From Planctomycetota bacterium (lineage in GTDB: Bacteria > Planctomycetota > UBA8742 > UBA2392): 64,000 bases of DNA. The notes beneath the pieces are model-generated. The model was not told the DNA's origin. It saw nothing but the letters and a program-made list of their open reading frames with translations, and made no database searches. This document shows, piece after piece, positions 1 through 64,000 of this stretch; the first letter of the stretch is position 1; each line of letters opens with the position of its first letter. The DNA is taken from the NCBI GenBank assembly GCA_019186845.1, contig JABARW010000016.1:1-64000 (forward strand), read 5' to 3'. The position numbers were made by a program, and so were the translations under genes.

Positions 1-142
1 GGTCGCTGCCACAGATCGCGCTGGCACGGACCTTGATCAGGACCTCGTGGGGCTTGATCTTCGGAATCTGGGTTTCCCGGACCTCCATCGCGCCCACGGC
101 GGGCGCGACCTTCTGGATCGACGGCATCGTTGCGGTTGGCAT
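1..142 (-). CDS. Zn-dependent alcohol/threonine dehydrogenase-like protein, N-terminal fragment
   Basis: Only the first 47 codons are inside the window; the gene continues past the left edge. The translation reads into a stretch [14 protein letters not shown], which is the N-terminal signature of the medium-chain zinc dehydrogenases (the Cys is the first catalytic-zinc ligand; threonine 3-dehydrogenase has the near-identical ICGTD). Such enzymes oxidise alcohols or L-threonine with NAD(P) in the cytoplasm. The start is the ATG at 142; a second in-frame ATG lies five codons later, and neither has a clear ribosome binding site. The substrate cannot be told from this fragment. Confidence 0.7.
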
Positions 143-273
143 GGTGGTTTCGCGAGGCTTCGCGTGAACTGGACTGGATGAGTCCTCAGTCTACCTGCGG
201 GAGAACCTTTGGGTAGTAGCACCTGACGGGGAACCAATTGGACCGCTCTTCGTTACTATGTCCGGGAGCAACC

Positions 274-1680
274 ATGTTCAAACCCGGGTTCAAGCACGCC
301 GCAGCCCTGCTGTTTCTGGGCCTCTGGACTTTGGGCACCGTAGCCGTCACCCTGCATCTGGCCCCCCAACAGCCCGCGCGCGGCAACACGCCCGCCCCGC
401 CCGCCGAAGATTCCATGTTTGCGGTGCCGTCCAAGCCGCGCCTGGCGAACCTGCCGTCTGAACCGGCCCCCCTGCCCGAGGCCCAGGTAATTACGGCAGA
501 ACCCTTGAATACAAGGCCTGCGCAGACTCCGCCGCCAAAGGTCCAGCCCCCGAAGTCGCCCAAGGCGGCCTGGCTGGGAACGGTGAGCGCTCAATACGAC
601 GATCCCGCCAATTGGGAGGGCGGCCTTCCCGCCGAAGGCGCGGACCTGGTCGTGCGCGCAGGGGCCCAACGACTACAGCTGCCCGCAGAATTCCAGCTTG
701 GCTCCGTCGTGATTGAAGCCGGCGCCAGGCTCAGCGCCGAGGCCGGGACGATCCGCGTTCTCGGCAACTGGGAAAACCTGGGGACCTTCGAACCCGGGCA
801 GGCCACCGTGGAGTTCTCCGGCAGCAACCAAACCGTATATGGCAAGACCGCCTTCTATCGCACCCGCTTCTCCGGCGGCGTCAAAAGGCTGGCCGAAGGG
901 GCCGCCCTTTCCACGACGCGCCGGCACAACGCCAAAATCGGCGAGGCCGGCGTCGTCGTTGAAGCCGGCACAACGCTGCTGATCGAGCGCGGCGCCAGCT
1001 GCACCATTTCCAACGCCTACGGCTTTCAGGTGGCGGGCCGGCTCGAGATTGACGGTGGCACGTTCACTTGTGAAGTCTGCAACGGAGGCCACAGCGGCTG
1101 GGAGGATAGCTGGCTCGACGGCAGCGAGCTTGTGCTGCGCAGCGGGATGTTCCGCGCCGGCGGCGATGCGGATTTCTCCGGCGCTTCCATTACGGTGTAC
1201 GGGGGCAGCCTTGAGGTGGACGACGACATCTGGCACAGCGGCACCAGGCTGGAGATCGCCGGCGGCACCGTTCGTAACTGCACCTCAGGCGCCATGTTCC
1301 GGCTCTCGGGCGTGGTCGCGATGTCCGGCGGCAAGCTAGTCGCCCACCAGACCGGCCAGCGGGGGCTTCGCGTCAGCCAGGAGGCCAGCTTTTCAGCCAC
1401 GGGCGGCACGCTTGAGCTTTCAGGCTCCAGCCTGTCCAGCGGAAGCCGCGAAGACAACGGCTCGGAGAATGAAGGCGGTATCTGGCTGGGAACAGGCATT
1501 CAGGTGCATGACTTCAGGGTCAGCGCCAGCACCTACATCAATCTAAACTCCGCGGCCTCTGCCTCTCTGACGATCAGCGGCACATTCGCGATCGCCAGAA
1601 ACAAATGCTTTGACGCCCAGGGATTCCGTGTGCTGGCCACGGTGCCCAACTCGCCGGATCAGGGCGAGTTCCTGCCCTGA
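274..1680 (+). CDS. secreted/anchored beta-helix-like protein
   Basis: A 468-residue protein. The N-terminus has a hydrophobic segment (about residues 9-25) typical of a signal peptide or anchor, then a Pro/Ala-rich linker (about 30-90). The rest is a regular succession of short Gly/Val/Ala-rich strands (for example VVVEAGTTLLIERGA, LRSGMFRAGGDADF), as in right-handed beta-helix or polymer-forming surface proteins. The opening of this part (WLGTVSAQYDDPANWEGG) resembles the W-x-G...NW module that begins many extracellular repeat domains. ATG 274 is chosen because GGGAG precedes it and the hydrophobic segment follows directly; upstream codons from a TTG at 238 would bury it. It is convergent with the transporter downstream. 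No catalytic motif was recognised; a surface or matrix role is inferred. Confidence 0.75.
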   Translation: MFKPGFKHAAALLFLGLWTLGTVAVTLHLAPQQPARGNTPAPPAEDSMFAVPSKPRLANLPSEPAPLPEAQVITAEPLNTRPAQTPPPKVQPPKSPKAAWLGTVSAQYDDPANWEGGLPAEGADLVVRAGAQRLQLPAEFQLGSVVIEAGARLSAEAGTIRVLGNWENLGTFEPGQATVEFSGSNQTVYGKTAFYRTRFSGGVKRLAEGAALSTTRRHNAKIGEAGVVVEAGTTLLIERGASCTISNAYGFQVAGRLEIDGGTFTCEVCNGGHSGWEDSWLDGSELVLRSGMFRAGGDADFSGASITVYGGSLEVDDDIWHSGTRLEIAGGTVRNCTSGAMFRLSGVVAMSGGKLVAHQTGQRGLRVSQEASFSATGGTLELSGSSLSSGSREDNGSENEGGIWLGTGIQVHDFRVSASTYINLNSAASASLTISGTFAIARNKCFDAQGFRVLATVPNSPDQGEFLP

Positions 1681-1697
1681 GCGCTCCTTGGGCTTCC

Positions 1698-3062
1698 TCA
1701 ATGCTCAGAGACGGAATTGGGCACCGAAGCCACCTGCCGCCAGCGGGCCAAGACCACCAGGGTGCCAAGAAAGATCAAGGCTGCGCCCGCCACGAAGGGC
1801 CATTGGGGCCCCCACTTGGCGTAGATGACTCCGCCCATGAGGGGACCCACGATACGGCCCAGGGTCGCGCTGCTGGCTGTGAAGCCCATGGTCCCGCCCT
1901 GGGTGGAGCGTGAGGCGTGGGTCGAGATAATCGTCAGCAAACTGGGATTGGAAACAGCGCTGAAGGCCCCGATCAGCACCGAAACAAGAATGACCAGCAG
2001 GGTGGCGTTGATGCCCAGCGACCACTCCATCTGAAAACCGAACCAGATCATGGCCAGAGCCAGGCCCAGTTGCCCGAGCAGCAGCAGTCTGGGGCTGCCC
2101 AGGGCCTTGGTAAGCCGACCGATCAGGCCCCCCTGCACCAGAGCGATGGTCACCCCGATGCAGGTGAACACCCACATGTTCGTGCTCTGGGGCAAACCCA
2201 GGTGGTCCTTGTTGAACTGGCTGAACATGGCTTCGAGGTTGGCAAACCCGGCCGTGGCCACGAAGTAAACCACCAGCATGGGCCCGATGGCCGGCTTGCG
2301 CAGAGCCTCAAGAAGCTCGGCCACCTGGCCCTTGCGCTGGCGGGGGTTGGCCCGCGCCTCCACGGGCAGGCTCTCGCTGAGCTTTAAGGCGGCCAGGCCA
2401 AGGGCGGCGAGGCTCAGGGCCGCTGCAAACAGGGCGGGCACCAGCAGGTGTCCGCGGGCGTACCCGGGTGTGCCGGGCTCAAAGAACAGCCCAAGCACGG
2501 GCCCGCTGACCAGCACGGCTCCGATGGCCGGGCCCAGCACAAAGCCCATTCCGAAGGCCATGCCGATCAGGCCCATGCCCTTGGCCCGGCGCTCCGGCGG
2601 AAAGACATCCGCCATGTAGGCCTGCGCCGTGCTCAAGTTGGCCGCAAAGACGCCGGCCAGGGCGCGCGCCAGCAGGAGGAAAATCAGGGAAGGGGCAAAG
2701 GCGAACATCAGCCACGCCAGCGCAAAGCCCGCCATGCTGGCCATGAGCACGGGCTTGCGCCCCACGCGGTCAGAGAGCCTGCCCCACAGCGGGGCAAAAA
2801 CAAACTGGCAGAGCGAGAAGACCGTCTGGATCAGGCCCACGAACACGGCTTGCGGATCGGTGACACCAAAGCCCGCGGCGAACTCCGTGGCCCAGCCGGG
2901 AACGTGGAATATGCCCACGTAATAGGCCAGGCTGGGCAGAATGATCCCAAAGCCCAGCAGGTCGAGGAAAATCACGAACCAGACCACAAACACGCCGCGC
3001 CTGGCCTGAGGCGTCAGCTTGCCGGTGGCTGGGTCCACGCTGGAAGGTGCAGTTGCAGTCAC
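1698..3062 (-). CDS. MFS transporter, DHA1/TetA-like
   Basis: A 454-residue polytopic inner-membrane protein of the major facilitator superfamily, with about twelve hydrophobic segments in two halves. The loop 2-3 signature is clear (GRLSDRVGRKPVL, near residue 95-107), preceded by the helix-1 motif FLDLLGFGIILP typical of TetA/DHA1 drug:H+ antiporters. The second half is separated by a charged loop (about 230-250). The reading frame begins with GTG at 3062; no internal ATG precedes the first membrane helix, so GTG is kept. The substrate is unknown; drug or small-metabolite export is the family expectation. It is convergent with the beta-helix gene, and the neighbouring minus-strand gene begins 46 bases upstream. 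Confidence 0.85.
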   Translation of the reverse strand: MTATAPSSVDPATGKLTPQARRGVFVVWFVIFLDLLGFGIILPSLAYYVGIFHVPGWATEFAAGFGVTDPQAVFVGLIQTVFSLCQFVFAPLWGRLSDRVGRKPVLMASMAGFALAWLMFAFAPSLIFLLLARALAGVFAANLSTAQAYMADVFPPERRAKGMGLIGMAFGMGFVLGPAIGAVLVSGPVLGLFFEPGTPGYARGHLLVPALFAAALSLAALGLAALKLSESLPVEARANPRQRKGQVAELLEALRKPAIGPMLVVYFVATAGFANLEAMFSQFNKDHLGLPQSTNMWVFTCIGVTIALVQGGLIGRLTKALGSPRLLLLGQLGLALAMIWFGFQMEWSLGINATLLVILVSVLIGAFSAVSNPSLLTIISTHASRSTQGGTMGFTASSATLGRIVGPLMGGVIYAKWGPQWPFVAGAALIFLGTLVVLARWRQVASVPNSVSEH

Positions 3063-3107
3063 GCTAATGTGCCGATTCCTGCCGGGCCAGGGGCGCGGCG
3101 TTGAAGG

Positions 3108-3854
3108 TCAACTCCAGCGGTACTTCTGTTCCTGATCAAAGTCGGCGTCACTGATCTTCTGCTTGCCCAGCACAGCTTCAAAGGCGGTCTTGGCACTCTT
3201 GGGCATGTGGTCGAAGAACTTGGGAATCAGTTCGTAGAGCTTCCACAGGGTCTCAGCCGAGTGCCCCAGGTTGACGGCACCCTGCACGTGCCCCTTGAGT
3301 TGAGGCAGCACATCCAGGGGCATCAGCGCGGCCAGAATACAGAGAGAACGCTGCCGGGGCTTGAGAATGTCCCGGGCCAGCACGCGCCCATAACCTTCAG
3401 CCACGGCCCAATCGCCCAGGTCCGGGCTGGCATCGCGCGCGACCTGGTCAATCTTCGGGGCGAGGTTCGCGTAGAGCATGGCAAAGAGCTTGCCGCCGCG
3501 CTGTCGGAACAGCGCCATGTCGTCGCCCTCCAGAGGCGTGTCGCGCAGCTTGATTTCGCCCGACAGGGGGTTTGAAGCGGCCTTGCATGCTTCCTTGAAA
3601 GAAGCCAGCGCGTTGAGGGCCCGCGGGTAACCGGCAAACAGGTGCGTCTGAAGTATGGCCTCGCGCATCTGCTCGGGGTCAGGGCGGTCGGATTCCTTGA
3701 GCAGGAAGTCGAACACCCGGCGCGAGTGCTCAACGTGCCCGTCCGCGGTCAGCGCGGCACAGATGGCCAGCATGGCATCCTTGCGGTCCAGGGGCGCAAT
3801 GCCGGTAAGCAGGAAGGAAAGCGTGGCCTGTTCGATACGTTTGGCGGAGGGCAT
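3108..3854 (-). CDS. carboxymuconolactone decarboxylase (AhpD-like) family protein
   Basis: A 248-residue all-helical protein. The C-terminal half carries the CMD/AhpD-fold pattern: GYGRVLARDIL..RQRSLCILAAL followed by HVQGAVNLGHSAETLWKLYEL, which matches 4-carboxymuconolactone decarboxylases. The N-terminal half (ADGHVEHSRRVFDFLL...FAGYPRALNAL) looks like a second, degenerate copy of the same fold. The redox CxxC of true AhpD is absent, so peroxidase-partner activity is unlikely; a decarboxylase or structural role is possible. A TTG at 3896 would add 14 residues, but ATG 3854 fits the family start better. It lies between cinA and the MFS gene on the same strand, possibly co-transcribed. Confidence 0.65.
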   Translation of the reverse strand: MPSAKRIEQATLSFLLTGIAPLDRKDAMLAICAALTADGHVEHSRRVFDFLLKESDRPDPEQMREAILQTHLFAGYPRALNALASFKEACKAASNPLSGEIKLRDTPLEGDDMALFRQRGGKLFAMLYANLAPKIDQVARDASPDLGDWAVAEGYGRVLARDILKPRQRSLCILAALMPLDVLPQLKGHVQGAVNLGHSAETLWKLYELIPKFFDHMPKSAKTAFEAVLGKQKISDADFDQEQKYRWS

Positions 3855-3974
3855 GGTCGTGGTGCCAGAGGAAAGAATTGCAGGATAGTAATCCAACGTC
3901 AGGTTTCAGTTTCAGCCGCGGCAACGGCCAGACAATCTACATCCCTTCCGGCCTCTGACCGCAGACTTCCCGCA

Positions 3975-5279
3975 TCAACGGGCGTCCACGGTTGTGACGT
4001 GGAAGGTGGGGCGCTCCGGCGGCCGGCCATGCAGCGCGGCCAGGCGCAGCGCGTTGAGGGCCGCTCGAGCGGTGCGCCATTTCACCAGTTCGCGCTCGCC
4101 GGGCATGCGCATCTGCCATGCCGCGGACTTTGCACCCATTTTGAGGGCCATCCAGATTGTGCCGACAGGCTTTCCCGGAGACCCGCCACCCGGGCCGGCG
4201 ATGCCGCTGACGCTCAAGGCCAGCGAGGCCCCGCTCTGGGCCGCGACAGCCTCCACCATCTCCCGCACGCAGGCTTCACTCACGGCTCCGTGGCGCGCCA
4301 ACGTTTCCGCCCTCACGCCCAGGCGTCGCTCCTTGGCCTCATTGGCGTAGGTAACAGCGCTCTCGATCAGGGTTTCGCTGGAACCGGGCACCTGCGTGAG
4401 CAGGTGGGCGATCATGCCGCCGGTGCAGCTCTCGGCCAGGGCCACGGTCAGCTTATTGTCGATCAGCAGGCGCACGGTCGCTTCTTCGAGCGTGCTGTCG
4501 CCCTCGGCAAAAACGACATCGCCCAGCAGGGCTCTGGCCTGATCCACAAAGGGCTGCATGGCGGCGTAGGCTTCGCTTTCGCGAATGGCGCTCATGCGCC
4601 AGCGCAGGCGGATCACCGCATCGTCCACAAGGATAGACCCCTCCACGCTGCTCTTGCTGCCATCGGGCAGCAGGTGCTTCACTTTCAGGTCGATCTCGCT
4701 CTCCGGCAGGCCAAAACACTTCAGCTCCCGCGAGTAGAACCGTACTGACAGACCGAAGTCCTCGACGATGCGCTTGCGCATCTCCTCGCGCCAGACACCC
4801 TTCATCTCGCGCGGCACGCCGGGCATCACGCAAAGGCCCCCTTCGCCGCGGCGCAGGTAAAAGCAGCTGGCGGTGCCGAAGGCGTTGCGGATGGTCGATG
4901 CCCCCTTGGGCGCCATGCACTGGATTTCGCTGCCCCGGGGAAAAGGCCGGCCCAGTTGCGAATAGCGCTCTTGCAGCGCGTGCAGGGCCTCATGATCGAG
5001 TTCCAGTTCGAGGCCTAGCGCGCGGGCCGCGGCCTGGCGAGTGCGGTCATCCTCGGTAGGACCGATGCCGCCCGTGGCGACAATGAACAGTCCTTCGTCC
5101 AGGGCGGCCTTCAACCGCCGCACCAGGTCGTCCTCGCGATCGAGCAGGCACAGGTGATACTGCACGTCAAAACCCAGCTCGCCCAGCTCCCGGGCGAGCC
5201 ATTGCGAATTGGTGTTGAGCAGGAAGCCCTGCACCACTTCGTTGCCGATGGAGAGCACCGCCGCGCGCCGTGAAGTCAT
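3975..5279 (-). CDS. cinA: CinA family protein (nicotinamide-nucleotide amidase / MoCF domain)
   Basis: A 434-residue protein with the classic two-domain CinA layout. The N-terminal MoaB/MogA-like domain starts VLSIGNEVVQG and has TGGIGPTEDD. The C-terminal PncC amidohydrolase domain has AESCTGG with the nucleophilic Ser, then SGIAGPGGGS and KPVGT. The PncC domain deamidates nicotinamide mononucleotide in pyridine-nucleotide recycling; the N-terminal domain acts on ADP-ribose-type nucleotides in related proteins. Length is close to the family norm (about 415). The start at 5279 gives the usual one-strand spacing to the SIGNE motif; an ATG at 5288 is three codons upstream. It diverges from lpxH with a gap of about 100 bases. 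Confidence 0.9.
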   Translation of the reverse strand: MTSRRAAVLSIGNEVVQGFLLNTNSQWLARELGELGFDVQYHLCLLDREDDLVRRLKAALDEGLFIVATGGIGPTEDDRTRQAAARALGLELELDHEALHALQERYSQLGRPFPRGSEIQCMAPKGASTIRNAFGTASCFYLRRGEGGLCVMPGVPREMKGVWREEMRKRIVEDFGLSVRFYSRELKCFGLPESEIDLKVKHLLPDGSKSSVEGSILVDDAVIRLRWRMSAIRESEAYAAMQPFVDQARALLGDVVFAEGDSTLEEATVRLLIDNKLTVALAESCTGGMIAHLLTQVPGSSETLIESAVTYANEAKERRLGVRAETLARHGAVSEACVREMVEAVAAQSGASLALSVSGIAGPGGGSPGKPVGTIWMALKMGAKSAAWQMRMPGERELVKWRTARAALNALRLAALHGRPPERPTFHVTTVDAR

Positions 5280-5381
5280 GGCGGGCATGTTAGTGCGCCC
5301 GAGGGCCACTGGCGACAGGCGAGCGCAATCAGGGCAAACAGGAGGCTGCCCCGTAACGCCACAAGCTGTATCATACCCCCG

Positions 5382-6197
5382 ATGCCGGAATTCGACGCGG
5401 TCCTGTTCTCAGATCTCCATCTTTCGCCCGCAAGCGAACAACGCAACCGCCTGTTCGATGCCTTCGTTGACCGGGTCGAAGGCACGCCCGAAGTGGCCTG
5501 CCTGGGCGATCTCACTGAATACTGGATCGGATTTCCGCAACTGGAAGACCCCCACGGCCGCCACGTAATTGACCAGCTCGCGCGGCTGGCCAAGTCCGCC
5601 AGGCGTGCGATTTTCGTGGGCGGCAACCGCGACTTCCTGATGCGGGCCGACGCCCGCCGCGTGGGCTACAAGGCCTTCAAGAATGTCTACGAGGGCGAGT
5701 TCGGCGGCCGGCGCGTGGCCCTGGAGCACGGCGACCGATTCTGCTCGCGCGATCGCAAGTACCAGATGTTCCGGCTCTGGTTCCAGAGCGCGCCCTGGTG
5801 GGTGTTGCAGTACACGATTGGAGCGAGGGGCGGCCACAAGATCGCGCAGTTCTTCCGGCGCAAGAGCACGGGCGAGACGGCCCGCAAGAGCCCCTCGATG
5901 TTCGGAATCCAGCCCGAGCCCCTGCAACGCCTGATTCGCCGCGGCGCTGAAATCGTGGTCTGCGGACATGTGCACACACCGTTTGTGCGCGAATACGCTG
6001 CGGGTGAGCGCAAGGGGCGCCTGCTGGTCATGAGTGACTGGCGCTCCGACGGAGCCGTCGTCTGCGTCGTCAAGAACGGCGAGTTCTCCCTGTGCAAGTT
6101 CGACGGCGAGCGCTTTGCGCCATTCGACGCCCCCACGGAACAGCCGGACAAGCTGCCGGCGATGTATAACGTAGCTGAAACCTCCCAGAAGGCCTGA
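5382..6197 (+). CDS. lpxH: UDP-2,3-diacylglucosamine diphosphatase-like metallophosphoesterase
   Basis: A 271-residue calcineurin-like phosphoesterase. All metal-binding motifs are present: SDLHLS (D11, H13), LGDLTEYW (D43), GGNRDFL (N82, R83, D84), EHGD (H116, D118) and CGHVHTP near the C-terminus. The NRDFL motif and the EYW sequence are specific to LpxH, which cleaves UDP-2,3-diacylglucosamine to lipid X in lipid A synthesis on the inner face of the cytoplasmic membrane. It is the first gene of an operon; hldE starts only 4 bases after its stop, which supports a role in LPS. Function in other UDP-sugar hydrolysis cannot be excluded. Confidence 0.85.
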   Translation: MPEFDAVLFSDLHLSPASEQRNRLFDAFVDRVEGTPEVACLGDLTEYWIGFPQLEDPHGRHVIDQLARLAKSARRAIFVGGNRDFLMRADARRVGYKAFKNVYEGEFGGRRVALEHGDRFCSRDRKYQMFRLWFQSAPWWVLQYTIGARGGHKIAQFFRRKSTGETARKSPSMFGIQPEPLQRLIRRGAEIVVCGHVHTPFVREYAAGERKGRLLVMSDWRSDGAVVCVVKNGEFSLCKFDGERFAPFDAPTEQPDKLPAMYNVAETSQKA

Positions 6198-6201
6198 ACG
6201 C

Positions 6202-7707
6202 ATGGGCAAACCTGCCGCCTACCCTGACCTTATCGACACCGTGGATTCCCTGGGCCGGCCCGAAGTTGCCGTCATCGGAGATTTGATTCTCGACCACTAT
6301 GTAATTGGCGGTGTCGAGCGCATCAGCCCCGAAGCCCCCATACCCGTCCTGCACGTGAAGCATGAGCACGACCGCCTGGGCGGGGCGGCCAACGTGGCAG
6401 CCAACGTGATTTCCATGGGAGGAAGGGCCAGCCTCGTCGGCGCCCTGGGCAAGGACGAGCCAGGCGAGCGCTTCACCAGCCTCGCCGACAAGACGCCCGG
6501 CCTCACTTTGCTGCCCGCGCAGATCGCAGGGCGCCCCACCGTGCTCAAAACTCGCATGGTCAGCCAGAACCAGCAGATGCTGCGCGTGGACCGCGAAAAC
6601 AACACCCCCCTCGACGGCCACGCGGCGGCCACCATTCTCAAGAACGCCCAGCGCGCCATCAAGTCCGCCAAGGCCGTGGTCCTCTCCGACTACGCCAAGG
6701 GCGTCCTCACCAAGGAAGCCGCCCAGGCCTTCATCAAGCTCGCCCGGGAGGCCGGTTGCCGGGTCATTGTCGACCCCAAGGGGCGCGACTACAGCAAGTA
6801 TCGCGGCGCGGCAGCCGTCACGCCCAACCGCGGCGAGGCCGAAGCCGCCACCGGAATCGATTGCCGCACCATGGAGGGCGTGGAGAAAGCGGGCCGCGAG
6901 CTGGCCGCCAGCCTTGGTCTTGAGGCGGCGGTGATCACGCTCTCGGCCGACGGCGTGGCTGTGGTGCCGCGCAAGGGCGCACTGACGCACTTTCCGGCCC
7001 AGGCGCGCAGTGTCTATGACGTGACCGGCGCGGGCGACACGTTCATAGCCTGCTTTGCCGTCTGCGTCGCGGCCGGGGTGGACTTCCTGACGGCGGCGCG
7101 CCTGGCTAACCAGGCCGCAAGCCTCAAGGTCGCGCGCTTTGGCGCCGTGGCCATCACTCGCGAAGAGTTGCGCCGCGCCATTGTCAGCGCCCACGAAGGC
7201 TTTGACCACGTGGGCAAGGTCGTCGGCCATGGGGAGCTGGCCAAGGCCCTGGAACGCCATCGCGCCCACGGCGAAAAGATCGTCTTCACCAACGGCTGCT
7301 TCGATCTGCTGCACCAGGGCCATGTCACTTACCTCAATTTCTGCCGCGGGCAGGGCGACATCGTGGTTGTAGCCGTCAACAGCGATGAAAGTGTGAGGCG
7401 CCTCAAGGGTCCTTCGCGCCCCCTCAACAACGTCGAAGCCAGGGCGCGGGTGCTGGCGGCCCTTGCCGACGTCGCCTACGTCACGACTTTCGACGACGAC
7501 ACGCCCGAGCACCTCATCCGCACCGTGGCGCCCGACGTGCTGGTCAAAGGCGCGGACTGGGAGGGCAAGGACGTGGCCGGGGCGCGCTTTGTGGAGTCCC
7601 GGGGCGGCCGCGTCGTGTTTGCCCCGCTCGTGCAGGGCGTCAGCACCACCAACCTCATCGCCAAGGCCAACGACCGCGGCTCCTCACGCCGCGCAAGGGC
7701 CCAGTGA
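6202..7707 (+). CDS. hldE: bifunctional heptose-7-phosphate kinase / heptose-1-phosphate adenylyltransferase
   Basis: A 501-residue fusion of a ribokinase-type (PfkB) kinase and a nucleotidyltransferase, matching E. coli HldE in order and length. The kinase (about 1-330) shows the GGAANVA substrate loop (60-66) and the catalytic GAGD at 276-279. The adenylyltransferase (about 350-500) begins FTNGCFDLLHQGH, with the HxGH motif at 371-374. The enzyme phosphorylates D-glycero-D-manno-heptose-7-phosphate and later makes ADP-heptose for the LPS inner core. It sits between lpxH and gmhA, the preceding pathway step. It ends with a short Arg/Ser-rich tail. Confidence 0.95.
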   Translation: MGKPAAYPDLIDTVDSLGRPEVAVIGDLILDHYVIGGVERISPEAPIPVLHVKHEHDRLGGAANVAANVISMGGRASLVGALGKDEPGERFTSLADKTPGLTLLPAQIAGRPTVLKTRMVSQNQQMLRVDRENNTPLDGHAAATILKNAQRAIKSAKAVVLSDYAKGVLTKEAAQAFIKLAREAGCRVIVDPKGRDYSKYRGAAAVTPNRGEAEAATGIDCRTMEGVEKAGRELAASLGLEAAVITLSADGVAVVPRKGALTHFPAQARSVYDVTGAGDTFIACFAVCVAAGVDFLTAARLANQAASLKVARFGAVAITREELRRAIVSAHEGFDHVGKVVGHGELAKALERHRAHGEKIVFTNGCFDLLHQGHVTYLNFCRGQGDIVVVAVNSDESVRRLKGPSRPLNNVEARARVLAALADVAYVTTFDDDTPEHLIRTVAPDVLVKGADWEGKDVAGARFVESRGGRVVFAPLVQGVSTTNLIAKANDRGSSRRARAQ

Positions 7708-7736
7708 CTCTTCAGGTTCCAGATCCAGGACAAACG

Positions 7737-8327
7737 ATGAACGCCGACGCCATCCAGACCGAGTTCAACCGTCAACTCGCAGAAAGCGCCTCCATCAAGC
7801 AGGAACTGGCGGCCCGCCAGGCCGGCGTAATGGCTGAAATGGCCGCCGTCATGGTCAGCGCCTTCCGTCAGGGAAAGCGGGTTTACTGGTGCGGTAATGG
7901 CGGCAGCTTCACGGACTGCCACCACATCGTCGGCGAACTCGTAGGCCGCTACGGCTACGACCGCCCGCCCCTGCCCAGCTTCGTGCTGGCCGCGGGCGTC
8001 GCCAGCCTCACGGCTATCGCCAATGACTACGGCTACGAGCAGATTTTCAAGCGCGAGGCCGAGGCCGTGCTGCAGAAGGGCGACGTGCTGGTGGGCCTCT
8101 CCACCAGCGGGAACAGCAAGAATGTCATCGCCGCCCTGGAGGTCGCGCGGGCGCGCGGCTGTGTGACGCTGGGTTGGGCCGGGCAGAAGACGGCCCGCAT
8201 CGATGAAGTCTGCGACCTCGTGCTGCATGTACCCAGCAGCCACACGCCCCGCATCCAGGAGTGCCACATTGCCGTGGGCCACGTGATCTGCGACATCATC
8301 GAGAAGTCCCTGTTTCCCCGGGCTTAG
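7737..8327 (+). CDS. gmhA: phosphoheptose isomerase (sedoheptulose-7-phosphate isomerase)
   Basis: A 196-residue SIS-domain protein. The motifs CGNGGSFTDCHHIVGEL, then GLSTSGNSKNV and the C-terminal QECHIAVGHVICDIIE are those of GmhA, which converts sedoheptulose-7-phosphate to heptose-7-phosphate, the substrate of HldE. ATG 7737 is chosen because AGGA lies just upstream and the gene length then equals the family norm; the frame open from 7704 overlaps hldE and adds a non-conserved tail. The usual AADAQH of GmhA is FTDCHH here, a mild variation. It is third in the LPS-heptose operon. Confidence 0.92.
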   Translation: MNADAIQTEFNRQLAESASIKQELAARQAGVMAEMAAVMVSAFRQGKRVYWCGNGGSFTDCHHIVGELVGRYGYDRPPLPSFVLAAGVASLTAIANDYGYEQIFKREAEAVLQKGDVLVGLSTSGNSKNVIAALEVARARGCVTLGWAGQKTARIDEVCDLVLHVPSSHTPRIQECHIAVGHVICDIIEKSLFPRA

Positions 8328-8378
8328 CGACCCGTCCCCGGATCCGCCCTCAAAGGGGCGCTGCAGCGGAGCCGCTTC

Positions 8379-10079
8379 ATGAAGCCACGCGACGAACTCG
8401 TCTCGCTTCAGAAGCGGCTGGTGACGGAGCTGCAGCAGCGCATCGACGACAGCTACGAACGTCCGGACGCAGGCTTTGCCCGCTACCTCGGGCAGTACGA
8501 AAGCGAGTTCAAGCAGGGCTTTGAGCGCGTGGCCAGCCGCGCTGAGGTGATTGAGCAGCTCATGCGCGCGAATATCGCTTACTTCGGCGACTACCACACG
8601 CTTCGCACAGCCCAGAGCGCTGCCTTGTCATTCCTGCGTGAACTGGTCCGACAACGCAAGCGGCAAGTGGTACTGGCCGTTGAGATGCTTCACGCCGCGG
8701 ACAACGCCCAGACTGCCCGCTTTCTGGCGGGCAAATTGACGGCGGCCGAGTTCCGCAAGGCCGTGCGCTGGCGCAAGAACTGGGGCTTTCCCTGGAGCAG
8801 CTTTGGGCGCTTCTTCGATCTGGCCCGATCGCAGGGGCTGCCCCTGTTCGGGCTCAATATCCGGGCACCTCGGCCCAAGGGCAGCCTGGCATTCCGGGAT
8901 GCTTACGCGGCTGAACTCATCGCCGCCCTGACCGAACTCTATCCCGACCGCCTGATCGCCGTGGTCTACGGCGACCTCCACATCGCTCCGGGCCACATGC
9001 CGGCCCAAGTCGAGAAACGCCTGGCCCGCTTTGGCATTCGCCGCAGGCAACTGCACCTTTACCAGAACTCCAGCGAACTCTACTGGCGGCTGGTGGAACG
9101 CCGCCTGGAACATGTCGTGGACGTGCTCAAGGTCAAGCGCGACGCCTACTGCATCATGAACGCGACGCCCCTTGTGAAGTACCAGAGCTTCCTGAACTGG
9201 CAGGAGAACAGCTCGGAACTCGCGTTCACCGGCCTTGAGGACCTGGACCCCGGCCTGCCCGGCGACAGCACGTTGCTGGAACAGGTAGTGGATTTTGTGA
9301 ATACCATCGCCGGCTTCCTCAAGCTGGAGATCCCGGACCCCGCCGGCTTCGAACTCGCCACCGCGGCCGACCTCGACCTGCTTGAGAATCTCGTGACGCG
9401 CGGCATTTACAGCGAAACGGAAATGAACGCGCTGAAGTCGTACATGCAGCTTAGCGAAACCGCATTCTTCGTTCGCGCCAATGTACTTTACCTGGGCAAC
9501 CTCTCCGTCAGTCACGCCGCCGAGGGAGCCATGAAGTACATTCTGGGCATCCTCAGGCCCATGCGAGTGGCGCCTGTGGCCGCGCGGGATGATTTCTACG
9601 CGCGCATCATGCTGGAGGCCCTGGCGTTCTTCGGCAGCAAGGTCATCAATCCAAGGCGCAAGCCGCGCTCACTTGAGGAGTGGCAGGAGTTGTTTGAATC
9701 CCTGCGCCACAAGCGCAGGCTCAGCGCGCCGCAGCAACTGGACCGGGACATTGCACAGGGATACATCGCCCACGATTTGTATGCGCGGCGCGTGCTGGAG
9801 GGCTCGAAAGTGGAAGGGCGCACCCGGGCGCTGTTCGGGCAGGGCACCGCGGCCCATGTAGGTCTAACAAGGGCCATCGGCCGCTCCCTGGGTTATCTGC
9901 TGTTTGAAGCGGTGAACGCCGAGCGCCTTCCGCTGGAAACGGTGCGCGGGGCCATCTTTGACAACCTGTTCCAGCATGACGTGGCGCGCAAGCGCTACTT
10001 CGAAGTCCTCAAGCTGGCAACACCCGGCGTTGAACCACAGGCACGCCCATGGACCAGCCACGCCGACGAAGAGGAGTAG
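8379..10079 (+). CDS. ChaN/Tiki-domain protein with long C-terminal extension
   Basis: A 566-residue protein with no signal peptide. Residues about 45-260 match the haem-binding ChaN / Tiki-TraB-like fold: YFGDYHTL (strand plus His), VVLAVEML with Glu, and YGDLHIAPGHM with Asp/His. ChaN-type domains bind haem or metals and are usually about 290-residue lipoproteins; here there is no lipobox and about 300 further residues of unrecognised, largely helical sequence follow. GGAG sits 7 bases before the ATG. It follows gmhA by about 50 bases on the same strand, so it may be co-expressed with the LPS-heptose genes. The ChaN assignment is fair; the cytoplasmic location and role are inferred. Confidence 0.7.
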   Translation: MKPRDELVSLQKRLVTELQQRIDDSYERPDAGFARYLGQYESEFKQGFERVASRAEVIEQLMRANIAYFGDYHTLRTAQSAALSFLRELVRQRKRQVVLAVEMLHAADNAQTARFLAGKLTAAEFRKAVRWRKNWGFPWSSFGRFFDLARSQGLPLFGLNIRAPRPKGSLAFRDAYAAELIAALTELYPDRLIAVVYGDLHIAPGHMPAQVEKRLARFGIRRRQLHLYQNSSELYWRLVERRLEHVVDVLKVKRDAYCIMNATPLVKYQSFLNWQENSSELAFTGLEDLDPGLPGDSTLLEQVVDFVNTIAGFLKLEIPDPAGFELATAADLDLLENLVTRGIYSETEMNALKSYMQLSETAFFVRANVLYLGNLSVSHAAEGAMKYILGILRPMRVAPVAARDDFYARIMLEALAFFGSKVINPRRKPRSLEEWQELFESLRHKRRLSAPQQLDRDIAQGYIAHDLYARRVLEGSKVEGRTRALFGQGTAAHVGLTRAIGRSLGYLLFEAVNAERLPLETVRGAIFDNLFQHDVARKRYFEVLKLATPGVEPQARPWTSHADEEE

Positions 10080-10087
10080 GACCGGGA

Positions 10088-10450
10088 TCAGGCATCCCGA
10101 CGGTGGAAAATGGCCACGCCCTGGGATCCTAGCACAGAGCAGATGGCGTTGACGAGGTCGTCGGCACGGCGCTTGACACGATTCACGCCTATGAACCCCG
10201 TCCACCAGGGGGTGTTGCGCTCCAGCGTGAGATAGGTGGTGCCGTCGCCGGGCGAGCTGACATGCAGCTTGAAATCGCAGTAGGCCACAAACGCGCCAAA
10301 CAAGATGCTCAGGGCCAGGCTGCCCTGGGTGGCGCCAAAGGACCATTCCGCCAGCGGCGTGATGGTGTAACTCGTGGATTGGGCCACATGGAGCGCGGCA
10401 TCGCGCAAGTGCTGGGGCTGAGCGTTGGTGATGACGATGATGGAGGCCAT
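10088..10450 (-). CDS. hypothetical protein, alpha/beta, possibly membrane-associated
   Basis: A 120-residue protein not recognised. It starts with a beta-strand-like ASIIVITNAQPQ and contains one moderately hydrophobic stretch (about residues 40-60, LALSILFGAFVAY), then charged residues ending in HRRDA. The chosen ATG has GGTGAGG a few bases upstream; a TTG at 10471 would overlap the stop of the E1-beta gene. It lies 17 bases downstream of E1-beta on the same strand, so translational coupling or shared transcription is likely. It is convergent with the ChaN-domain gene. Confidence 0.6.
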   Translation of the reverse strand: MASIIVITNAQPQHLRDAALHVAQSTSYTITPLAEWSFGATQGSLALSILFGAFVAYCDFKLHVSSPGDGTTYLTLERNTPWWTGFIGVNRVKRRADDLVNAICSVLGSQGVAIFHRRDA

Positions 10451-10467
10451 GGCCTCACCGACAGGGG

Positions 10468-11445
10468 TCAATACCGGGCGAGATTGCGCAGCGCAGACAC
10501 AATTTTCTCGTGGCTGGGCAGCATCACCTGCTCAAGTTCCGGCGCATAGGGAATCGGAGTCTCCAGAGCGCCCATGCGCATGACCGGCGCATCAAGGAAC
10601 TCAAAGCAGTGCTCCGAGATATATGAGGCAAACTCGCCCGCGACGCTGCCCATCAGCGTTGCCTCATTGAGCACCAGCACCCTGCAGGTTTTCTGCACGG
10701 TGGTCTTGATGGCCTCCGTGTCGTAGGGCCGCAGGGAGCGCAGATCGAGGACCTCGACTTCGATGCCTTCCCTGGCGAGGTCATCGGCAGCGTGCAGCGC
10801 CTTATGCACCATCGCCCCGAAAGTGATGACAGAAACGTGCCGGCCCTCGCGGGCAACACGGGCCTTGCCGATTTCCAGCGCCTCGACCTCTCCCACCTCT
10901 TCGCGCAGCTTGGGGTCGCGGTAGAGATGCTTGTGCTCAAAGTAGAGGACGGGATTGTCATCGCAAATGGCGCTCTTGATCAGGGCCTTGGCGTCGCGCG
11001 GCGTGGCAGGACACACCAGCTTGAGACCGGGCACGTTGAGAAACCAGGCCTCCATGCACTGACTGTGGAAGGGGCCGCCACTCACACCGCCGCCCCAGGG
11101 CAGGCGAACCACCAGCGGAACTTTGGGGCCCCAGCGGTAATGCAGCTTGGCCGCGTTGTTCACCAACTGGTTGAAGCCGCAGGCGACGAAGTCTGCAAAC
11201 TGCATTTCAGCCACGGGGCGCAGGCCGTAGATAGCGGCGCCGATGGCATTGCCGATAATGGCGGACTCGGAAAGGGGAGTCTCCCAGACGCGGTCCTTGC
11301 CGAATTCGTCAATGAGGCCCTTGGTGACGCCAAAGGCGCCACCGTAAACGCCGATGTCCTGTCCGAGACAGAACACATCAGGGTCGCGAGTCATTTCCTC
11401 GCGCAGTCCCTGGGTGATGGCTTCAACGTAGGTGATGGCTGCCAT
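10468..11445 (-). CDS. 2-oxoacid (pyruvate) dehydrogenase E1 component, beta subunit
   Basis: A 325-residue transketolase-like protein. Recognisable family sequences are DPDVFCLGQDIGVYGGAFGVT, RVWETPLSESAIIGNAIGAA, RLPWGGGVSGGPFHSQ and VEVLDLRSLRPYD, which match PdhB/BkdB/AcoB. The E1 alpha2-beta2 complex decarboxylates pyruvate or branched-chain 2-oxoacids with thiamine diphosphate and transfers the acyl group to the lipoyl E2. The ATG at 11445 is preferred over a GTG three codons earlier. No alpha subunit is adjacent; upstream is a 470-base non-coding stretch. E3 (lpd) and lipB occur about 11 kb away. Pyruvate versus branched-chain specificity cannot be decided by eye. Confidence 0.9.
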   Translation of the reverse strand: MAAITYVEAITQGLREEMTRDPDVFCLGQDIGVYGGAFGVTKGLIDEFGKDRVWETPLSESAIIGNAIGAAIYGLRPVAEMQFADFVACGFNQLVNNAAKLHYRWGPKVPLVVRLPWGGGVSGGPFHSQCMEAWFLNVPGLKLVCPATPRDAKALIKSAICDDNPVLYFEHKHLYRDPKLREEVGEVEALEIGKARVAREGRHVSVITFGAMVHKALHAADDLAREGIEVEVLDLRSLRPYDTEAIKTTVQKTCRVLVLNEATLMGSVAGEFASYISEHCFEFLDAPVMRMGALETPIPYAPELEQVMLPSHEKIVSALRNLARY

Positions 11446-11481
11446 GGCGGGCACTTATCAGATTTCAGATGTCAGTTTTCA

Positions 11482-11526
11482 ATGGCTAACGCTGCAACCG
11501 GATCAGGCTCTGGAAGGTAGCGCCAT
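11482..11526 (+). ncRNA. possible structured RNA, SRP-RNA-like apical hairpin
   Basis: In an otherwise gene-free stretch, the segment ATCAGG...TGGAAGGTAGC resembles the apical part of bacterial signal-recognition-particle RNA (CAGG on the 5' side, GGAAGG then AGC on the 3' side). Flanking segments pair: ATGG/CCAT, CGCT/AGCG and ACC/GGT. Against this, the conserved A of the AGCA element is missing and no promoter or terminator was seen. Boundaries mark only the hairpin core. Confidence 0.3.
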
Positions 11527-11674
11527 GTGCGCCCCAATAGGCAAAAGGCGCCCAAAGCGACGATAAAGGGTGCGAATAAATCAAAACGCGGCAGGCAGGG
11601 TGCAGAATTTCGGCATCAACAGAGCCCCCCTCTAAGACCATGAAAAAGCAGGGCGGCGCGGCCTCAAAACCAAA

Positions 11675-11695
11675 CCGCCTCCCGAGGGGAGGCGG
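11675..11695 (-). terminator. terminator-like hairpin downstream of the trypsin-like protease
   Basis: A perfect 9-bp GC-rich stem (CCGCCTCCC/GGGAGGCGG) with a 3-base loop. Read on the minus strand it is followed by a T-rich stretch (TTTGGTTTTG), as expected of intrinsic termination. It is about 225 bases beyond the protease stop codon. Confidence 0.45.
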
Positions 11696-11919
11696 CGGTT
11701 GGCTGTGCCGAGCGTCGAGTAAGCGTCCGTTACCTTCAGTGCTTGCGGCCTGGGCGATCATTCGCGCAGGTCTTGCGGAACTTCGGGCCGCGTATGGGGG
11801 CGTGTGCCGCCCGCCTCCCTTCCAGCACCAGGTCGCTCTCCGCTGGGCGCAGCCAACCGCGATACGCTGCGCTGGTCGCCCTGCAAAGTGTACATCATCC
11901 AGACCCCTGCTGACGGGAT

Positions 11920-13095
11920 TTACTTCGGATACTCATCGTAAATCAGCTTGCGCCACTTTTCCGGCAGGGCACTCACGGGCCTCAGATAGCCCAGAGACTC
12001 CATGGTTTCATCGGCATGCATGGACTCCGTCGGCACCCCGATGAGTTCAAACTTACTGTTGAAGGCCCCGCCGCCACTGTTTCCGGCGCTGATCAACGCG
12101 TCCGTCTTGATGAACTGCACCTGCCCCTTGCGCTCCAGAAAGCCCGCCACGATGCCGCGCGAAAGCGTGATGCCGTAAATGCTGCGCGAACCGCCAATGC
12201 CGGGATAACCAAGGCAGCGGATTTCATCGTCCAGCATCAGGTCCCCGGGGTTGCCCAGGGGAGCCCAGGCAAAGGCAGGCCGCTTGACCTCGTTGCCGTC
12301 GAGGTCGCTGACGATGCGCAGTAGCGCCAGATCGAGGGACTTGTCCACGTGCACGGTCTCAGCCAGATGGCTCTGCACGGGGTCGCGGCGCGGATCGTGC
12401 GTAAACGACACATAGACACCCTTCTGCAGATATCCGCCGCCCTCCGACTCCAGCACGTGATAGCAGGTCAGCAGCAGGCCCGTGGGCGTGACGACCGTGG
12501 CGCTGCCGGTGCTGACTTCACTGTCCAGCCGCACGCTGGCGTCAATCGCACGCTGCAGGCCCTCAGGCTGGTGCACACGATAGGGCGGGCGCTTGCGCTC
12601 GACGCGGGGCGGCGCGGCATCGAGCGAGGCTGTGATCCGAAACGTAATCTCCTCCTCCACTTCGGCCTGGAGGCTACCGCCGTAGATAAAGTAGGTGCCG
12701 GCCTTGAGCCTTGGCTCGGAGTCCTTGTCCAGGGTCAGCACTTCGTTGAAACGCGCCGTGGAAGAAATGTGTTCGGCCTGTTCTTCCAGTTCGTCCAGAG
12801 TGGCCGGCTGTTTGCCCAGGCACAGAATCAGATCAATGTCTGCGGTGGCATCTTCCACCACAACATGAAGGCTCTTGGCCGAAGGCGGGACTTTGATCGA
12901 AAAGGCCCGCAGATAGCTTTCGCTCTGCTTGACCGTGACGTCAATGGCGACACCCGGCTTGAGTTCCGTCACCTGAGTGGAAAGCTTGCGCTCGGGGGCG
13001 GGCGCTTCCTGGGTGTGGGCCGCCGGCGGCGGCCATGCCTGGGCGACGCCGGCCAACACACACAGTGCCACCAGGAGCGAGAGTCCGGTTTTCAT
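11920..13095 (-). CDS. secreted trypsin-like serine protease with N-terminal PPC-like domain
   Basis: A 391-residue protein with a clear signal peptide (residues 1-20, ending VAQA). Residues about 40-160 look like a pre-peptidase C-terminal-type beta-sandwich. A chymotrypsin/DegP-fold protease follows, with triad His213 (TCYHVLE), Asp255 (SLDLALL) and Ser340 (SAGNSGGG). No PDZ domain follows, so it is shorter than DegP. Periplasmic or surface proteolysis is inferred. The second of two closely spaced ATGs is used because GAGGA stands 6-7 bases before it. It begins about 25 bases downstream of the SPFH-like gene on the same strand, so the two form an operon. Confidence 0.85.
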   Translation of the reverse strand: MKTGLSLLVALCVLAGVAQAWPPPAAHTQEAPAPERKLSTQVTELKPGVAIDVTVKQSESYLRAFSIKVPPSAKSLHVVVEDATADIDLILCLGKQPATLDELEEQAEHISSTARFNEVLTLDKDSEPRLKAGTYFIYGGSLQAEVEEEITFRITASLDAAPPRVERKRPPYRVHQPEGLQRAIDASVRLDSEVSTGSATVVTPTGLLLTCYHVLESEGGGYLQKGVYVSFTHDPRRDPVQSHLAETVHVDKSLDLALLRIVSDLDGNEVKRPAFAWAPLGNPGDLMLDDEIRCLGYPGIGGSRSIYGITLSRGIVAGFLERKGQVQFIKTDALISAGNSGGGAFNSKFELIGVPTESMHADETMESLGYLRPVSALPEKWRKLIYDEYPK

Positions 13096-13121
13096 GGGCA
13101 TTCCTCGATGCGAACCAGAAA

Positions 13122-15575
13122 TCAGTAGGCCGGCGGACGCTGCATCGGCTTGTGGAGCGGTGCCGGGCCGTTCGCCGGCGAGCCATTGCCGGGGCGCACC
13201 GCCGTCTGGCGGCCGGAGTTGCCCGCGGCGATTTCGCGCGGTGTCACCAGGCGCATGTCAAGCACCGGCTCCGTGAACTGGAATTGCCACTGGGGCCACT
13301 CGGGCCGGTTTTCGCGCCAGGCAAACACGCGCATGCGGTCCCTCGATAGGCCGACTACCACGCCTTCAAGCACGTCGCAGGAGCGGATGGGCTCGGGCGC
13401 GATGAACTCCAGCGCTGTGCTGCCGTCCTGAAAGAGCATGGGCATGACGGTGGATTTGAGCGCTACCAGCAGGCACTTGCGGTCGCCCGAAAGCGTGGTG
13501 GCCGCCAGTTCGCCCACGGCCTTGCCGGCCCTGAAGGCCAGCAGCGGGGCTGTTACCTGCCGGGGCTCCCAGACGTAAACATCACCCGCTGCATCGGCCA
13601 CCAGCACGTACTGCCCGTCGTGGGCCAGGGCCGTCACTTCATGGCGCGTACCGGGATAGCGCGCCGCCACTCGCAAAGCCGCGCCCTGCGCCAAGCCCTG
13701 CTCCAGCAGCAACACGGTGGGCCCATTGGCAAACAGCAGGCGTTCGTCGAAGAGCGTCAGGCCCCGTGTGGTCGAAAAGCGCGACGTGAGATCTGGCATG
13801 ACGTGGACTGCCGGGCTGTAGGGTTGCAGCAGCGGCCAACGCAGCAAACCAAACTCGCTGTGGGTGGCATAGATGAAGTTCTTGTAAAGCACCGCAGCAT
13901 TGACCCCCGTGCGGGCCTCCACATTGTTGCCGATGGGGTATTCGCGGGCCGCCTTGCGGTGCGCCAGAAGCATGGTGTAAACGCCGTTCCGGGCGCCGGC
14001 GAGGCAGAGCCGGTCGCGCCCTTCGCCACCCATGCGCACGCTGCGCAATGAACCAAGGCGCCCGGTTTCAAATGTGAGGTCGAGGGGAAGGTCGTCGAGC
14101 GACTTCTGCCGCAGGGGATCAACGGCGTAGACGCGTCGGCCGCTGGCCACAAGGCAAAGCGCATCCACACTGGTTTCGCCCTGCTCCACACGCTGGGTGG
14201 CCGTTTCGTCAGGCACATCGACTTCAGCCAATTCCGCGTTGTCGAGGCTCGCCGCGACGGGGACATTCTCAGTCAGGGCCGTGCCCTGGGCCTCGATGCG
14301 CTCGGTCACGGGTGCAGCCGGTTCCGCTTCCACGGGAGCCTCGCGCCGGACCACCTGCTCGGTGGGCGCCAGCTTCACGCTCTGGCCGGCGTTGACTTCC
14401 GAGGCCGCTTCCTTGATGGGCTCGATGTTCGGCTGGCTGACCTTGACCTCGTTCTGACGCGCCTTGGCCGCCTCCAGCTCGGCCAGGGCCTTGAGTTGCT
14501 CGGCCGACATCGATTTCTGGATCAGGCGCTGGATCAGCTCGGCCTTGAGCCTCTCGTCCGTCAGCAGATTGATGTACACGGCGATGCGGTCGTCATCCTC
14601 ATTAAGCTGCTCGCGAAGCTTCTTCACGACCGCCACATGCTTCTCGAGCATCAGCTCGTCGAGCTCCAGCCCCTTCTCGATGACCATTTTCTTGAGCGTG
14701 GCCTCGAGGCTGTGGCGCTGCTTCTTGTACTCCATCTGCAGTTGATCGAGCTCCGCTTCACGCTCGATGCGCGCCTTGGCCCGCTCGTGCTGCTTGATCA
14801 TGCCCTCTTCGCGTGCGCCCGCGAGGAACTCCTCCAGTTCCTTGCGCGACAGCTCTTCACCCATCTGGTCCTTGAGAATGGCGGACTGAACCTGTTGTTC
14901 GGCGCGGACCTTCTCGGCCTGCTGGGCCAAGGCCGCCAGCTCGGCCTGCTGGGCCTCAAAACCCTCATTGCGGATCTTGCCCGCTTCCAGCTGGACGTTG
15001 CCCAACCCCAGGCGCGACAGCGCGCCCTCGGCACGGCGGATGACCTCCTCGCGCAGGGACTCAAAGGCGCCCGCCGCCGAAAGTTCCGTGGCCGCCTTCT
15101 CCTTCAAGGCGTCCAGCACCGCCCCGCTGATTACCGGCTGGATTTCGCCCTTGAGCAGCGGCCAGTCCATGTGTCGCCGCGTCTGTGCACTGCGCTCAAT
15201 GAACGCGTCGATGCTCTCGCGCTGCGTCAAGTTGGGGGTAACCCCCAGCTCAAAACTCACGCTGGAGTCAAAGCCGTCCTTGCTGCGCGCACGCAGCACG
15301 GTAAACGGCATGCGCACGTCGCGATCCCGCAGCAGGTGCAATGTGAAATCGCCCGTCGCTTCTTCCCCGGGAAACAGCAGCTTGCCCTTACCGGCCGCGT
15401 CCTTCACCAGACCCATGAAGCCCTGCGGCACGGCATACTTGCTGCCCAGTATGCCCTTGACCTGGTCACTCTTGACCCGCAGGTACACCGTATTGACGGT
15501 GGGCGACACCGGGTCACGCTGGAAGCGCTCCCGCTCCCTTTCTCCCGGCGATTTCTCAAGAAATTCTTCGCTCAT
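13122..15575 (-). CDS. SPFH-like / coiled-coil / beta-propeller fusion protein
   Basis: An 817-residue protein without signal peptide or membrane helix. Residues about 25-230 follow the band-7/SPFH pattern (VPQGFMGLV, then GDFTLHLLRDRDVRMPFTVLRARSKD, then a helical region). A long Glu/Lys/Arg/Ala-rich coiled coil covers about 205-375. A low-complexity Pro/Glu/Ala linker (about 385-465) leads to about 320 residues of repeated WD40/propeller-like blades (for example EVTALAHDGQYVLVADAAGDVYVWE). The tail is Gly/Pro/Asn-rich. SPFH proteins oligomerise into membrane scaffolds and often hold proteases; here a secreted trypsin-like protease follows in the same operon. The domain assignments are by sequence pattern only. 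Confidence 0.65.
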   Translation of the reverse strand: MSEEFLEKSPGERERERFQRDPVSPTVNTVYLRVKSDQVKGILGSKYAVPQGFMGLVKDAAGKGKLLFPGEEATGDFTLHLLRDRDVRMPFTVLRARSKDGFDSSVSFELGVTPNLTQRESIDAFIERSAQTRRHMDWPLLKGEIQPVISGAVLDALKEKAATELSAAGAFESLREEVIRRAEGALSRLGLGNVQLEAGKIRNEGFEAQQAELAALAQQAEKVRAEQQVQSAILKDQMGEELSRKELEEFLAGAREEGMIKQHERAKARIEREAELDQLQMEYKKQRHSLEATLKKMVIEKGLELDELMLEKHVAVVKKLREQLNEDDDRIAVYINLLTDERLKAELIQRLIQKSMSAEQLKALAELEAAKARQNEVKVSQPNIEPIKEAASEVNAGQSVKLAPTEQVVRREAPVEAEPAAPVTERIEAQGTALTENVPVAASLDNAELAEVDVPDETATQRVEQGETSVDALCLVASGRRVYAVDPLRQKSLDDLPLDLTFETGRLGSLRSVRMGGEGRDRLCLAGARNGVYTMLLAHRKAAREYPIGNNVEARTGVNAAVLYKNFIYATHSEFGLLRWPLLQPYSPAVHVMPDLTSRFSTTRGLTLFDERLLFANGPTVLLLEQGLAQGAALRVAARYPGTRHEVTALAHDGQYVLVADAAGDVYVWEPRQVTAPLLAFRAGKAVGELAATTLSGDRKCLLVALKSTVMPMLFQDGSTALEFIAPEPIRSCDVLEGVVVGLSRDRMRVFAWRENRPEWPQWQFQFTEPVLDMRLVTPREIAAGNSGRQTAVRPGNGSPANGPAPLHKPMQRPPAY

Positions 15576-15644
15576 GGCCGCGCCACTGCCTTTGGGTTGA
15601 TGCTACCCGTCCCTGACGCCCTGTAAACGCATCAGCAATGCTAA

Positions 15645-15674
15645 GCCGGGCCTGCGTTTGTAGGCAGGCCCGGC
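15645..15674 (-). terminator. terminator-like hairpin after the DAHP synthase gene
   Basis: A perfect 11-bp stem (GCCGGGCCTGC/GCAGGCCCGGC) with an 8-base loop lies 36 bases beyond the stop of the chorismate mutase-DAHP synthase gene. The T-tract on the minus strand is weak, so efficiency is uncertain. Confidence 0.5.
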
Positions 15675-15709
15675 CATTATTGCGCCCGGCTGGGAGGGAC
15701 TTGCAGGCC

Positions 15710-16849
15710 TCAGGCCTCCCAGACCTCCACCCCCTGAAGACCGCCTGTGATTTCCGCAAGCTGGTGAGGCGTGAGGGCCTGCCGCTTGTCACTGAGGGCT
15801 TCCTCGCGTCTGGGGTGCATCTCGACGATGACACCGTCGGCGCCCACGCCCCAGGCTCCCCGACAGAGGGCGTGGACGATTTCGTCGCGGCCCGCCGCGT
15901 GGCTGGGGTCCACGATGACGGGCAGGTGAGTCAGCTCGCGCAGGCTCGGCACCGCCGATAGATCCAGCGTGTTGCGTGTCGCCGTCTCGAATGTGCGTAT
16001 GCCCCGTTCACACAACACCACCTGGGGGTTGCCCTCAGCGAGCATGTACTCGGCGGCGCAGAGCAGTTCCCGCAGCGAAGATCCAGCCCCACGCTTGAGA
16101 AGCACCGGGCGCCCCGTACGCGCGCATCCCCGCAGCAGCGGCGCGTTCTGCATGTTGCGCGCGCCGACCTGGAGCATGTCCGCCTTCTCCGCCACCGGCG
16201 CAACATCCGCCGGTTCGAGCACCTCGGTCACAATTGCCATGCCGCGGCGGCGGGCAGCCCGCTCCAGCCAATTGAGGGCCGTCAGCCCGTGACCCTGGAA
16301 AGCATGGGGGCTGGTGCGCGGCTTGAAGCAGCCGCCGCGCATCAGGCGCACTCCCGCAGCGCGGCAGTGGTCCGCCGCCGCTTCAATCTGCGCTTCACTC
16401 TCGACGGCGCAGGGTCCGGCGATCACTTCGAAGATACCGCTGCCAAACTCCACCTCTCCGACCTGCACCCGGGTTTGCGGGCGGCCCGGCTCAGCCCGTG
16501 CCAGCCTGAAGTCTTCGCTGTCGGGCGGGGTCAGTCTTGGCCTCGAGGGCTCATGGCTCAGGGGCACCTGGGCAGCCACGCCCAGCCGCGCCAAGACATC
16601 ATAGAGAGCGCGCACGGCCTGGCCGGGCAGGCCCAGTTGCTTGCCCTGCAGGACGAGGGCGTCCTTGTGTCCGTGCTCGCGCTCGGCGTCGAACAGGGGC
16701 AAGCCGGTGAGGCGCTTGGCCAGGCCCACTTCGCGCGCCACCTCGCCGCGCCGGGCCAGAAGTTGGAGGATGTTCTGATCAATCTCGTTGATGGACGCGC
16801 GCAACGTGCCGAGCACCAGCGCCGAGTCCTGGGGTAATGTGGTTGACAT
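15710..16849 (-). CDS. bifunctional chorismate mutase / 3-deoxy-7-phosphoheptulonate synthase
   Basis: A 379-residue fusion. Residues about 10-95 form an AroQ-type chorismate mutase helical domain (LRASINEIDQNILQLLARR). Residues about 130-379 are a type I-beta (KDO8P-synthase-like) DAHP synthase: EVIAGPCAVESE, RGGCFKPRTSPHAFQG, LQVGARNMQN, PVLLKRGAGSS and PVIVDPSHAAGR. It makes DAHP from phosphoenolpyruvate and erythrose-4-phosphate and converts chorismate to prephenate; the mutase domain in such fusions can give allosteric control. It lies 118 bases downstream of the prephenate dehydratase gene on the same strand, and so is probably under the same attenuator. Confidence 0.93.
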   Translation of the reverse strand: MSTTLPQDSALVLGTLRASINEIDQNILQLLARRGEVAREVGLAKRLTGLPLFDAEREHGHKDALVLQGKQLGLPGQAVRALYDVLARLGVAAQVPLSHEPSRPRLTPPDSEDFRLARAEPGRPQTRVQVGEVEFGSGIFEVIAGPCAVESEAQIEAAADHCRAAGVRLMRGGCFKPRTSPHAFQGHGLTALNWLERAARRRGMAIVTEVLEPADVAPVAEKADMLQVGARNMQNAPLLRGCARTGRPVLLKRGAGSSLRELLCAAEYMLAEGNPQVVLCERGIRTFETATRNTLDLSAVPSLRELTHLPVIVDPSHAAGRDEIVHALCRGAWGVGADGVIVEMHPRREEALSDKRQALTPHQLAEITGGLQGVEVWEA

Positions 16850-16967
16850 GGTCTTCTTTCGTTCAAGGCGGCACGGCCGCCGGTCTGGTCAGCATCCGTA
16901 ATCGGGACAGAACATCTCTGGCCCGCGGCGTGGCATCAGCGGGTGCAGACGGCGATAGCTCGTGTAG

Positions 16968-17564
16968 TCACGCACGAGGTTCGAAAAGCTCCCTCCGCGT
17001 CAGGAGCCTGAACGTCGTGCGGTTGTCAGAGCGGTCCTGCACCGGGCCCTCGATGCAATAGAGGCCGGTGGCATCGCCGATGCCCTTGGGCCCCAGGATG
17101 GCAATGTCGCGCCGGCCGCTCTGCAGCAGATCCGCCGCCTGCAGAGCTCCATCGTCGACGAGTACGGGGGTGTAGCCTCGCCGGCGGATCCACCCCGCGC
17201 ATTGGGCCGCGACCTGGGGATGGGCCAGCACCTGAACGATGGAGTGTCGCCCTGCATCGCGGTTGCCCAGCAGGTAATGCTCAATGGCCAGCGTCAGGGT
17301 ATCGAGCACGACAAAGTCGTGGGGGCTGATGGCTGCGATGGCCTCATGGATGGGACCCGTGGTCGAATTGAAAACGGGAATGAGCACGCCGTCCGCCTGG
17401 CCGCTCGCGAGCGTTGCCGTGGCCTCGGCAAAGCTCGCGAATGGCCAGCCGACGAAACGCTCGGCTAACAGCGTCAATCCCGCGCGCTCAGAGTTGCTGC
17501 CGGGGCCGCCCTGGTAGGCGACTCTCCAGCGTGTCGTGTCCTGTATCGGTGTGGTGGTTTCCAC
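16968..17564 (-). CDS. pheA: prephenate dehydratase, catalytic domain only
   Basis: A 198-residue protein matching the PDT fold of bacterial P-proteins: VAYQGGPGSNSERAG at the N-terminus, FASFAEATATLASGQADGVLIPVFNSTTGPI (the periplasmic-binding-like two-lobe core) and a C-terminal DNRTTFRLL that aligns with the family TRF motif. It dehydrates and decarboxylates prephenate to phenylpyruvate, the step to phenylalanine. The usual regulatory ACT domain (about 80 residues) is absent, and the motif reads T-T-F instead of T-R-F, keeping the catalytic Thr position. A leader peptide and attenuator lie directly upstream, so control at transcription may replace ACT feedback. Confidence 0.85.
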   Translation of the reverse strand: METTTPIQDTTRWRVAYQGGPGSNSERAGLTLLAERFVGWPFASFAEATATLASGQADGVLIPVFNSTTGPIHEAIAAISPHDFVVLDTLTLAIEHYLLGNRDAGRHSIVQVLAHPQVAAQCAGWIRRRGYTPVLVDDGALQAADLLQSGRRDIAILGPKGIGDATGLYCIEGPVQDRSDNRTTFRLLTRRELFEPRA

Positions 17565-17590
17565 GGTTTGGCTCCGGGTTGCAGCGTCAG

Positions 17591-17631
17591 AAAATGCGCA
17601 AGGCCCGCCGGTTCAGGGCGGGCCTCGCGCA
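17591..17631 (-). terminator. attenuator terminator of the pheA operon
   Basis: Minus-strand hairpin of TGCGC plus AGGCCCGCC paired with GGCGGGCCT plus GCGCA, interrupted by one mismatch, with a 7-base loop, then ATTTTC. It lies between the leader peptide (21 bases after its stop) and the prephenate dehydratase start, where termination would block the operon. Confidence 0.85.
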
Positions 17632-17678
17632 GAAGTGGGTCTTGATCGACCGCTAACTCAGCACGAAACGCCGCCCTG
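17614..17678 (-). promoter_or_regulatory. antiterminator pairing (segments 2 and 3 of the attenuator)
   Basis: The octamer CAGGGCGG inside leader codons 18-20 (17671-17678) is perfectly complementary to CCGCCCTG in the 5' arm and loop of the terminator (17614-17621). Pairing of these two would prevent the terminator stem. A ribosome waiting at the aromatic codons 6-15 leaves the octamer free, while one finishing the leader would cover it. Confidence 0.75.
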
Positions 17679-17730
17679 CCCCGATAAAGAGGTAGGTGAA
17701 CGTAACGTACTTGAAGTTGCGGATTCTCAT
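17653..17730 (-). CDS. Phe/Tyr-rich leader peptide of the pheA operon
   Basis: A 25-codon open frame too short for usual gene finders. Residues 6-15 read FKYVTFTYLF: three Phe and two Tyr in ten codons, with another Phe at 22. GGAG stands 7 bases before the ATG. A consensus-like promoter lies just upstream and a terminator with a competing antiterminator lies just downstream, ahead of prephenate dehydratase. This is the arrangement of ribosome-mediated attenuation as in enteric pheL, but the sequence is unrelated to pheL. Scarcity of charged Phe-tRNA (or Tyr-tRNA) would stall the ribosome and let the operon be transcribed. Confidence 0.85.
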   Translation of the reverse strand: MRIRNFKYVTFTYLFIGAGRRFVLS

Positions 17731-17749
17731 CTTTTCGCTCCGGCGCGGA

Positions 17750-17777
17750 AGTGTAGAGATGATGGCGCGCCTGTCAA
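17750..17777 (-). promoter_or_regulatory. sigma-70-type promoter of the pheA leader
   Basis: Minus-strand TTGACA (17772-17777, perfect -35) and TACACT (17750-17755, 4 of 6 to TATAAT) with a 16-base spacer. Transcription would begin near 17743, just ahead of the leader ribosome binding site GGAG at 17738-17741. Confidence 0.75.
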
Positions 17778-17808
17778 CCGGGCGGCGGCCTGGTTCACTT
17801 GCTTCGCG

Positions 17809-18465
17809 CTACTTCTTGATCTCGAACTCCTCGTCTTTCACTCCGGCGTCAAGCTTCGTATCGCTGAAAGAGTAGAGCGTGTAATCCTCGCCCGGCTCCG
17901 TGATCTTCACGCTGGCGATTGCCTCATCTTTCTCGGTGAACTTCACCTCAATGCTGGCGATGTACTTCTTGACGATTTCCTTCCGGGGCTTCATGCGCAG
18001 CATCGTGGGCGAGCGCTGGGCGATTTCCACGTCGTAGTCGTCCTTCAGTTTGGTGAACTCGCCTTTGAACCAGGTGAAGAGCTGGCGCACCACGGCATCC
18101 AGACCCCGATCGTCACTGAGCTTGAACTTCTCGACGCGCCGCGTCGTCTCCGTCCACTTCTGGCCGTCATCTCCGGAAATCACGAGGATGGACTGGTGCG
18201 GTTTTTCGTACTCCCAGCGCACTTTGTCAGGCTTCAGGAACACGAAACGGCCGCTGCTTTCAATCAGGTCCTCGAACAGCGCGGCGTACTTCTGCTGTTT
18301 GAACTTGCCGGAGAAGTCCTTGTGGTTGTCATGGTTCTTCTCGATGCGCTTGAGGCAGTCATCGAGCGACTCTTCTTTGGCTGCTTCGGGCTTGGGCGGG
18401 TCCTGGGCCAAGGCCAGCGGCACCAGCAGGGCCAGAATGGCAAGTGCAGGCAAGATCCGACGCAT
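17809..18465 (-). CDS. LolA-like outer-membrane lipoprotein carrier protein
   Basis: A 218-residue secreted protein with a signal peptide (1-20, ending LALA). The sequence pattern of the mature part is that of LolA/LolB-fold carriers: KDFSGKFKQQKYAALFEDL, then SSGRFVFLKPDKVRWEYEKPHQSILVISGDDG, a convex antiparallel sheet for lipid binding. Such proteins carry lipoproteins across the periplasm to the outer membrane. The stop is 32 bases before the promoter of the pheA leader, so it is a separate unit. The LolA family is likely; the exact cargo is not known. Confidence 0.8.
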   Translation of the reverse strand: MRRILPALAILALLVPLALAQDPPKPEAAKEESLDDCLKRIEKNHDNHKDFSGKFKQQKYAALFEDLIESSGRFVFLKPDKVRWEYEKPHQSILVISGDDGQKWTETTRRVEKFKLSDDRGLDAVVRQLFTWFKGEFTKLKDDYDVEIAQRSPTMLRMKPRKEIVKKYIASIEVKFTEKDEAIASVKITEPGEDYTLYSFSDTKLDAGVKDEEFEIKK

Positions 18466-18495
18466 GGGAGCCTCCTTGTGGCATGATACGACAAA

Positions 18496-18522
18496 GGCCG
18501 CGGACTGGTTGCAGTCGCGGCC
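18496..18522 (-). terminator. terminator-like hairpin after dnaA
   Basis: GGCCGC-g-GACTG paired with CAGTC-GCGGCC around a 4-base loop (one bulged base), then TTTGT on the minus strand. It stands about 35 bases downstream of the dnaA stop codon and about 30 upstream of the LolA-like gene. Confidence 0.55.
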
Positions 18523-18557
18523 CCAAAAACCGGTGAACAGCCAGAAATCCGGCAGCG

Positions 18558-19952
18558 TCAGGCCTTGCCGTTCTGCGGTCCCAGCAACTGGCGGCGCAGG
18601 CTCTCGACCTCGGCGGCCAGCGACTTGGACTTGGCAATCTTGGCGTCAATGGTCTGGTGCGCAAACACCACCGTCGTGTGGTTCTTATTGCCGAAGAAGC
18701 GCCCGATTTCCTTGAGAGAGTAGCTGGTGAGGGTGCGGGCCAGATACATGCACACTTGGCGGGCCAGAGCCACGGGCCGCTTGCGCAGCCGCGAATGCAG
18801 CGCGGCACTGGAAACACCATAGTGCGCGATCACCAGATTCTCGATGTCCGTCAGCTCCACCATGCGCGAGCGGTGCTGCAGGAAGTCTGACAACGCTTGC
18901 TGCGCCAGTTGCAGAGTCACCTTCTGGCCGCAGAGGCCGGCGGGAGCCACAAGGCGAGTCACGTAGCCTTCAATCTCGCGCACATTGCACTCGAGCTTCT
19001 GCGCCAGGAAAGTGACAACCTCATCGGGGAAGAGGTGCCGGTGGCCCTCCAGTTTGCTCTTGATGATGGCCATGCGCGTCTGGAAGGGCGGAAGCTCAAC
19101 CTCGGCGACCATGCCCTGCGTGAAACGCGTTGTGAGCTGCTCCATGAAGCCCTGCAGGGCGCGGGGCGCCGCGTCACTGGCCAGAACGACCTGCTTGCCC
19201 GCCTGCACCAGCGCATCCAGCGTGTGCAGCAACTCCTCCTGCGTGGCATCCTTGTTGGCGAAGAACTGGAGATCGTCAATCAGCAGCACATCGAGGTCGC
19301 GGAATCGGCGCCGAAAGGGCTCCAGGTTCTTGTTGCGAAGCTGGCCGGTGAACTGGTTGACGAAATACTCGGCCGGCACGTACAGCACTTCCATGCGCGG
19401 ATGACGCTCATGAATCTCGCGGGCCACCCCCTGCAGCAGGTGCGACTTGCCGGTACCCGAACGCCCATAGACGTAGAGCGGATTGAAAGCCTCGCCGGGT
19501 CGGCGGGCCACTTCAAAACAGCAGTTGTACGCGAGCTGGTTGCTGGGCCCGACAATCATCCGATCCAGCGTATAGCGCTCGTTGAGGTTGAAAATCTGGC
19601 GCGAAGACTGCGGCGCGGCCGCGCGACGGGCCTCCATAGCTGGCGTCTGCGGCTGGCGCGCCAGCTGCTCCTGTTTGCGCAGTTCCCGGAACAGGTGCCC
19701 GTTGACCGTGAAGCGGATGCCGCGCGGGCGAAAACCCGCCACACGTTCGACGCTCTTCAGGATGTCCTCGCCGAAACGACGCTCAATCCACTCACCTGCG
19801 GCGAGGTTGGGCACACCGACTTCTACTAGCTCGGGCTCCATGCGCACGACGAGTGTATGGCGCAGCCAGAGATTGAAGTGGTCGTCGCCGACGTGCTGCT
19901 GCAGATCGGCCAGCACGCGGCTCCAGCTTTCCTTGACCAGCAGATCCGTCAC
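18558..19952 (-). CDS. dnaA: chromosomal replication initiator protein DnaA
   Basis: DnaA: domain I (about 1-85, SWSRVLADLQQHVGDDHFNLWL), AAA+ core with Walker A GRSGTGKS (163-170) and Walker B LLIDDLQF, and the C-terminal DNA-binding helix-turn-helix ending with LKEIGRFFGNKNHTTVVFA, the family signature (usually GGRDHTTV). It opens the origin and recruits the helicase loader. GTG 19952 is chosen as start because domain I then begins at the usual place and a G-rich ribosome site precedes it; in-frame ATG 20054 would add 34 Pro/Gly-rich residues unlike DnaA. No dnaN, recF or gyrB is adjacent. The signature carries GNKNHTTV in place of GGRDHTTV. Confidence 0.95.
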   Translation of the reverse strand: MTDLLVKESWSRVLADLQQHVGDDHFNLWLRHTLVVRMEPELVEVGVPNLAAGEWIERRFGEDILKSVERVAGFRPRGIRFTVNGHLFRELRKQEQLARQPQTPAMEARRAAAPQSSRQIFNLNERYTLDRMIVGPSNQLAYNCCFEVARRPGEAFNPLYVYGRSGTGKSHLLQGVAREIHERHPRMEVLYVPAEYFVNQFTGQLRNKNLEPFRRRFRDLDVLLIDDLQFFANKDATQEELLHTLDALVQAGKQVVLASDAAPRALQGFMEQLTTRFTQGMVAEVELPPFQTRMAIIKSKLEGHRHLFPDEVVTFLAQKLECNVREIEGYVTRLVAPAGLCGQKVTLQLAQQALSDFLQHRSRMVELTDIENLVIAHYGVSSAALHSRLRKRPVALARQVCMYLARTLTSYSLKEIGRFFGNKNHTTVVFAHQTIDAKIAKSKSLAAEVESLRRQLLGPQNGKA

Positions 19953-20274
19953 GTCCGCCCCCCGGCCGAACTCGCCTCCCCCCGCCGGATCTGGACCAGG
20001 CCGCGATGCGGGGGTGATAGAACCATGGGCCGCGTACAGGGTCGGCCTGTTCATCACTCGCGCTGCGCGAAGAACTCTCCCGGCGATGGGATTGCGGAAG
20101 GTAACAGAGCCCAACAGGCGCGTCAAACCCTAGATTGAATCATCGCAAGATCGGCCCCGGAAGCGGCTTTGAAGGCTTTGCTGCGACGCAGCTCCCTGCT
20201 ACCATTCACGTAGCGAACAAGGAGGTTCGCCTTCGCTGGGCGCCTGCAGGGCGCCGCACCCACGGAGGGATGCC
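19953..20274. other. dnaA upstream region
   Basis: About 320 bases between divergent dnaA and a small membrane-protein gene. I looked for DnaA boxes (TTATNCACA and complement) and AT-rich unwinding repeats and saw none, so an origin here is not supported. It holds short hairpins (GCGAAC/GTTCGC and GGCGCC/GGCGCC near 20210-20255). Confidence 0.5.
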
Positions 20275-20439
20275 ATGGCCCGCTTCGTTGCCCTTCTACT
20301 CGCAGGCCTGCTGATCAACGCCACCCTGGGCGCCGCCACGACCATCGCTTTCGTGCTGCTTTGCGCCCTCGTCGCTACCTGCCGTGTCACGATGCAGCGG
20401 GCGCGGCAAATGCAGGCCGAGGATGCCGGGCAGGTTTAG
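20275..20439 (+). CDS. small membrane protein
   Basis: A 54-codon frame with a strong ribosome binding site (GGAGGG, 5 bases before the ATG). Residues about 4-43 are almost entirely hydrophobic (RFVALLLAGLLINATLGAA, then TIAFVLLCALVATC), enough for one or two membrane spans, followed by a basic, polar tail (RVTMQRARQMQAED). No family was recognised. The codon choice is like that of neighbouring genes. It is divergent from dnaA and followed by a structured repeat. Confidence 0.6.
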   Translation: MARFVALLLAGLLINATLGAATTIAFVLLCALVATCRVTMQRARQMQAEDAGQV

Positions 20440-20440
20440 C

Positions 20441-20579
20441 CGGCGGCTGAATGAATCTGTTTCAGCCGTCGGCCCGGCCCGCGCGACTGCACGGGCCGGC
20501 TGCGTCACGGGCGCTGCCCGGCACTCCGGCCAGAACCTTCCGCTGGATAAGTCGGCATGTCGACTTGTTCAGCGGCCTG
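20441..20579 (-). repeat. dispersed structured intergenic repeat, copy B
   Basis: Read on the minus strand, this 139-base segment aligns along its length with the segment at 57821-57962 (about 85% identical by eye over the first 100 bases) and more loosely with 36119-36227. Shared blocks include AGGCCGCTGAA, ATGCCGACTT, GAGTGCCGGGCA and GCCGGCCCGTGC. It folds into a CCGCTGAA...CAGCGG hairpin and a terminal CGACGGCTGAA/TTCAGCCGCCG hairpin. Confidence 0.8.
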
Positions 20580-20623
20580 TCAGGGCGGTTTGAATTGGGC
20601 CGCGCCCGCGCTAGTCTTGGAGC

Positions 20624-20983
20624 ATGCCAGCAGATTCGATCTATCGTGCCGCCTTTGCGGCCGCTTCGGCTTACCGAGACGAAGTCGCGTCGCGGCTGGG
20701 TGTGCAGCAGGCCGCCGAAGCCATGCGCGAGTGGAACCAGCAGCGCTTCTGGGTATGGCTGGCCGACCGCGTGCTGGAGCACGCCATCGGCGAGAAAAAC
20801 TGGCTCGAGTGCGGGGCACGGAATTTCTCACGAGTGGATGGGCGGCGCAACGAGCTTCAAAGACTCGTGGAAGATCTGCGCAACGCACGTCGGCGCCTGA
20901 CGGCCGAGCCCTTCCTGCCCTTTGCCGAGAAAGAACGGCTGACCCAGCGCGTCGCCGAGCTGGCCAACGAACTGCTCGAGTAA
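20624..20983 (+). CDS. hypothetical helical protein
   Basis: A 119-residue, soluble, highly charged, helical protein with no recognised family. The N-terminal half is Ala-rich (IYRAAFAAASAYRDEV), with a Trp-containing middle (WNQQRFWVWLADRVLEHA). The C-terminal half (about 70-119) looks like a helical hairpin (RRNELQRLVEDLRNARRRL ... EKERLTQRVAELANELLE). GGAG precedes the ATG closely. It ends directly against the convergent squalene-synthase-like gene with no spacer. Confidence 0.6.
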   Translation: MPADSIYRAAFAAASAYRDEVASRLGVQQAAEAMREWNQQRFWVWLADRVLEHAIGEKNWLECGARNFSRVDGRRNELQRLVEDLRNARRRLTAEPFLPFAEKERLTQRVAELANELLE

Positions 20984-22054
20984 TCAACGTCTGGATGCCC
21001 TGACCAGGTCGGCCACCTCGGCGCGCTCATGCGCATAGATGGCACGCACGGCGGCGTCATCGGCGATAGCGGCATCCACCTTCGCATGAATGACGCGAAC
21101 TTCCTCGCGGGTAATCTTGAGCACGGATTCGCTGAACACATGCGTCGTCTTCAGCGCCAGCCCGAGCGTGCGCACGGCAAACACCAGCGGCAGGGCGCAG
21201 AACAGGCGGATGTCGCGCTCGGAGGCCGGCACGGCCAGGGTGTACTCCAGGGCGTCGTCCAGCCACAGCAGCGTGGTCTCCACCAGCCCAGCCACGACCT
21301 CGCGGCCACGGGGATCGTCCGGATGGTCCAGCAGCGACTGCAGGTCGATTCCAGCCCGCTTGAACAGGCTACGCGGCACGTAAGCCACGCCGCGCTCGAT
21401 GTCGTCCGTCACGCCCTTGATGATGTTGGTGACCTGGAGCCCCAGGCCGAACGTCACCGCGTAGCGCGCCATGCGCTGCCGCGCCGGGCCCGCGATGGTG
21501 GGACGGTCGAGGGTAAACTCATTTGTCAGCAGCTTGCCGACGGTGCCGGCCACGTAGTAGCAGTACTGCTGCAAGTCCTCCATGGACTCCAGCTTGAGCC
21601 CCTCGCCGCGGCGCTCACGGTCCACGGTCTGCGCCATTCCCAGGGCCATCTCCACGATGCTCTCGCGCTGCGCCTCGCGCGCCTGAGGCCTGAACGAATG
21701 GAAGGCATGGAGCACCAGCCGGCAGTGGCGGCAAAGGTCGTGATCTTGACCCGTCAAGTCCTTCCGCGAGAACATGGCCTCCACCTCGCCCGCCAGCGCC
21801 GGCCAGTGGGCCGCCTCCATGAAGCGCTCGGGCCAACGCCTAAGCAGCGCCGAACGCTCGGTAGAATCCAGCGTTGTCGTATCCTCGATGGTGTCCAGCA
21901 CGCGGCAAATCAGGTACGCCACGCCGATTTCGTCGCGTAGCGGGTCCTTGAGCAACTCAATGCCCATGGCAAAGGTGCGACTGACCGCGGGCAGCACAAA
22001 GCGGCAATAGGCGATGGCCTCGCCAGTCGAAGAATTGAGGCTCTGAGGCTGCAT
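20984..22054 (-). CDS. squalene/phytoene synthase family protein (squalene-synthase-like)
   Basis: A 356-residue trans-isoprenyl head-to-head synthase. Key sequences: LPAVSRTFAMGIELL, the first Asp-rich motif LICRVLDTIEDT, YCYYVAGTVGKLLT and LGLQVTNIIKGVTDDIERGVAYVP (second Asp-rich region, TDDIE). The LDTIEDT and YCYYVAG sequences are closer to squalene synthases than to CrtB phytoene synthases. It would join two farnesyl diphosphates on the membrane surface to give squalene, precursor of hopanoids or sterols. ATG 22054 avoids overlap with lipB; the frame is open further upstream but not conserved. No cyclase or HpnC/D partner is nearby. Confidence 0.85.
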   Translation of the reverse strand: MQPQSLNSSTGEAIAYCRFVLPAVSRTFAMGIELLKDPLRDEIGVAYLICRVLDTIEDTTTLDSTERSALLRRWPERFMEAAHWPALAGEVEAMFSRKDLTGQDHDLCRHCRLVLHAFHSFRPQAREAQRESIVEMALGMAQTVDRERRGEGLKLESMEDLQQYCYYVAGTVGKLLTNEFTLDRPTIAGPARQRMARYAVTFGLGLQVTNIIKGVTDDIERGVAYVPRSLFKRAGIDLQSLLDHPDDPRGREVVAGLVETTLLWLDDALEYTLAVPASERDIRLFCALPLVFAVRTLGLALKTTHVFSESVLKITREEVRVIHAKVDAAIADDAAVRAIYAHERAEVADLVRASRR

Positions 22055-22076
22055 GGCGGGAGTATAGCGCCTGACT

Positions 22077-22784
22077 TCACAGACTGAACGGGTTTGTGGC
22101 GGCGCCGGCCTCAGGCTGCGACGGCACAAAGCCCAGTTCGTCACAAAACGCCCGCGTCAGGCGCGCCTCCACTTCCTCCATGGACGGCGCCTGGCCCAGT
22201 TCGGTTTGCAGGCTGGCGACCCCGCGGCCCTTGATGCCACAGGGCGTGACGTGGGCAAACCAGGCCTGGGGCTCGTCCGTGACGTTCAGCGCCAGGCCGT
22301 GCAGCGTAACCCAGCGCGAAACCCTCGTGCCCAGCGCGGCAATCTTGCCGGAGCCAACCCAGACACCCGTGAGGCCCGGCTCGCGCCCTGCCTGAACACC
22401 ATAAGATTCGCAGACCGCAATACAGATCTGCTCCAGGGCGCGCATGTAGCGGTGCAGGTCCTTGCCGCACCGAGCCCCTCCGAGATGAATGATGGGATAG
22501 GCCACGAGTTGACCGGGGCCATGGAAGGTGACATCGCCGCCGCGTTCAACCTCGAAGACGTCGGCCCCCAGCCTGGCCAGAGCGTCAGGGCCCGGCCCAA
22601 GGTGCTCGGGCTTTGCGCGCCGGCCCCAGGTGTACACGGGTTCGTGTTCGACGAGCAGCAGGCGATCAGGCGAGGCGGGCCCCCCTTCAAGGGAGGCCAT
22701 GCGCTCGGCCTGAAGGCGCTTCTGCAATTCCCAGACGGGCCCGTAGCGCGAGCGTCCCAGCCGTATCACGCTCAGTTCCGCCAT
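22077..22784 (-). CDS. lipB: octanoyltransferase LipB
   Basis: A 235-residue protein with all LipB hallmarks: ERGGDVTFHGPGQLVAYPI, the TPCGI motif holding the catalytic Cys, and GKIAALG with the catalytic Lys. It moves octanoyl from acyl carrier protein to lipoyl domains of 2-oxoacid dehydrogenases and GcvH in the cytoplasm. The ATG at 22784 is six codons inside the longest frame and matches the family length. It lies between lpd (69 bases upstream) and the squalene-synthase-like gene on the same strand; pairing with lpd is functionally sensible as both serve lipoyl enzymes. lipA was not found in the window. Confidence 0.93.
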   Translation of the reverse strand: MAELSVIRLGRSRYGPVWELQKRLQAERMASLEGGPASPDRLLLVEHEPVYTWGRRAKPEHLGPGPDALARLGADVFEVERGGDVTFHGPGQLVAYPIIHLGGARCGKDLHRYMRALEQICIAVCESYGVQAGREPGLTGVWVGSGKIAALGTRVSRWVTLHGLALNVTDEPQAWFAHVTPCGIKGRGVASLQTELGQAPSMEEVEARLTRAFCDELGFVPSQPEAGAATNPFSL

Positions 22785-22853
22785 GGTTTCACTCGGTGCC
22801 AATACGCTGACCCGCCGGGGGCCGGCAAGATCCCGGAGAAGGGGCGCCGCACG

Positions 22854-24293
22854 CTACTGGTGCACGCACTCCCCGCCGGCCACGGCTGCGGCCTCCATGA
22901 TCGCCTCGCTCAGCGTGGGATGAGGATGGACGGCTCGCGTCAGCGTGTGGATGGTGCTTTCGACGTCGAGGCCCAGCACGACTTCGCTGATCAGCTCGGT
23001 AGCCTCCGCATGCACGATGTGGCCGCCGAGTAACTGGCCGTGTTTGGCGTCAAACACCAGCTTCACAAAGCCGTCGGTTTCGCCAATCGCGATGGCCTTG
23101 CCCAGGGGTTTGAAGATGAACTTGCCCACCTTGACGTTGAAGCCCTTGTCTCTGGCCTGCTTCTCGGTCAGGCCAACGCTGGCAATCTGGGGCTGGCTGT
23201 AAGTGCAGCCCGGAATCACGTCCTTGGAGAACGGCGGGACATCATGGCCGGCGATTTTCTCGACGCAGGCCAGAGCCTCGTGGCTGGCCTTGTGAGCCAG
23301 GGCCGGGGGGCCGGCAACATCGCCAATGGCGTAGATGCCTTCAATGTTTGTGCGGCCATAACCATCCACCGGAATGAAGCTGCGGTCCACTTTCACGCCC
23401 AGTTTCTCGAGGCCGAGATCCTCGACGTTGCCCTGGATGCCCACGGCTACCAGTGCGTAATCCGCCTCGAGGGTCTTGGTTTCATCCTTGCGGGTATAGG
23501 TGACCTTGACGCCTTTGCCCGTGTTCTCGACCTTCTCGATCTTGGCGCTGGTGTTGACTTCGATGCCCTGCTTCTTGAAAGCCTTCGTCAGCTCGGCCGA
23601 GCTGTCTTCATCTTCGATTGGGACAATGCGGTCCATCAATTCAAACAGCGTGACCTTCGAGCCCAGCGAATTGAAGTAATAGCTGAACTCAACACCGATG
23701 GCGCCTGCGCCGATGACCGCGATGCTCTTGGGGATCTCGCCCAGGACCATGGCCTCGTGGTGCCCCAGCACGCGCTTGCCGTCCACGGGCATGTTAGGAA
23801 AGCGGCGCGGGCGCGCGCCCGTGGCCACGATAATGTGGCGGGCCTTGACGGTGTCCGTCACCGCGCCAAACCCATTGGGGCGGTCGGGCTTTTCCGACGG
23901 ATTGTTGGGTGCGCAGACTTCCACCAGACCCTTGGACGCCAGACGCCCACGGCCCGAAATGCTCGTCACGCCATGCTTCTTGAATAGAAAGGCAATGCCC
24001 TTGCTCAAGCCCTCTGCTACGCCACGCGACCGCTTCACGATCGCCGCGATGTCCGGGCTGGCTTTTTCCACGTTAACTCCCAGCCCCTTGGCCTTGTGCT
24101 GGATGGTGTGATAGGTCTCCGCGCTCTTCAGCAGGGCTTTGGTGGGAATGCAACCCCAGTTGAGGCAGATGCCGCCGAGGTGCTTGTCCTCCACGCAGCA
24201 GGTCTTGAGTCCCAGTTGCGCGGCGCGAATGGCGGCCACGTAGCCGCCTGGTCCCGCGCCCAGCACGCAAACATCAAAGGTGTGTTCCGCCAT
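22854..24293 (-). CDS. lpd: dihydrolipoyl dehydrogenase (E3)
   Basis: A 479-residue flavoprotein disulfide reductase of standard length. N-terminal FAD fold VLGAGPGGYVAAIRAAQLG, redox pair GGICLNWGCIPTKALL, second dinucleotide fold (IAVIGAGAIGVEFSYYF), and a C-terminal interface helix with catalytic His in HPHPTLSEAIMEAA. It reoxidises dihydrolipoamide of pyruvate, 2-oxoglutarate or glycine-cleavage complexes with NAD+. It heads the lpd-lipB-squalene-synthase-like row. It also contains a short insert after the FAD domain (APNNPSEKPDRPNGFG). E1-beta lies about 11 kb away, with no E2 in the window. Confidence 0.95.
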   Translation of the reverse strand: MAEHTFDVCVLGAGPGGYVAAIRAAQLGLKTCCVEDKHLGGICLNWGCIPTKALLKSAETYHTIQHKAKGLGVNVEKASPDIAAIVKRSRGVAEGLSKGIAFLFKKHGVTSISGRGRLASKGLVEVCAPNNPSEKPDRPNGFGAVTDTVKARHIIVATGARPRRFPNMPVDGKRVLGHHEAMVLGEIPKSIAVIGAGAIGVEFSYYFNSLGSKVTLFELMDRIVPIEDEDSSAELTKAFKKQGIEVNTSAKIEKVENTGKGVKVTYTRKDETKTLEADYALVAVGIQGNVEDLGLEKLGVKVDRSFIPVDGYGRTNIEGIYAIGDVAGPPALAHKASHEALACVEKIAGHDVPPFSKDVIPGCTYSQPQIASVGLTEKQARDKGFNVKVGKFIFKPLGKAIAIGETDGFVKLVFDAKHGQLLGGHIVHAEATELISEVVLGLDVESTIHTLTRAVHPHPTLSEAIMEAAAVAGGECVHQ

Positions 24294-24323
24294 GGCCTGT
24301 TCCTTGAAAGTGCGGCCGGGAGT

Positions 24324-25931
24324 CTAGCCGCGCCGCGCCGCCTGTGAAGGTCGTGCCTTGCGCAGGCGAAATCCCAGCCAGGCCGCGCCGACCAGGCAAA
24401 GGCCAAGGCCCCCCCACCAGCCGCCCCACGCCAGGGCCGAAGCTCGCGCCGAAAGGGGTCCGGAAAACCGATCCAGATATGAAAAATAGGCGGGAGGCAG
24501 GGCGAGCATAGTGTGCCGCGCTTCGCCGGCCGGGTTGCGTGGAATCTCGTTGTTGCGGGTGCTGAATCCCGCGGGATAGGTAAACTCGGTCAGCCCCCCG
24601 GTCAATGCGAGGCCCAGATTCTTCAGTCGCCGCGGCAAGTGGTGATAGGGGAGTGGCGGCTTCTCGCCGCTGAGTTCATAAAAAACATCCTGCGTGGCCT
24701 CCAGTTCCGGGTTCAGGAGACGTGCCGAGGCCTGAAACACCAGTGAGGCCGAACAGAGCAAGATGACCACCGGCGCCAGCAGGCGAAACCGCGTCTGCCT
24801 GCGCGCCAGGCCCCAGGCCCGCCTCAGGGCCACGAACCAGAAAGGTCCCAGCACCATCAATTGGTGGGCCAGATAGCGAGGCGAACCCGCCCCCTGCACG
24901 CCCGTTCCGGCGTAGAAGCCACAGATCATGAAGGTGTGGGCCACGAGCGCCAGCACCAGCATCAAAGCGCCCGTGCCAAGCCATGCCCGCCCCCGCCGCC
25001 ACAACACAGGCAACAGCAGCAGCGGAAGGCCAAACCAGAGGGCCCCGTTGTCGTAACCGAAGAGGAAGCTGGAAAGGCGAAGCAACGTGGGCTGCCAGCG
25101 GGTGTCAACGCCCAGTTCGTCACGCATCAGGCGCAAGTTGAGCACATAAGGCGAGGCCAGGACCTCGCCCGTTCGAGCATAGTTGTACCACAGCCAGAGC
25201 AGGGCAAACGGCAAGGCGGCCAGCACCGTTGCAAGAGCAGACTTCAGAGCGCGGCTGCGCTCGGGCAGAAGCACGAGCCAGAGCAGGAGGGCCAGGGCGC
25301 TGAAGGCCCCGTTGAAGCGTACGTTGGCGAGAAAGCCAAAGCAGGCCCCCATACCGAGAGCACAAGCCAGCCACGAACCCTGGCGCGACTTCAGCCCCAG
25401 CCAGAGTGCGCTCATCAGCAGCAGTGCGCAGAGGCTCTCTTCCTGCAGGGAGTGACCCCACACCAGCCATTGTCCGAAGAACAGCAGGCACAGCACGCCC
25501 AGGGCCGCGCTGCGGCGCGACAGTCGCATCTGGCGCAAAACGGCGAAGCTGACCCAGGCCAGCAGGATGTTGATAAAGGCCGAATATCCCACCGCGATGA
25601 ACGCGCCGCGCCACAGGTCACGCTCCGTGGCGTCAGCCCCCAGGCTTGCAGCCGCGTTGCCGGCCGCAACAAAGGGCACCAGTACCAGGGACTGGCCCAG
25701 GTTCCAAAGACCATAGTGCCGGTTACGCTCACGGTTGTAGTAGACGTTGATGTACTCGTCGTCGTGCCCAACCCAGAAGGGGATGCTTACCTCGGCGCGG
25801 GTTACCAGCGCGTCCGCCACCCGCACCCGCACGCTTTCGTCGATGCCCGCGACCTCGGGCACGACCAGCACCGCCGAGAGCGCCGCCACAAAGAGCAGCA
25901 GGGGCGGCAGCCATGGCGAGTTTCGCTTCAT
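24324..25931 (-). CDS. polytopic membrane protein, GT-C glycosyltransferase-like
   Basis: A 535-residue protein with roughly ten or more membrane helices. After the first helix comes a large extracytoplasmic loop (DESVRVRVADALVTRAEVSIPF...DDEYINVYYNRERNRHYG), with acidic residues as in the first loop of ArnT/PMT-type lipid-dependent glycosyltransferases. This supports a GT-C-like fold using polyprenyl-phosphate sugars, but the signature is weak. ATG 25931 is chosen because the first hydrophobic segment starts there; the frame open upstream to 26249 is poor protein. It is divergent from the FHA gene (about 100-base gap). Confidence 0.65.
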   Translation of the reverse strand: MKRNSPWLPPLLLFVAALSAVLVVPEVAGIDESVRVRVADALVTRAEVSIPFWVGHDDEYINVYYNRERNRHYGLWNLGQSLVLVPFVAAGNAAASLGADATERDLWRGAFIAVGYSAFINILLAWVSFAVLRQMRLSRRSAALGVLCLLFFGQWLVWGHSLQEESLCALLLMSALWLGLKSRQGSWLACALGMGACFGFLANVRFNGAFSALALLLWLVLLPERSRALKSALATVLAALPFALLWLWYNYARTGEVLASPYVLNLRLMRDELGVDTRWQPTLLRLSSFLFGYDNGALWFGLPLLLLPVLWRRGRAWLGTGALMLVLALVAHTFMICGFYAGTGVQGAGSPRYLAHQLMVLGPFWFVALRRAWGLARRQTRFRLLAPVVILLCSASLVFQASARLLNPELEATQDVFYELSGEKPPLPYHHLPRRLKNLGLALTGGLTEFTYPAGFSTRNNEIPRNPAGEARHTMLALPPAYFSYLDRFSGPLSARASALAWGGWWGGLGLCLVGAAWLGFRLRKARPSQAARRG

Positions 25932-26034
25932 GGCGCGGAGTATAGCAGGCCGGACGCAGGGGCCCTTGGCGCGGCTCGCGGAACTTTCGAAGTCACGGCC
26001 GTTGTCCGTGCAGCCTGGAGACATCGGCGCTAAC

Positions 26035-27843
26035 ATGAGCCCTATGAAGATGGAGATAACGAGCGGCGGCAGGCGTTTCACGTACGGATCTCGTTCGGGC
26101 CTGCTGTTCATCCGCGTGGGTAGCGGCCCGGACAATGACATCGTCCTGGACGGCGATGCCGCGGTTTCTTCGCTCCATGCCAAAATCGAGTGCTTCATGG
26201 GGCAGTGGCGAGTGACGGACCAGATGTCGGACTCCGGCACGCGCCTCAATGGCGAAGCGGTTTACTCGGCGGATCTCAAGGCCAGCGACGTGCTGCAGAT
26301 GGGCGGCTCGACGCTGCGTATCGTGAGCCTGACCGACACAATGCCCCCTTCCACGGCGCCGACACCAAAAGCGGCCCCGAAGGCGGCCGCCCCGGCTTCA
26401 CTTCCGCCCAGCCCCGCCGACCGCCCAGTGCAACCCCCGTCCCTGCCTCGCCCTTTCGTGCCCCAGGCCCAGCCGGTCGCCGCATCCTCTAGGCCGGCCG
26501 GGAAGAAGGGCAACCCCTGGGGAGGGTTGATCACCCTGGGCTTCATCGGCCTCGTCGTGCTTCTGGTTTGCCTGCCTGTAATCATCGAAGAATTGAGCAG
26601 CTCCACACCCGACGAAATCTGGGTCACCGACGAAGCTCCCGAAATCCCGGTAGGGCCGGAGACGGTCAGACCTGAGCCGGGGGCGCCTCGCGCAAAGCCA
26701 TCCGCCACCTCCAAACGCCTCACTTCGCAGGAAGAGCAGGCGGTTCGAGCCCGCCTGCGCACCCTCACTGACCGCTCCAACAAGGAGAGCTGGGAATCGC
26801 GGCTGGAAGCCCTGGACGCCCTCGTGAAGGAACTCGAAGGCCGGGATCACGCCTTGGGCTATCTGCTGGAGAGCACGAGGTTGTCCCTGGCCAATTCCCT
26901 GGCCATTGAGCTTTCGCGCCGCAGCAACCAGGACCAGAGCGACATCTTTGATTTGGCATCTCAGGAGAATTTCCGCGAGGCCATTGCGCGCCTCACGTCT
27001 TTGAAGGCCTTCCTCGAGGAAAACCCCTACCGTTTGGCTCTGGCGGATCGCGCAGGCCTGAAGGACTACCTCGAACGCACACCGGGCGATCTCGCCGCGC
27101 GCAACGAGGCCTTCATCGGTCGCCAGTTCCTGGCTGTGGACGGCGCTTTGGCGCTCGACGATTTCAAGAAAGCCGCGCCGGCACTGGAGAAACTGGCCCG
27201 GGACGCGCACATTGACGAAGAGATCCGCAACCTGATGCAGTTGGAACTTCAATCCATCCTCAAATTGCAGGAGAAGCAAACTGCCGGCGAGTGGCCCCCG
27301 GCCCGAGCGCCCTTCAACAAGCGCAAGTGGAAGCTGCCGGCCGCCCCCAAGAGTTCGCTGCTGCCAGACGGCGACAGCAGCCAGTACCGGTTCATCAATC
27401 CGCTGCGTGACAAACTGGTCAAGGCCGCGCGGGCCGGAGAGATGAAGGGTGCGCAGACACTGGTGTACGGTTGCGAGGCCATCCTTGAATCGGGCGATGG
27501 CTGGCGGGTCACGCTCAAAGTGTCTCGGGCGTTGAAGCGCGAAGACGGCTCCCTGAAGCTCTATGCCTACACGCTCACCGAGCAGCCCTCCAACCTGCCC
27601 GCGGCGACCGTGGTGCGCCTCTACGAGCAGATTCCGAATGCCTCACGCGCCGAGTTCCTGGGCGCGCTGTGCTACTGCTTTGACAACGGGCTGATGGAAG
27701 ACGCGCCGCGCCTGGCCCTGAAGCTCTGGAAGTCTGATGAGTCCGTGAAAGCCGACCTGGACGCCCTGCTGGCAGCCAAGCTGAGCATCGAGGTCCCCGA
27801 GGGCGGCTTCGTCGAGCGCGATGGCCGCCTCGTGCCGCCCTAG
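26035..27843 (+). CDS. FHA-domain membrane protein
   Basis: A 602-residue protein. Residues about 1-99 form an FHA phosphothreonine-binding domain (VGSGPDNDIVL, SSLHAKIE, DSGTRLNGE; the canonical G-x-N-D-I, S-x-x-H and N residues are all present). A Pro/Ala linker leads to one membrane helix (about 163-184). The remainder is a large helical, charged domain (about 220-600) of unknown fold. FHA domains read phosphothreonines made by Ser/Thr kinases, two of which lie 5-8 kb downstream. ATGs at 26035, 26044 and 26050 are all possible. Which side of the membrane the large domain faces cannot be told with confidence. Confidence 0.8.
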   Translation: MSPMKMEITSGGRRFTYGSRSGLLFIRVGSGPDNDIVLDGDAAVSSLHAKIECFMGQWRVTDQMSDSGTRLNGEAVYSADLKASDVLQMGGSTLRIVSLTDTMPPSTAPTPKAAPKAAAPASLPPSPADRPVQPPSLPRPFVPQAQPVAASSRPAGKKGNPWGGLITLGFIGLVVLLVCLPVIIEELSSSTPDEIWVTDEAPEIPVGPETVRPEPGAPRAKPSATSKRLTSQEEQAVRARLRTLTDRSNKESWESRLEALDALVKELEGRDHALGYLLESTRLSLANSLAIELSRRSNQDQSDIFDLASQENFREAIARLTSLKAFLEENPYRLALADRAGLKDYLERTPGDLAARNEAFIGRQFLAVDGALALDDFKKAAPALEKLARDAHIDEEIRNLMQLELQSILKLQEKQTAGEWPPARAPFNKRKWKLPAAPKSSLLPDGDSSQYRFINPLRDKLVKAARAGEMKGAQTLVYGCEAILESGDGWRVTLKVSRALKREDGSLKLYAYTLTEQPSNLPAATVVRLYEQIPNASRAEFLGALCYCFDNGLMEDAPRLALKLWKSDESVKADLDALLAAKLSIEVPEGGFVERDGRLVPP

Positions 27844-27934
27844 CAGCGTGGCAGCCCGGGCACGGTCCCCGACACGATGGGATGAGATTGCCCCGCAGTT
27901 GCGAGACCGCAGGCGAACCCGGCCGGCCCGGCCG

Positions 27935-29698
27935 TCATTTGCCGCCGGCCGCCTTGCTGATCTCGAAGGCCTTGATGAATTTCTCGCACTCCTCAACCCG
28001 GTCCCGGGCGCGGCGTCGTTGCGCGGCATCCTCAACCACAGAACTGGCGCGCATGTAGGCCTGGTATTCATCGCGCGCGTTCACGAAGTCCGAGTTGGCG
28101 CTCTCAGGATCGTTGCCCGCCTGGTAAGCCGCACCCCGCTCAAAGTAGGCCGTGGCGCGCACAAAATGGTGGATAGGATCACGCGGATTCAGCGCCTTGA
28201 GCTGAGCAGCGAACAGCAGCGCTTTCTCGAGATCGGGGTTCTGGTAGAGCGGGTCAACGACCAGGGAGCACTGTTCGAGAATGATAGCGCGCCGCATGCC
28301 GCGTTCTTCCCGCACGGATTCCAGCATCTCGCTGCGATAGCGGGCCTGGAGGTCCACAAGGAATGGATTCTCGGTGACATCGTTGTAGTCCGCCTTTTCC
28401 GCCTTGTTGAGCATCAGGCGTTCGAACTGCTCGTGCTGCTGCACAAAGCGCGAGAAGTAGGACAACGCGGATTCATAGTTGCGCCTGGCCTCGGTCTTGT
28501 ACTCAGTCTTCACACGCGAATCGATGATGATCGAACGGGCGTGGCGCTCCACCTCGTTGACTGGCCGGCCCATGGCCAGGCTCTGCTGGCGGGCCTCCTC
28601 AAATGCCATGTCCAGGAAGAAGGCGCCCATGCTCAGGAACACAAAGCCGAGGTCGCGGTCAATCCAGAAGTAACGCATCTGGTCCGTGCCGCGCTTCTGC
28701 TCACGGTCACGGCGTTCAAGTTCAAGGAAGGCATCGCGCGCCTCCTGCAGGTCCTTGAGGGCCTTCTTGCGCCAATAGAAGCGCACGTCGGACCAATAGG
28801 TGCGGACAAGGGCCGCCGACTCCCGGGCCAGTTGGGGGTCTTCGGCCCGAAGGTTTCCGCCGTCACGGGCCGTTTCAATCACCCATTGGAGGTCTTTGAT
28901 GACCAGGGTTTCACGTTCTTCGCCAAACTCGACGGGGCGGCCCCTGGAATCCACTTCGCGGCGCGGCAGGCGCGGCGCTTCGGGCCGGGTGCGTGTATTG
29001 GGATCGAGCGGCATCGACGAGGGATCGTGGAAGATTTCGTAGATGGCCAGGAGCTTGTCACGCCCGGAAATCAGCACGGCATAGAGGTCGCTGGCGCGCT
29101 TGAACTCCGCGCGCCGCGTGGCTTCTTCCTTGGCTTCGAAGGCGCGGTGCAGCGTGGCTTCAATCTGGGCAAGGCAGAGCACACCCTCGCCCAGCTTCTC
29201 GCTCTTACTCACGTTGACGCCGTGCCGGCGGAACTTGCAAAGTGCCAGACCGAGCTGGGCGCGAAAGCTGTCGGGTGAAACGCGCAGGGCATCTTCAAAC
29301 TTGGTCAGGGCTCCGCGAACGTAGCCGGGCATCCCCTCGGGGCGATAGTCATCAACGAGCCCCAGTTGAAGCAGGGAGTAGGCCTGAATGTTGATAGCGG
29401 TGGCAACGTAGCCTTTGTCCTTGACCTTCTTTTCCCGCACCAGACGCTCGGCCTGCTCGGCGTAGCGGTGCGCGGCCTGATAGGTGCCATCGTCATAGGC
29501 AGCCTTGGCCTGCTGAAGCATGTCGTTGACGCGCTTTTCCGGGTCGGTCTCCGTGCCGGGGTCGTTGCGGCGCAGCAGATCATCACCGCTGACGCGCCCC
29601 TCCTCTTCCTCCCTGGAGCGCTCTCCGGCTCCACCGATGCCGCAGGAGGCGAGAAGGAACGCCGCAGCCAACGCCATTGCGCAATGAACTGGTTTCAT
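27935..29698 (-). CDS. TPR-like lipoprotein
   Basis: A 587-residue predicted lipoprotein: signal with lipobox LLASC near residue 19 of the chosen start. An acidic linker (REEEEGRVSGDD) follows. The mature part is helical with TPR-like repeats (AKAAYDDGTYQAAHRYAEQAERLV; ALTKFEDALRVSPDSFRAQLGLALCKF; AYFERGAAYQAGNDPESANSDFVNA). Such proteins act as assembly scaffolds in the envelope. ATG 29698 sits at the head of the signal; a GTG four codons upstream is less likely. It diverges from the usp gene and is convergent with the FHA gene. Confidence 0.75.
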   Translation of the reverse strand: MKPVHCAMALAAAFLLASCGIGGAGERSREEEEGRVSGDDLLRRNDPGTETDPEKRVNDMLQQAKAAYDDGTYQAAHRYAEQAERLVREKKVKDKGYVATAINIQAYSLLQLGLVDDYRPEGMPGYVRGALTKFEDALRVSPDSFRAQLGLALCKFRRHGVNVSKSEKLGEGVLCLAQIEATLHRAFEAKEEATRRAEFKRASDLYAVLISGRDKLLAIYEIFHDPSSMPLDPNTRTRPEAPRLPRREVDSRGRPVEFGEERETLVIKDLQWVIETARDGGNLRAEDPQLARESAALVRTYWSDVRFYWRKKALKDLQEARDAFLELERRDREQKRGTDQMRYFWIDRDLGFVFLSMGAFFLDMAFEEARQQSLAMGRPVNEVERHARSIIIDSRVKTEYKTEARRNYESALSYFSRFVQQHEQFERLMLNKAEKADYNDVTENPFLVDLQARYRSEMLESVREERGMRRAIILEQCSLVVDPLYQNPDLEKALLFAAQLKALNPRDPIHHFVRATAYFERGAAYQAGNDPESANSDFVNARDEYQAYMRASSVVEDAAQRRRARDRVEECEKFIKAFEISKAAGGK

Positions 29699-29772
29699 GG
29701 AAGTCGTCACTCACCGCCGGGGAGCGGACCAACGCCGGGGAATTCGAACCGTGCAGTATATGGCTTTGCCCC

Positions 29773-29786
29773 CCTTTTGCAAAAGG
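29773..29786. promoter_or_regulatory. 14-bp perfect palindrome, possible operator
   Basis: CCTTTTGCAAAAGG lies in the 160-base gap between the divergent TPR lipoprotein and universal-stress-protein genes. It is AT-rich at the centre and symmetric, as repressor sites are. No regulator gene is adjacent. Confidence 0.35.
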
Positions 29787-29859
29787 TTATGGCATGGCGC
29801 GGGCCAACAGCTTATATGCTTTAAGCGACCGCCCCCCGCGGTCCAAGCGGGAGATGTAC

Positions 29860-30783
29860 ATGAACTCCATCGCGCGCATCCTGGCCGCCACAGACCTTTC
29901 TGACAACTCCATGGCTGCGCTGCACACATCGGTGCTGCTGGCGGAGCTGTATCAGGCCGAGTTGCATGTCGTCACGGTCGTTCCGGCTCGGCAGGGCAAT
30001 ACGGAGGACCTGCTGGGTAAGGCCCGCAAGACCATTGAAGTCCGCGCCGCCGACGAACTGGCCAAACTGTGCGCCCGGCTCAAGAAATCGCCCGTCAATG
30101 TGCAGACCCGCGTGGTCACCGGTGAAGTCGTACCGACCGTGCTGCAACTCGCACATGATCTGAAGATTGACCTGACGGTGGCCGGCACCCGCGGCATGGG
30201 CAGCAAGGACCTCGGCAGCATCGGCGGCGTGGCCGAGCGTTTGGCCCACGCTGCGGCCACGGACGTCCTGCTGGTACGTCCCGACCACAGCGACCTTTTC
30301 AACCATATCTGCGTCGCGGTGGATTTCTCGGAGCTCAGCGTCATGGCACTCAAGCGCGCGGCGGAAATTGCGCGCCTGATGAAGGTCAAGGAATTGAAGC
30401 TGCTCCATGTACTTCATCTTCCCGATGAATACTGGCTCACCGGCCTGAGCGAGAAAGAGTCCCTGGCCAAGCTCAGCGGATTTGCACGCCAGCACATGCA
30501 GGAAGCGGTGGCCGGTGCCGGCCTCAAGTCGCTCCAGACAGTCGAATGCTACGAAGAGGGCAAACCTGCTGAAACCCTGGCCCGCATGGCCGTCGCCAAC
30601 AAGGCCGACCTGCTGGTGATGGGAAGCCACGGCGGCACGGCGGCGTCTTCCGCCGTAGTGGGCAGCGTCGCGGCCAAGACCATAAGGGCCATTCCGGCCA
30701 GCCTGTGGATTGAAACAGACCCCAAGTTCAAGCTCGGCTTCCTGCGAGCGTTGGGCAAGCTCATGGGCCTGGTCAACGACTGA
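29860..30783 (+). CDS. tandem universal stress protein (UspA family)
   Basis: A 307-residue protein with two Usp domains (about 1-145 and 150-300). Each begins with a strand-plus-Asp (ILAATDLSDNS; ICVAVDFSELS) and ends with a nucleotide-binding loop: GTRGMGSKDLGSIGGVAERLAHA and GSHGGTAASSAVVGSVAAKTIR. The second retains the G-2x-G-9x-G(S/T) ATP-binding pattern best; the first also fits. It is a stress-response protein of the cytoplasm whose exact role is unknown. ATG 29860 has GGGAG 6 bases upstream; an in-frame ATG two codons earlier lies too near that site. Confidence 0.88.
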   Translation: MNSIARILAATDLSDNSMAALHTSVLLAELYQAELHVVTVVPARQGNTEDLLGKARKTIEVRAADELAKLCARLKKSPVNVQTRVVTGEVVPTVLQLAHDLKIDLTVAGTRGMGSKDLGSIGGVAERLAHAAATDVLLVRPDHSDLFNHICVAVDFSELSVMALKRAAEIARLMKVKELKLLHVLHLPDEYWLTGLSEKESLAKLSGFARQHMQEAVAGAGLKSLQTVECYEEGKPAETLARMAVANKADLLVMGSHGGTAASSAVVGSVAAKTIRAIPASLWIETDPKFKLGFLRALGKLMGLVND

Positions 30784-30824
30784 ACGGTTCTATCCGCGCC
30801 ACCCCTCCATACCCCAGTCCCCAA

Positions 30825-31736
30825 TCAGCCGCGCTCCAGGTAGTCGCGCTCGGCATCGTCGTCAATGAGCATGGTGCCTGTACCGCCGCGCGTGAAAATC
30901 TCTTTGAGCAGGGCGTGCAGCCTCAAGCCGTTGATCAGGTAGGCGCGCTTGACGCCGCCGCGCAGAGCGTCAATGACCGCCTGCAATTTGGGCACCATGC
31001 CGCCGGATGCCCCGCCCTCGGCGATGAGTTTTTCAGCCTGGCTGATCGTCAGGTAGCTGTAGCGGCTGGCGGGATCAGCGACATCCTTGAGCACACCGTC
31101 AGTGTTGCTGAGGATGATCAGTTTCTCGACTTGCATCTCGCTGGCCAGCGCGCAGGCCACGGTGTCGGCATTGATGTTCAATACCCTGCCCTCGGTGTCG
31201 GCCGCCAGGGGGCTGATCACCGGCACGTAGCGGTTCTCCATCAGAGTGCGCACGAGGGCGGGGTTGACATCCCTGACATCGCCCACGTTGCCGAAGTCGA
31301 TCTCGAGGCTCTCGCCGGTCTTGGGGTCGGTGATGCGTTTGGGCGGGCGCTTCTGGGCGAGGATGACCTCGCCGTCGAGGCCGTTTAGCCCTACCGGGCG
31401 CGCCCCATGCTTCTGCAGGGCAGCCAGGATGTCGGTATTGATGGAACCCCAGACCATCTTGGCCATTTCCAGCGTCTTGTCGTCGGTGATGCGGCGGCCG
31501 GCGACTTTCTCGGGCTGGACCCCCAGTTGCTTCATCATCTCGTCCAGCTGCGGGCCGCCGCCATGGACGACGACAATGCGGATTCCGACCTGAGCCACCA
31601 TGGCCACGTCTTCCGCAAAGGCATCGAGCGCGTCGCGAGTGCTGGCAATCTCACCGCCGACCTTGACCACAAACACCTTGTCACGATAGCGCCTGAGATA
31701 GGGCAGGGCCTGAAGCAGAACTTTCACGTCTTCCAT
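30825..31736 (-). CDS. argB: acetylglutamate kinase
   Basis: A 303-residue amino-acid kinase of ArgB type: VVKVGGEIAS at the N-terminus, VVVHGGGPQLDEMM, LNINADTVACALASEM and ILSNTDGVL, then GGMVPKLQAVIDAL. It phosphorylates N-acetylglutamate in arginine synthesis. The length is normal; the N-terminal helix of about 15 residues found in arginine-inhibited hexameric enzymes (LLQALPYLRRYRDKVFVVK) is present, suggesting feedback control. It is alone, convergent with usp, and divergent from the transketolase half; no other arg gene is adjacent except a possible class III aminotransferase 16 kb away. Confidence 0.93.
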   Translation of the reverse strand: MEDVKVLLQALPYLRRYRDKVFVVKVGGEIASTRDALDAFAEDVAMVAQVGIRIVVVHGGGPQLDEMMKQLGVQPEKVAGRRITDDKTLEMAKMVWGSINTDILAALQKHGARPVGLNGLDGEVILAQKRPPKRITDPKTGESLEIDFGNVGDVRDVNPALVRTLMENRYVPVISPLAADTEGRVLNINADTVACALASEMQVEKLIILSNTDGVLKDVADPASRYSYLTISQAEKLIAEGGASGGMVPKLQAVIDALRGGVKRAYLINGLRLHALLKEIFTRGGTGTMLIDDDAERDYLERG

Positions 31737-31936
31737 AGGGCGGATTCTCTAGGCGTGCGCTGCACGGCATGTCCGCGAAAACTCTGCCGGCGCCCTGCAC
31801 GTTCGGGCGCAATACCGTCACTCTTCAACAGTTGCTCCCCACCGTTTCCGGGCGCGGGCGGGCAATATACTCCCGCTTTCCTTTTGGGTAAGAGTGCTTC
31901 AAGATAGGCATCTGCCCCGCCTGGAGTTCAAATCCA

Positions 31937-32773
31937 ATGCCCAACCTGACCGCCCCACTGAAGACCGACCTCCAAAACGCCGCACGCAAGCTGCGCCGTC
32001 TCGTCGTGCAGTCTTTGGCCAAAGCGGCCAGCGGCCACCCGGGCGGCTCTCTGGGCATGGCCGACGTGTTTACGGCGCTGTTCTTCGGCGGTTTTGTCCG
32101 GCATGACCCCAAGAACCCGCATTGGGCACAGCGTGATCGAGTGGTGCTCTCCAACGGCCACATCTGCCCCATTCTTTATGCAACGCTGGCTGCCCGGGGC
32201 TACTTCCCCGAGGCCTGGCTGGACAGCCTGCGCCAAGTGGACTCTCACCTCCAGGGACACCCCGCGCTGAACAAGACCCCCGGCGTTGAAATGTCAACGG
32301 GCAGCCTGGGGCACGGCATCGCGACGGCCGTGGGCATGGCTCTGGCCCTGCGCCTCGATCGCTCGGACTCGCGAGTCTATGCCCTGATGGGCGATGGCGA
32401 ACTGCAGGAGGGCCTCTGCTGGGAGGCCTTCATGGCGGCCGCCCATTATCGACTGAGCAACCTCGTGGTCATCATCGACCGCAACGACGCCCAGATTGAC
32501 GGCAAGACCACCGAAATCATGAACATCGACCCTCTGGACCAGAAGTTGGCCAGCTTTGGCTTTCAGGTCATCACCGTGGACGGGCACAGCTTCGAGAGCC
32601 TGTTCGACGCCCTGAATGCTGCCCAGTCGGCTGTCGACCGCCCTGTGGCCTTGATTGCCAACACCGTCATGGGCAAAGGCGTCAGCTTCATGGAGAAAGA
32701 GGGGCACAAGTGGCACGGCAAGGCGCCCAGCACCGAACAGGCCACTCTCGCCCTGAAGGAAATCGGCGCGTAG
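31937..32773 (+). CDS. transketolase, N-terminal (TPP-binding) subunit
   Basis: A 278-residue protein equal to the N-terminal third-to-half of transketolase. Motifs: SGHPGGSLGMADV, VLSNGHICPILYA, STGSLGHGIATAVGMALA, the TPP motif GDGELQEGLCWEA ... IDRNDAQIDG, and KWHGKAP near the end. Split transketolases have a separate C-terminal subunit, commonly the next gene; here the next gene is a convergent kinase. The partner must be elsewhere. It moves two-carbon units between sugar phosphates. GGAG lies about 10 bases upstream of the ATG. Confidence 0.9.
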   Translation: MPNLTAPLKTDLQNAARKLRRLVVQSLAKAASGHPGGSLGMADVFTALFFGGFVRHDPKNPHWAQRDRVVLSNGHICPILYATLAARGYFPEAWLDSLRQVDSHLQGHPALNKTPGVEMSTGSLGHGIATAVGMALALRLDRSDSRVYALMGDGELQEGLCWEAFMAAAHYRLSNLVVIIDRNDAQIDGKTTEIMNIDPLDQKLASFGFQVITVDGHSFESLFDALNAAQSAVDRPVALIANTVMGKGVSFMEKEGHKWHGKAPSTEQATLALKEIGA

Positions 32774-32796
32774 CAATCGAGCCTGGTACCAAGCCG

Positions 32797-32813
32797 GGGG
32801 CGCTGAGCGCCCC
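32797..32813. terminator. bidirectional terminator-like hairpin
   Basis: GGGGCGC/GCGCCCC with a TGA loop and flanking GCC/GGC, in the 52-base gap between the convergent transketolase and kinase genes. No clear T-tract. Confidence 0.4.
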
Positions 32814-32825
32814 GGCGCATTTCCA

Positions 32826-35800
32826 TCACCGGGTTTCGAAGAACTTTGCGAGGCGCGGCTCGCCGGCCAACTGCGAAAGCAGCGGGTCTGACTTGATGCG
32901 AACGCGGTTCATGTAGCCATCCTCAAAGGCGTCCATCAGGCACTGCACGGCGCGGCTGCGCGAAGCGGCAGCCGCAATACCGCTTTGGCCCTCCATCAGA
33001 CGCAGTTGGCCCTGAGCCTGCAGCATGTGGTCGGCAGGAAGCAGGTTGCGGCCGATGCGCGCAATCAGCGTGGCATCGATGCGGAACAGGTGCAGCCAGC
33101 GCTGGGGGTTGGCGCCGCTGACGGCAAGAATGCGGGCGATATCCAGGCGGTCGCGAGCATCGGGCACGCCGGTCAACTGCATCAACTCGGGGTAGCGGCG
33201 CGCGTGGTCGGCCCAGCTCGCAAGCTGGCCGCGCCACTCCTCGGGCAGTGCGGCAGGCGCGGCTTCAAGTTCAACAAACAGGGGCTGGGCCGCCACAAAA
33301 TCGCCCTTCATGGTCAAGGCCCTGGCCTTGAGCAACTGCGCCAGGGGGGGCCTGGCCGGCAAGGCCAGCACTCTCTGGGACAGCCGCACCATTTCATCGT
33401 ATTCGTGGGACTGAAGCAGAATCCGCCCCGCCGTGCCGAGGGCCTTGGTGCCCTGCCCCTGCCCCTCCTTGATCATGGCCTCAACGAGATTCTCAAGGCG
33501 GCTGTAATCGCCAATGCTGGAGGTCAGCTCCACCTCCATGAGGTTCACCATCAACGGGTCCATGCCTCGCGCCTGCCGCATGGATCGCACGTGTTCGGCC
33601 GCCTGGGTGAGATTGCCTTCGCGCACGCAGATGCCCAGGAGCAAGCGGTGGGCTTCGCCATAGCTGGGATAGAGCGTGATGGCCTGGCGTAGATCGGCAA
33701 TGGCCGCTTCGCTCTTCTCGCCCTGAACGAGCTTGGCCCGCGCGAAGTAGCCGCGCGGGTCATAGGGGAAGCGCTGGCAGAATTCGTTCCAGGGATCGAT
33801 ACGGGTCATCTTGTTGTCGGAGGCCTCGGCGTAACGCGAATCCAGCCAGGCCAGGACGGGCAGGTTGGGTTTGAGTTCACGGGCTTTTTCAAGGTAATTG
33901 CGGTTGCGTCGTGCGATGGTTTTCAGGCTGGCGCGGGCGCGTGTTCCACCCGAGTAATCGAACATGGCGAGCAACGCATATATCTCCCAGAGCGGCGTGC
34001 CCTCGCTTTGGGACTCCAGCTTGCGCAATTCGTCGGCAAACTGGTCCAACTCGCGCAGGAACGCAAAGGCATCGAGCTTCTGGTGAGACTCTCCAAGGTC
34101 CACAAAGAGCTGCGCGATCTTCGCGTACATCGAACCGGGCTCGGCGGCATCCCGCACGGGTACGAAGCGGCGGAACACCTCCTCCAGGCTGTTGGCCAGG
34201 GTGTCAGACAGCACTTTGCGCTGCAGGTCGTACATGGCAAAGCTCATCAGCGCTTCCACATGGCCACGCCCGGTCTCCGCCGCGGTGAGTCGATCAGCCT
34301 CGGCGAGGTGGTCCAGCGCTTCGTCGTCATGACCGAGGTCGGCCAGCACGGCCCCCAGCTCGAGATGGGCCTGGGCAAAGGCGGGGTCAAGCCTGATGGC
34401 TTCAGCGTAATGCTCGGCAGCCTGCTGCCAGCTGGTGGCGCGCATGGCGTAATTCGAAATCGTGGCGCTGCGCGCCCGCAAGTCGGCGGCCTTGCTGTAG
34501 GGCCCCAGGGCAGCCCGGCGCGCCGCCAGCTTGGCGGCCTCGCGGCGCTCTTGCTCGGCCTTCTCTTTCTCGAGGCGGGCCGAACGGTCCGCCTGCTCGC
34601 GTGCCAGTTGCTCCGCCTTGAGTGCACGGTCGGCCTCGGCTGCCTTGCCGCGCTCGAGGTCCAGTTCGCGTTGCTGCGACGTGGCCTGCTCCATGGCGAA
34701 CTGCGCCTGCACCGCGGCGGCCACGCCCAAGCCGAGCAGCAGAACGACCGTGACCAGGGTCCAAACGGCGGCGCGGGTGGGGTTGCGCTTGCCCCATTTC
34801 AACATGCGCGCCACGAAGTGGTCGCGGCGGGCGGAAACGGGCAAGGCGCCCTGGTAGTTCTCAAGGTCGCGCTTGAAGTCGCGCACGGTGGGGTAGCGCC
34901 GCTCGCGCTTTTCGGCCATGGCCTTGATCGCAATGGCCACGAGTTCCGGCGCGTGGCGGCGCGCCCTTTCCCGGCCGGCCTCTGAGAACGCGCGGGCCAG
35001 GTCCTTGTCGGCCAATACTTCCTCCAGTTTCTGGCGCGGAGGCAGCAAGCGATGCTCGCGTGCCGCTTCCAGGGCGGCCGTCATGGTCGGGGCCAGGAAG
35101 GGCGGCACGAGGCACAGCGTCTCGTAAAGCATGGCGCCCAGGCAGAAAACATCAGTGCGCTGGTCTACGTGGCTGATCTCTCCGCGGGCCTGCTCGGGCG
35201 ACATGTAGGCAGGCGTGCCGGAGACGGTGCCCTCACGGGTGCGCGTCGAGTCGTCATCCGAGGCCCCAAGGCTGACGTCAAGCTTGTAGCCCTCGGCGTC
35301 GGTCGCCTGCGAGTCAACCTGCTTGGCAAGGCCCCAGTCCATGACGAGGACTTCACCGAACTCGCCCACCATGATGTTTTCGGGCTTGAGGTCTCGATGC
35401 ACTATGCCCTTGGAATGGGCGAACTCAATGGCGTCGCAAACCTTAAGCAGCACATTCAGAAGGTGGGCCGGAGTGAACTCGGCCAGCGTGGGAGCATGAC
35501 CCTGCCGCAACTTGTCGAGCACGCCCCGAAGCGAGCGCCCCCTGACGCGCTTCATGGTGAAGTAAACGCGGCCCTGGCTGTCGAGGCCCAACTCGTGCAC
35601 CGGCACGATGTTGGGGTGTTCCAGCGAACCCGTAAGCTGGGCCTCGGCGATGAAGCGTTCCACGGGGCCTGTGGACACCCTGCCCTGCCCCCCGCCATCA
35701 CTGCCCGAGCCGCTGCCGCTCTTGCGCGTGTCGCGCAGCAGCACCTTCATGGCCACTTTTCGGTCCAGATCTGAGTCGTGGACTTCGAGCACGGCGCCCA

Positions 35801-36062
35801 TGCCGCCTCGCGCGATTTCGTGCAGCACGCGATAACGCTCGGACTCGTGGTGACCCGTGGCCAGCTCGCTGCGGGCCTCCGCGGCGGCCTTCCTGGCTGT
35901 CTTCTCGCTCAGGCCGTCAAGATCCAGGAGGGTGCTGCCGCCTGCGGCAAAGGCGGCCACCTGAGAGTCGCCCACCCGCTGCATGGACGCCATGGAATCC
36001 AGCTCGAGAAAACCCGAGTTGAGCTCCAGGGTGGAATTGCGGTTTTCGTCGCTGCCGTCCAT
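32826..36062 (-). CDS. Ser/Thr protein kinase with membrane helix and TPR-like C-terminus
   Basis: A 1078-residue Hanks-type kinase. The kinase domain (about 77-400) has GRGGMG-like ARGGMGAV, catalytic Lys106 (VAMKVL), HRDLKPEN (222-229), metal motif DWG (242-244) in place of DFG, and GTPAYMSPEQA. One membrane helix (about 440-465) follows, then an EQ/AK-rich coiled coil and a helical TPR-like domain to the end (YAEAIRLDPAFAQAHLELGAVLADLG). The N-terminal 75 residues contain short repeated TLLDLD/TLELNS motifs shared with the next kinase. Typical planctomycete receptor-like kinase; the ligand and targets are unknown. The ATG at 36062 has only a weak ribosome site. Confidence 0.9.
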   Translation of the reverse strand: MDGSDENRNSTLELNSGFLELDSMASMQRVGDSQVAAFAAGGSTLLDLDGLSEKTARKAAAEARSELATGHHESERYRVLHEIARGGMGAVLEVHDSDLDRKVAMKVLLRDTRKSGSGSGSDGGGQGRVSTGPVERFIAEAQLTGSLEHPNIVPVHELGLDSQGRVYFTMKRVRGRSLRGVLDKLRQGHAPTLAEFTPAHLLNVLLKVCDAIEFAHSKGIVHRDLKPENIMVGEFGEVLVMDWGLAKQVDSQATDAEGYKLDVSLGASDDDSTRTREGTVSGTPAYMSPEQARGEISHVDQRTDVFCLGAMLYETLCLVPPFLAPTMTAALEAAREHRLLPPRQKLEEVLADKDLARAFSEAGRERARRHAPELVAIAIKAMAEKRERRYPTVRDFKRDLENYQGALPVSARRDHFVARMLKWGKRNPTRAAVWTLVTVVLLLGLGVAAAVQAQFAMEQATSQQRELDLERGKAAEADRALKAEQLAREQADRSARLEKEKAEQERREAAKLAARRAALGPYSKAADLRARSATISNYAMRATSWQQAAEHYAEAIRLDPAFAQAHLELGAVLADLGHDDEALDHLAEADRLTAAETGRGHVEALMSFAMYDLQRKVLSDTLANSLEEVFRRFVPVRDAAEPGSMYAKIAQLFVDLGESHQKLDAFAFLRELDQFADELRKLESQSEGTPLWEIYALLAMFDYSGGTRARASLKTIARRNRNYLEKARELKPNLPVLAWLDSRYAEASDNKMTRIDPWNEFCQRFPYDPRGYFARAKLVQGEKSEAAIADLRQAITLYPSYGEAHRLLLGICVREGNLTQAAEHVRSMRQARGMDPLMVNLMEVELTSSIGDYSRLENLVEAMIKEGQGQGTKALGTAGRILLQSHEYDEMVRLSQRVLALPARPPLAQLLKARALTMKGDFVAAQPLFVELEAAPAALPEEWRGQLASWADHARRYPELMQLTGVPDARDRLDIARILAVSGANPQRWLHLFRIDATLIARIGRNLLPADHMLQAQGQLRLMEGQSGIAAAASRSRAVQCLMDAFEDGYMNRVRIKSDPLLSQLAGEPRLAKFFETR

Positions 36063-36118
36063 GGAGCTATGCTCGAGTGCCTCTCGCAGTCCGCCGCCAG
36101 AATCGGTAGCCCGGACTT

Positions 36119-36227
36119 GCTGACAGGAAACAACGGCCGGAGCGTCGGGCAAAGCCCGCCACCCCGCCGGCCCGTCCAGTCAGGCGGGCCAAACCGACTG
36201 CCGCAAACCCTTGGATCAGCAGTCTGA
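36119..36227 (+). repeat. dispersed structured intergenic repeat, copy C
   Basis: Aligns with the 3' two-thirds of 57821-57962 in the same orientation: GTCGGGCAAAGCCCG, CCGCCGGCCCGT, GCGGGCCA, then GACTGCCG...GCAGTCTG as the arms of a terminal hairpin. The 5' part is more diverged. It lies between the two kinase genes. Confidence 0.75.
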
Positions 36228-36319
36228 CAATGGTGCCCCCGCGCGCCCTTTTCTCACGGGCCGCAGAGTGTATCGCTCCTGTTTAACACCCGACAGTGCC
36301 GCGGGTTGCCTCAAAGATA

Positions 36320-39300
36320 CTACTCGAATTCGACCAACAGAGCCTTCCATTGCTCCATTTCGTGCAGCGGTGCGAACTGACTGTCGGCTTTCAGCTCCTT
36401 TACGGACAAGCCCCGCTGAAGTGCCAGACGAAGCAGCGCGATGCAAGTCAGCTTGTGTTGCTCCAATCGGGTTTCGAGCGGCGGAGCCGTCGGAGACTTG
36501 GGTGCATCCTCCGCCGCGCCCTGTTTCAAAGCCTCAAGCGCCCGAAGTTCGTACACCGCATAAAAGTAAGCCGCCTGCAGATCCAGCGCGGCATCACCGA
36601 AGTCCTGGCGCGCCTTGCGGCCCCAGGCTGAGGCATGGCGCCAGCGCCCCTTGTAGGCCTCGGCGAATGCCAGATCGTAGCACTCTGCGGCACCACCGGG
36701 CTGGCGGTTCTCAGTGCGCAAGGCCTCGGCGCGCAGGAGGCGACGCATGCGGTCGAGGGCGCCCGTGATCGTGGCGTTATCGGGAACCAGTTCGTTGGCT
36801 CTCTCATAGGCCTTGGCCGCTTCGGCGTACTGATCGAGCCCCTCTTCCGCCGTGCCAAGAAAGAACTGGGCGTTGGCGTCCTTGGGCGCGTGCTCGATGT
36901 ACCTGAGCGCGCAGAGCTTCGCATCGGCCCAGCGCTTGAGCTTGACGGCCGCGCGTGTCGCGTGGGAGGCGCCGCGGCCAAAGCCCGCATCTGCGGCAAA
37001 AGCCTTGAGCCAGGCCTCCAGCGCCGCGGCATCGTCGCCCTTAAGCTGCAACGTGGCCCCCAGGTAGTAAAGCGCAATGGCCGAGTCGGGCTTGAGCTTG
37101 AGCCGCTCGGCCGCAAGCACGGCAACCTCATCCACCTGCTGGAGGTTGAAGTGGGCGCTGCACAGGTGATCGAAAGGCTCGTCCCACTGCGGGCTCAAGG
37201 CCACGGCCTGGCCCAGCGACTTCACGGCTTCCGCATGGCGGTTCTGAAGCGCCAGCGAGCGGCCATGCCAGTGGTAGCCGGTGGCCTCCTCCGGAAACTC
37301 GCGAATGTAGGCCGCTGTCTCCTCCTCGGTCTGCTTGAACTTGCGCAGATAGGCGAGCTGGTTGAAGTACTCGAAGGCGTAGCTGGGCTCGGAGCGATGG
37401 AGATCAAACCCCGTTCGCAGTGAAGCCAGCGCCTTTTCATGCTCGCCCAGTTCACGCTGCGCCAGGCCAAGACTGATCCAGGACAGAGCGTCGTCGGGCC
37501 TCAGTTCAGTGGCCCGAAGCGCGTAGGCGTGGGCCTTCTTGGGGTCCTGGGCTCGCCGCGCAGCGCGCGAGGCGTTGCAGAGCGGCGCGATGCGGTCTTT
37601 CTTCAGGGCCAGGCTTTGCTCATAGGCGTCCAGGGCTTCGGCATACTGCCCCAGGGCATAGAGGCAGTTGCCGTACTCGTTCCAAAGTTCGAAGGCCTTG
37701 GGATGCTCCTTGAGCGTTTCATAGGCCAGTACGCAACCCTCAGCGTATTGCCCGCGCCGGTAATGAATCGTGACCAGGTTGCTCGGAGGGCCGTAGTTCC
37801 ACGGCATCAGTTCCCTGGCCCGGTTCAGGTCCTGTTCGGCTGAGTCGATGTCCCCGGCAGCAAGGTGTGCCGTGCCGCGCTCGTTGTACAGCAGCCCGCT
37901 GGACTGGTGACGCAGCAGTCCCTCGGTCAAGGCGCGCACGGCCAGCTTCGGGTCGTGCAGCAAGTTGGGCTCTCGGCCGTTCTCCTTCATGCGCCGCGCA
38001 TAGACGCTGCCCTCGAGGTACCAGGGCTCCCACAGAGTACGGTCCATATTCTGGGCTCGGCCGGCCAGCAGCAGAGCGGTATCGAGGCGGTCGCCCAGCA
38101 GGGCCACAAAGCCCAAGCCTACAACGGCGTAGGGACTCTCCGGGTCTACCGTGGCAGCCTGCTCGTAGAGCCGGGCCGCGGCCATCACGTCGCCTTCAAT
38201 GATACGTTTGACATCCGCCGCATAGACCAGGGCGCGGGCATCGCCTTTGCCGCCCTGACGCGTCTGGGATTCGTGGGCCTGCACGAACAGTCCTGCCGCG
38301 CGGGCATCCTCAAACCACTGATAGAGCAGGGCCAGTTCGAAGCTCGCCTCGGGAAACTCGGGGTCTTCCTTCAGGGCTTCCGAGAACGAGGACTCGGCCA
38401 GGCTGAAGGCGTTGGCGCGCAGCTCGCGCTCGCGGATACTGCGGGCGCGCGCGGCATGATCTCGACCGCGATTGTAGAGCTGTGTCGCCCGCGCACGCTG
38501 AAGCAGGGCCTTTTCGCGGGCCATGGCCGCTTCCTTGGCCTGCTGCTCGACGCGCGCCTTTTCTTCGAAGGCGGCCATGGCCTTCTTCTCCGAGCGTTCG
38601 CGCTCAAGCTCGGCCTGCATGCCCTTGTCGCTCTCGGCCCGGGCACGGCGCTCGGCTTCCAGCAGGGTCTGCCTGGACTCAGCTTCGCGCATGGAGGCAT
38701 CGGCCAGCACCCAACCCAGCACCGTTGCCGCCACGAGCACTATGGCGAAAGCCGCCGAGGCCGATGCGGCAAGGGTGGGATGGCGCCGCACCCACTTGGC
38801 CGCGCGCACAGCCAGGGGGTCGCGCCTCACGCTGACGGGGCGGCCCGCGACGAAATTCTCCACGTCGCGCTGCATGTCGCGAACGCTGGCATAGCGATCA
38901 GCGGGATCGACGGAAAGTGCCTTCATGGCCACGGCCGCCAGCTCCGCCGGAATGCGGCCGCCGGGCAAGTGGGCCAGTCGGTAGCGGATAGTGGGATCCT
39001 TGGCGGCCCGTGTCAGGGGCTCGATTATGCGCCCTTCGGCCGCGCTTGCGATGAGTTGCGTGGCGTCGGAACCCTCATAGGGTGGCCGCAGACACAGAAA
39101 TTCATAGAGCATGGCGCCCAGCGCGAACACATCGGTGCGTGCGTCGATACGTGCAAGCTGACCGCGCGCCTGTTCCGGCGCCATGTAGGCGGGGGTTCCC
39201 ACCACCGTACCGTCGAGGGTGAACTCGGGGCTGGACTCTCCAGCGGCGCGGCGCTCGGTGCTGTCAGTTTCTACGCTGGAGGGCACCGCGTCGGCGGGGC

Positions 39301-40159
39301 GACTGAGCACCCGCGACAGTCCCCAGTCCATGACGAGCACCTCGCCAAAGGCCCCCAGCATGACGTTGGCGGGCTTGAGATCGCGGTGAACCACCTGGTG
39401 GGCGTGGGCAAACGAAAGAGCCTCGCAGATTTTCAGAAAGACGGCCAGCATGCGGTCGAGGGGGTACTCGGCCAAAGCCTGTCTATCGCCGGCGCGCAGG
39501 CGGCGAACGACTTCGCTCAGGGGCACGCCTTTGACCATCTTCATGGTAAAGAACACCCGTCCCTGCGCGTCGCAGCCCAGCTCGTGGACCGGAACGATAC
39601 CCGGGTGCTCCAACTGGCCGGTGACCTGGGCCTCCTCAATGAAGCGACGAAGCTCACGCTGGCTTCGTTCACTGTGGCCGTCCGTACGATCGGGGCGCAA
39701 CACCTTCATGGCCACGTCGCGGCGCAGATCGGTGTCCCGCACGCGGAGCACCACGCCCATGCCGCCGCGTCCCAGTTCACTCCTGGGCTCGTAGCGGCTC
39801 TGGGGCATGGCCGACGCTCGCAACCTCTCGGTAAAGCTTTTCTCCCTGCTGTTGGCATGGGCAGCGGTGGTCTGGTTCGAAGGCGCGGACGCAGCCTCCA
39901 GTTCAACACCGTCGGTCAGGGATGTGCCCGTGATATGTGCCAGCCGTCCGATGGCACTGGCGTGCCCCTGGGAGGCGTCCAGACTGAGCAGGGTTTCGCC
40001 GTGCGGAGTGGAAGCCACGCCGGCACTGAGATCGAGCAGCGTTTCCTGTCCTTCATAACCCTGGAGAATCCGCAGTTCTTCGTCGGGTCCCCGGTCCGGT
40101 GGCTTTGTCACGATCCGCTCCCTGCTGGACGGCCGGACAGTATGTTCAACGGGCGACAT
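36320..40159 (-). CDS. Ser/Thr protein kinase with membrane helix and long TPR domain
   Basis: A 1279-residue kinase, paralogue of the gene upstream. Kinase domain about 123-450: GRGGMGVV (130-137), Lys152, HRDLKPAN (258-265), DWG (278-280) and GTPAYMAPEQARG. The membrane helix is near residue 490-515, followed by a coiled coil and about 700 residues of TPR repeats (GLGFVALLGDRLDTALLLAGRAQNMDR; AYALRATELRPDDALSWISLGLAQ). The N-terminus bears ETLLDLSAG and ETLLSLDAS, matching the short motif in the other kinase. Start ATG 40159 is taken; a GTG at codon 18 is possible. It is divergent from the peroxiredoxin gene (about 155 bases). Confidence 0.9.
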   Translation of the reverse strand: MSPVEHTVRPSSRERIVTKPPDRGPDEELRILQGYEGQETLLDLSAGVASTPHGETLLSLDASQGHASAIGRLAHITGTSLTDGVELEAASAPSNQTTAAHANSREKSFTERLRASAMPQSRYEPRSELGRGGMGVVLRVRDTDLRRDVAMKVLRPDRTDGHSERSQRELRRFIEEAQVTGQLEHPGIVPVHELGCDAQGRVFFTMKMVKGVPLSEVVRRLRAGDRQALAEYPLDRMLAVFLKICEALSFAHAHQVVHRDLKPANVMLGAFGEVLVMDWGLSRVLSRPADAVPSSVETDSTERRAAGESSPEFTLDGTVVGTPAYMAPEQARGQLARIDARTDVFALGAMLYEFLCLRPPYEGSDATQLIASAAEGRIIEPLTRAAKDPTIRYRLAHLPGGRIPAELAAVAMKALSVDPADRYASVRDMQRDVENFVAGRPVSVRRDPLAVRAAKWVRRHPTLAASASAAFAIVLVAATVLGWVLADASMREAESRQTLLEAERRARAESDKGMQAELERERSEKKAMAAFEEKARVEQQAKEAAMAREKALLQRARATQLYNRGRDHAARARSIRERELRANAFSLAESSFSEALKEDPEFPEASFELALLYQWFEDARAAGLFVQAHESQTRQGGKGDARALVYAADVKRIIEGDVMAAARLYEQAATVDPESPYAVVGLGFVALLGDRLDTALLLAGRAQNMDRTLWEPWYLEGSVYARRMKENGREPNLLHDPKLAVRALTEGLLRHQSSGLLYNERGTAHLAAGDIDSAEQDLNRARELMPWNYGPPSNLVTIHYRRGQYAEGCVLAYETLKEHPKAFELWNEYGNCLYALGQYAEALDAYEQSLALKKDRIAPLCNASRAARRAQDPKKAHAYALRATELRPDDALSWISLGLAQRELGEHEKALASLRTGFDLHRSEPSYAFEYFNQLAYLRKFKQTEEETAAYIREFPEEATGYHWHGRSLALQNRHAEAVKSLGQAVALSPQWDEPFDHLCSAHFNLQQVDEVAVLAAERLKLKPDSAIALYYLGATLQLKGDDAAALEAWLKAFAADAGFGRGASHATRAAVKLKRWADAKLCALRYIEHAPKDANAQFFLGTAEEGLDQYAEAAKAYERANELVPDNATITGALDRMRRLLRAEALRTENRQPGGAAECYDLAFAEAYKGRWRHASAWGRKARQDFGDAALDLQAAYFYAVYELRALEALKQGAAEDAPKSPTAPPLETRLEQHKLTCIALLRLALQRGLSVKELKADSQFAPLHEMEQWKALLVEFE

Positions 40160-40314
40160 CGGAGAAAGCGGCTTGTAGCACCTTTTGCCCTTTCACCTCG
40201 GTTCTCGATGCAAGGTCTTGACACCAGAACTTGACCCGCGAGGCGAAATTGCAAGAGTTGCGCGGCTATTTCGTCATGAACGCCGGAGTTTCCGGCCCAA
40301 CCTCAGGAGCCCAT

Positions 40315-40845
40315 ATGGCTGTCAACGTCGGACAAAAGGCCCCGGCATTCGCCGGCAAGGCGGTAGTCGGGGGCGCATTCAAGGACATCAAACTCGAGGA
40401 CTACAAGGGCAAGTGGGTCGTGCTCTGGTTCTATCCCCTGGCCTTCACTCCTGTCTGAGGAACCGAGGTTCCTGGGTTCCAGGAAAAGCTCGGAGAGTTT
40501 GAGAAGCTAAACGCCACCGTGATTGGTTGCTCGGTGGACAGCTGGTTTGCCAACAAAGCCTGGGTGGAAAGCGGCACGCTGGCGGGCGGCATCAAGAAGC
40601 TCGACTACGCGCTGCTCAGCGACCTTTCAAAGAACATCGCGCGCGACTACGGAGTCCTCAATGAGACCACGGGGTTTGCCATGCGCGGCACATTCCTGAT
40701 CGACCCCAACGGCGTGGTGCAGGCCTATTCCGTGAACCCGGCTGCCCTGGGCCGTGACGTGGACGCCATCCTGCGCGACCTCGCCGCATTGAGCCTGGGC
40801 AAGCCCTGCCCAGTCAACTGGAAGCCGGGCAAGCCTACGCTGTAA
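40315..40845 (+). CDS. selenocysteine-containing peroxiredoxin (typical 2-Cys type)
   Basis: A 176-residue AhpC/Prx1-like peroxiredoxin interrupted by an in-frame TGA at codon 48. The TGA falls exactly where the peroxidatic Cys should be: PLAFTPV-(TGA)-GTEV matches the family PxxxTxxC. The rest of the frame is intact past the TGA, with [16 protein letters not shown] (active-site Arg124) and a C-terminal GKPCPVNW whose Cys165 is the resolving Cys. A 7-bp hairpin of SECIS type follows the TGA. It therefore reads as Sec48. It would reduce peroxides, using Sec then Cys165 and a thiol reductant. AGGAG lies 5 bases before ATG 40315. Usual residue after the Cys is Pro; here Gly. A chance nonsense mutation is the main alternative. 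Confidence 0.85.
40456..40485 (+). promoter_or_regulatory. candidate bacterial SECIS element with its UGA codon
   Basis: TGA 40456-40458 is followed by TTCCTGG (40469-40475), loop GTT (40476-40478), and CCAGGAA (40479-40485): a perfect 7-bp stem with G at the first loop position. The loop begins 17 bases after the TGA, inside the usual 16-37 range for elements recognised by SelB. Confidence 0.75.
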
Positions 40846-40880
40846 GCAGCGCCGGCCTCATCGAGCAGCCGTGGTGCATT

Positions 40881-40910
40881 CGCCGGCCGGGCCTCAGGGC
40901 CCGGCCGGCG
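40881..40910. terminator. bidirectional terminator hairpin
   Basis: A perfect 13-bp GC-only stem with TCAG loop between the convergent peroxiredoxin and zinc-ribbon genes. It can serve both; T-tracts are absent. Confidence 0.55.
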
Positions 40911-40913
40911 CAG

Positions 40914-43067
40914 CTACTTCTGGGAATTCAGGAAGTCCTCTTCGAGCTTTTTCCACCTGGCACCGTCCAGGCCAAAGGCTTCTTCGAAGGACTTGAGCTG
41001 GCCCTTGGCGGCAATCTCTCCGCGCAGGTCCATGCCGATGAACTTCAGCAGGCCTTCACGGTAGATCTTCCTGCCGCCCTGCTCGTGGTTGTAGAGAAAG
41101 CAAAGCAGGGCGTCGCCGTAGGCATAGCCCAGCAACTGGAAGTTGTCGACACTCGAGAGCGACTCCGCCAGCTCTTCGCTGATTCCCTTGAACTTGCGGA
41201 AGTTCTCCCGCAGCCGCGCCGCGCCTTCAGCGACACTGGTGATCTCCAGCAAATCGCGCACGCCCAGGGCCGGGCCCCCGAAGCTGAGAATCGCGCGGCG
41301 CTCGGCATCGCGCTCATAGGGCTGGCGCCAGGTGAACAGCAACCGGCTCAAGGCCGGCAAGGAGTCAAAGAAGGCGCACTCCAGTACATTGCGCTGTACC
41401 GCCTCGGAGGACACCTGATAGATGCCGCTGGCGCAACGCACAGGCGTCAGAATGCAGCGGAACAGGTGGCGGTTGAGCATGAATGAATGCAGGACGCCGC
41501 GCGTCTTCTGCTGCTCGTCCCGCAGCAGCGGTTCGGCACTGTAGAAGTTGAACAAACGGCTCAGAATGCTGAGCGAAAGGCTGGCCTCGAGGTGCATGGC
41601 GTCGCGGGAGCTCATGCCGAGGTGTTCGATGCTGGCGCAGATGCGCTGCCCCTTGAGCGTGTAGAACGCGACGTCCTGATTGTCGATATTCTCGCCAAAG
41701 TCGCTGGCCAGGGCTCGCAAAGCCCGGAAGCTAGGCACGAGCAGTACCTCCAGCGGGGTCGTCTCTCTCTCTGCCTCGGAGACACCCTGCGGCAGCGATC
41801 GCTTGAGCCCGAGGGCTCTGGCCCAGTCCTGCTCGAAGTGCTCCCACAAACGCTTGAGTATGGCGCGCGCTGGGGCCGCCCTTTCTCGCGCCGATGCCTC
41901 GCCCTCGGCGCCCGCCTTGGCTTCGGCCTCGGTGAGCTGCACGTACAGCAGGTGCGGCTTCTCGCCCAGATAAGTCCAAGTCACGCGCTTGCCGGCCCGT
42001 TCCTGACGAAAACGGTTGAACGCGGCGCGCTCAGCCAGGAGATTGGGGTTTGCGGCCTCGAGTTCCTTCAAGACCCGCTCGAGCTTGTCGAGACGCTCGC
42101 AGCACGCCTGCATGGCCGCGACCGTCTCGGGCTCCGACCAGCCCGACGGGCTTTTGGCTTCGTGACCCGCGAGTTCGTCGCGAAGTTCGCTGGCGCCCTC
42201 CTGCTCAGCCTCAATCAAGACCGACGCCCGCTTGAGCAGGGCCGCAAAGTCGAACTTCTCGCGCCCCAGCATTTTCTGCACCCGCAGGAAGGTGGGGTTG
42301 GGCTTGCCACCCGCCAGTTCCGGCTCGCGATTGCTCACCAGAAGCAGCACGCGGCGAACCTCCTGCTTCAATTCCAGCGGCGCCATTTCCTCCGCCAGGG
42401 TCAGCAACTGGCTGCTTTCAAACCTGCCTCCGTTACCGTCGTAGATCCGATTGAGCGTGGCTCGGGCCACCACCAGCAAGTCCGTCCGGCCCAGTTTGGC
42501 CGCCACCGCGCGCTGGTAGAGCTGAACGGCCGCCTCGGGAGAAAGGGTGATGTCGTCCGCGTCGCGCAGAATCCGCGCGCGTTCGTCCAGCTCACGAGGC
42601 TTTTCGGCCACCACTTCATTAGACCTGGGTGCGGCGTTAGGGGCGCCGCTGGAACTGCCTCCCCGCAACAAGAAGAACCCGCCCACGACCAGAAGCACCA
42701 CCAGGGCCAAGCCCCCGGCCATCAGCGGCAAAGCCTTGCTCGATGCCGCCGGCGCTACGGAGAGCGCAGAGGACGCGGCCACCGGAGCCACGCGGCTTCG
42801 GCCTGAAGAGGCCGCAATCGACCTGCCGGACGTGGCCCGGCCCTTCACAGCCGCCGTGCGCGCGGAGGTCTCCTTGCGCAATACTTGGGCGCCAGCATTC
42901 ATCTCGACGGAGGTGTCCGTAGCCAGAGGCGCCGCCGCCTGCGATTGCGTGGGGACAAGAATGGCCGCCCCGCATTGCTTGCACTTCGCGCTCTGACCTG
43001 CCTGAGCAAAGGGCACGCGATAAAGCGTTCCACAGGCGTTGCAGGAGAAGCTGATGACGTCGGCCAT
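40914..43067 (-). CDS. zinc-ribbon membrane protein with peptidase-MA-like C-terminus
   Basis: A 717-residue protein. An N-terminal zinc ribbon has two CxxC pairs (SCNACG, KCKQCG; about 8-35), typical of planctomycete MJ0042-like ribbons. A Ser/Ala-rich linker, then one membrane helix (about 112-135, PLMAGGLALVVLLVVGGFFLL). The C-terminal half resembles DUF1570/gluzincin-like peptidases in layout (FYTLKGQRICASIEHLGMSSRDAMHLEASLS; AYGDALLCFLYNHEQGGRKIYREGLLKFIG; FEEAFGLDGARWKKLEEDFL), but a clear HExxH zinc motif is missing, so the enzyme may be inactive. It is convergent with the peroxiredoxin. Function unknown. Confidence 0.65.
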   Translation of the reverse strand: MADVISFSCNACGTLYRVPFAQAGQSAKCKQCGAAILVPTQSQAAAPLATDTSVEMNAGAQVLRKETSARTAAVKGRATSGRSIAASSGRSRVAPVAASSALSVAPAASSKALPLMAGGLALVVLLVVGGFFLLRGGSSSGAPNAAPRSNEVVAEKPRELDERARILRDADDITLSPEAAVQLYQRAVAAKLGRTDLLVVARATLNRIYDGNGGRFESSQLLTLAEEMAPLELKQEVRRVLLLVSNREPELAGGKPNPTFLRVQKMLGREKFDFAALLKRASVLIEAEQEGASELRDELAGHEAKSPSGWSEPETVAAMQACCERLDKLERVLKELEAANPNLLAERAAFNRFRQERAGKRVTWTYLGEKPHLLYVQLTEAEAKAGAEGEASARERAAPARAILKRLWEHFEQDWARALGLKRSLPQGVSEAERETTPLEVLLVPSFRALRALASDFGENIDNQDVAFYTLKGQRICASIEHLGMSSRDAMHLEASLSLSILSRLFNFYSAEPLLRDEQQKTRGVLHSFMLNRHLFRCILTPVRCASGIYQVSSEAVQRNVLECAFFDSLPALSRLLFTWRQPYERDAERRAILSFGGPALGVRDLLEITSVAEGAARLRENFRKFKGISEELAESLSSVDNFQLLGYAYGDALLCFLYNHEQGGRKIYREGLLKFIGMDLRGEIAAKGQLKSFEEAFGLDGARWKKLEEDFLNSQK

Positions 43068-43242
43068 GATTTACCCGGCAAACAGACGCGGTCCGTAATG
43101 ACACCAAATTGCGAAAAATCGCACTCTCGGAAAGTGACTATCTTAACGTCAATGGAGGTCCAGCAAAAGCGCCAGCCTGCTCGGCATAGCCTACCTGCTT
43201 CCGGCAGCCTTGTAGGCCATGGGCGTGGCCCTTGCCGGGGCC

Positions 43243-43270
43243 TTTACAGGTTTTCATTCGTCGCTATCAT
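43243..43270 (+). promoter_or_regulatory. promoter of the tRNA-Gly gene
   Basis: TTTACA (43243-43248) and TATCAT (43265-43270) with a 16-base spacer, ending about 13 bases before the tRNA 5' end. Confidence 0.65.
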
Positions 43271-43282
43271 TCGCGCCCCGTT

Positions 43283-43357
43283 GCGGGTGTAGCTCAGTGG
43301 TAGAGCGTCACGTTGCCAACGTGAATGTCGTGGGTTCGAACCCCATCACCCGCTCCA
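43283..43357 (+). tRNA. tRNA-Gly (anticodon GCC)
   Basis: Acceptor arms GCGGGTG/CACCCGC pair perfectly. The D-arm has AGCTCAGTGGTAGAGC, the anticodon stem TCACG/CGTGA encloses TTGCCAA (anticodon GCC at 43315-43317), and the T-arm has GGGTTCGAACCCC. CCA is encoded at the 3' end. It reads Gly codons GGC and GGT. Confidence 0.97.
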
Positions 43358-43358
43358 T

Positions 43359-43393
43359 GCAAAGCGCCCCCGGCCCGGGGGCGCTTTGCTTTT
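43359..43393 (+). terminator. intrinsic terminator of tRNA-Gly
   Basis: Perfect 13-bp stem (GCAAAGCGCCCCC/GGGGGCGCTTTGC) with a 5-base loop, then TTTT. It starts one base after the tRNA. Confidence 0.9.
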
Positions 43394-43412
43394 CACCCGG
43401 CCAGGACGTGCC

Positions 43413-44243
43413 ATGCCCGCCCGACTCAAGCCCCTCATCCGCCACGGGCCCACGCGCCGCAAGAAAGCCTCCGGGCCTTTGACTGATTCGCGCCGGCGCC
43501 TGCTCCGTGCGATGGACCTGCTCGAGGCCAATCTCGGCCAGCCCCAGTGGGACGGGCCCAAGGACGCCCTTGAAATCCTGGTCTTGACCATTCTCAGCCA
43601 GAACACCAACGACAGAAACGCCCTGGCGGCCTACCAGAACCTCGTGCGCAAATTTCCCGCCGGACCCGCCAGACCGGACTCCCTGCCCAGAAACGCCGAA
43701 GGCCAATTGGATAAGGTCAAATTGCGCCTGAGCGACGCAGCGCGGGCCGTGGCCCCGCCGCGCTGGGAAGACGTGGCGTCTCTGCCCGCAGACGAACTGG
43801 CCCGGGTCATTCGCGTGGCGGGTTTGCCCGGATCCAAGGCCGCGAGCATCCTTGCCCTGTTGCATTGGCTGCAGGAACGCGGCGGCTATCGCCTGGAAGA
43901 GCAGATCGGAAAGCTGGGCATTGAACAGGCCATGGCTGAAATGACCCGCATCAAGGGAATTGGCATCAAGACGGCGGCGGTCACCCTGATCGAGGCCATG
44001 GGCGCCGATCTCTGCCCCGTGGATACCCACGTTCACCGCATCATCAATCGGCTCGGTATCGTGCAGACCAAGGCCGACCGCGACCGAACTTTCGCCATGC
44101 TGCGCGAGATGATACCCGCGGGTCGGGCCTACGCGCTGCATCACAACCTGCTGACATTCGGCCGCACCATTTGTCTGGCACGGGCGCCCCAGTGCGACAA
44201 GTGCCCGCTGGCAAAACTCTGCCCAAGCTGCGGCAAGGCCTGA
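43413..44243 (+). CDS. endonuclease III-like DNA glycosylase/lyase
   Basis: A 276-residue HhH-GPD DNA repair protein. The HhH motif is at MTRIKGIGIKTAAVTL with the catalytic Lys, and the catalytic Asp in CPVDTHVHRIINRLG. The C-terminal C-x6-C-x2-C-x5-C iron-sulfur ligands are intact (CLARAPQCDKCPLAKLC). It is longer than E. coli Nth (211) by an N-terminal basic tail and an insert after the QNTND motif. It removes oxidised pyrimidines from DNA. AGGA precedes the ATG; it follows the tRNA terminator closely. Assignment to Nth rather than MutY/UVDE-type is by the catalytic Lys. Confidence 0.88.
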   Translation: MPARLKPLIRHGPTRRKKASGPLTDSRRRLLRAMDLLEANLGQPQWDGPKDALEILVLTILSQNTNDRNALAAYQNLVRKFPAGPARPDSLPRNAEGQLDKVKLRLSDAARAVAPPRWEDVASLPADELARVIRVAGLPGSKAASILALLHWLQERGGYRLEEQIGKLGIEQAMAEMTRIKGIGIKTAAVTLIEAMGADLCPVDTHVHRIINRLGIVQTKADRDRTFAMLREMIPAGRAYALHHNLLTFGRTICLARAPQCDKCPLAKLCPSCGKA

Positions 44244-44249
44244 ACGCCC

Positions 44250-46409
44250 CTATTCCACTTTGAGGGACTTGAGAAACGGATTGGAAGGCAGCAGTTCGCT
44301 TCGGCGAGCTCCCCCCTCCATGGCATCCAGCATGGACTCAAGCTGGGCAAGCTGATCCTGGAGCTGCCAGTTCCAGCGATCCGTCTGTACCGCGTTGACC
44401 CGGGCCGAGGCCATACGGAAAGCCTCGCGATTGCCCTGTTCCACGGCACGGCGGCACTGCTCGAGGTAGGCGCCCGTTGCTATTTCGATGAAGCGCGCGG
44501 GTGCGGCCTTCTTCAACGCCGCCAGCGTGCTGGAAAGACCCGCTTCATCCAGGGCATCCACCAGCGCCGAGGACGCCTCCCGTAAGGCGTTGCCACTGGC
44601 CGTCTTGAGAGCTTCCATCAGCGTTTCCAGCGCGACCACTTCGCCCAGCCCCGCGCGAAAACCCAGCAGGGACATGCGCGCTGCCATGATGTGGGCAATA
44701 CCGGCAGCCTTTTCCTTGCCTCCGAATTTTTCTTCGGTCGCGGCCAACCTGGTTTCCGCCACGTCCAGGATGCGCTTGAGCAGGGCCCGGTCACACAGAC
44801 GCATGACACGCGCCAGGCGCCGGCGCTTTTGCGCGTCAGTTTCCAGCATGCCCCCTGCCAGGCGCTCGACTGCGGCATCGGTCAACTCCGAGCAGCCCTC
44901 AAACAGGGCAATCAACCGCCCGCCCAGCACGGGGTCCTGGGCGGTGTTGAGCCGCTCCAGCACGCGCGCGAGGTCCTCCTTGCCGGCTTGGCCCTTGAGC
45001 ACGGCGGCGGCCAGCGCCTGCTGTGTATCAAAGCGACCCGAAAGTGCCTCCCGGGCCGAGGCCAGCAGCCGCGGGCGGATATCCTCACGAGTGAACAACT
45101 GCAGGGCTGCCGAGAAGAAGGCACTGCTTACAGGCAGAACTTCCGCCGACTTCCAGGCCAGCTTCAGGTCTTCGTCACTGATCTGGGGCGCGCCGGAGTA
45201 CCAGCGCACGGCGGCGGCCGCGATGCCGTCCTGGCTGTTTGTGACACAGCGCGAAACGCGGCTGCGCGCCTCAGGCGTCAAATCGAGCCCCCGGGCGCAC
45301 CACAAGGCGGCCAGGAGTTCCATGGAATCCGTGCTGCCGACGATGACCTCATTGAGCAGCGGCGCGCGCTGGGACGCTTCCATGGCGAGCAATGCCATCA
45401 CGGCCACGCGAAGGCAGGACCACAGGCGGCTGCCCATGAGCGCGCGAACCTGTTGGCTGCTGAGTTTTGCCAGCGAGCGGCGTTCGTCGTCATTGAGTTC
45501 GCTGCACAGGGCTACATAGACCAGCTCCGGGGCGCACGTTGCCTTGCCGGCCTCCTCGGCGAGGCGGGACAGCCGCGTGGGATCAAGGCTGACGGCAGCC
45601 GCCAGCACACGAGCCACCTCGCCCGAAGGCAGGCCTCCCTGCACGAACTGCGCGATGAGGCGGCTGGCGCAGTGGTTCACAGCACCGGGAATCTCCGCCT
45701 GGGTGCAGACAAAGAGCAGCGTCAGCTGGCCCACGCGCAAGGGGCAGATCTCCAGGGTGCCATCGCGGGAGAACTCGGCGCCCAGGGTGCGGGCCAGGAG
45801 ATTGCGCAGGTGCTGGATGGCGTGTTGCGGCTGAGTGTAGTCCTGGGAGAGGTCCAGGGACACGGTGCTGGCCTGCATGGCTGTCTGCCAGCGGGGTGCG
45901 GCGCCCGCCGACACCAGAATCGGAAATCCGGAAAGCGCCTCCAGCGTGGCAATTGCCAAAGGCGGAGGGCAGGACAGCGGCTGCGAAGCCGAGTAGGAGG
46001 CGCGCCGCCCGTAATTGGCTCGCGAAAGCTCTTCCGGGGTGATAACGGAAAGGGCCTTGCCCTCCTCCAGGCCAAAGAGATTCTGCAGGGCATTTCGCCC
46101 GTGCTCCCGCTGACCCGGTTTGTCCGACTGGCTGCAGTTCAGTGCAAACGTGAAGGTCTCACCCAGCGAGATCAGGGCCGCGGACGAACGGGCGCGCACT
46201 TCAGGGTCGTCGTGCAGCAGGGCCTGACGCAGTTTCTCCCGCGCGGGCTCACCAATGGCTACCAATCGCCGCTGGGCGCGCTCACGCACCTCCCAGCGGT
46301 CATCCGCCAGCCTGGCGATCAGATCGACGACCTCCGGCTGAGCGTCCTGAGCCCGGGCCATGACGCCCAGGCAACACAGCAACATCGCTAATCCTGCCAA
46401 CCGCGACAT
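44250..46409 (-). CDS. secreted HEAT-repeat protein
   Basis: A 719-residue protein with a signal peptide (about 1-20, ending ARAQ). It opens with HEAT repeats (DVVEVVDLIARLADDRWEVRERAQ-like, then ALLHDDPEVRARSSAAL). The middle and end are helical repeats of unclear type. There is a conserved-looking beta insert near residues 160-240. No enzyme motif was found; protein binding in the periplasm is inferred. Its start lies inside hutI (22-base overlap), so it is translated as part of the hutI-aminotransferase operon. Confidence 0.7.
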   Translation of the reverse strand: MSRLAGLAMLLCCLGVMARAQDAQPEVVDLIARLADDRWEVRERAQRRLVAIGEPAREKLRQALLHDDPEVRARSSAALISLGETFTFALNCSQSDKPGQREHGRNALQNLFGLEEGKALSVITPEELSRANYGRRASYSASQPLSCPPPLAIATLEALSGFPILVSAGAAPRWQTAMQASTVSLDLSQDYTQPQHAIQHLRNLLARTLGAEFSRDGTLEICPLRVGQLTLLFVCTQAEIPGAVNHCASRLIAQFVQGGLPSGEVARVLAAAVSLDPTRLSRLAEEAGKATCAPELVYVALCSELNDDERRSLAKLSSQQVRALMGSRLWSCLRVAVMALLAMEASQRAPLLNEVIVGSTDSMELLAALWCARGLDLTPEARSRVSRCVTNSQDGIAAAAVRWYSGAPQISDEDLKLAWKSAEVLPVSSAFFSAALQLFTREDIRPRLLASAREALSGRFDTQQALAAAVLKGQAGKEDLARVLERLNTAQDPVLGGRLIALFEGCSELTDAAVERLAGGMLETDAQKRRRLARVMRLCDRALLKRILDVAETRLAATEEKFGGKEKAAGIAHIMAARMSLLGFRAGLGEVVALETLMEALKTASGNALREASSALVDALDEAGLSSTLAALKKAAPARFIEIATGAYLEQCRRAVEQGNREAFRMASARVNAVQTDRWNWQLQDQLAQLESMLDAMEGGARRSELLPSNPFLKSLKVE

Positions 46410-47620
46410 GTGATGACTCCGGCGCAGAGGTTGCTACCCGCATAATACGGAAGCTCCTGCTCGTGCTCGACATCCCAAATCGCAAATGCCGCGCGCGAAC
46501 CGGCCTGGATGCACCCCCATTCCTGCCCATCAAGGCCCAGGGCCGCCGCGGCGCCCCTTGTGAACGCGCGGAGTGACTCCTCCGGCGTCATGCCCAGCCG
46601 CGTCACCGCCAGATGCATAATGAAGGCCGGGTTGCACACGGGGCTTGAACCGGGGTTGAAGTCCGTGGAGAGAGCGACATTCAGCCCCGCGTCCAGCATG
46701 CGGCGCGCCAGAGGCCAGCGCTCCTGCCTGAGAAAGAACGTGCTGCCCGGCAACAGGACGGCCGCCGTGCCGGAGGCCTGCATGGCCGCGATGTCGGCCT
46801 CATCGGAGTATTCGAGGTGGTCGGCGCTCTGGGCACCCAGTTCCGCGGCGAGCCTGGCGCCGCCGCTGTGGCTCAGCTGGTCAGCGTGAACGGTCAAGGC
46901 AAGGCCGCAAGCCCTGGCCGCCTGTGCCACGCGCCGGGCCTCCTCCACACTGAAGGCACCGCGCTCGCAAAACACATCCGCCCTCAGCGCGAGGCGCGCG
47001 GCGGCTGCCTGGGGCAGAATCTGCTCGCAAACCTCGCGCAGGTACTGCTCGCGCAGTTCCGGCGAACCTCGGCGCTCCGCAGGCAGCGCGTGAGCCGCCA
47101 GGCAGGTGCCGATAGCCTTGACCCCGGCCTGCTCCGCGGCCCAGGCAATGGCCCGCAGTTGCCGCAGTTCGTGCTCCAGGGACAGACCGTATCCCGACTT
47201 GCATTCCACCACCGCCACGCCGTGGGCCCTCAGCGCGCGCAGATGGTGCAGCGTGGCTTCGGCCAGGCGGTCATTGCCGGCGCCGCGCACATGAGCGGCA
47301 CTCGAGAGGATGCCGCCGCCGCGCGAAGCAATCTCCTCGTAACTCGCGCCGGCTAGCTTCATGCGCCACTCGTCGGCGCGGGCATGAACGAAGGCCGGAT
47401 GGGTGTGACAGTCAATGAGCGCGGGGGTCAGCAGCCGGCCCCCCGCGTCATGGCGTGCCGCCGCGGCGAACTCGCGGGGCAACGAGGCCCGGGGACCGGC
47501 AAAGCGCACCCGCCCGTTGCGGACGCCCAAGGCGGTGTCTCCCTCCAGGGCATCGCCGCACAGGGTGGCCACGCGGCGCAGATTCTCGATGACAACCATT
47601 GACGCGTCAAGATCGAACAT
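46388..47620 (-). CDS. hutI: imidazolonepropionase
   Basis: A 410-residue amidohydrolase with the HutI pattern: LIDCHTHPAF (metal-binding H72, H74), CKSGYGLSLEHELRQLRAI, HADQLSHSGGARLAAELGAQSADHLEYSDE and STDFNPGSS. It opens imidazolone-5-propionate to N-formimidoyl-glutamate in histidine degradation. The length is normal. The gene is 30 bases downstream of an aminotransferase and overlaps the HEAT gene, forming a three-gene operon. No hutH/U/G is in the window. An in-frame ATG seven codons inside is a possible alternative start. Confidence 0.93.
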   Translation of the reverse strand: MFDLDASMVVIENLRRVATLCGDALEGDTALGVRNGRVRFAGPRASLPREFAAAARHDAGGRLLTPALIDCHTHPAFVHARADEWRMKLAGASYEEIASRGGGILSSAAHVRGAGNDRLAEATLHHLRALRAHGVAVVECKSGYGLSLEHELRQLRAIAWAAEQAGVKAIGTCLAAHALPAERRGSPELREQYLREVCEQILPQAAAARLALRADVFCERGAFSVEEARRVAQAARACGLALTVHADQLSHSGGARLAAELGAQSADHLEYSDEADIAAMQASGTAAVLLPGSTFFLRQERWPLARRMLDAGLNVALSTDFNPGSSPVCNPAFIMHLAVTRLGMTPEESLRAFTRGAAAALGLDGQEWGCIQAGSRAAFAIWDVEHEQELPYYAGSNLCAGVITCRGWQD

Positions 47621-47650
47621 GGCTGCGCTCCCGGCGCGTGAAGGCCGCAG

Positions 47651-49045
47651 CTACTTCACGGCATTCAGCAGGGCCGCATCGTAGAGCTCGATGCAGCGGT
47701 CTACCTCGCCGCGCGTCACCACCAGGGGCGGGCAGAAGCGGATCGTGTTCTCGCCGCAACCCAGAATCAGCAGGCCCAGCTTGAAAGCCTCCAGCTCCAG
47801 CCGGTTGCGAAGCTCCGGCGCCCGCTCGCGCGTGGCCTTTGACTTGACGATTTCCGTCGCCACCATCAGGCCCAGCCCGCGGACGTCCCCGATCACATCG
47901 TGCTTGCGCGCCAGTTCCTCCAGCCGCTGCTTGAAGTAGGCACCCACGACACGCGCATTCTCCGTCAAACCCTCGTCCAGCAGCCGGATCGTGGCCTGCG
48001 CGGCGCGGCACGCGATGGGGTTGCCGCCGAAGGTGCTGGCGTGGCTGCCGGGCGGCCAGCTCATGACTTCGCGGCGGGCAATCACCGCGCCCAGCGGCAG
48101 GCCCGAGGCAATGCCCTTGGCGACGGTGATGATGTCGCCGATCACGCCCCAATGCTCGTGGGCGAAGAACTTGCCGGTGCGGCCCATGCCGCTCTGCACC
48201 TCGTCAAAAATGAGCAGGATGCCGTGCTTGTCGCAGATGCGGCGCAGGCCCGACAGCCAGTTGGCAGGAGGAACCACATAGCCGCCCTCGCCCTGCACGG
48301 GCTCCACGATGATGCCGGCCACTTCCTCGGGCAGGATTTCCTTCTTGAACACTATGTTCTCGATGTAGGCCAGGCAGTCGTCGGCGACGGCCTCGGGCGT
48401 TTTGAGGTGCGGGTCCGCCCGGTAGGCGTAGGGATAGTTCCCGTGCACCACGCCCGCCGGCAGGGGCGCAAAGTGGTTGCGGTGAATGGCCTTGCTGCAC
48501 CCGATGCTCATGGAGCCGTAGGTGCGGCCGTGGAAGCTGCCCCGGAAGCTGAGCACATACTGGCGCTTGGTGTACCAGCGGGCCAGCTTGAGAGCGCACT
48601 CGTTGGCCTCGGTGCCGCTGTTGGAGAAGAACACCCGGCGTTCCACGCCGCCGAAGGTGTGTTCGGCCAGGGTGCGCGCCAGCTCACTCTGCTCGCGGTA
48701 GTAGAAATCGGTTCCGCTCATGTGCTGGAAGTGCTCAGCGCCTTCCTTGATCGCCTTGACGACTTCCGGGTGGCAGTAGCCAGTCGCATTCACGGCAATG
48801 CCCGCCGTGAAGTCGAGAAACACGTTGCCGTCGACGTCTTCGGCCGCGAGCCCTCGGCCGCGATGCATGACAAACGGGTAGCCTCGGGTGTAGCTGGGTG
48901 AAACGTATTTCTCGTCGAGAGCTATCGCCGCCTTGGCCTTGGGGCCGGGTAGCGCCGTCCTGAGAAGGGGAACCTGCGGATACTCGACCGCAGCATTTGC
49001 GTCACGATCGCTGCTGATGGCTCCCGGCTTGGTCTTCGTCGTCAT
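47651..49045 (-). CDS. class III (acetylornithine/GABA-type) aminotransferase
   Basis: A 464-residue PLP enzyme of fold type I. Motifs: FLDFTAGIAVNATGYCHPEVV, SNSGTEANECALKLAR, FRGSFHGRTYGSMS, EPVQGEGGYVVPP, LLIFDEVQSGMGRTGKFFAHEH and the lysine motif ITVAKGIASGLPLGAVI. It is of the acetylornithine aminotransferase-like family that also contains GABA and broad-specificity ornithine/amino-acid enzymes. The N-terminal 30 residues are an extension. It is first in the operon with hutI and the HEAT protein. The substrate cannot be settled from the sequence; argB is elsewhere in the window. Confidence 0.9.
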   Translation of the reverse strand: MTTKTKPGAISSDRDANAAVEYPQVPLLRTALPGPKAKAAIALDEKYVSPSYTRGYPFVMHRGRGLAAEDVDGNVFLDFTAGIAVNATGYCHPEVVKAIKEGAEHFQHMSGTDFYYREQSELARTLAEHTFGGVERRVFFSNSGTEANECALKLARWYTKRQYVLSFRGSFHGRTYGSMSIGCSKAIHRNHFAPLPAGVVHGNYPYAYRADPHLKTPEAVADDCLAYIENIVFKKEILPEEVAGIIVEPVQGEGGYVVPPANWLSGLRRICDKHGILLIFDEVQSGMGRTGKFFAHEHWGVIGDIITVAKGIASGLPLGAVIARREVMSWPPGSHASTFGGNPIACRAAQATIRLLDEGLTENARVVGAYFKQRLEELARKHDVIGDVRGLGLMVATEIVKSKATRERAPELRNRLELEAFKLGLLILGCGENTIRFCPPLVVTRGEVDRCIELYDAALLNAVK

Positions 49046-49175
49046 GGTCTCTCCGTTGGCGTCGTCTGTCCCCTCACGGGCTCACTTTACCCCGCGGGTG
49101 AAATGGCCGCCACCCCGCCGTGGGAACCCCGCAGACGCGTTTGCGTTTCAGGAGACGGGCACTGGAGGGTCAAGC

Positions 49176-49664
49176 ATGAGCCGGGTATCGTTCAGTCTGT
49201 TCTGCCTGTTGCTGGGCGCCATGGGTGCTGGTCTGTTCTTTACGGAGACCCTGGCGGATCGTGCGCCTGACCGACCCAAGCCAAGGCCCGCCGAAAGGCC
49301 CGCGCCGCCGGAGCCGGCCAAGGCCCGCGAACTGGTGCCGCTGACCGACTACTTCGACGCACCTGAAGTCGTCATGTCGAAGTCAGAGCCGCCCCAGTTT
49401 TCTCTCACTTTCAAGAAGCAACTGCCCAGCGAGTGGAAGCTGAAGCTGGATTCCTGTGAAGCTCCGACCCCGGGGGGCGTCATCATTGTCAAGATGACAC
49501 TTGAACGTCCGGACTACGAAGCAGCCCAGGTGCTGCGCGAGACCGCCGTAAGCGCCTCCCTTGGCGCCCTGATCCCGGGAAAGTACCTGGTGCAGGTGAT
49601 GCTGCGTGTCAACAGCGGGGAATATGAGCACGCTGCAGCCTGCCTCCTCCACGCAAAGGAATAG
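49176..49664 (+). CDS. small secreted protein, paralogue 1
   Basis: A 162-residue protein: signal peptide (about 1-28, ending TLADRAP), Pro/Arg-rich linker (APDRPKPRPAERPAPPEP), and a beta-rich domain of about 105 residues (PQFSLTFKKQLPSEWKLKLDS...GKYLVQVMLRVNSGEYEHAAACLLHAKE). No family recognised. GGAGGG stands 6 bases before ATG. The next gene starts 2 bases after its stop and has the same layout and a similar C-terminal GKYVVELWVRKAGGEYE, so the pair arose by duplication. Confidence 0.7.
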   Translation: MSRVSFSLFCLLLGAMGAGLFFTETLADRAPDRPKPRPAERPAPPEPAKARELVPLTDYFDAPEVVMSKSEPPQFSLTFKKQLPSEWKLKLDSCEAPTPGGVIIVKMTLERPDYEAAQVLRETAVSASLGALIPGKYLVQVMLRVNSGEYEHAAACLLHAKE

Positions 49665-49666
49665 CC

Positions 49667-50179
49667 ATGACTCGAACTCTGTGCGCTCTGGTTTTTCTGG
49701 TGGCCATGGCCGGCCTGGCGGCCTTGGGGCAAATACAAGCCGACGCCGGACCGCCGCGGCCGCGCCCGCCCAGGCCTGCCCCGGTGCCAGAACCGGCTCC
49801 GGCCCCTGAAGCCCCCAAGGATGAGCGCGCCAGGGCGGACCGCATCGACCTTGTCACGGACGACATGGCGGCGCTGAAGGCCGAGCGCACCGGTGAGGGC
49901 AATTTCGTGCTGGCGCTGAGTTTCACGGTGCCGGCGAGCAATTACGTGGCCGAACTGGACCGTATCTCGCGCGACGAAGCCACGCGTAACATTCGCGCCT
50001 ATGCAACCATCAAGACCAGTGGCGACATGGGGGCTCAGGTACTCACCCAACGCACAGTCAAGCCCGAGTTCTCCAACTTCAAGACCGGCAAATACGTGGT
50101 GGAGCTGTGGGTTCGCAAGGCCGGGGGCGAGTATGAACCACGGGCCACCTGGGTGGTGGATGCCAGGGCCAAAGAATAG
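49667..50179 (+). CDS. small secreted protein, paralogue 2
   Basis: A 170-residue protein with a signal peptide (about 1-26), a long Pro-rich linker (PPRPRPPRPAPVPEPAPAPEAP) and a C-terminal beta-rich domain resembling that of the gene before it (TGKYVVELWVRKAGGEYEPRATWVVDARAKE vs. GKYLVQVMLRVNSGEYE... LLHAKE). AAGGAA precedes the ATG. A strong terminator follows about 30 bases on, so the two genes form a complete unit. Role unknown; an extracellular partner is likely. Confidence 0.7.
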   Translation: MTRTLCALVFLVAMAGLAALGQIQADAGPPRPRPPRPAPVPEPAPAPEAPKDERARADRIDLVTDDMAALKAERTGEGNFVLALSFTVPASNYVAELDRISRDEATRNIRAYATIKTSGDMGAQVLTQRTVKPEFSNFKTGKYVVELWVRKAGGEYEPRATWVVDARAKE

Positions 50180-50210
50180 CCGACGCAGGTCAAATCAGTG
50201 CGTTATCGGG

Positions 50211-50238
50211 GGGCGCGAGATATCGCGCCCACTTTTTT
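50211..50238 (+). terminator. intrinsic terminator after the secreted pair
   Basis: Perfect 8-bp stem GGGCGCGA/TCGCGCCC with GATA loop, then AC and six T. Confidence 0.92.
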
Positions 50239-50328
50239 CGTTTCCTGGCAACGGCCTCAAACGTCTTAATTCGGTTCAAGCCTGAATCAATCCAATCCGG
50301 CCCTTGCGCCAACCCGAGGAGGTCTTCC

Positions 50329-50688
50329 ATGGCCCGCATCAAAGAAGGCACCATTTGCCACATCGAATTGCCGGCTCCCGACATCAAGAAGGCCTGCCGC
50401 TTCTACGAAAAGTGTTTTGGCTGGAAGACTGGGTCCGCCATGGGACCCGGCTACGTCATGTTCACCCATGACGGCGGCGGCGGGGCCTTTGACGCCTCCC
50501 TCAAGCCCGCCAAAGGCGGGCCGATCCTGATCATCGAGGCCGACAACATCGACGCCAAGCTGAAACAGATCACCAAGGCCGGCGGTGCCGTCGTCAAAGA
50601 GAAGACCGAGATTGGCGGCGGACACGGCTGGTATGCCTACTTCACCGACCCCTGCGGCAACAAACTGGGAGTGCACCAGTCATCCTGA
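50329..50688 (+). CDS. VOC/glyoxalase-fold protein
   Basis: A 119-residue vicinal-oxygen-chelate protein: CHIELPAPDIKKACRFYEKCFGWK, then a hydrophobic middle and GGHGWYAYFTDPCGNKLGVHQSS, the two beta-alpha-beta-beta-beta units of glyoxalase I-like proteins. Metal-ligand His and Glu positions are partly kept (CHIE at the start; a His in the last strand). These proteins isomerise, cleave or bind small substrates; the substrate is unknown. GAGGAGG lies 6 bases before the ATG. Confidence 0.8.
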   Translation: MARIKEGTICHIELPAPDIKKACRFYEKCFGWKTGSAMGPGYVMFTHDGGGGAFDASLKPAKGGPILIIEADNIDAKLKQITKAGGAVVKEKTEIGGGHGWYAYFTDPCGNKLGVHQSS

Positions 50689-50789
50689 AAGTCTGTCGCA
50701 AGCCCTGCTAGGATTCCCGAAGGCGCACGAACGAAGGTTCGGCGACTCAAAGAGTGCTGTTTTCGCCCCAATTCCCCAACGGAGAGACC

Positions 50790-51305
50790 ATGAAGTACAG
50801 CGACCTGATCAAGTCGGAGATCGAAGCCACCTATGCCGCAACCGAAGGGCTTATCAAGCTCGTCGACACCTCCAACCTGAATTGGAGGCCCACCACGGGC
50901 AAGAACTGGATGACGGTAGGCCAGTTGCTCAAGCACATCCCTACGGCCTGCGGATTCTGCATTCGCGGCTTCGTCACGGGGCAGTGGGGCATGCCCGACG
51001 GCGCCGATGGCAGTGACATGCTGCCCTCCGCCGAGAAGATGCCCAGCGTCAAGAATGTCGAAGAAGCGCTGAAGGAACTCGCGGCTGACAAGAAGTTGGC
51101 CCTGGAGACCCTGGCCAAGGTCAGTGAGAAAGACCTCGAGAGCAAGATGATCGCCGCCCCCTGGGGCGGCCCGCCCATGCCCCTGGGTGTCCATTGCCAC
51201 CAGATGGTTGGACACCTCGCCAACCATAAAGCCCAGCTCTTCTACTACCTCAAACTGCTGGGCAAGGACGTCAACACCATGCACCTCTACGGCATGGGTT
51301 CCTGA
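50790..51305 (+). CDS. DinB-like four-helix-bundle protein
   Basis: A 171-residue protein of the DinB/YfiT-like family: a helical bundle with Trp in NWMTVGQLLKHIPTACG and the His-containing C-terminal segment HCHQMVGHLANHKAQLFYYLKLLG. Three His residues could form the usual metal site (one in KHI, two in the last helix). Family members bind a metal and may act as thiol S-transferases. GGAGAG lies just before ATG 50790. It is 101 bases after the VOC gene on the same strand. Confidence 0.78.
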   Translation: MKYSDLIKSEIEATYAATEGLIKLVDTSNLNWRPTTGKNWMTVGQLLKHIPTACGFCIRGFVTGQWGMPDGADGSDMLPSAEKMPSVKNVEEALKELAADKKLALETLAKVSEKDLESKMIAAPWGGPPMPLGVHCHQMVGHLANHKAQLFYYLKLLGKDVNTMHLYGMGS

Positions 51306-51382
51306 TCGATCAAGACTCAAGCCTGGGGCTCGCTTCGGCGGGCCCCTGCCATTTCCGGCGGGCCCGACTACACTTCCTGCCC

Positions 51383-52267
51383 ATGTCCGACGCCCTCCAG
51401 ACGCTGCTCGATCCCGCCCAGGCGCAGATGTCCGCCGGCGTGCAGGCCGCCATCTTGGCCGTCTGCCTGCCGGCCGTCATCTTTGGCTTGCTCGGCATCC
51501 GGCGGCTGGCAGGCCGCCTCGGCAGCCCCGGCGGCGCTATCTCCACGGAGAACTTCCTCCTCGGTGTCCCACTGGCCCTGGCGGCCCTGATGCTGGCCGA
51601 CCTGGTTCTGGTCATCTCGATCGGCTCTGCCTACAGCCAGAATCGGACCCAATACGCTTTAGCCTATGGCGCCCTGCAACTGGTGACCACCCTGGGCTGC
51701 CTCGTCCTGCTCACCCGCCACCCCTGGGAAGGCAGGCAGGCGCCGCCGCGCCCCTTCATGCACGTTCAGGCGCGGCAGCTTGGGGGCACAAGCCTCATCT
51801 GGGCTCTGGGAGTGCCGCTGATTGTGGCAGCCATGTTGTTGGGTGTGGCGGCGGCGCGCGCCCTGGGGCTGCCTGTTGAGCGGCAGCACGTGCTGACGAA
51901 CCTGACGTCCCATCCGACGCCAGCCAGCATCGCCGGTGCCTACATGATGGCCGTTGTGGGGGTACCTCTGGCCGAGGAATTCGCGTTTCGTCTGGTGCTC
52001 TTTGGCGGCCTGCGCGGCCTGCTGGCAGGACGTGAGAGCAACCGGGCCGGCGTGGCCCTGGCATACGGATTGTCCATCGCGATTTTCGTCGGGGCCCACG
52101 GCATGTGGCAGATGGAACAGTTGTATCTGGCCCTGCCGCTGGTGACTCTTTCAATCATGCTCACCTGGGTCTACGACGCGACGAAAAGCATCTGGCCAAG
52201 CACGCTGTTCCATATGCTGCACAACGGACTGGTGCTGACGCTTCAGTTCAGCCTGGCTGATGCCTGA
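51383..52267 (+). CDS. CPBP-family intramembrane metalloprotease
   Basis: A 294-residue membrane protein with about eight hydrophobic segments. The C-terminal half has the CPBP/Abi motifs: PLAEEFAFRLVLFGGL (EExxxR), FVGAHGMWQ (FxxxH) and TLFHMLHNGLV (HxxxN). Family members process prenylated or bacteriocin-like substrates in the membrane; the substrate here is unknown. It is convergent with sdhC only 9 bases away. Confidence 0.85.
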   Translation: MSDALQTLLDPAQAQMSAGVQAAILAVCLPAVIFGLLGIRRLAGRLGSPGGAISTENFLLGVPLALAALMLADLVLVISIGSAYSQNRTQYALAYGALQLVTTLGCLVLLTRHPWEGRQAPPRPFMHVQARQLGGTSLIWALGVPLIVAAMLLGVAAARALGLPVERQHVLTNLTSHPTPASIAGAYMMAVVGVPLAEEFAFRLVLFGGLRGLLAGRESNRAGVALAYGLSIAIFVGAHGMWQMEQLYLALPLVTLSIMLTWVYDATKSIWPSTLFHMLHNGLVLTLQFSLADA

Positions 52268-52276
52268 GCCGAGCTG

Positions 52277-52990
52277 CTAGGGCTTGGGGGCCGGTAGCGG
52301 CTCATAGGGGCTGCTCGCCGGCATGGCGTGACGGCCCGGCGGCGTGTTGGCAAAGGGCGGATCGATGATGCGGTTGAGCGGCAGCAGCGAGGCCACGAAC
52401 CCCAAAGTCATAAGCACGAACAGGCCCATACAGGCGCGCCAGACCATGGTCTGGGCGCGGCGCGTGATGGTGAGACCCCAGACAATGCAGAACGTGAAGA
52501 ACCCGTTGCACATGTGGTAGCTGGCGGCCGTAGCGCCGACGATATACACGACCATCAGCCAGCCGCGGTTGTTCGCAAAAAGATCCTGCATCGTGGCGTA
52601 CATGTTGGCCTTCTGCAGATCGTCAAACGAGAAACGCGTCTGGGCAACGTGATAGACCACGTAGATGAGCGTGATGAAGGCCGTGATGCGCTGCAGCGTA
52701 TAACCCCAGTTGCGGGCATAGCCGTACTTGTTGGGATTCCACTTGGCATCCACCATGAAGTAGACACCCAGACCTGCGTGGAATGCCAGGGGCAGGAACA
52801 CCACGAATAGCTCAAGCAGCAGCACCAGAGGCTGGTAAATCAGGAAATGAACGTGCTCGTCATAGACGCCCGGGCCCCAGAGCGACAGCGCATTGGAATA
52901 CATGTGCTGGAGCAGGAACACGCCCACGGGCACAACACCTGAAAGGCTGTGCAGTCGGCGCAGGTAAAAGTGTCGTTCTTCGGCCGTCAT
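52277..52990 (-). CDS. sdhC: succinate dehydrogenase cytochrome b subunit (b558 type)
   Basis: A 237-residue membrane protein with five helices. The His residues expected to ligate two hemes are present: FLLQHMYSN, FHAGLG, VVYHVAQ and SYHMCNG. It is the single-subunit type of Bacillus and Bacteroidetes. In the membrane it anchors the flavoprotein and iron-sulfur subunits and passes electrons to quinone. sdhA and sdhB are not adjacent. The gene lies 76 bases downstream of nuoL on the same strand, an unusual order. It ends with a Pro-rich tail. Confidence 0.88.
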   Translation of the reverse strand: MTAEERHFYLRRLHSLSGVVPVGVFLLQHMYSNALSLWGPGVYDEHVHFLIYQPLVLLLELFVVFLPLAFHAGLGVYFMVDAKWNPNKYGYARNWGYTLQRITAFITLIYVVYHVAQTRFSFDDLQKANMYATMQDLFANNRGWLMVVYIVGATAASYHMCNGFFTFCIVWGLTITRRAQTMVWRACMGLFVLMTLGFVASLLPLNRIIDPPFANTPPGRHAMPASSPYEPLPAPKP

Positions 52991-53066
52991 GGAAGCCAGT
53001 CCCGTGTCTCAGAAACACCGCCCGGGGGTCACGCCATGGTGCAAGGACCCCGCGCTTGCCGGCAGA

Positions 53067-55079
53067 CTACAGCGCCGCAAGGAACATCACCAGCAGCAGC
53101 GCCGCCCCCACCACAAAAGCAAACAGGTAGTGGCGCACCACACCGGTCTGAACCCTGCGCGCCACCTTGCTCGAAAGATCCACCAGCAGCCCGCTGCCAT
53201 TGACCAGCATGAGGTCAATGAAGATGACATCGAAGATCACGAAGAAGACGTCCGAAAGCAGCTGAATCGGGCGGACAATCGCAATGTCATAGATCTCATC
53301 GACATAGTACTTGTTCAGCAGCAGTCGATAGGGCGCCCCCATCGCGCCCTCCACCAGCTTGCGGGCGCGTTCCAGCCCCGCCGGCTTGCTGTAGATCGTG
53401 AAGGCGAAAATGCTTACGCCCACGGCAACTACCGAGCTGACCAGCATGTTCACCCACTCGCGCACAATGGCCTCGTGGCTGTGCTCCACGGGCATGGCCA
53501 GGGGGCTTTGGGCCGCGCGCAGGAACGCCTGACCCTGCTGCCACACGGGCGCAAGCAGATCGGCAAAGGGGGTGAAGTGGACGCCAAAGGCAGCCGGCAG
53601 CCAGAGGTAGCCGGCGCCAAAGGCCGCGATGGCCAGCAGGAACAGGGGCAGGCCCATGGAGCGAGGCGACTCGTCCGCATGGGCGTAGGCGGCTTCCAGC
53701 CCCCGCCACTTGCCAAAGAACGCCAGGCCGATCAGCCGGAAACTGTAGAAGGCGGTGCAGACGGCGGCCGCCAGTCCCAAGGCATAGACCACGAGGCCCA
53801 GGGCGTCCTGACGCTCGAAAGCCGCGTACAAGATGGCGTCCTTCGAGAAAAAACCGGAAAAGAGCGGAATGCCGGCGAGGCCGCAGGCGCCGACGAACAT
53901 GGTGGCAAAAGTCAGGGGCATCTTGTGCTTGAGGCCGCCCATCTTGAACAGGTCCTGACTGTCGGGATTGCCGTGGCCCAGGGTGTGCTCCAGCGAATGA
54001 ATCACGCTGCCCGAACCCAGGAACAGCAGGGCCTTGAAGAAGGCATGGGTGAACAGATGGAAAATAGCCACGGGGAAATTGCCCAGCCCAAGGGCTATGA
54101 ACATGAAGCCAAGCTGACTCACCGTCGAATAGGCCAGGACTTTCTTGATGTCCCGCTGCACCAGCCCGATGGTGCCGGCAAAAAAGGCCGTCAGTGCCCC
54201 CACCAGGGCGACGACCGTCAGGGCCGTCTCTGCGTGAACCCAGATGAAGTTGAGGCGGGCAATCATGTAAATGCCGGCCGTCACCATCGTGGCCGCGTGA
54301 ATCAGGGCTGAAACCGGCGTCGGGCCCGCCATGGCGTCCGGCAGCCAGACGTACAGGGGAATCTGGGCGCTCTTGCCACAGGCACCCACGAACAAGCAGA
54401 GGCAGGCGGCATTGAGCAGGGTGGAATCGGGCTGCACCACCTCGCGCATGCCCGCCGCCAGCTCACCGTAGTTGAGCGAACCGAAGTACCAGAACAGCAG
54501 GAACATGCCCAGCATGAAGCCGAAGTCTCCCACGCGGTTGACCACAAATGCCTTCTTGCCCGCGTCAGAGTTGGGCTTGTGCGTGTACCAGAAGCCGATC
54601 AGCAGGTAGCTGCAAAGGCCCACGCCCTCCCAACCCAGAAACATCAGGACCAGGCTGTCGCCCAGTACCAGCATGAGCATGGCAAAACAGAAGAGATTCA
54701 GATAGGCAAAGAAGCGCCAGTAGGCCTTGTCGTGGCCCATGTAGCCCACGCTGTAAATGTGAATCAGCGAGCCCACACCGGTCACGACCATCATCAGCAA
54801 ACCCGAAAGCGGGTCCGCCAGCAGCCTGAAATGGATGTCCAGCGCGCCGACGTGCATCCAGTTGAACGAGTAGCTTTGAACCGTTTGCCCCTGCGAAATC
54901 AGGCTTACAAACAGACTCGTGGCAATGACGAAACTCAGCACGATGCTGCCGCAGGCCACTGCGCCCGACGAAGCCAGGGCCATGCGCCGGCCAAAGAATC
55001 CGTTGATCAGAAAGCCGATCAACGGCATCAGCGGCACGAGCAGCAGCAGGAACTCAGGCTTTTGAAGCAGTTCGCGCAT
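53067..55079 (-). CDS. nuoL: NADH-quinone oxidoreductase subunit L
   Basis: A 670-residue antiporter-like subunit with about 16 helices: the core GWEGVGLCSYLLIGFWY, AYSTVSQLGFMFIALGLG and HAFFKALLFLGSGSVIHSLEHTLG are characteristic. It forms one proton channel of complex I, with a C-terminal lateral helix (present, about 550-620). nuoK ends 8 bases upstream. nuoM and nuoN, the usual downstream neighbours, are absent; sdhC follows instead. Confidence 0.96.
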   Translation of the reverse strand: MRELLQKPEFLLLLVPLMPLIGFLINGFFGRRMALASSGAVACGSIVLSFVIATSLFVSLISQGQTVQSYSFNWMHVGALDIHFRLLADPLSGLLMMVVTGVGSLIHIYSVGYMGHDKAYWRFFAYLNLFCFAMLMLVLGDSLVLMFLGWEGVGLCSYLLIGFWYTHKPNSDAGKKAFVVNRVGDFGFMLGMFLLFWYFGSLNYGELAAGMREVVQPDSTLLNAACLCLFVGACGKSAQIPLYVWLPDAMAGPTPVSALIHAATMVTAGIYMIARLNFIWVHAETALTVVALVGALTAFFAGTIGLVQRDIKKVLAYSTVSQLGFMFIALGLGNFPVAIFHLFTHAFFKALLFLGSGSVIHSLEHTLGHGNPDSQDLFKMGGLKHKMPLTFATMFVGACGLAGIPLFSGFFSKDAILYAAFERQDALGLVVYALGLAAAVCTAFYSFRLIGLAFFGKWRGLEAAYAHADESPRSMGLPLFLLAIAAFGAGYLWLPAAFGVHFTPFADLLAPVWQQGQAFLRAAQSPLAMPVEHSHEAIVREWVNMLVSSVVAVGVSIFAFTIYSKPAGLERARKLVEGAMGAPYRLLLNKYYVDEIYDIAIVRPIQLLSDVFFVIFDVIFIDLMLVNGSGLLVDLSSKVARRVQTGVVRHYLFAFVVGAALLLVMFLAAL

Positions 55080-55086
55080 AAATCAA

Positions 55087-55422
55087 TCAGTGTTTCAACT
55101 CGCTCGCGGCACGCACATCACTGTTGTGGCGTTTACGGAACAGGGCGACGATGATGGCAAGGCCCACGCCCACCTCGGCCGCCGCCACCGCCATCACCAT
55201 CAGGGCAAAGAACTGTCCACTGTGGGCGCCGGAAAAGCTGCCGGCATCGAGACCCTTGCCCGCCCAGTAGCGGGAAAACGCCACCAGCGCGATGTTCGCC
55301 GAATTGAGCATCAGCTCCAGCGACATCAGCATCAAAATGAGGTTATTGCGCGACAACACGCCATAGAGCCCTATGCAGAACAAGGTGGCGCAGAGAAACA
55401 GAACGATCTGCGGGTTAAGCAT
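55087..55422 (-). CDS. nuoK: NADH-quinone oxidoreductase subunit K
   Basis: A 111-residue, three-helix subunit: LFCIGLYGVLSRNNLILMLMSLELMLNSANIALV and AVAAAEVGVGLAIIVALFR, with the conserved membrane Glu residues (SLELML; AAEVGVG) of NuoK. It takes part in proton translocation of complex I. Its start overlaps the end of nuoJ by 8 bases, and nuoL starts 8 bases after its stop. Confidence 0.97.
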   Translation of the reverse strand: MLNPQIVLFLCATLFCIGLYGVLSRNNLILMLMSLELMLNSANIALVAFSRYWAGKGLDAGSFSGAHSGQFFALMVMAVAAAEVGVGLAIIVALFRKRHNSDVRAASELKH

Positions 55423-56116
55423 GGCTGCCTCCCGCGCCTTCGGCTCCGGCCTCGCCTTCCCTCGCCGCCGCTTCCTGCTCCGCGCGCGACTGTGCAGCGC
55501 TGCGGCGTGTCAGGAGCACCGCGCCGAGAATGGCCGCGAAGATGAGGAGGCTGACCACCTCAAAGGCCAGTGGAAAGTCATCAAAGATGGCGTAGCCCAC
55601 ACCGCGCGCGGAACCGAACTCCACCATTTCGGTCAAGGGCTCGCCCGGCCGGGGGTTGGTCTTGTGGACCTGGGTCTGCGGCGCCACACCTCCGAATTCG
55701 CCAAAGCGCGGCGGCAGCTTATAAATGGCAAAATACATCAGGGCCAGGACGGCCAGGCTCAACAGCGCCGCACCGAAGGACGGCATGGACAGCCTTGGCC
55801 GGGCCCTGGCCTCAACGGGCTTGACTGCTGCGGGGTCAAAGTCCTTGCGCGCACCGACGGTGACCAGGGGGCCCGCTTCGGGCGGGTCATCTGACGCAAA
55901 CATCAACACAAATAGGAAGAGTACGGCGAGGGCACCCGCGTAGACCAGGATCTGGCTCACGGCCACAAACGTGGCGTCAAGCGCATAGAAAATGCCCGCC
56001 GTGCCAAAGAAGGAAACCAGCAGGCCCAGCAGCGCATAAATGGCCACCCGCTGCGTCACGACCAGAACCGCGCCGGCGACGGCCACCATCGAGCTGAGCA
56101 AGAAGAAAACTTCCAT
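55415..56116 (-). CDS. nuoJ: NADH-quinone oxidoreductase subunit J
   Basis: A 233-residue membrane protein beginning VFFLLSSMVAVAGAVLVVTQRVAIYALLGLLVSFFGTAG, with LVYAGALAVLFLFVLMF, the NuoJ hallmark. It has a long Gly/Glu/Ala-rich tail at the end (AAREGEAGAEGAGG). First gene of the nuoJKL row; the gene upstream is separated by a terminator. Confidence 0.96.
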   Translation of the reverse strand: MEVFFLLSSMVAVAGAVLVVTQRVAIYALLGLLVSFFGTAGIFYALDATFVAVSQILVYAGALAVLFLFVLMFASDDPPEAGPLVTVGARKDFDPAAVKPVEARARPRLSMPSFGAALLSLAVLALMYFAIYKLPPRFGEFGGVAPQTQVHKTNPRPGEPLTEMVEFGSARGVGYAIFDDFPLAFEVVSLLIFAAILGAVLLTRRSAAQSRAEQEAAAREGEAGAEGAGGSHA

Positions 56117-56264
56117 GAGAATCCCGTGCCGGCTGGCTGAAGCGGCGGCACGTTAGCAGTGGGGGCGAGGTGAAGCAAGCTCAGCCTTGTGACCGCGCAG
56201 TTCGTGCTTTTGCGCCCGCCCGGCTGCGCAAAACGGCACCCGGCGCCATGGATAACCGGCCACG

Positions 56265-56295
56265 AAAACGGGCGCGACCGCAAGCCGCGCCCGTT
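56265..56295 (-). terminator. intrinsic terminator of the HEAT lipoprotein gene
   Basis: 10-bp stem AACGGGCGCG/CGCGCCCGTT with a 9-base loop followed on the minus strand by TTTTCG, about 20 bases after the stop codon. Confidence 0.8.
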
Positions 56296-56314
56296 CGTTT
56301 GAGACGTTGGTCTA

Positions 56315-57730
56315 TCAACGGCGGCTGGTTCCTGAACTGCGGTTGGTGCCGGTGTTGCGGCTGGGCTGCGCGCTGGAATTGCGATTGGTGCCGCTGCTCG
56401 GCCGGCTCGTGGAGGGACGGCTTGAGCTGGGCCTGGAAGTGCTGGAGGAACGGGCGCCGCCCCCCGTGATACTGGTGGTCATGCGGGGCTTGGGTTGACC
56501 GGCATAGGCGTTGGCCGGGTCCAGGGCGGGGTAAGTCTTGTAGAAGTAGGAACGCCAGCGAGCCTGGTCGTCCCCCCAGTCGTTGGTGGTGATCTTCGCC
56601 AGGGACACCTGGGCAGCCTTGCGCACTTCGGGCGTCTGATCTGAAAGCAGGTCCACGAGGGGGTAGGCGCTGACCTCGCGCTCCTTATTCAGAAGCTGGC
56701 CCAGGCCATCGGCGGCGGCGCGCCGGACGATCGCCGTGCGGTCTCCTGTCGCCTGCAGCAGGGGGTCAATGGCGCGAACATCGGCGGTGCGGGCCAGCGC
56801 CAGGGCCGAAGACTCCCGCACTCCATCGTTGAAATCCGAAAGCCCAAGCAACAGGGCGGAGTGCACCGTATCCGGGTCAGCGCTGAAGTGGGCAGCCAGC
56901 GAGCTCACAGCCTCACGGCGGACTTCAGCGGATTCATCATTCAGGGAACTGTCCACCAAGGCGGGGATAATCAAGCGGGCATCCTGAATCTTGCCCAGGG
57001 CAATGGCGCTGGCAGCGCGCACATCCGTGATCTCGCTGCCCAGCCCCACGCCAATGAGGTCCTGCGTCGCCGCAGTATCGCCGATATCACCCAGCACGTT
57101 GACGGCGGTGATCTTCACGCCAATGTCCGGGTCGCTCATGAAGCGGTCCCGCAGTGGCGAAATGGAGTCATTCAAGACACGGTCATAGGCCGCAGCATAG
57201 GCCTGGACCGCCGAGCGCCGCATGGAGGCCGAGGTATCGCGGGACTCCAGCACGCCGCGCAGGGTTTGCATCAGTTCGTCGTGGCGCGGGTACTCGCGAA
57301 GCTTCCTGTCCAGAGTCGCCAGGCCCAGCACCGCCATGTGGCGAACGCTTTCGGGCTCGTCGTTGTCGTTGACCTTGGAAAGCAGGGGGGCGATCACAGC
57401 GATATCGCCGGTGAAACCCAGGGCCACGCCCGCCAGCCGCCGGCGTTGAACCGAGGAGCCGTCACTGAGCGCCGAAATCAATGCCCCCTGATACTGGCGG
57501 GCCTGCTCGCCGATCTGGCGGCGCAGGGAAGCCTCAGAGCTCGCGTCCGACCGCTGAATGGCGGCCGCCAGACGAGTCAGGTCGGCGTCAAACTTCTCCA
57601 GGGCCTGGTCATCAAGGTAGGAATAATTGGTTTCGCCCTTCTTGGCCGAAGCTCCACTGGCACAACCACCCAAAAGGGCCGCCAGAGAGATGCCTCCCGC
57701 CAGCAAAACTGCGTGAGCGTAGCGCTTCAT
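56315..57730 (-). CDS. HEAT-repeat lipoprotein with Ser/Thr/Arg-rich tail
   Basis: A 471-residue predicted lipoprotein. The signal ends at LAALLGGCAS, with the Cys near residue 23. The body is HEAT repeats (KVNDNDEPESVRHMAVLGLATLDRKLR; SALLLGLSDFNDGVRESSALALARTADVRAI; RAAADGLGQLLNKE...), a protein-binding solenoid. The last 50 residues are low complexity (SSSTSRPSSSRPSTSRPSSG, then Asn/Ser/Arg/Thr). ATG 57730 has GAGGT 5 bases before. It sits next to nuoJ with a terminator between. Envelope scaffold or adaptor is inferred. Confidence 0.78.
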   Translation of the reverse strand: MKRYAHAVLLAGGISLAALLGGCASGASAKKGETNYSYLDDQALEKFDADLTRLAAAIQRSDASSEASLRRQIGEQARQYQGALISALSDGSSVQRRRLAGVALGFTGDIAVIAPLLSKVNDNDEPESVRHMAVLGLATLDRKLREYPRHDELMQTLRGVLESRDTSASMRRSAVQAYAAAYDRVLNDSISPLRDRFMSDPDIGVKITAVNVLGDIGDTAATQDLIGVGLGSEITDVRAASAIALGKIQDARLIIPALVDSSLNDESAEVRREAVSSLAAHFSADPDTVHSALLLGLSDFNDGVRESSALALARTADVRAIDPLLQATGDRTAIVRRAAADGLGQLLNKEREVSAYPLVDLLSDQTPEVRKAAQVSLAKITTNDWGDDQARWRSYFYKTYPALDPANAYAGQPKPRMTTSITGGGARSSSTSRPSSSRPSTSRPSSGTNRNSSAQPSRNTGTNRSSGTSRR

Positions 57731-57820
57731 CACGACCTCGCCTTGGTTCAACTTGGGATAAACCGCTTCCTTTATACGCCGCGGGCCTTGGGACGTTTGA
57801 ACAAAATGACAGGCACTTGG

Positions 57821-57962
57821 CAGGCCGCTGAAAAAGTCGAAATGCCGACTTCTTCAACGGAAGGCAAAGGCCCGAGTGCCGGGCAAAGCCCGTCACTCCG
57901 CCGGCCCGTGCGGTCGCGCGGCCCGGCCAGACTGCCGAAAAGGACTCTTTCGGCAGTCTGCC
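57821..57962 (+). repeat. dispersed structured intergenic repeat, copy A
   Basis: The best-preserved of three related segments. It contains a CCGCTGAAAAAGTCG...CGACTTCTTCAACGG hairpin, GCCGGGC/GCCCG short stems, GCCGGCCCG and a long terminal hairpin CAGACTGCCGAAA/TTTCGGCAGTCTG (13 bp, 7-base loop). It lies between the divergent HEAT lipoprotein and VWA-like genes. Its reverse complement resembles 20441-20579. Confidence 0.8.
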
Positions 57963-58273
57963 AGGCCTGCGGGTGAAAGCGGGCGGGTTACTGATGGTTA
58001 CTTGGAGGGGACGAGACAGGAAGACCCGACCTTGTTCAGGGAAACGGGGTGCCCGCCCACTGTCCCGCCAGGCTTGGCGATGCAAGCCATTATGTTTTCA
58101 ATGTTTGCGCGAATCCCTGTGGCCTATTGCGGTGCCCCTGCTAATCTGCTGCCATACCGAATCCGGCAGGTTCCTTGAGCCATGTTATGGCTGGCACTAT
58201 GGTTGCACCTGTCCGTAGTGGATTCCGGGCTGAGAGTGTGTCCCGGCACAGCAAACTTGGGGTCTGGTCGTTC
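57963..58273. other. intergenic region upstream of the VWA-like gene
   Basis: About 310 bases with no gene I can support. A 6-bp hairpin (GGCTTG/CAAGCC) followed by ATTATGTTTT lies near 58073-58100. Otherwise featureless; a short open frame through the repeat is not protein-like. Confidence 0.5.
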
Positions 58274-59053
58274 ATGTGGAACCGGCTGACATTCCTGGTG
58301 TGGACCCTGGCGCTGCTGACGGCGCTGCCCGTGGCGTCCCGCGCCCAGGATCAGCCCAAGCCAGAGCCGGAAACCGGCAAGGAGTCCACTTCGGATACTC
58401 CCAAGCCCGAAGGTCACGATCGGCCCACGGCTTATCCGCGCGTGCGCTTCAAGAAGGACGGCGTCGAAAAGGTCAACACTCCTGATGGCGGCAGCAAAGA
58501 GCTCCTGACCCGCGCCTACCTCCTTGACCTCAGCGCGGCCATGACCGCAACCATTACGCTCAACGACGACCGCGTGGTATCAAGGCTGGAGCGCGCCAAG
58601 GAGCTTCTCAAGCAATCGCTGGACACCATGTCCAAGCGCCGCGACGTGGCCTTCAACATCGCCTGCTTTGGAACCAGCGACGACTTCGCCGACCGCAAGG
58701 CACCCGTCTCCGTAAGTGCGGAGAGCGTGGAGCAGGCCAAGAAGTGGGTCGAAGATCGCGTGGCCCTGGGTGACTCCGATATCTACGGTCTGCTGAAAGT
58801 GGTCTTCGAGCAGGGCCCCACGTCGGCCTCGATGATCGTGGGCAGCGACCCCGCTTCGCCCGCCGGCGTGGACGCCAAAGAACTCGAACAGGCCGGCGGA
58901 GCTCAGGACTTCATCATCAAGCAAGTGGAGGCCTGGCGCAAAGCGGGCAGCAAGACGGCACTGGATATTACGGGCATTGGCCTGAGTGACACACAGCGGG
59001 AGTTTTACAAGAAGCTGGCCAAGGCCGGCGGCGGCACCTATCTGGATGGATGA
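58274..59053 (+). CDS. secreted von Willebrand factor A-like protein
   Basis: A 259-residue protein with a signal peptide (about 1-24, ending SRAQ). After an acidic linker comes a VWA-like domain: RAYLLDLSAAMTATIT takes the place of the MIDAS DxSxS strand (D-L-S-A-A), then RLERAKELLKQSLDTMSKRRDVAFNIACFG and a DSDIYGLLKVVFEQG helix. The incomplete MIDAS means metal-dependent ligand binding is doubtful. It is followed by a hairpin terminator and then the giant pseudopilin-like gene. Confidence 0.7.
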   Translation: MWNRLTFLVWTLALLTALPVASRAQDQPKPEPETGKESTSDTPKPEGHDRPTAYPRVRFKKDGVEKVNTPDGGSKELLTRAYLLDLSAAMTATITLNDDRVVSRLERAKELLKQSLDTMSKRRDVAFNIACFGTSDDFADRKAPVSVSAESVEQAKKWVEDRVALGDSDIYGLLKVVFEQGPTSASMIVGSDPASPAGVDAKELEQAGGAQDFIIKQVEAWRKAGSKTALDITGIGLSDTQREFYKKLAKAGGGTYLDG

Positions 59054-59070
59054 AGCCGGCTTCGATTTGC

Positions 59071-59110
59071 GATTTCCGGCTCTGGCAGCACCTTCCCAGA
59101 GCCGGAAATC
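59071..59110 (+). terminator. terminator-like hairpin after the VWA-like gene
   Basis: Perfect 15-bp stem (GATTTCCGGCTCTGG/CCAGAGCCGGAAATC) with a 10-base loop, 18 bases after the stop codon. No T-tract follows. Confidence 0.5.
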
Positions 59111-59252
59111 CTGAATCGAATTCGTCGGGAGGTCCTCCCCCTGGGCCTCCCGTGAAAAGTGGGGAAGGCGGGGCTTCGCACACCCCAATACCCCATGTTG
59201 CGCGCCAACCCTTTGCGGGGCGGCGGGCCTGGCCCGCCGCGTTGGAGGAACG

Positions 59253-62200
59253 ATGCACAAGCTCAACCGTATGCAGCGCAGGTCAATTCGCCGGAGCCGT
59301 CGAGGCACGATGCTCGTGGTGGTGTTGGGGCTGCTGGTGGCCCTGTTCGTCATCGGCACGTCTTTCAGTTACATTACTCTGGCCGAGCGCAAGGCTTCGA
59401 CCAACTACCTTGACCGGCAACGGGCCCTGGACCTTTCGCTGGACGGCGTGGAGTACTCCATCGCACGCCTGCGCGCAGAAGCCACCCGCAACCACTATGA
59501 GCAGCTTTCGGACAAGGAGTTCGAGTACGAACCTTCGCAGCGGGATGTGGACGGCCCGAGCTTCGGACTCAAGACCCTGGACAGTCGAGACGTGCGCGTC
59601 TCCTGGAACAAAGCCTCAACCAATACCAACGCCGGCAAGGACGCCCCCGACCTGGGCTGGATCGACTTCAACAACAACGGCGTGATTGATGCCAACGAGA
59701 CGGGTTTCGGCGGCGACAAGATGCCCGGCAACGTGCGGCCGGGCTCGCGCAATTTCCTTTCGGGCGTCACCCTCTTCGGAGGCGAGGGCATCCGCTACGA
59801 CACGCTGCCCCGCGAAGGCCGCACCTATGAGGGCGGCAAGAGCTTCGGCGCCAGCGGTACTTACGAAGACCTCGGCGACTACACGCGCGTCAAGGTGATC
59901 GACGCCGCAAGCCAGCTCAACCTCAACAACTTCAAGGGTGACCGTCTGGCCGAAGTGCTGATGGTGCTGGGCTATGAAATTGACAAGTGGGTGACGCCGG
60001 GCGGCAAGGGCACAGGCAAGTACAACCCCTTCACCGGTGAAGTGGTTCAGGCCGTGGTCAAGACCCACCAGGAAACCGGCCATTTCTTCACCAACAAAGA
60101 GCAACTCCGCCCCATCTGGGACGGCAGCAGTGCCAGCAAGCGGCCCGAACTGTACGAACTGGCCATGAACTTCGTCAGCGTCAACAACTGGCGCGACCCC
60201 AACTACCGCGACTACATTGAACCAGCCGCCAAGGTCGTTGATGACCAAGCCCAGAACCCGCGCGGCACGCGCCTTGAAATGGAACTCAAGCGCGAGGGAT
60301 TTGCCGTCGGCCCCAACCAGGCCGGCGGCCAGGACGGCTGGCCTGACGCCCAGTTTGACGCGGGCACGGGCATCCGCTCCCCCGTCAACATCAACACGGC
60401 ACCCAAGCCGGTGCTGGTGGCCCTGTTTGCGGGCATTGAGGCCCGGGCACGCCTTCTCTACTTCAAGAAGGCCTCCCAGATCTCGGAAGAAGACCGCATT
60501 CTCAAGGACATTTTCGGTGCCGCGCCCAGCCGCCTCGTGCTGGGCACGCCGGACATCGGCCGCCAGAACAACGGAAGCTACGCCCACCTGACGGAAGCCG
60601 CCATGACCTCCAGCGGCGGCGAAAATCAGGGCATCTTCCAGCTCGTTCCCATCGGCCCCATTACCAGCGCCGCGGGCGCCGGCAACACCCAGGCCGGCGG
60701 CCAGGGTGGAGACTACGCCGCCGAACTGGCCCAGCTTGTCATTGACCTGCGCAAGGCGGCTCCCTTTACCAGCTGGCAGGACTTTGACCTGCGCTTCTGC
60801 TACCAGGCCCTGCTGGGCATGAAGTCCGAAGGCCGCGAGAGCATCCGCGTCGGCGACGTGGTCAATGCCAACCGCAACTCCATCATTGACCCGGGCGATC
60901 CCGTACCCAATCAGCGCTGGCTGCCGCTGGCCTACAACTGCAATCACCCGGCCAACTCCCTGAAGTACACCGACGCCGCCATGAGCCAGAAGGCCTTCAT
61001 CGCCTGGTACTGGAAGTCGACGGTGGACATGATCCGAGCCGCGCTCAACCCCAATAACGTGGTGGCGCGCTACAACGCGGACTACCCCTACCACCAGAAC
61101 GTGGACCGCATGGACCTGGTCAAGACTACGGCCCCGGTCTGCTTCTCAAGCATGGGGATGTATGAAGTCGTCAGCCAGGGCGAGATCCTGGCCCCCACGG
61201 CCCGCGGCATGAACACGGTGTCCCAGGACACCACAGCCGGCGGCGCCGCCCAGGCCCGCCTCCCGGTGGCCCGACGCCAGGTGCGCACCCTGGTTGAAAT
61301 CTACTCGGTCCTGCGCCATTCCTCGCAGTTCGACTTCATGGGACCCATCGATCCCGACGCCATCACCAACGCCGCCACCAGCTCCGGCACCACCACCACA
61401 CGCAACATCGCGGCCTTGACGCGCTTTGGCACCAACTCAGGCCCCTATTCGGCTGACGAACGCGATGCCGGCGCCTGGGGCGATGCCTCAACCTCTGACA
61501 CCAACATTTTCCCTGAAGACACCGACTACCTCGGCGTAAAGCGCAAGGGCGGCTACAACCGCCGCACGGCGCTGTCCCGCGACTTCGGCTTCATCACCCA
61601 GCGCACGGAAGACCGTACGCCCATTCAGCCCATGCAGACGGGCCTGACCTTCCACGCTCGCTTCAATGAGGGCCTCGACGCCCGCAGCGATACCAATGCC
61701 GGCGTCTTCGGCCTCAACAGCGCCTCGGGAAAGACTCAGCCCAACTACGCCTTCAAGCCCCTGGACAAAGACGTCGTCTTTGACGACTTCGTCAACACGG
61801 CCACGCCCCGTCGCGTGGACTCCGCGCTGGTCGGCGGCGGTGGACCCAACGAGTTTGCCAACGCCGACAAGGGTGACGAAGCCACGCGCTATGCGACCCT
61901 GCAGCGCGACGGCGTCTTCCTGCGCGGATCGGCGGTTCGTGAGCGTTACCGCTTCCCGGGCGCGCTCTCGCAGTTCTACGGCTCGCGCGGCAAGAACCGC
62001 CCCGCACGCCTGAAGCTGCTGCGCTACCCCAACGGCGCCAACATCCCCAACAACCCCTTTGACCCCATCATGGACGGCGCGGACCGCGACCAGTCGCAGG
62101 TGGGGTACGGCTCCGATGCCAACTCCGTGCGCATGCGCCTTTCCGGAGATGCCGCGCCGTTCTCCGGTACGGACAACCACAACCAGCAGTTGCAGAACCA

Positions 62201-63815
62201 CCGTCAGACCAAGGCCAACTGCCCCTATTACGAAGGCACGCTGGACTTCTGGATCAAGTGGGACTTCCCGGCACAGGGCAGCGATGGGGGCGGCACAAAC
62301 CCCATCACGGTGTGCATGGGTGAAATTGACCCCGCCAGCAACAACTTCTCGGGCCTGTTCGGAGCCACCGCATACGGGCGCAGCAACACTCTGCCCTACT
62401 CACCTTCCGCAGCCGATACCTCAAGCCTGTCCTTTGCCCCGGCCAACAGCGGCCTGCGCAATGACCAGTGCGACATTGAGGGTGTGCAGTTCTTCATCTT
62501 CAAGGAACCCGGCGGCTACCTGCGCTTTACGCGCCTCTACTTCTCGGAGGCCTTCGCCCAGGACTTCCCGCAGGGCGTGGGCTACGGCGGCAGCCAGGTT
62601 GTGAAGTTCGGCAATGCCATGCGCCGTATCATTGATGAGGGCGACAATGGCGGCATCAACCAGTACACCGGCACCAATGACATCTGCCCCAAGGGCAATC
62701 CCGGCGACAAGGGCTTCATCTACGCCCGTACTGATGGCTGGGTCAACCTCAACAACCTGCCTTCCACCGTGCCCGCCCTGCGCGTGCACGACTGGCACCG
62801 CCTGACGTTGAGCTGGAACTCCAATAACCTCACCCAGCCCTATGACCTCTGGATTGACGGCCGCAAGATCCCCGTCGAGTTCTACCCCGACAACAATCCG
62901 GCCCAGCCCAAGGGCTTCCTCAACGACGGTCACCACGAGCCCAACGACGGCGTCATGGTGCCCGCCGAAGACCCGGCCCAGACCACCTACCTTTTCTACC
63001 GGACAACGTCACGCCTCCTCGAAATCAACCCCGAGGATCGCCTGACCATCGGCTGCCTGTTCCGCCGGCAGCTCGATATCTCGGACCAGAACATCTACAA
63101 CCAGTACTACGTGGAAACCCAGTCATTCGCCAATCCCTCCACCACCCAGTCGGCGGCTCTGTTCAAGTTCGACGCCAACCTGGTGGCTGTCGCCAACGCC
63201 ACGCTGGACGACGTGCGCCTCAGCCAGAACACGCTCCAGCCAAGCTTCCAGGCGGACCAGTTGGCCTGCGCCGCCGGCAGCCGCTACATGCAGCGAAGCG
63301 GCGTGAGCATGGGCAACCCTGACGGCTTCTTTGAGCAGGGCTTCCTGCCCTTCAACCCCAACGGTGCCTCGGGCGCACTGCTCACGGCACCCGTGCGCCT
63401 TGGCACCCTGAGCTGGACGGAATACCGTCCCGATTTCGACCCTTACCTCGGCCAGGGCATCAGTCTCTCCACCTCGGCCCGCGTGGTCGTGCAGTGGGGT
63501 GTGTTTGAGGATGTGCGCAAGATCCGGCCCAGCAATGGCCTCATCAGCTACGCCGATGCCAAGGCCCAGGGCATCATTGATGACCCCAAGGGCGCTTCCA
63601 CAGGAGACAAGGACTACTGGGCCCGGGGCGGCATTTCACTCAACGGTGTCAAACTCAACGCCGGCGATACGGTGGGCACCCTGATGTACCGCGTCTACTT
63701 TGTCAGCCCAGACCCCACCAAGGTACCCGTGACCAACGTTTCTGCCGTGCTCGATGACATGACCCTGACGGTTCTCACCCCGCCCAGGAAGCTCGCTTTC
63801 GTCATCGAGTACTAA
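59253..63815 (+). CDS. giant GspK/type IV pseudopilin-like protein with a LamG-like region
   Basis: A 1520-residue protein. The N-terminus is a prepilin-like helix (RRGTMLVVVLGLLVALFVIGTSFSYITLAERKAS; about 17-50). The next 550 residues carry GspK-like elements (YTRVKVIDAASQLNLNN; SPVNINTAPKPVLVALF; repeated TNKEQLRPI). About residues 960-1350 show a LamG/concanavalin-like stretch (GTLDFWIKWDFPAQGSDGG; VHDWHRLTLSWNSNNLTQPYDLWIDGRKI). It is Asn/Gly/Asp-rich. GspK caps type II secretion or pilus tips, but normal length is about 300. GGAGG precedes the ATG. The beginning of another secreted protein follows. Confidence 0.75.
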   Translation: MHKLNRMQRRSIRRSRRGTMLVVVLGLLVALFVIGTSFSYITLAERKASTNYLDRQRALDLSLDGVEYSIARLRAEATRNHYEQLSDKEFEYEPSQRDVDGPSFGLKTLDSRDVRVSWNKASTNTNAGKDAPDLGWIDFNNNGVIDANETGFGGDKMPGNVRPGSRNFLSGVTLFGGEGIRYDTLPREGRTYEGGKSFGASGTYEDLGDYTRVKVIDAASQLNLNNFKGDRLAEVLMVLGYEIDKWVTPGGKGTGKYNPFTGEVVQAVVKTHQETGHFFTNKEQLRPIWDGSSASKRPELYELAMNFVSVNNWRDPNYRDYIEPAAKVVDDQAQNPRGTRLEMELKREGFAVGPNQAGGQDGWPDAQFDAGTGIRSPVNINTAPKPVLVALFAGIEARARLLYFKKASQISEEDRILKDIFGAAPSRLVLGTPDIGRQNNGSYAHLTEAAMTSSGGENQGIFQLVPIGPITSAAGAGNTQAGGQGGDYAAELAQLVIDLRKAAPFTSWQDFDLRFCYQALLGMKSEGRESIRVGDVVNANRNSIIDPGDPVPNQRWLPLAYNCNHPANSLKYTDAAMSQKAFIAWYWKSTVDMIRAALNPNNVVARYNADYPYHQNVDRMDLVKTTAPVCFSSMGMYEVVSQGEILAPTARGMNTVSQDTTAGGAAQARLPVARRQVRTLVEIYSVLRHSSQFDFMGPIDPDAITNAATSSGTTTTRNIAALTRFGTNSGPYSADERDAGAWGDASTSDTNIFPEDTDYLGVKRKGGYNRRTALSRDFGFITQRTEDRTPIQPMQTGLTFHARFNEGLDARSDTNAGVFGLNSASGKTQPNYAFKPLDKDVVFDDFVNTATPRRVDSALVGGGGPNEFANADKGDEATRYATLQRDGVFLRGSAVRERYRFPGALSQFYGSRGKNRPARLKLLRYPNGANIPNNPFDPIMDGADRDQSQVGYGSDANSVRMRLSGDAAPFSGTDNHNQQLQNHRQTKANCPYYEGTLDFWIKWDFPAQGSDGGGTNPITVCMGEIDPASNNFSGLFGATAYGRSNTLPYSPSAADTSSLSFAPANSGLRNDQCDIEGVQFFIFKEPGGYLRFTRLYFSEAFAQDFPQGVGYGGSQVVKFGNAMRRIIDEGDNGGINQYTGTNDICPKGNPGDKGFIYARTDGWVNLNNLPSTVPALRVHDWHRLTLSWNSNNLTQPYDLWIDGRKIPVEFYPDNNPAQPKGFLNDGHHEPNDGVMVPAEDPAQTTYLFYRTTSRLLEINPEDRLTIGCLFRRQLDISDQNIYNQYYVETQSFANPSTTQSAALFKFDANLVAVANATLDDVRLSQNTLQPSFQADQLACAAGSRYMQRSGVSMGNPDGFFEQGFLPFNPNGASGALLTAPVRLGTLSWTEYRPDFDPYLGQGISLSTSARVVVQWGVFEDVRKIRPSNGLISYADAKAQGIIDDPKGASTGDKDYWARGGISLNGVKLNAGDTVGTLMYRVYFVSPDPTKVPVTNVSAVLDDMTLTVLTPPRKLAFVIEY

Positions 63816-63896
63816 GTCCGCTTTCAACGGCCCTTCCCGTGGGCCAGTGCGTAGAAGAACAGGCTGGAGTCAGAGCAGGGCCAGGAGGTTGTCAAC

Positions 63897-64000
63897 ATGC
63901 TTCGCTTCCGTTTCATCCGCGGCGCGGCTGCGCTTTTCTGCGTGGCCGCACTGGCAGCGGCAGTGTCGTCGGCACAGGGATTTCCGTCCAGGCGTGTGCG
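63897..64000 (+). CDS. secreted protein, N-terminal fragment
   Basis: Thirty-four codons before the window ends. They form a signal peptide (basic start, hydrophobic Ala-rich core, cleavage near SSAQ). AGGAGG stands 8 bases before the ATG. It lies 81 bases after the pseudopilin-like gene and is likely co-transcribed. Nothing of the mature protein can be judged. Confidence 0.65.
   Translation, partial: MLRFRFIRGAAALFCVAALAAAVSSAQGFPSRRV

Follow-up and report, generated by a model that had tools for sequence, protein, structure and literature searches.

A probable leader-peptide attenuator with Phe and Tyr sensor codons ahead of prephenate dehydratase and DAHP synthase genes in a Planctomycetota family

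The window, by which we mean the whole stretch of 64,000 nt analysed here, corresponds to contig C13 of a planctomycete genome of 3.7 Mb in 89 contigs. On its minus strand a short leader unit is found between lolA and two genes for the entry into aromatic biosynthesis and for its Phe branch (Table 1). The first encodes a prephenate dehydratase, whose start codon is a GTG at 17564 with GGAG at 17575, and the second encodes a chorismate mutase–DAHP synthase fusion. The leader peptide carries F and Y and no W. A first-pass annotation of this DNA had proposed, in order, a TTGACA/TACACT promoter, a GGAG, a 25-codon leader with five aromatic residues in codons 6–15, a strong terminator with T-tract and the two biosynthetic genes. 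Each of these elements was located, both genes are matched by Pfam, and a further aromatic codon is present at position 22 of the leader. The dehydratase consists of the catalytic domain alone, and the Pfam search gave no match to an ACT domain. Control of its synthesis may therefore stand in for feedback inhibition, which we offer as a suggestion.

Table 1. Positions of the features at the locus, in window coordinates.
Feature	Position	Strand	Details and basis
lolA	18465-17809	-	Pfam/ORF reading
Sigma-70-type promoter, TTGACA-16-TACACT	17777-17750	-	-35 TTGACA 17777-17772; -10 TACACT 17755-17750; 16-nt spacer; consensus scan, 10/12
Leader Shine-Dalgarno, GGAG	17741-17738	-	7 nt ahead of ATG; read directly
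Leader ORF, 25 codons, MRIRNFKYVTFTYLFIGAGRRFVLS	17730-17653	-	F/Y codons 6, 8, 11, 13, 15, 22
Region 1, sensor-codon segment pairing with region 2 (1:2)	17722-17689	-	MFE folds
Region 2, antiterminator 5' strand, in leader codons 19-25	17676-17657	-	Duplex prediction
Region 3, antiterminator 3' strand: spacer and terminator 5' arm	17636-17616	-	Duplex prediction
Intrinsic terminator hairpin (3:4)	17631-17595	-	15 pairs (12 G-C), -33 kcal/mol
U-tract TTTTC, 3' of terminator	17594-17590	-	Read directly
Prephenate dehydratase, 198 aa	17564-16968	-	PF00800, E 1.2e-31, residues 15-191
Chorismate mutase–DAHP synthase fusion, 379 aa	16849-15710	-	PF01817 and PF00793

Comparison with chance expectation shows which of these parts carry weight. 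Only one of the 121 ATG ORFs of 22–28 codons on both strands of the window has at least six F/Y codons (mean 0.92), and this is the leader. Compared with shuffles, the folding energy of the 181-nt leader RNA has z = -5.4, and two promoter-like sites are found in 3 kb with 0.2 expected. Terminator-like sites are unremarkable alone (two found in 3 kb, 2.4 expected by chance), and the motifs of an octamer pairing between leader and terminator, described below, each occur 9–10 times on the window's minus strand and are likewise weak evidence when taken alone. Since a lone terminator and a lone octamer are common by chance, conservation and the full antiterminator have to decide. The hairpin could also be a mere terminator of lolA and the ORF a product of chance, as lolA lies on the same strand and ends about 180 nt upstream. 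We consider this extremely improbable: a promoter lies between lolA and the leader, the leader is kept where the upstream sequence is not lolA-like (e.g. in G008, G007 and G010), and its F/Y content is unique among the ORFs counted above.

The family set comprises 16 genomes, and a close ortholog of the dehydratase is present in 15 of them, from five genera. A second dehydratase match, in a longer open frame, is seen in most genomes of the family. In all 15 ortholog genomes a leader of 22–26 codons lies about 154–190 nt ahead of where the dehydratase match starts, together with a terminator of the form GGCCCGC...GCGGGCC and its U-tract. The leaders contain 3–6 F/Y codons each and the remainder of the peptide diverges; MTRRNFKYVTFAYLFIGAGRRFVLS, MNKHVAIFAFAFAYFYPGGRGPTCE, MNRTPNIFALYAYYFGGRGRAYG, MNRNAVIFALAYAFYFEGAGRRSD and MTTARNSFAFAYAFYFAGRRGRACG are among the diverged peptides that keep F/Y in the same stretch. 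The leader of G015, with just three F/Y codons, counts against this regularity. The first-pass annotation had named drift of the 25 codons away from aromatic residues as the result that would speak against its reading, and had proposed a comparative search for the leader upstream of related genes with compensatory changes in the stems. F/Y codons and terminator are kept in 15 of 15 genomes, and the comparative search agrees with the proposed attenuator in the same 15.

A TTGAC-type promoter is found at the equivalent place in the other genera. Flanking sequence upstream of the leader unit varies between genera, thus the leader unit travels with the dehydratase operon. A GGAG precedes the leader in the window's genus. 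In most other genera the -10 element is so close to the ATG that little or no Shine-Dalgarno sequence fits. With a transcript start predicted only a few bases before the ATG, the leader there may be read from a leaderless or almost leaderless message. In all genera except that of the window (loci L005–L016) the -35 element sits in a palindrome, TTGACNNGTCAA, which is also common elsewhere in G010; it may be an operator, or merely a promoter habit. When 392 planctomycete genomes were searched with a covariance model, strong matches were confined to this family, in 15 of its 16 genomes. The weaker matches were mostly unrelated terminators, among those inspected. No leader stood out upstream of the other DAHP synthase genes.

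The pairing of leader and terminator had been recognised before as an octamer in leader codons 18–20 complementary to the 5' arm of the terminator (CAGGGCGG with CCGCCCTG). The complementarity is correct, but its extent was underestimated: regions 2 and 3 are predicted to form an antiterminator of about 20 pairs (-30.5 kcal/mol, duplex prediction) whose 5' strand is contained in the leader ORF. The antiterminator helix is found in 15 of 15 genomes at -25 to -35 kcal/mol and involves the last seven or so leader codons. Matched strands pair with a mean of -28.4 kcal/mol, compared with -24.5 kcal/mol when partners are swapped between genera (permutation on ten representatives, p ~8e-5, with the kinship of the genomes ignored). 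The inner helix is near-invariant, with GCGGGC or GGGCGG pairing to GGCCCGCC. In the outer helix both sides change between genera and the pairing is kept: TTTCGTGC with GCGCGA or GCACGA in the genus of the window, TGCGT with ACGCA in G005, G013 and G015, TTTGT with ACAAG in G009 and G014, GTGTG with CACAC in G008, and GCGTT with AACGC in G007 and G010. RNAalifold on a MAFFT alignment reports one covarying pair only, because the alignment loses the register of the variable helix.

Selection on these pairings acts at the RNA level. Synonymous-codon shuffles of the leader match the native antiterminator in 3% of cases in the window and in a fraction of at most 0.11 in 14 of the 15 genomes; the antiterminator of G012 is no better than its synonymous shuffles (fraction 0.47), which counts against. 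For the leader hairpin 1:2, a putative protector or pause hairpin that overlaps the sensor codons, the fraction of synonymous shuffles that are equally stable is 0.016 for the window; it does not exceed 0.056 in 14 of 15 genomes, with G005 as the exception (0.13). Furthermore, genera 2, 4 and 5 read the core GCGGGC in frame 1, whereas genus 6 reads it in frame 0, thus the stretch is kept as RNA pairing and not as a peptide motif. This bears on the idea that the leader is an arrest peptide which senses a small molecule through a conserved C-terminal sequence instead of an aminoacyl-tRNA. The peptide tail is indeed rich in G and R in all relatives (GAGRR, GGRGR), but it tracks an RNA motif whose reading frame differs between genera, and it is the F/Y codons that are the kept peptide feature; an arrest peptide is therefore very unlikely.

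Leaders of the same kind occur before other amino-acid genes of the family. Trp leaders followed by a terminator precede trpE in ten family genomes; they carry WWW, except for WQWW in G014. The window's own genome has one of them, MIIRAGQNRWWWCSLKGWHAA (contig C34, locus L252), and the other trpE leader loci are L250, L253–L258, L263 and L264. Cys-rich leaders with a terminator are found before cysC (APS kinase) at 13 loci, including MSNKTKKMCCMWTPSGGSCGVLV in the window's own genome (contig C83, L098), and in G004 MNFTANKCCCCMSSPGARCS precedes a likely sulfate adenylyltransferase, a gene named by eye; the Cys leader loci, that of G004 included, are L098, L077, L083–L091, L101, L102 and L050. 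In both the Trp and the Cys leaders the ORF again contains the antiterminator strand, located 3' of the sensor codons. The Cys leaders give a positive synonymous-codon test, whereas the result for the Trp leaders is not significant. Tiles covering about 2.4 Mb of G010 were scanned for a leader followed by a terminator, and the sole result, obtained independently, was a further Cys leader, before cysC; the codon test used is low in power with one genome, and the known Phe leader of G010 failed it. No comparable leader was found in this class upstream of hisG (19 loci) or ilvD (4 loci). In a more distant planctomycete a Val/Leu/Ile-rich peptide, MNFAVLLVNVLVLIAWPSCQGSGPLT, lies with a terminator before a likely ilvD (G169:C16:12886-13025; L052 1501-1640). 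One family probably applies attenuation to at least three amino-acid pathways, and independent origins are conceivable.

These parallel leaders also help to judge a third alternative, in which a protein- or metabolite-binding RNA switches between two folds and the leader ORF merely adds translation. Alternative RNA folds do exist by MFE folding. However, conservation falls on coding sequence, region 2 is inside the ORF, the parallel leaders carry W or C to suit their operon, and an Rfam scan of the leader up to E 1 gave no leader family and only a spurious mir-341 match. We regard such a binding RNA as a very improbable explanation.

We thus favour a classical ribosome-mediated transcription attenuator of the dehydratase and DAHP synthase genes, with a probability of roughly 0.9. 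The attenuator reading of the first-pass annotation is upheld in that sensor codons and the 1:2, 2:3 and 3:4 pairings are all present and conserved. From this geometry and the known mechanism we infer the following course. RNA polymerase would start shortly before the leader ATG, with a ribosome following. When Phe- and Tyr-tRNA are ample, the ribosome would reach the stop codon and its usual footprint would cover region 2, so that the 3:4 hairpin forms and transcription ends at the U-tract. When Phe/Tyr-tRNA is short, which would be the signal, the ribosome would stall at the Phe/Tyr codons 6–13 (less cleanly at codon 15), opening 1:2 and leaving region 2 free. Region 2 would then pair with region 3, the terminator would be blocked, and transcription would continue into the dehydratase and DAHP synthase genes. 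With no translation at all, 1:2 would hold region 2 and the terminator would win. Shortage of Phe or Tyr in the cell therefore probably switches the genes on.

Eight genomes from three sister genera (G003, G011, G008, G010, G007, G009, G013 and G014; loci L093 at ~1530-1671 on the minus strand, L094 and L127–L132) have a leader and terminator of similar layout before tRNA-Leu; none was found in the window's genus. In several of these genomes genes for tRNA-Tyr, -Leu, -Cys and -Ser come next, tRNA-Tyr being identified by eye from the anticodon loop. The promoter is conserved as TTGACrcGTCAACTCTTGACGTGTAAAGT. Codons for Leu, Ser, Tyr and Cys make up 7–10 of leader codons 2–18 against a background of 24%, with single-genome tail fractions of 0.003–0.11 for a codon set that was picked after the tRNAs had been seen. 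Of the nine such codons in the G003 leader, seven are readable by the operon's own tRNAs. The synonymous-codon test was negative for these tRNA-operon leaders. At L093 and L127, partial tRNA 3' ends (T-arm to CCA) follow the intact tRNA genes, as left by mobile-element integration. It is conceivable, at somewhat less than even odds, that in the sister genera the tRNA supply answers its own shortage through ribosome-mediated attenuation. We found nothing relevant on leader peptides of tRNA operons in the open-access literature, and the tRNA operon, if this is true, would be a new target for ribosome-mediated attenuation.

The trp, pheA and his operons of E. coli represent the classical leader-peptide attenuation scheme. 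The organisation of the planctomycete cell is debated, and an attenuator of this type would imply that transcription and translation are closely coupled in Planctomycetota. In the open-access literature we found no report of leader-peptide attenuation in this phylum. The system proposed here would thus be a known mechanism in a phylum with no report found, with the antiterminator strand inside the leader ORF.

Compared with pheL-pheA of E. coli, the locus shares a Phe-rich leader, alternative antiterminator and terminator structures, and a prephenate dehydratase gene downstream. It differs in that Tyr codons are also present, that the leader ORF itself contains the 5' antiterminator strand, that a chorismate mutase–DAHP synthase fusion is the second gene, and that it belongs to another phylum. 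The peptide is visibly different from enterobacterial pheL, from which it is set apart by sight and by the absent Rfam match, in line with the first-pass annotation, which called the two unrelated in sequence. Attenuators of trp and other operons have been described in Actinobacteria (PMC1262725); operon-specific leader codons and a GC-rich terminator are shared with these, while the phylum differs and pheA is unmentioned there. Naville and Gautheret (PMC2965389) stated that, to their knowledge, none had been shown before outside Proteobacteria and Actinobacteria, and added His leaders before hisS/hisZ in bacilli. The bacilli His leader is likewise a case of attenuation beyond Proteobacteria and Actinobacteria, and differs from the present one in its amino acid, in its targets, which are tRNA synthetase genes, and in belonging to Firmicutes.
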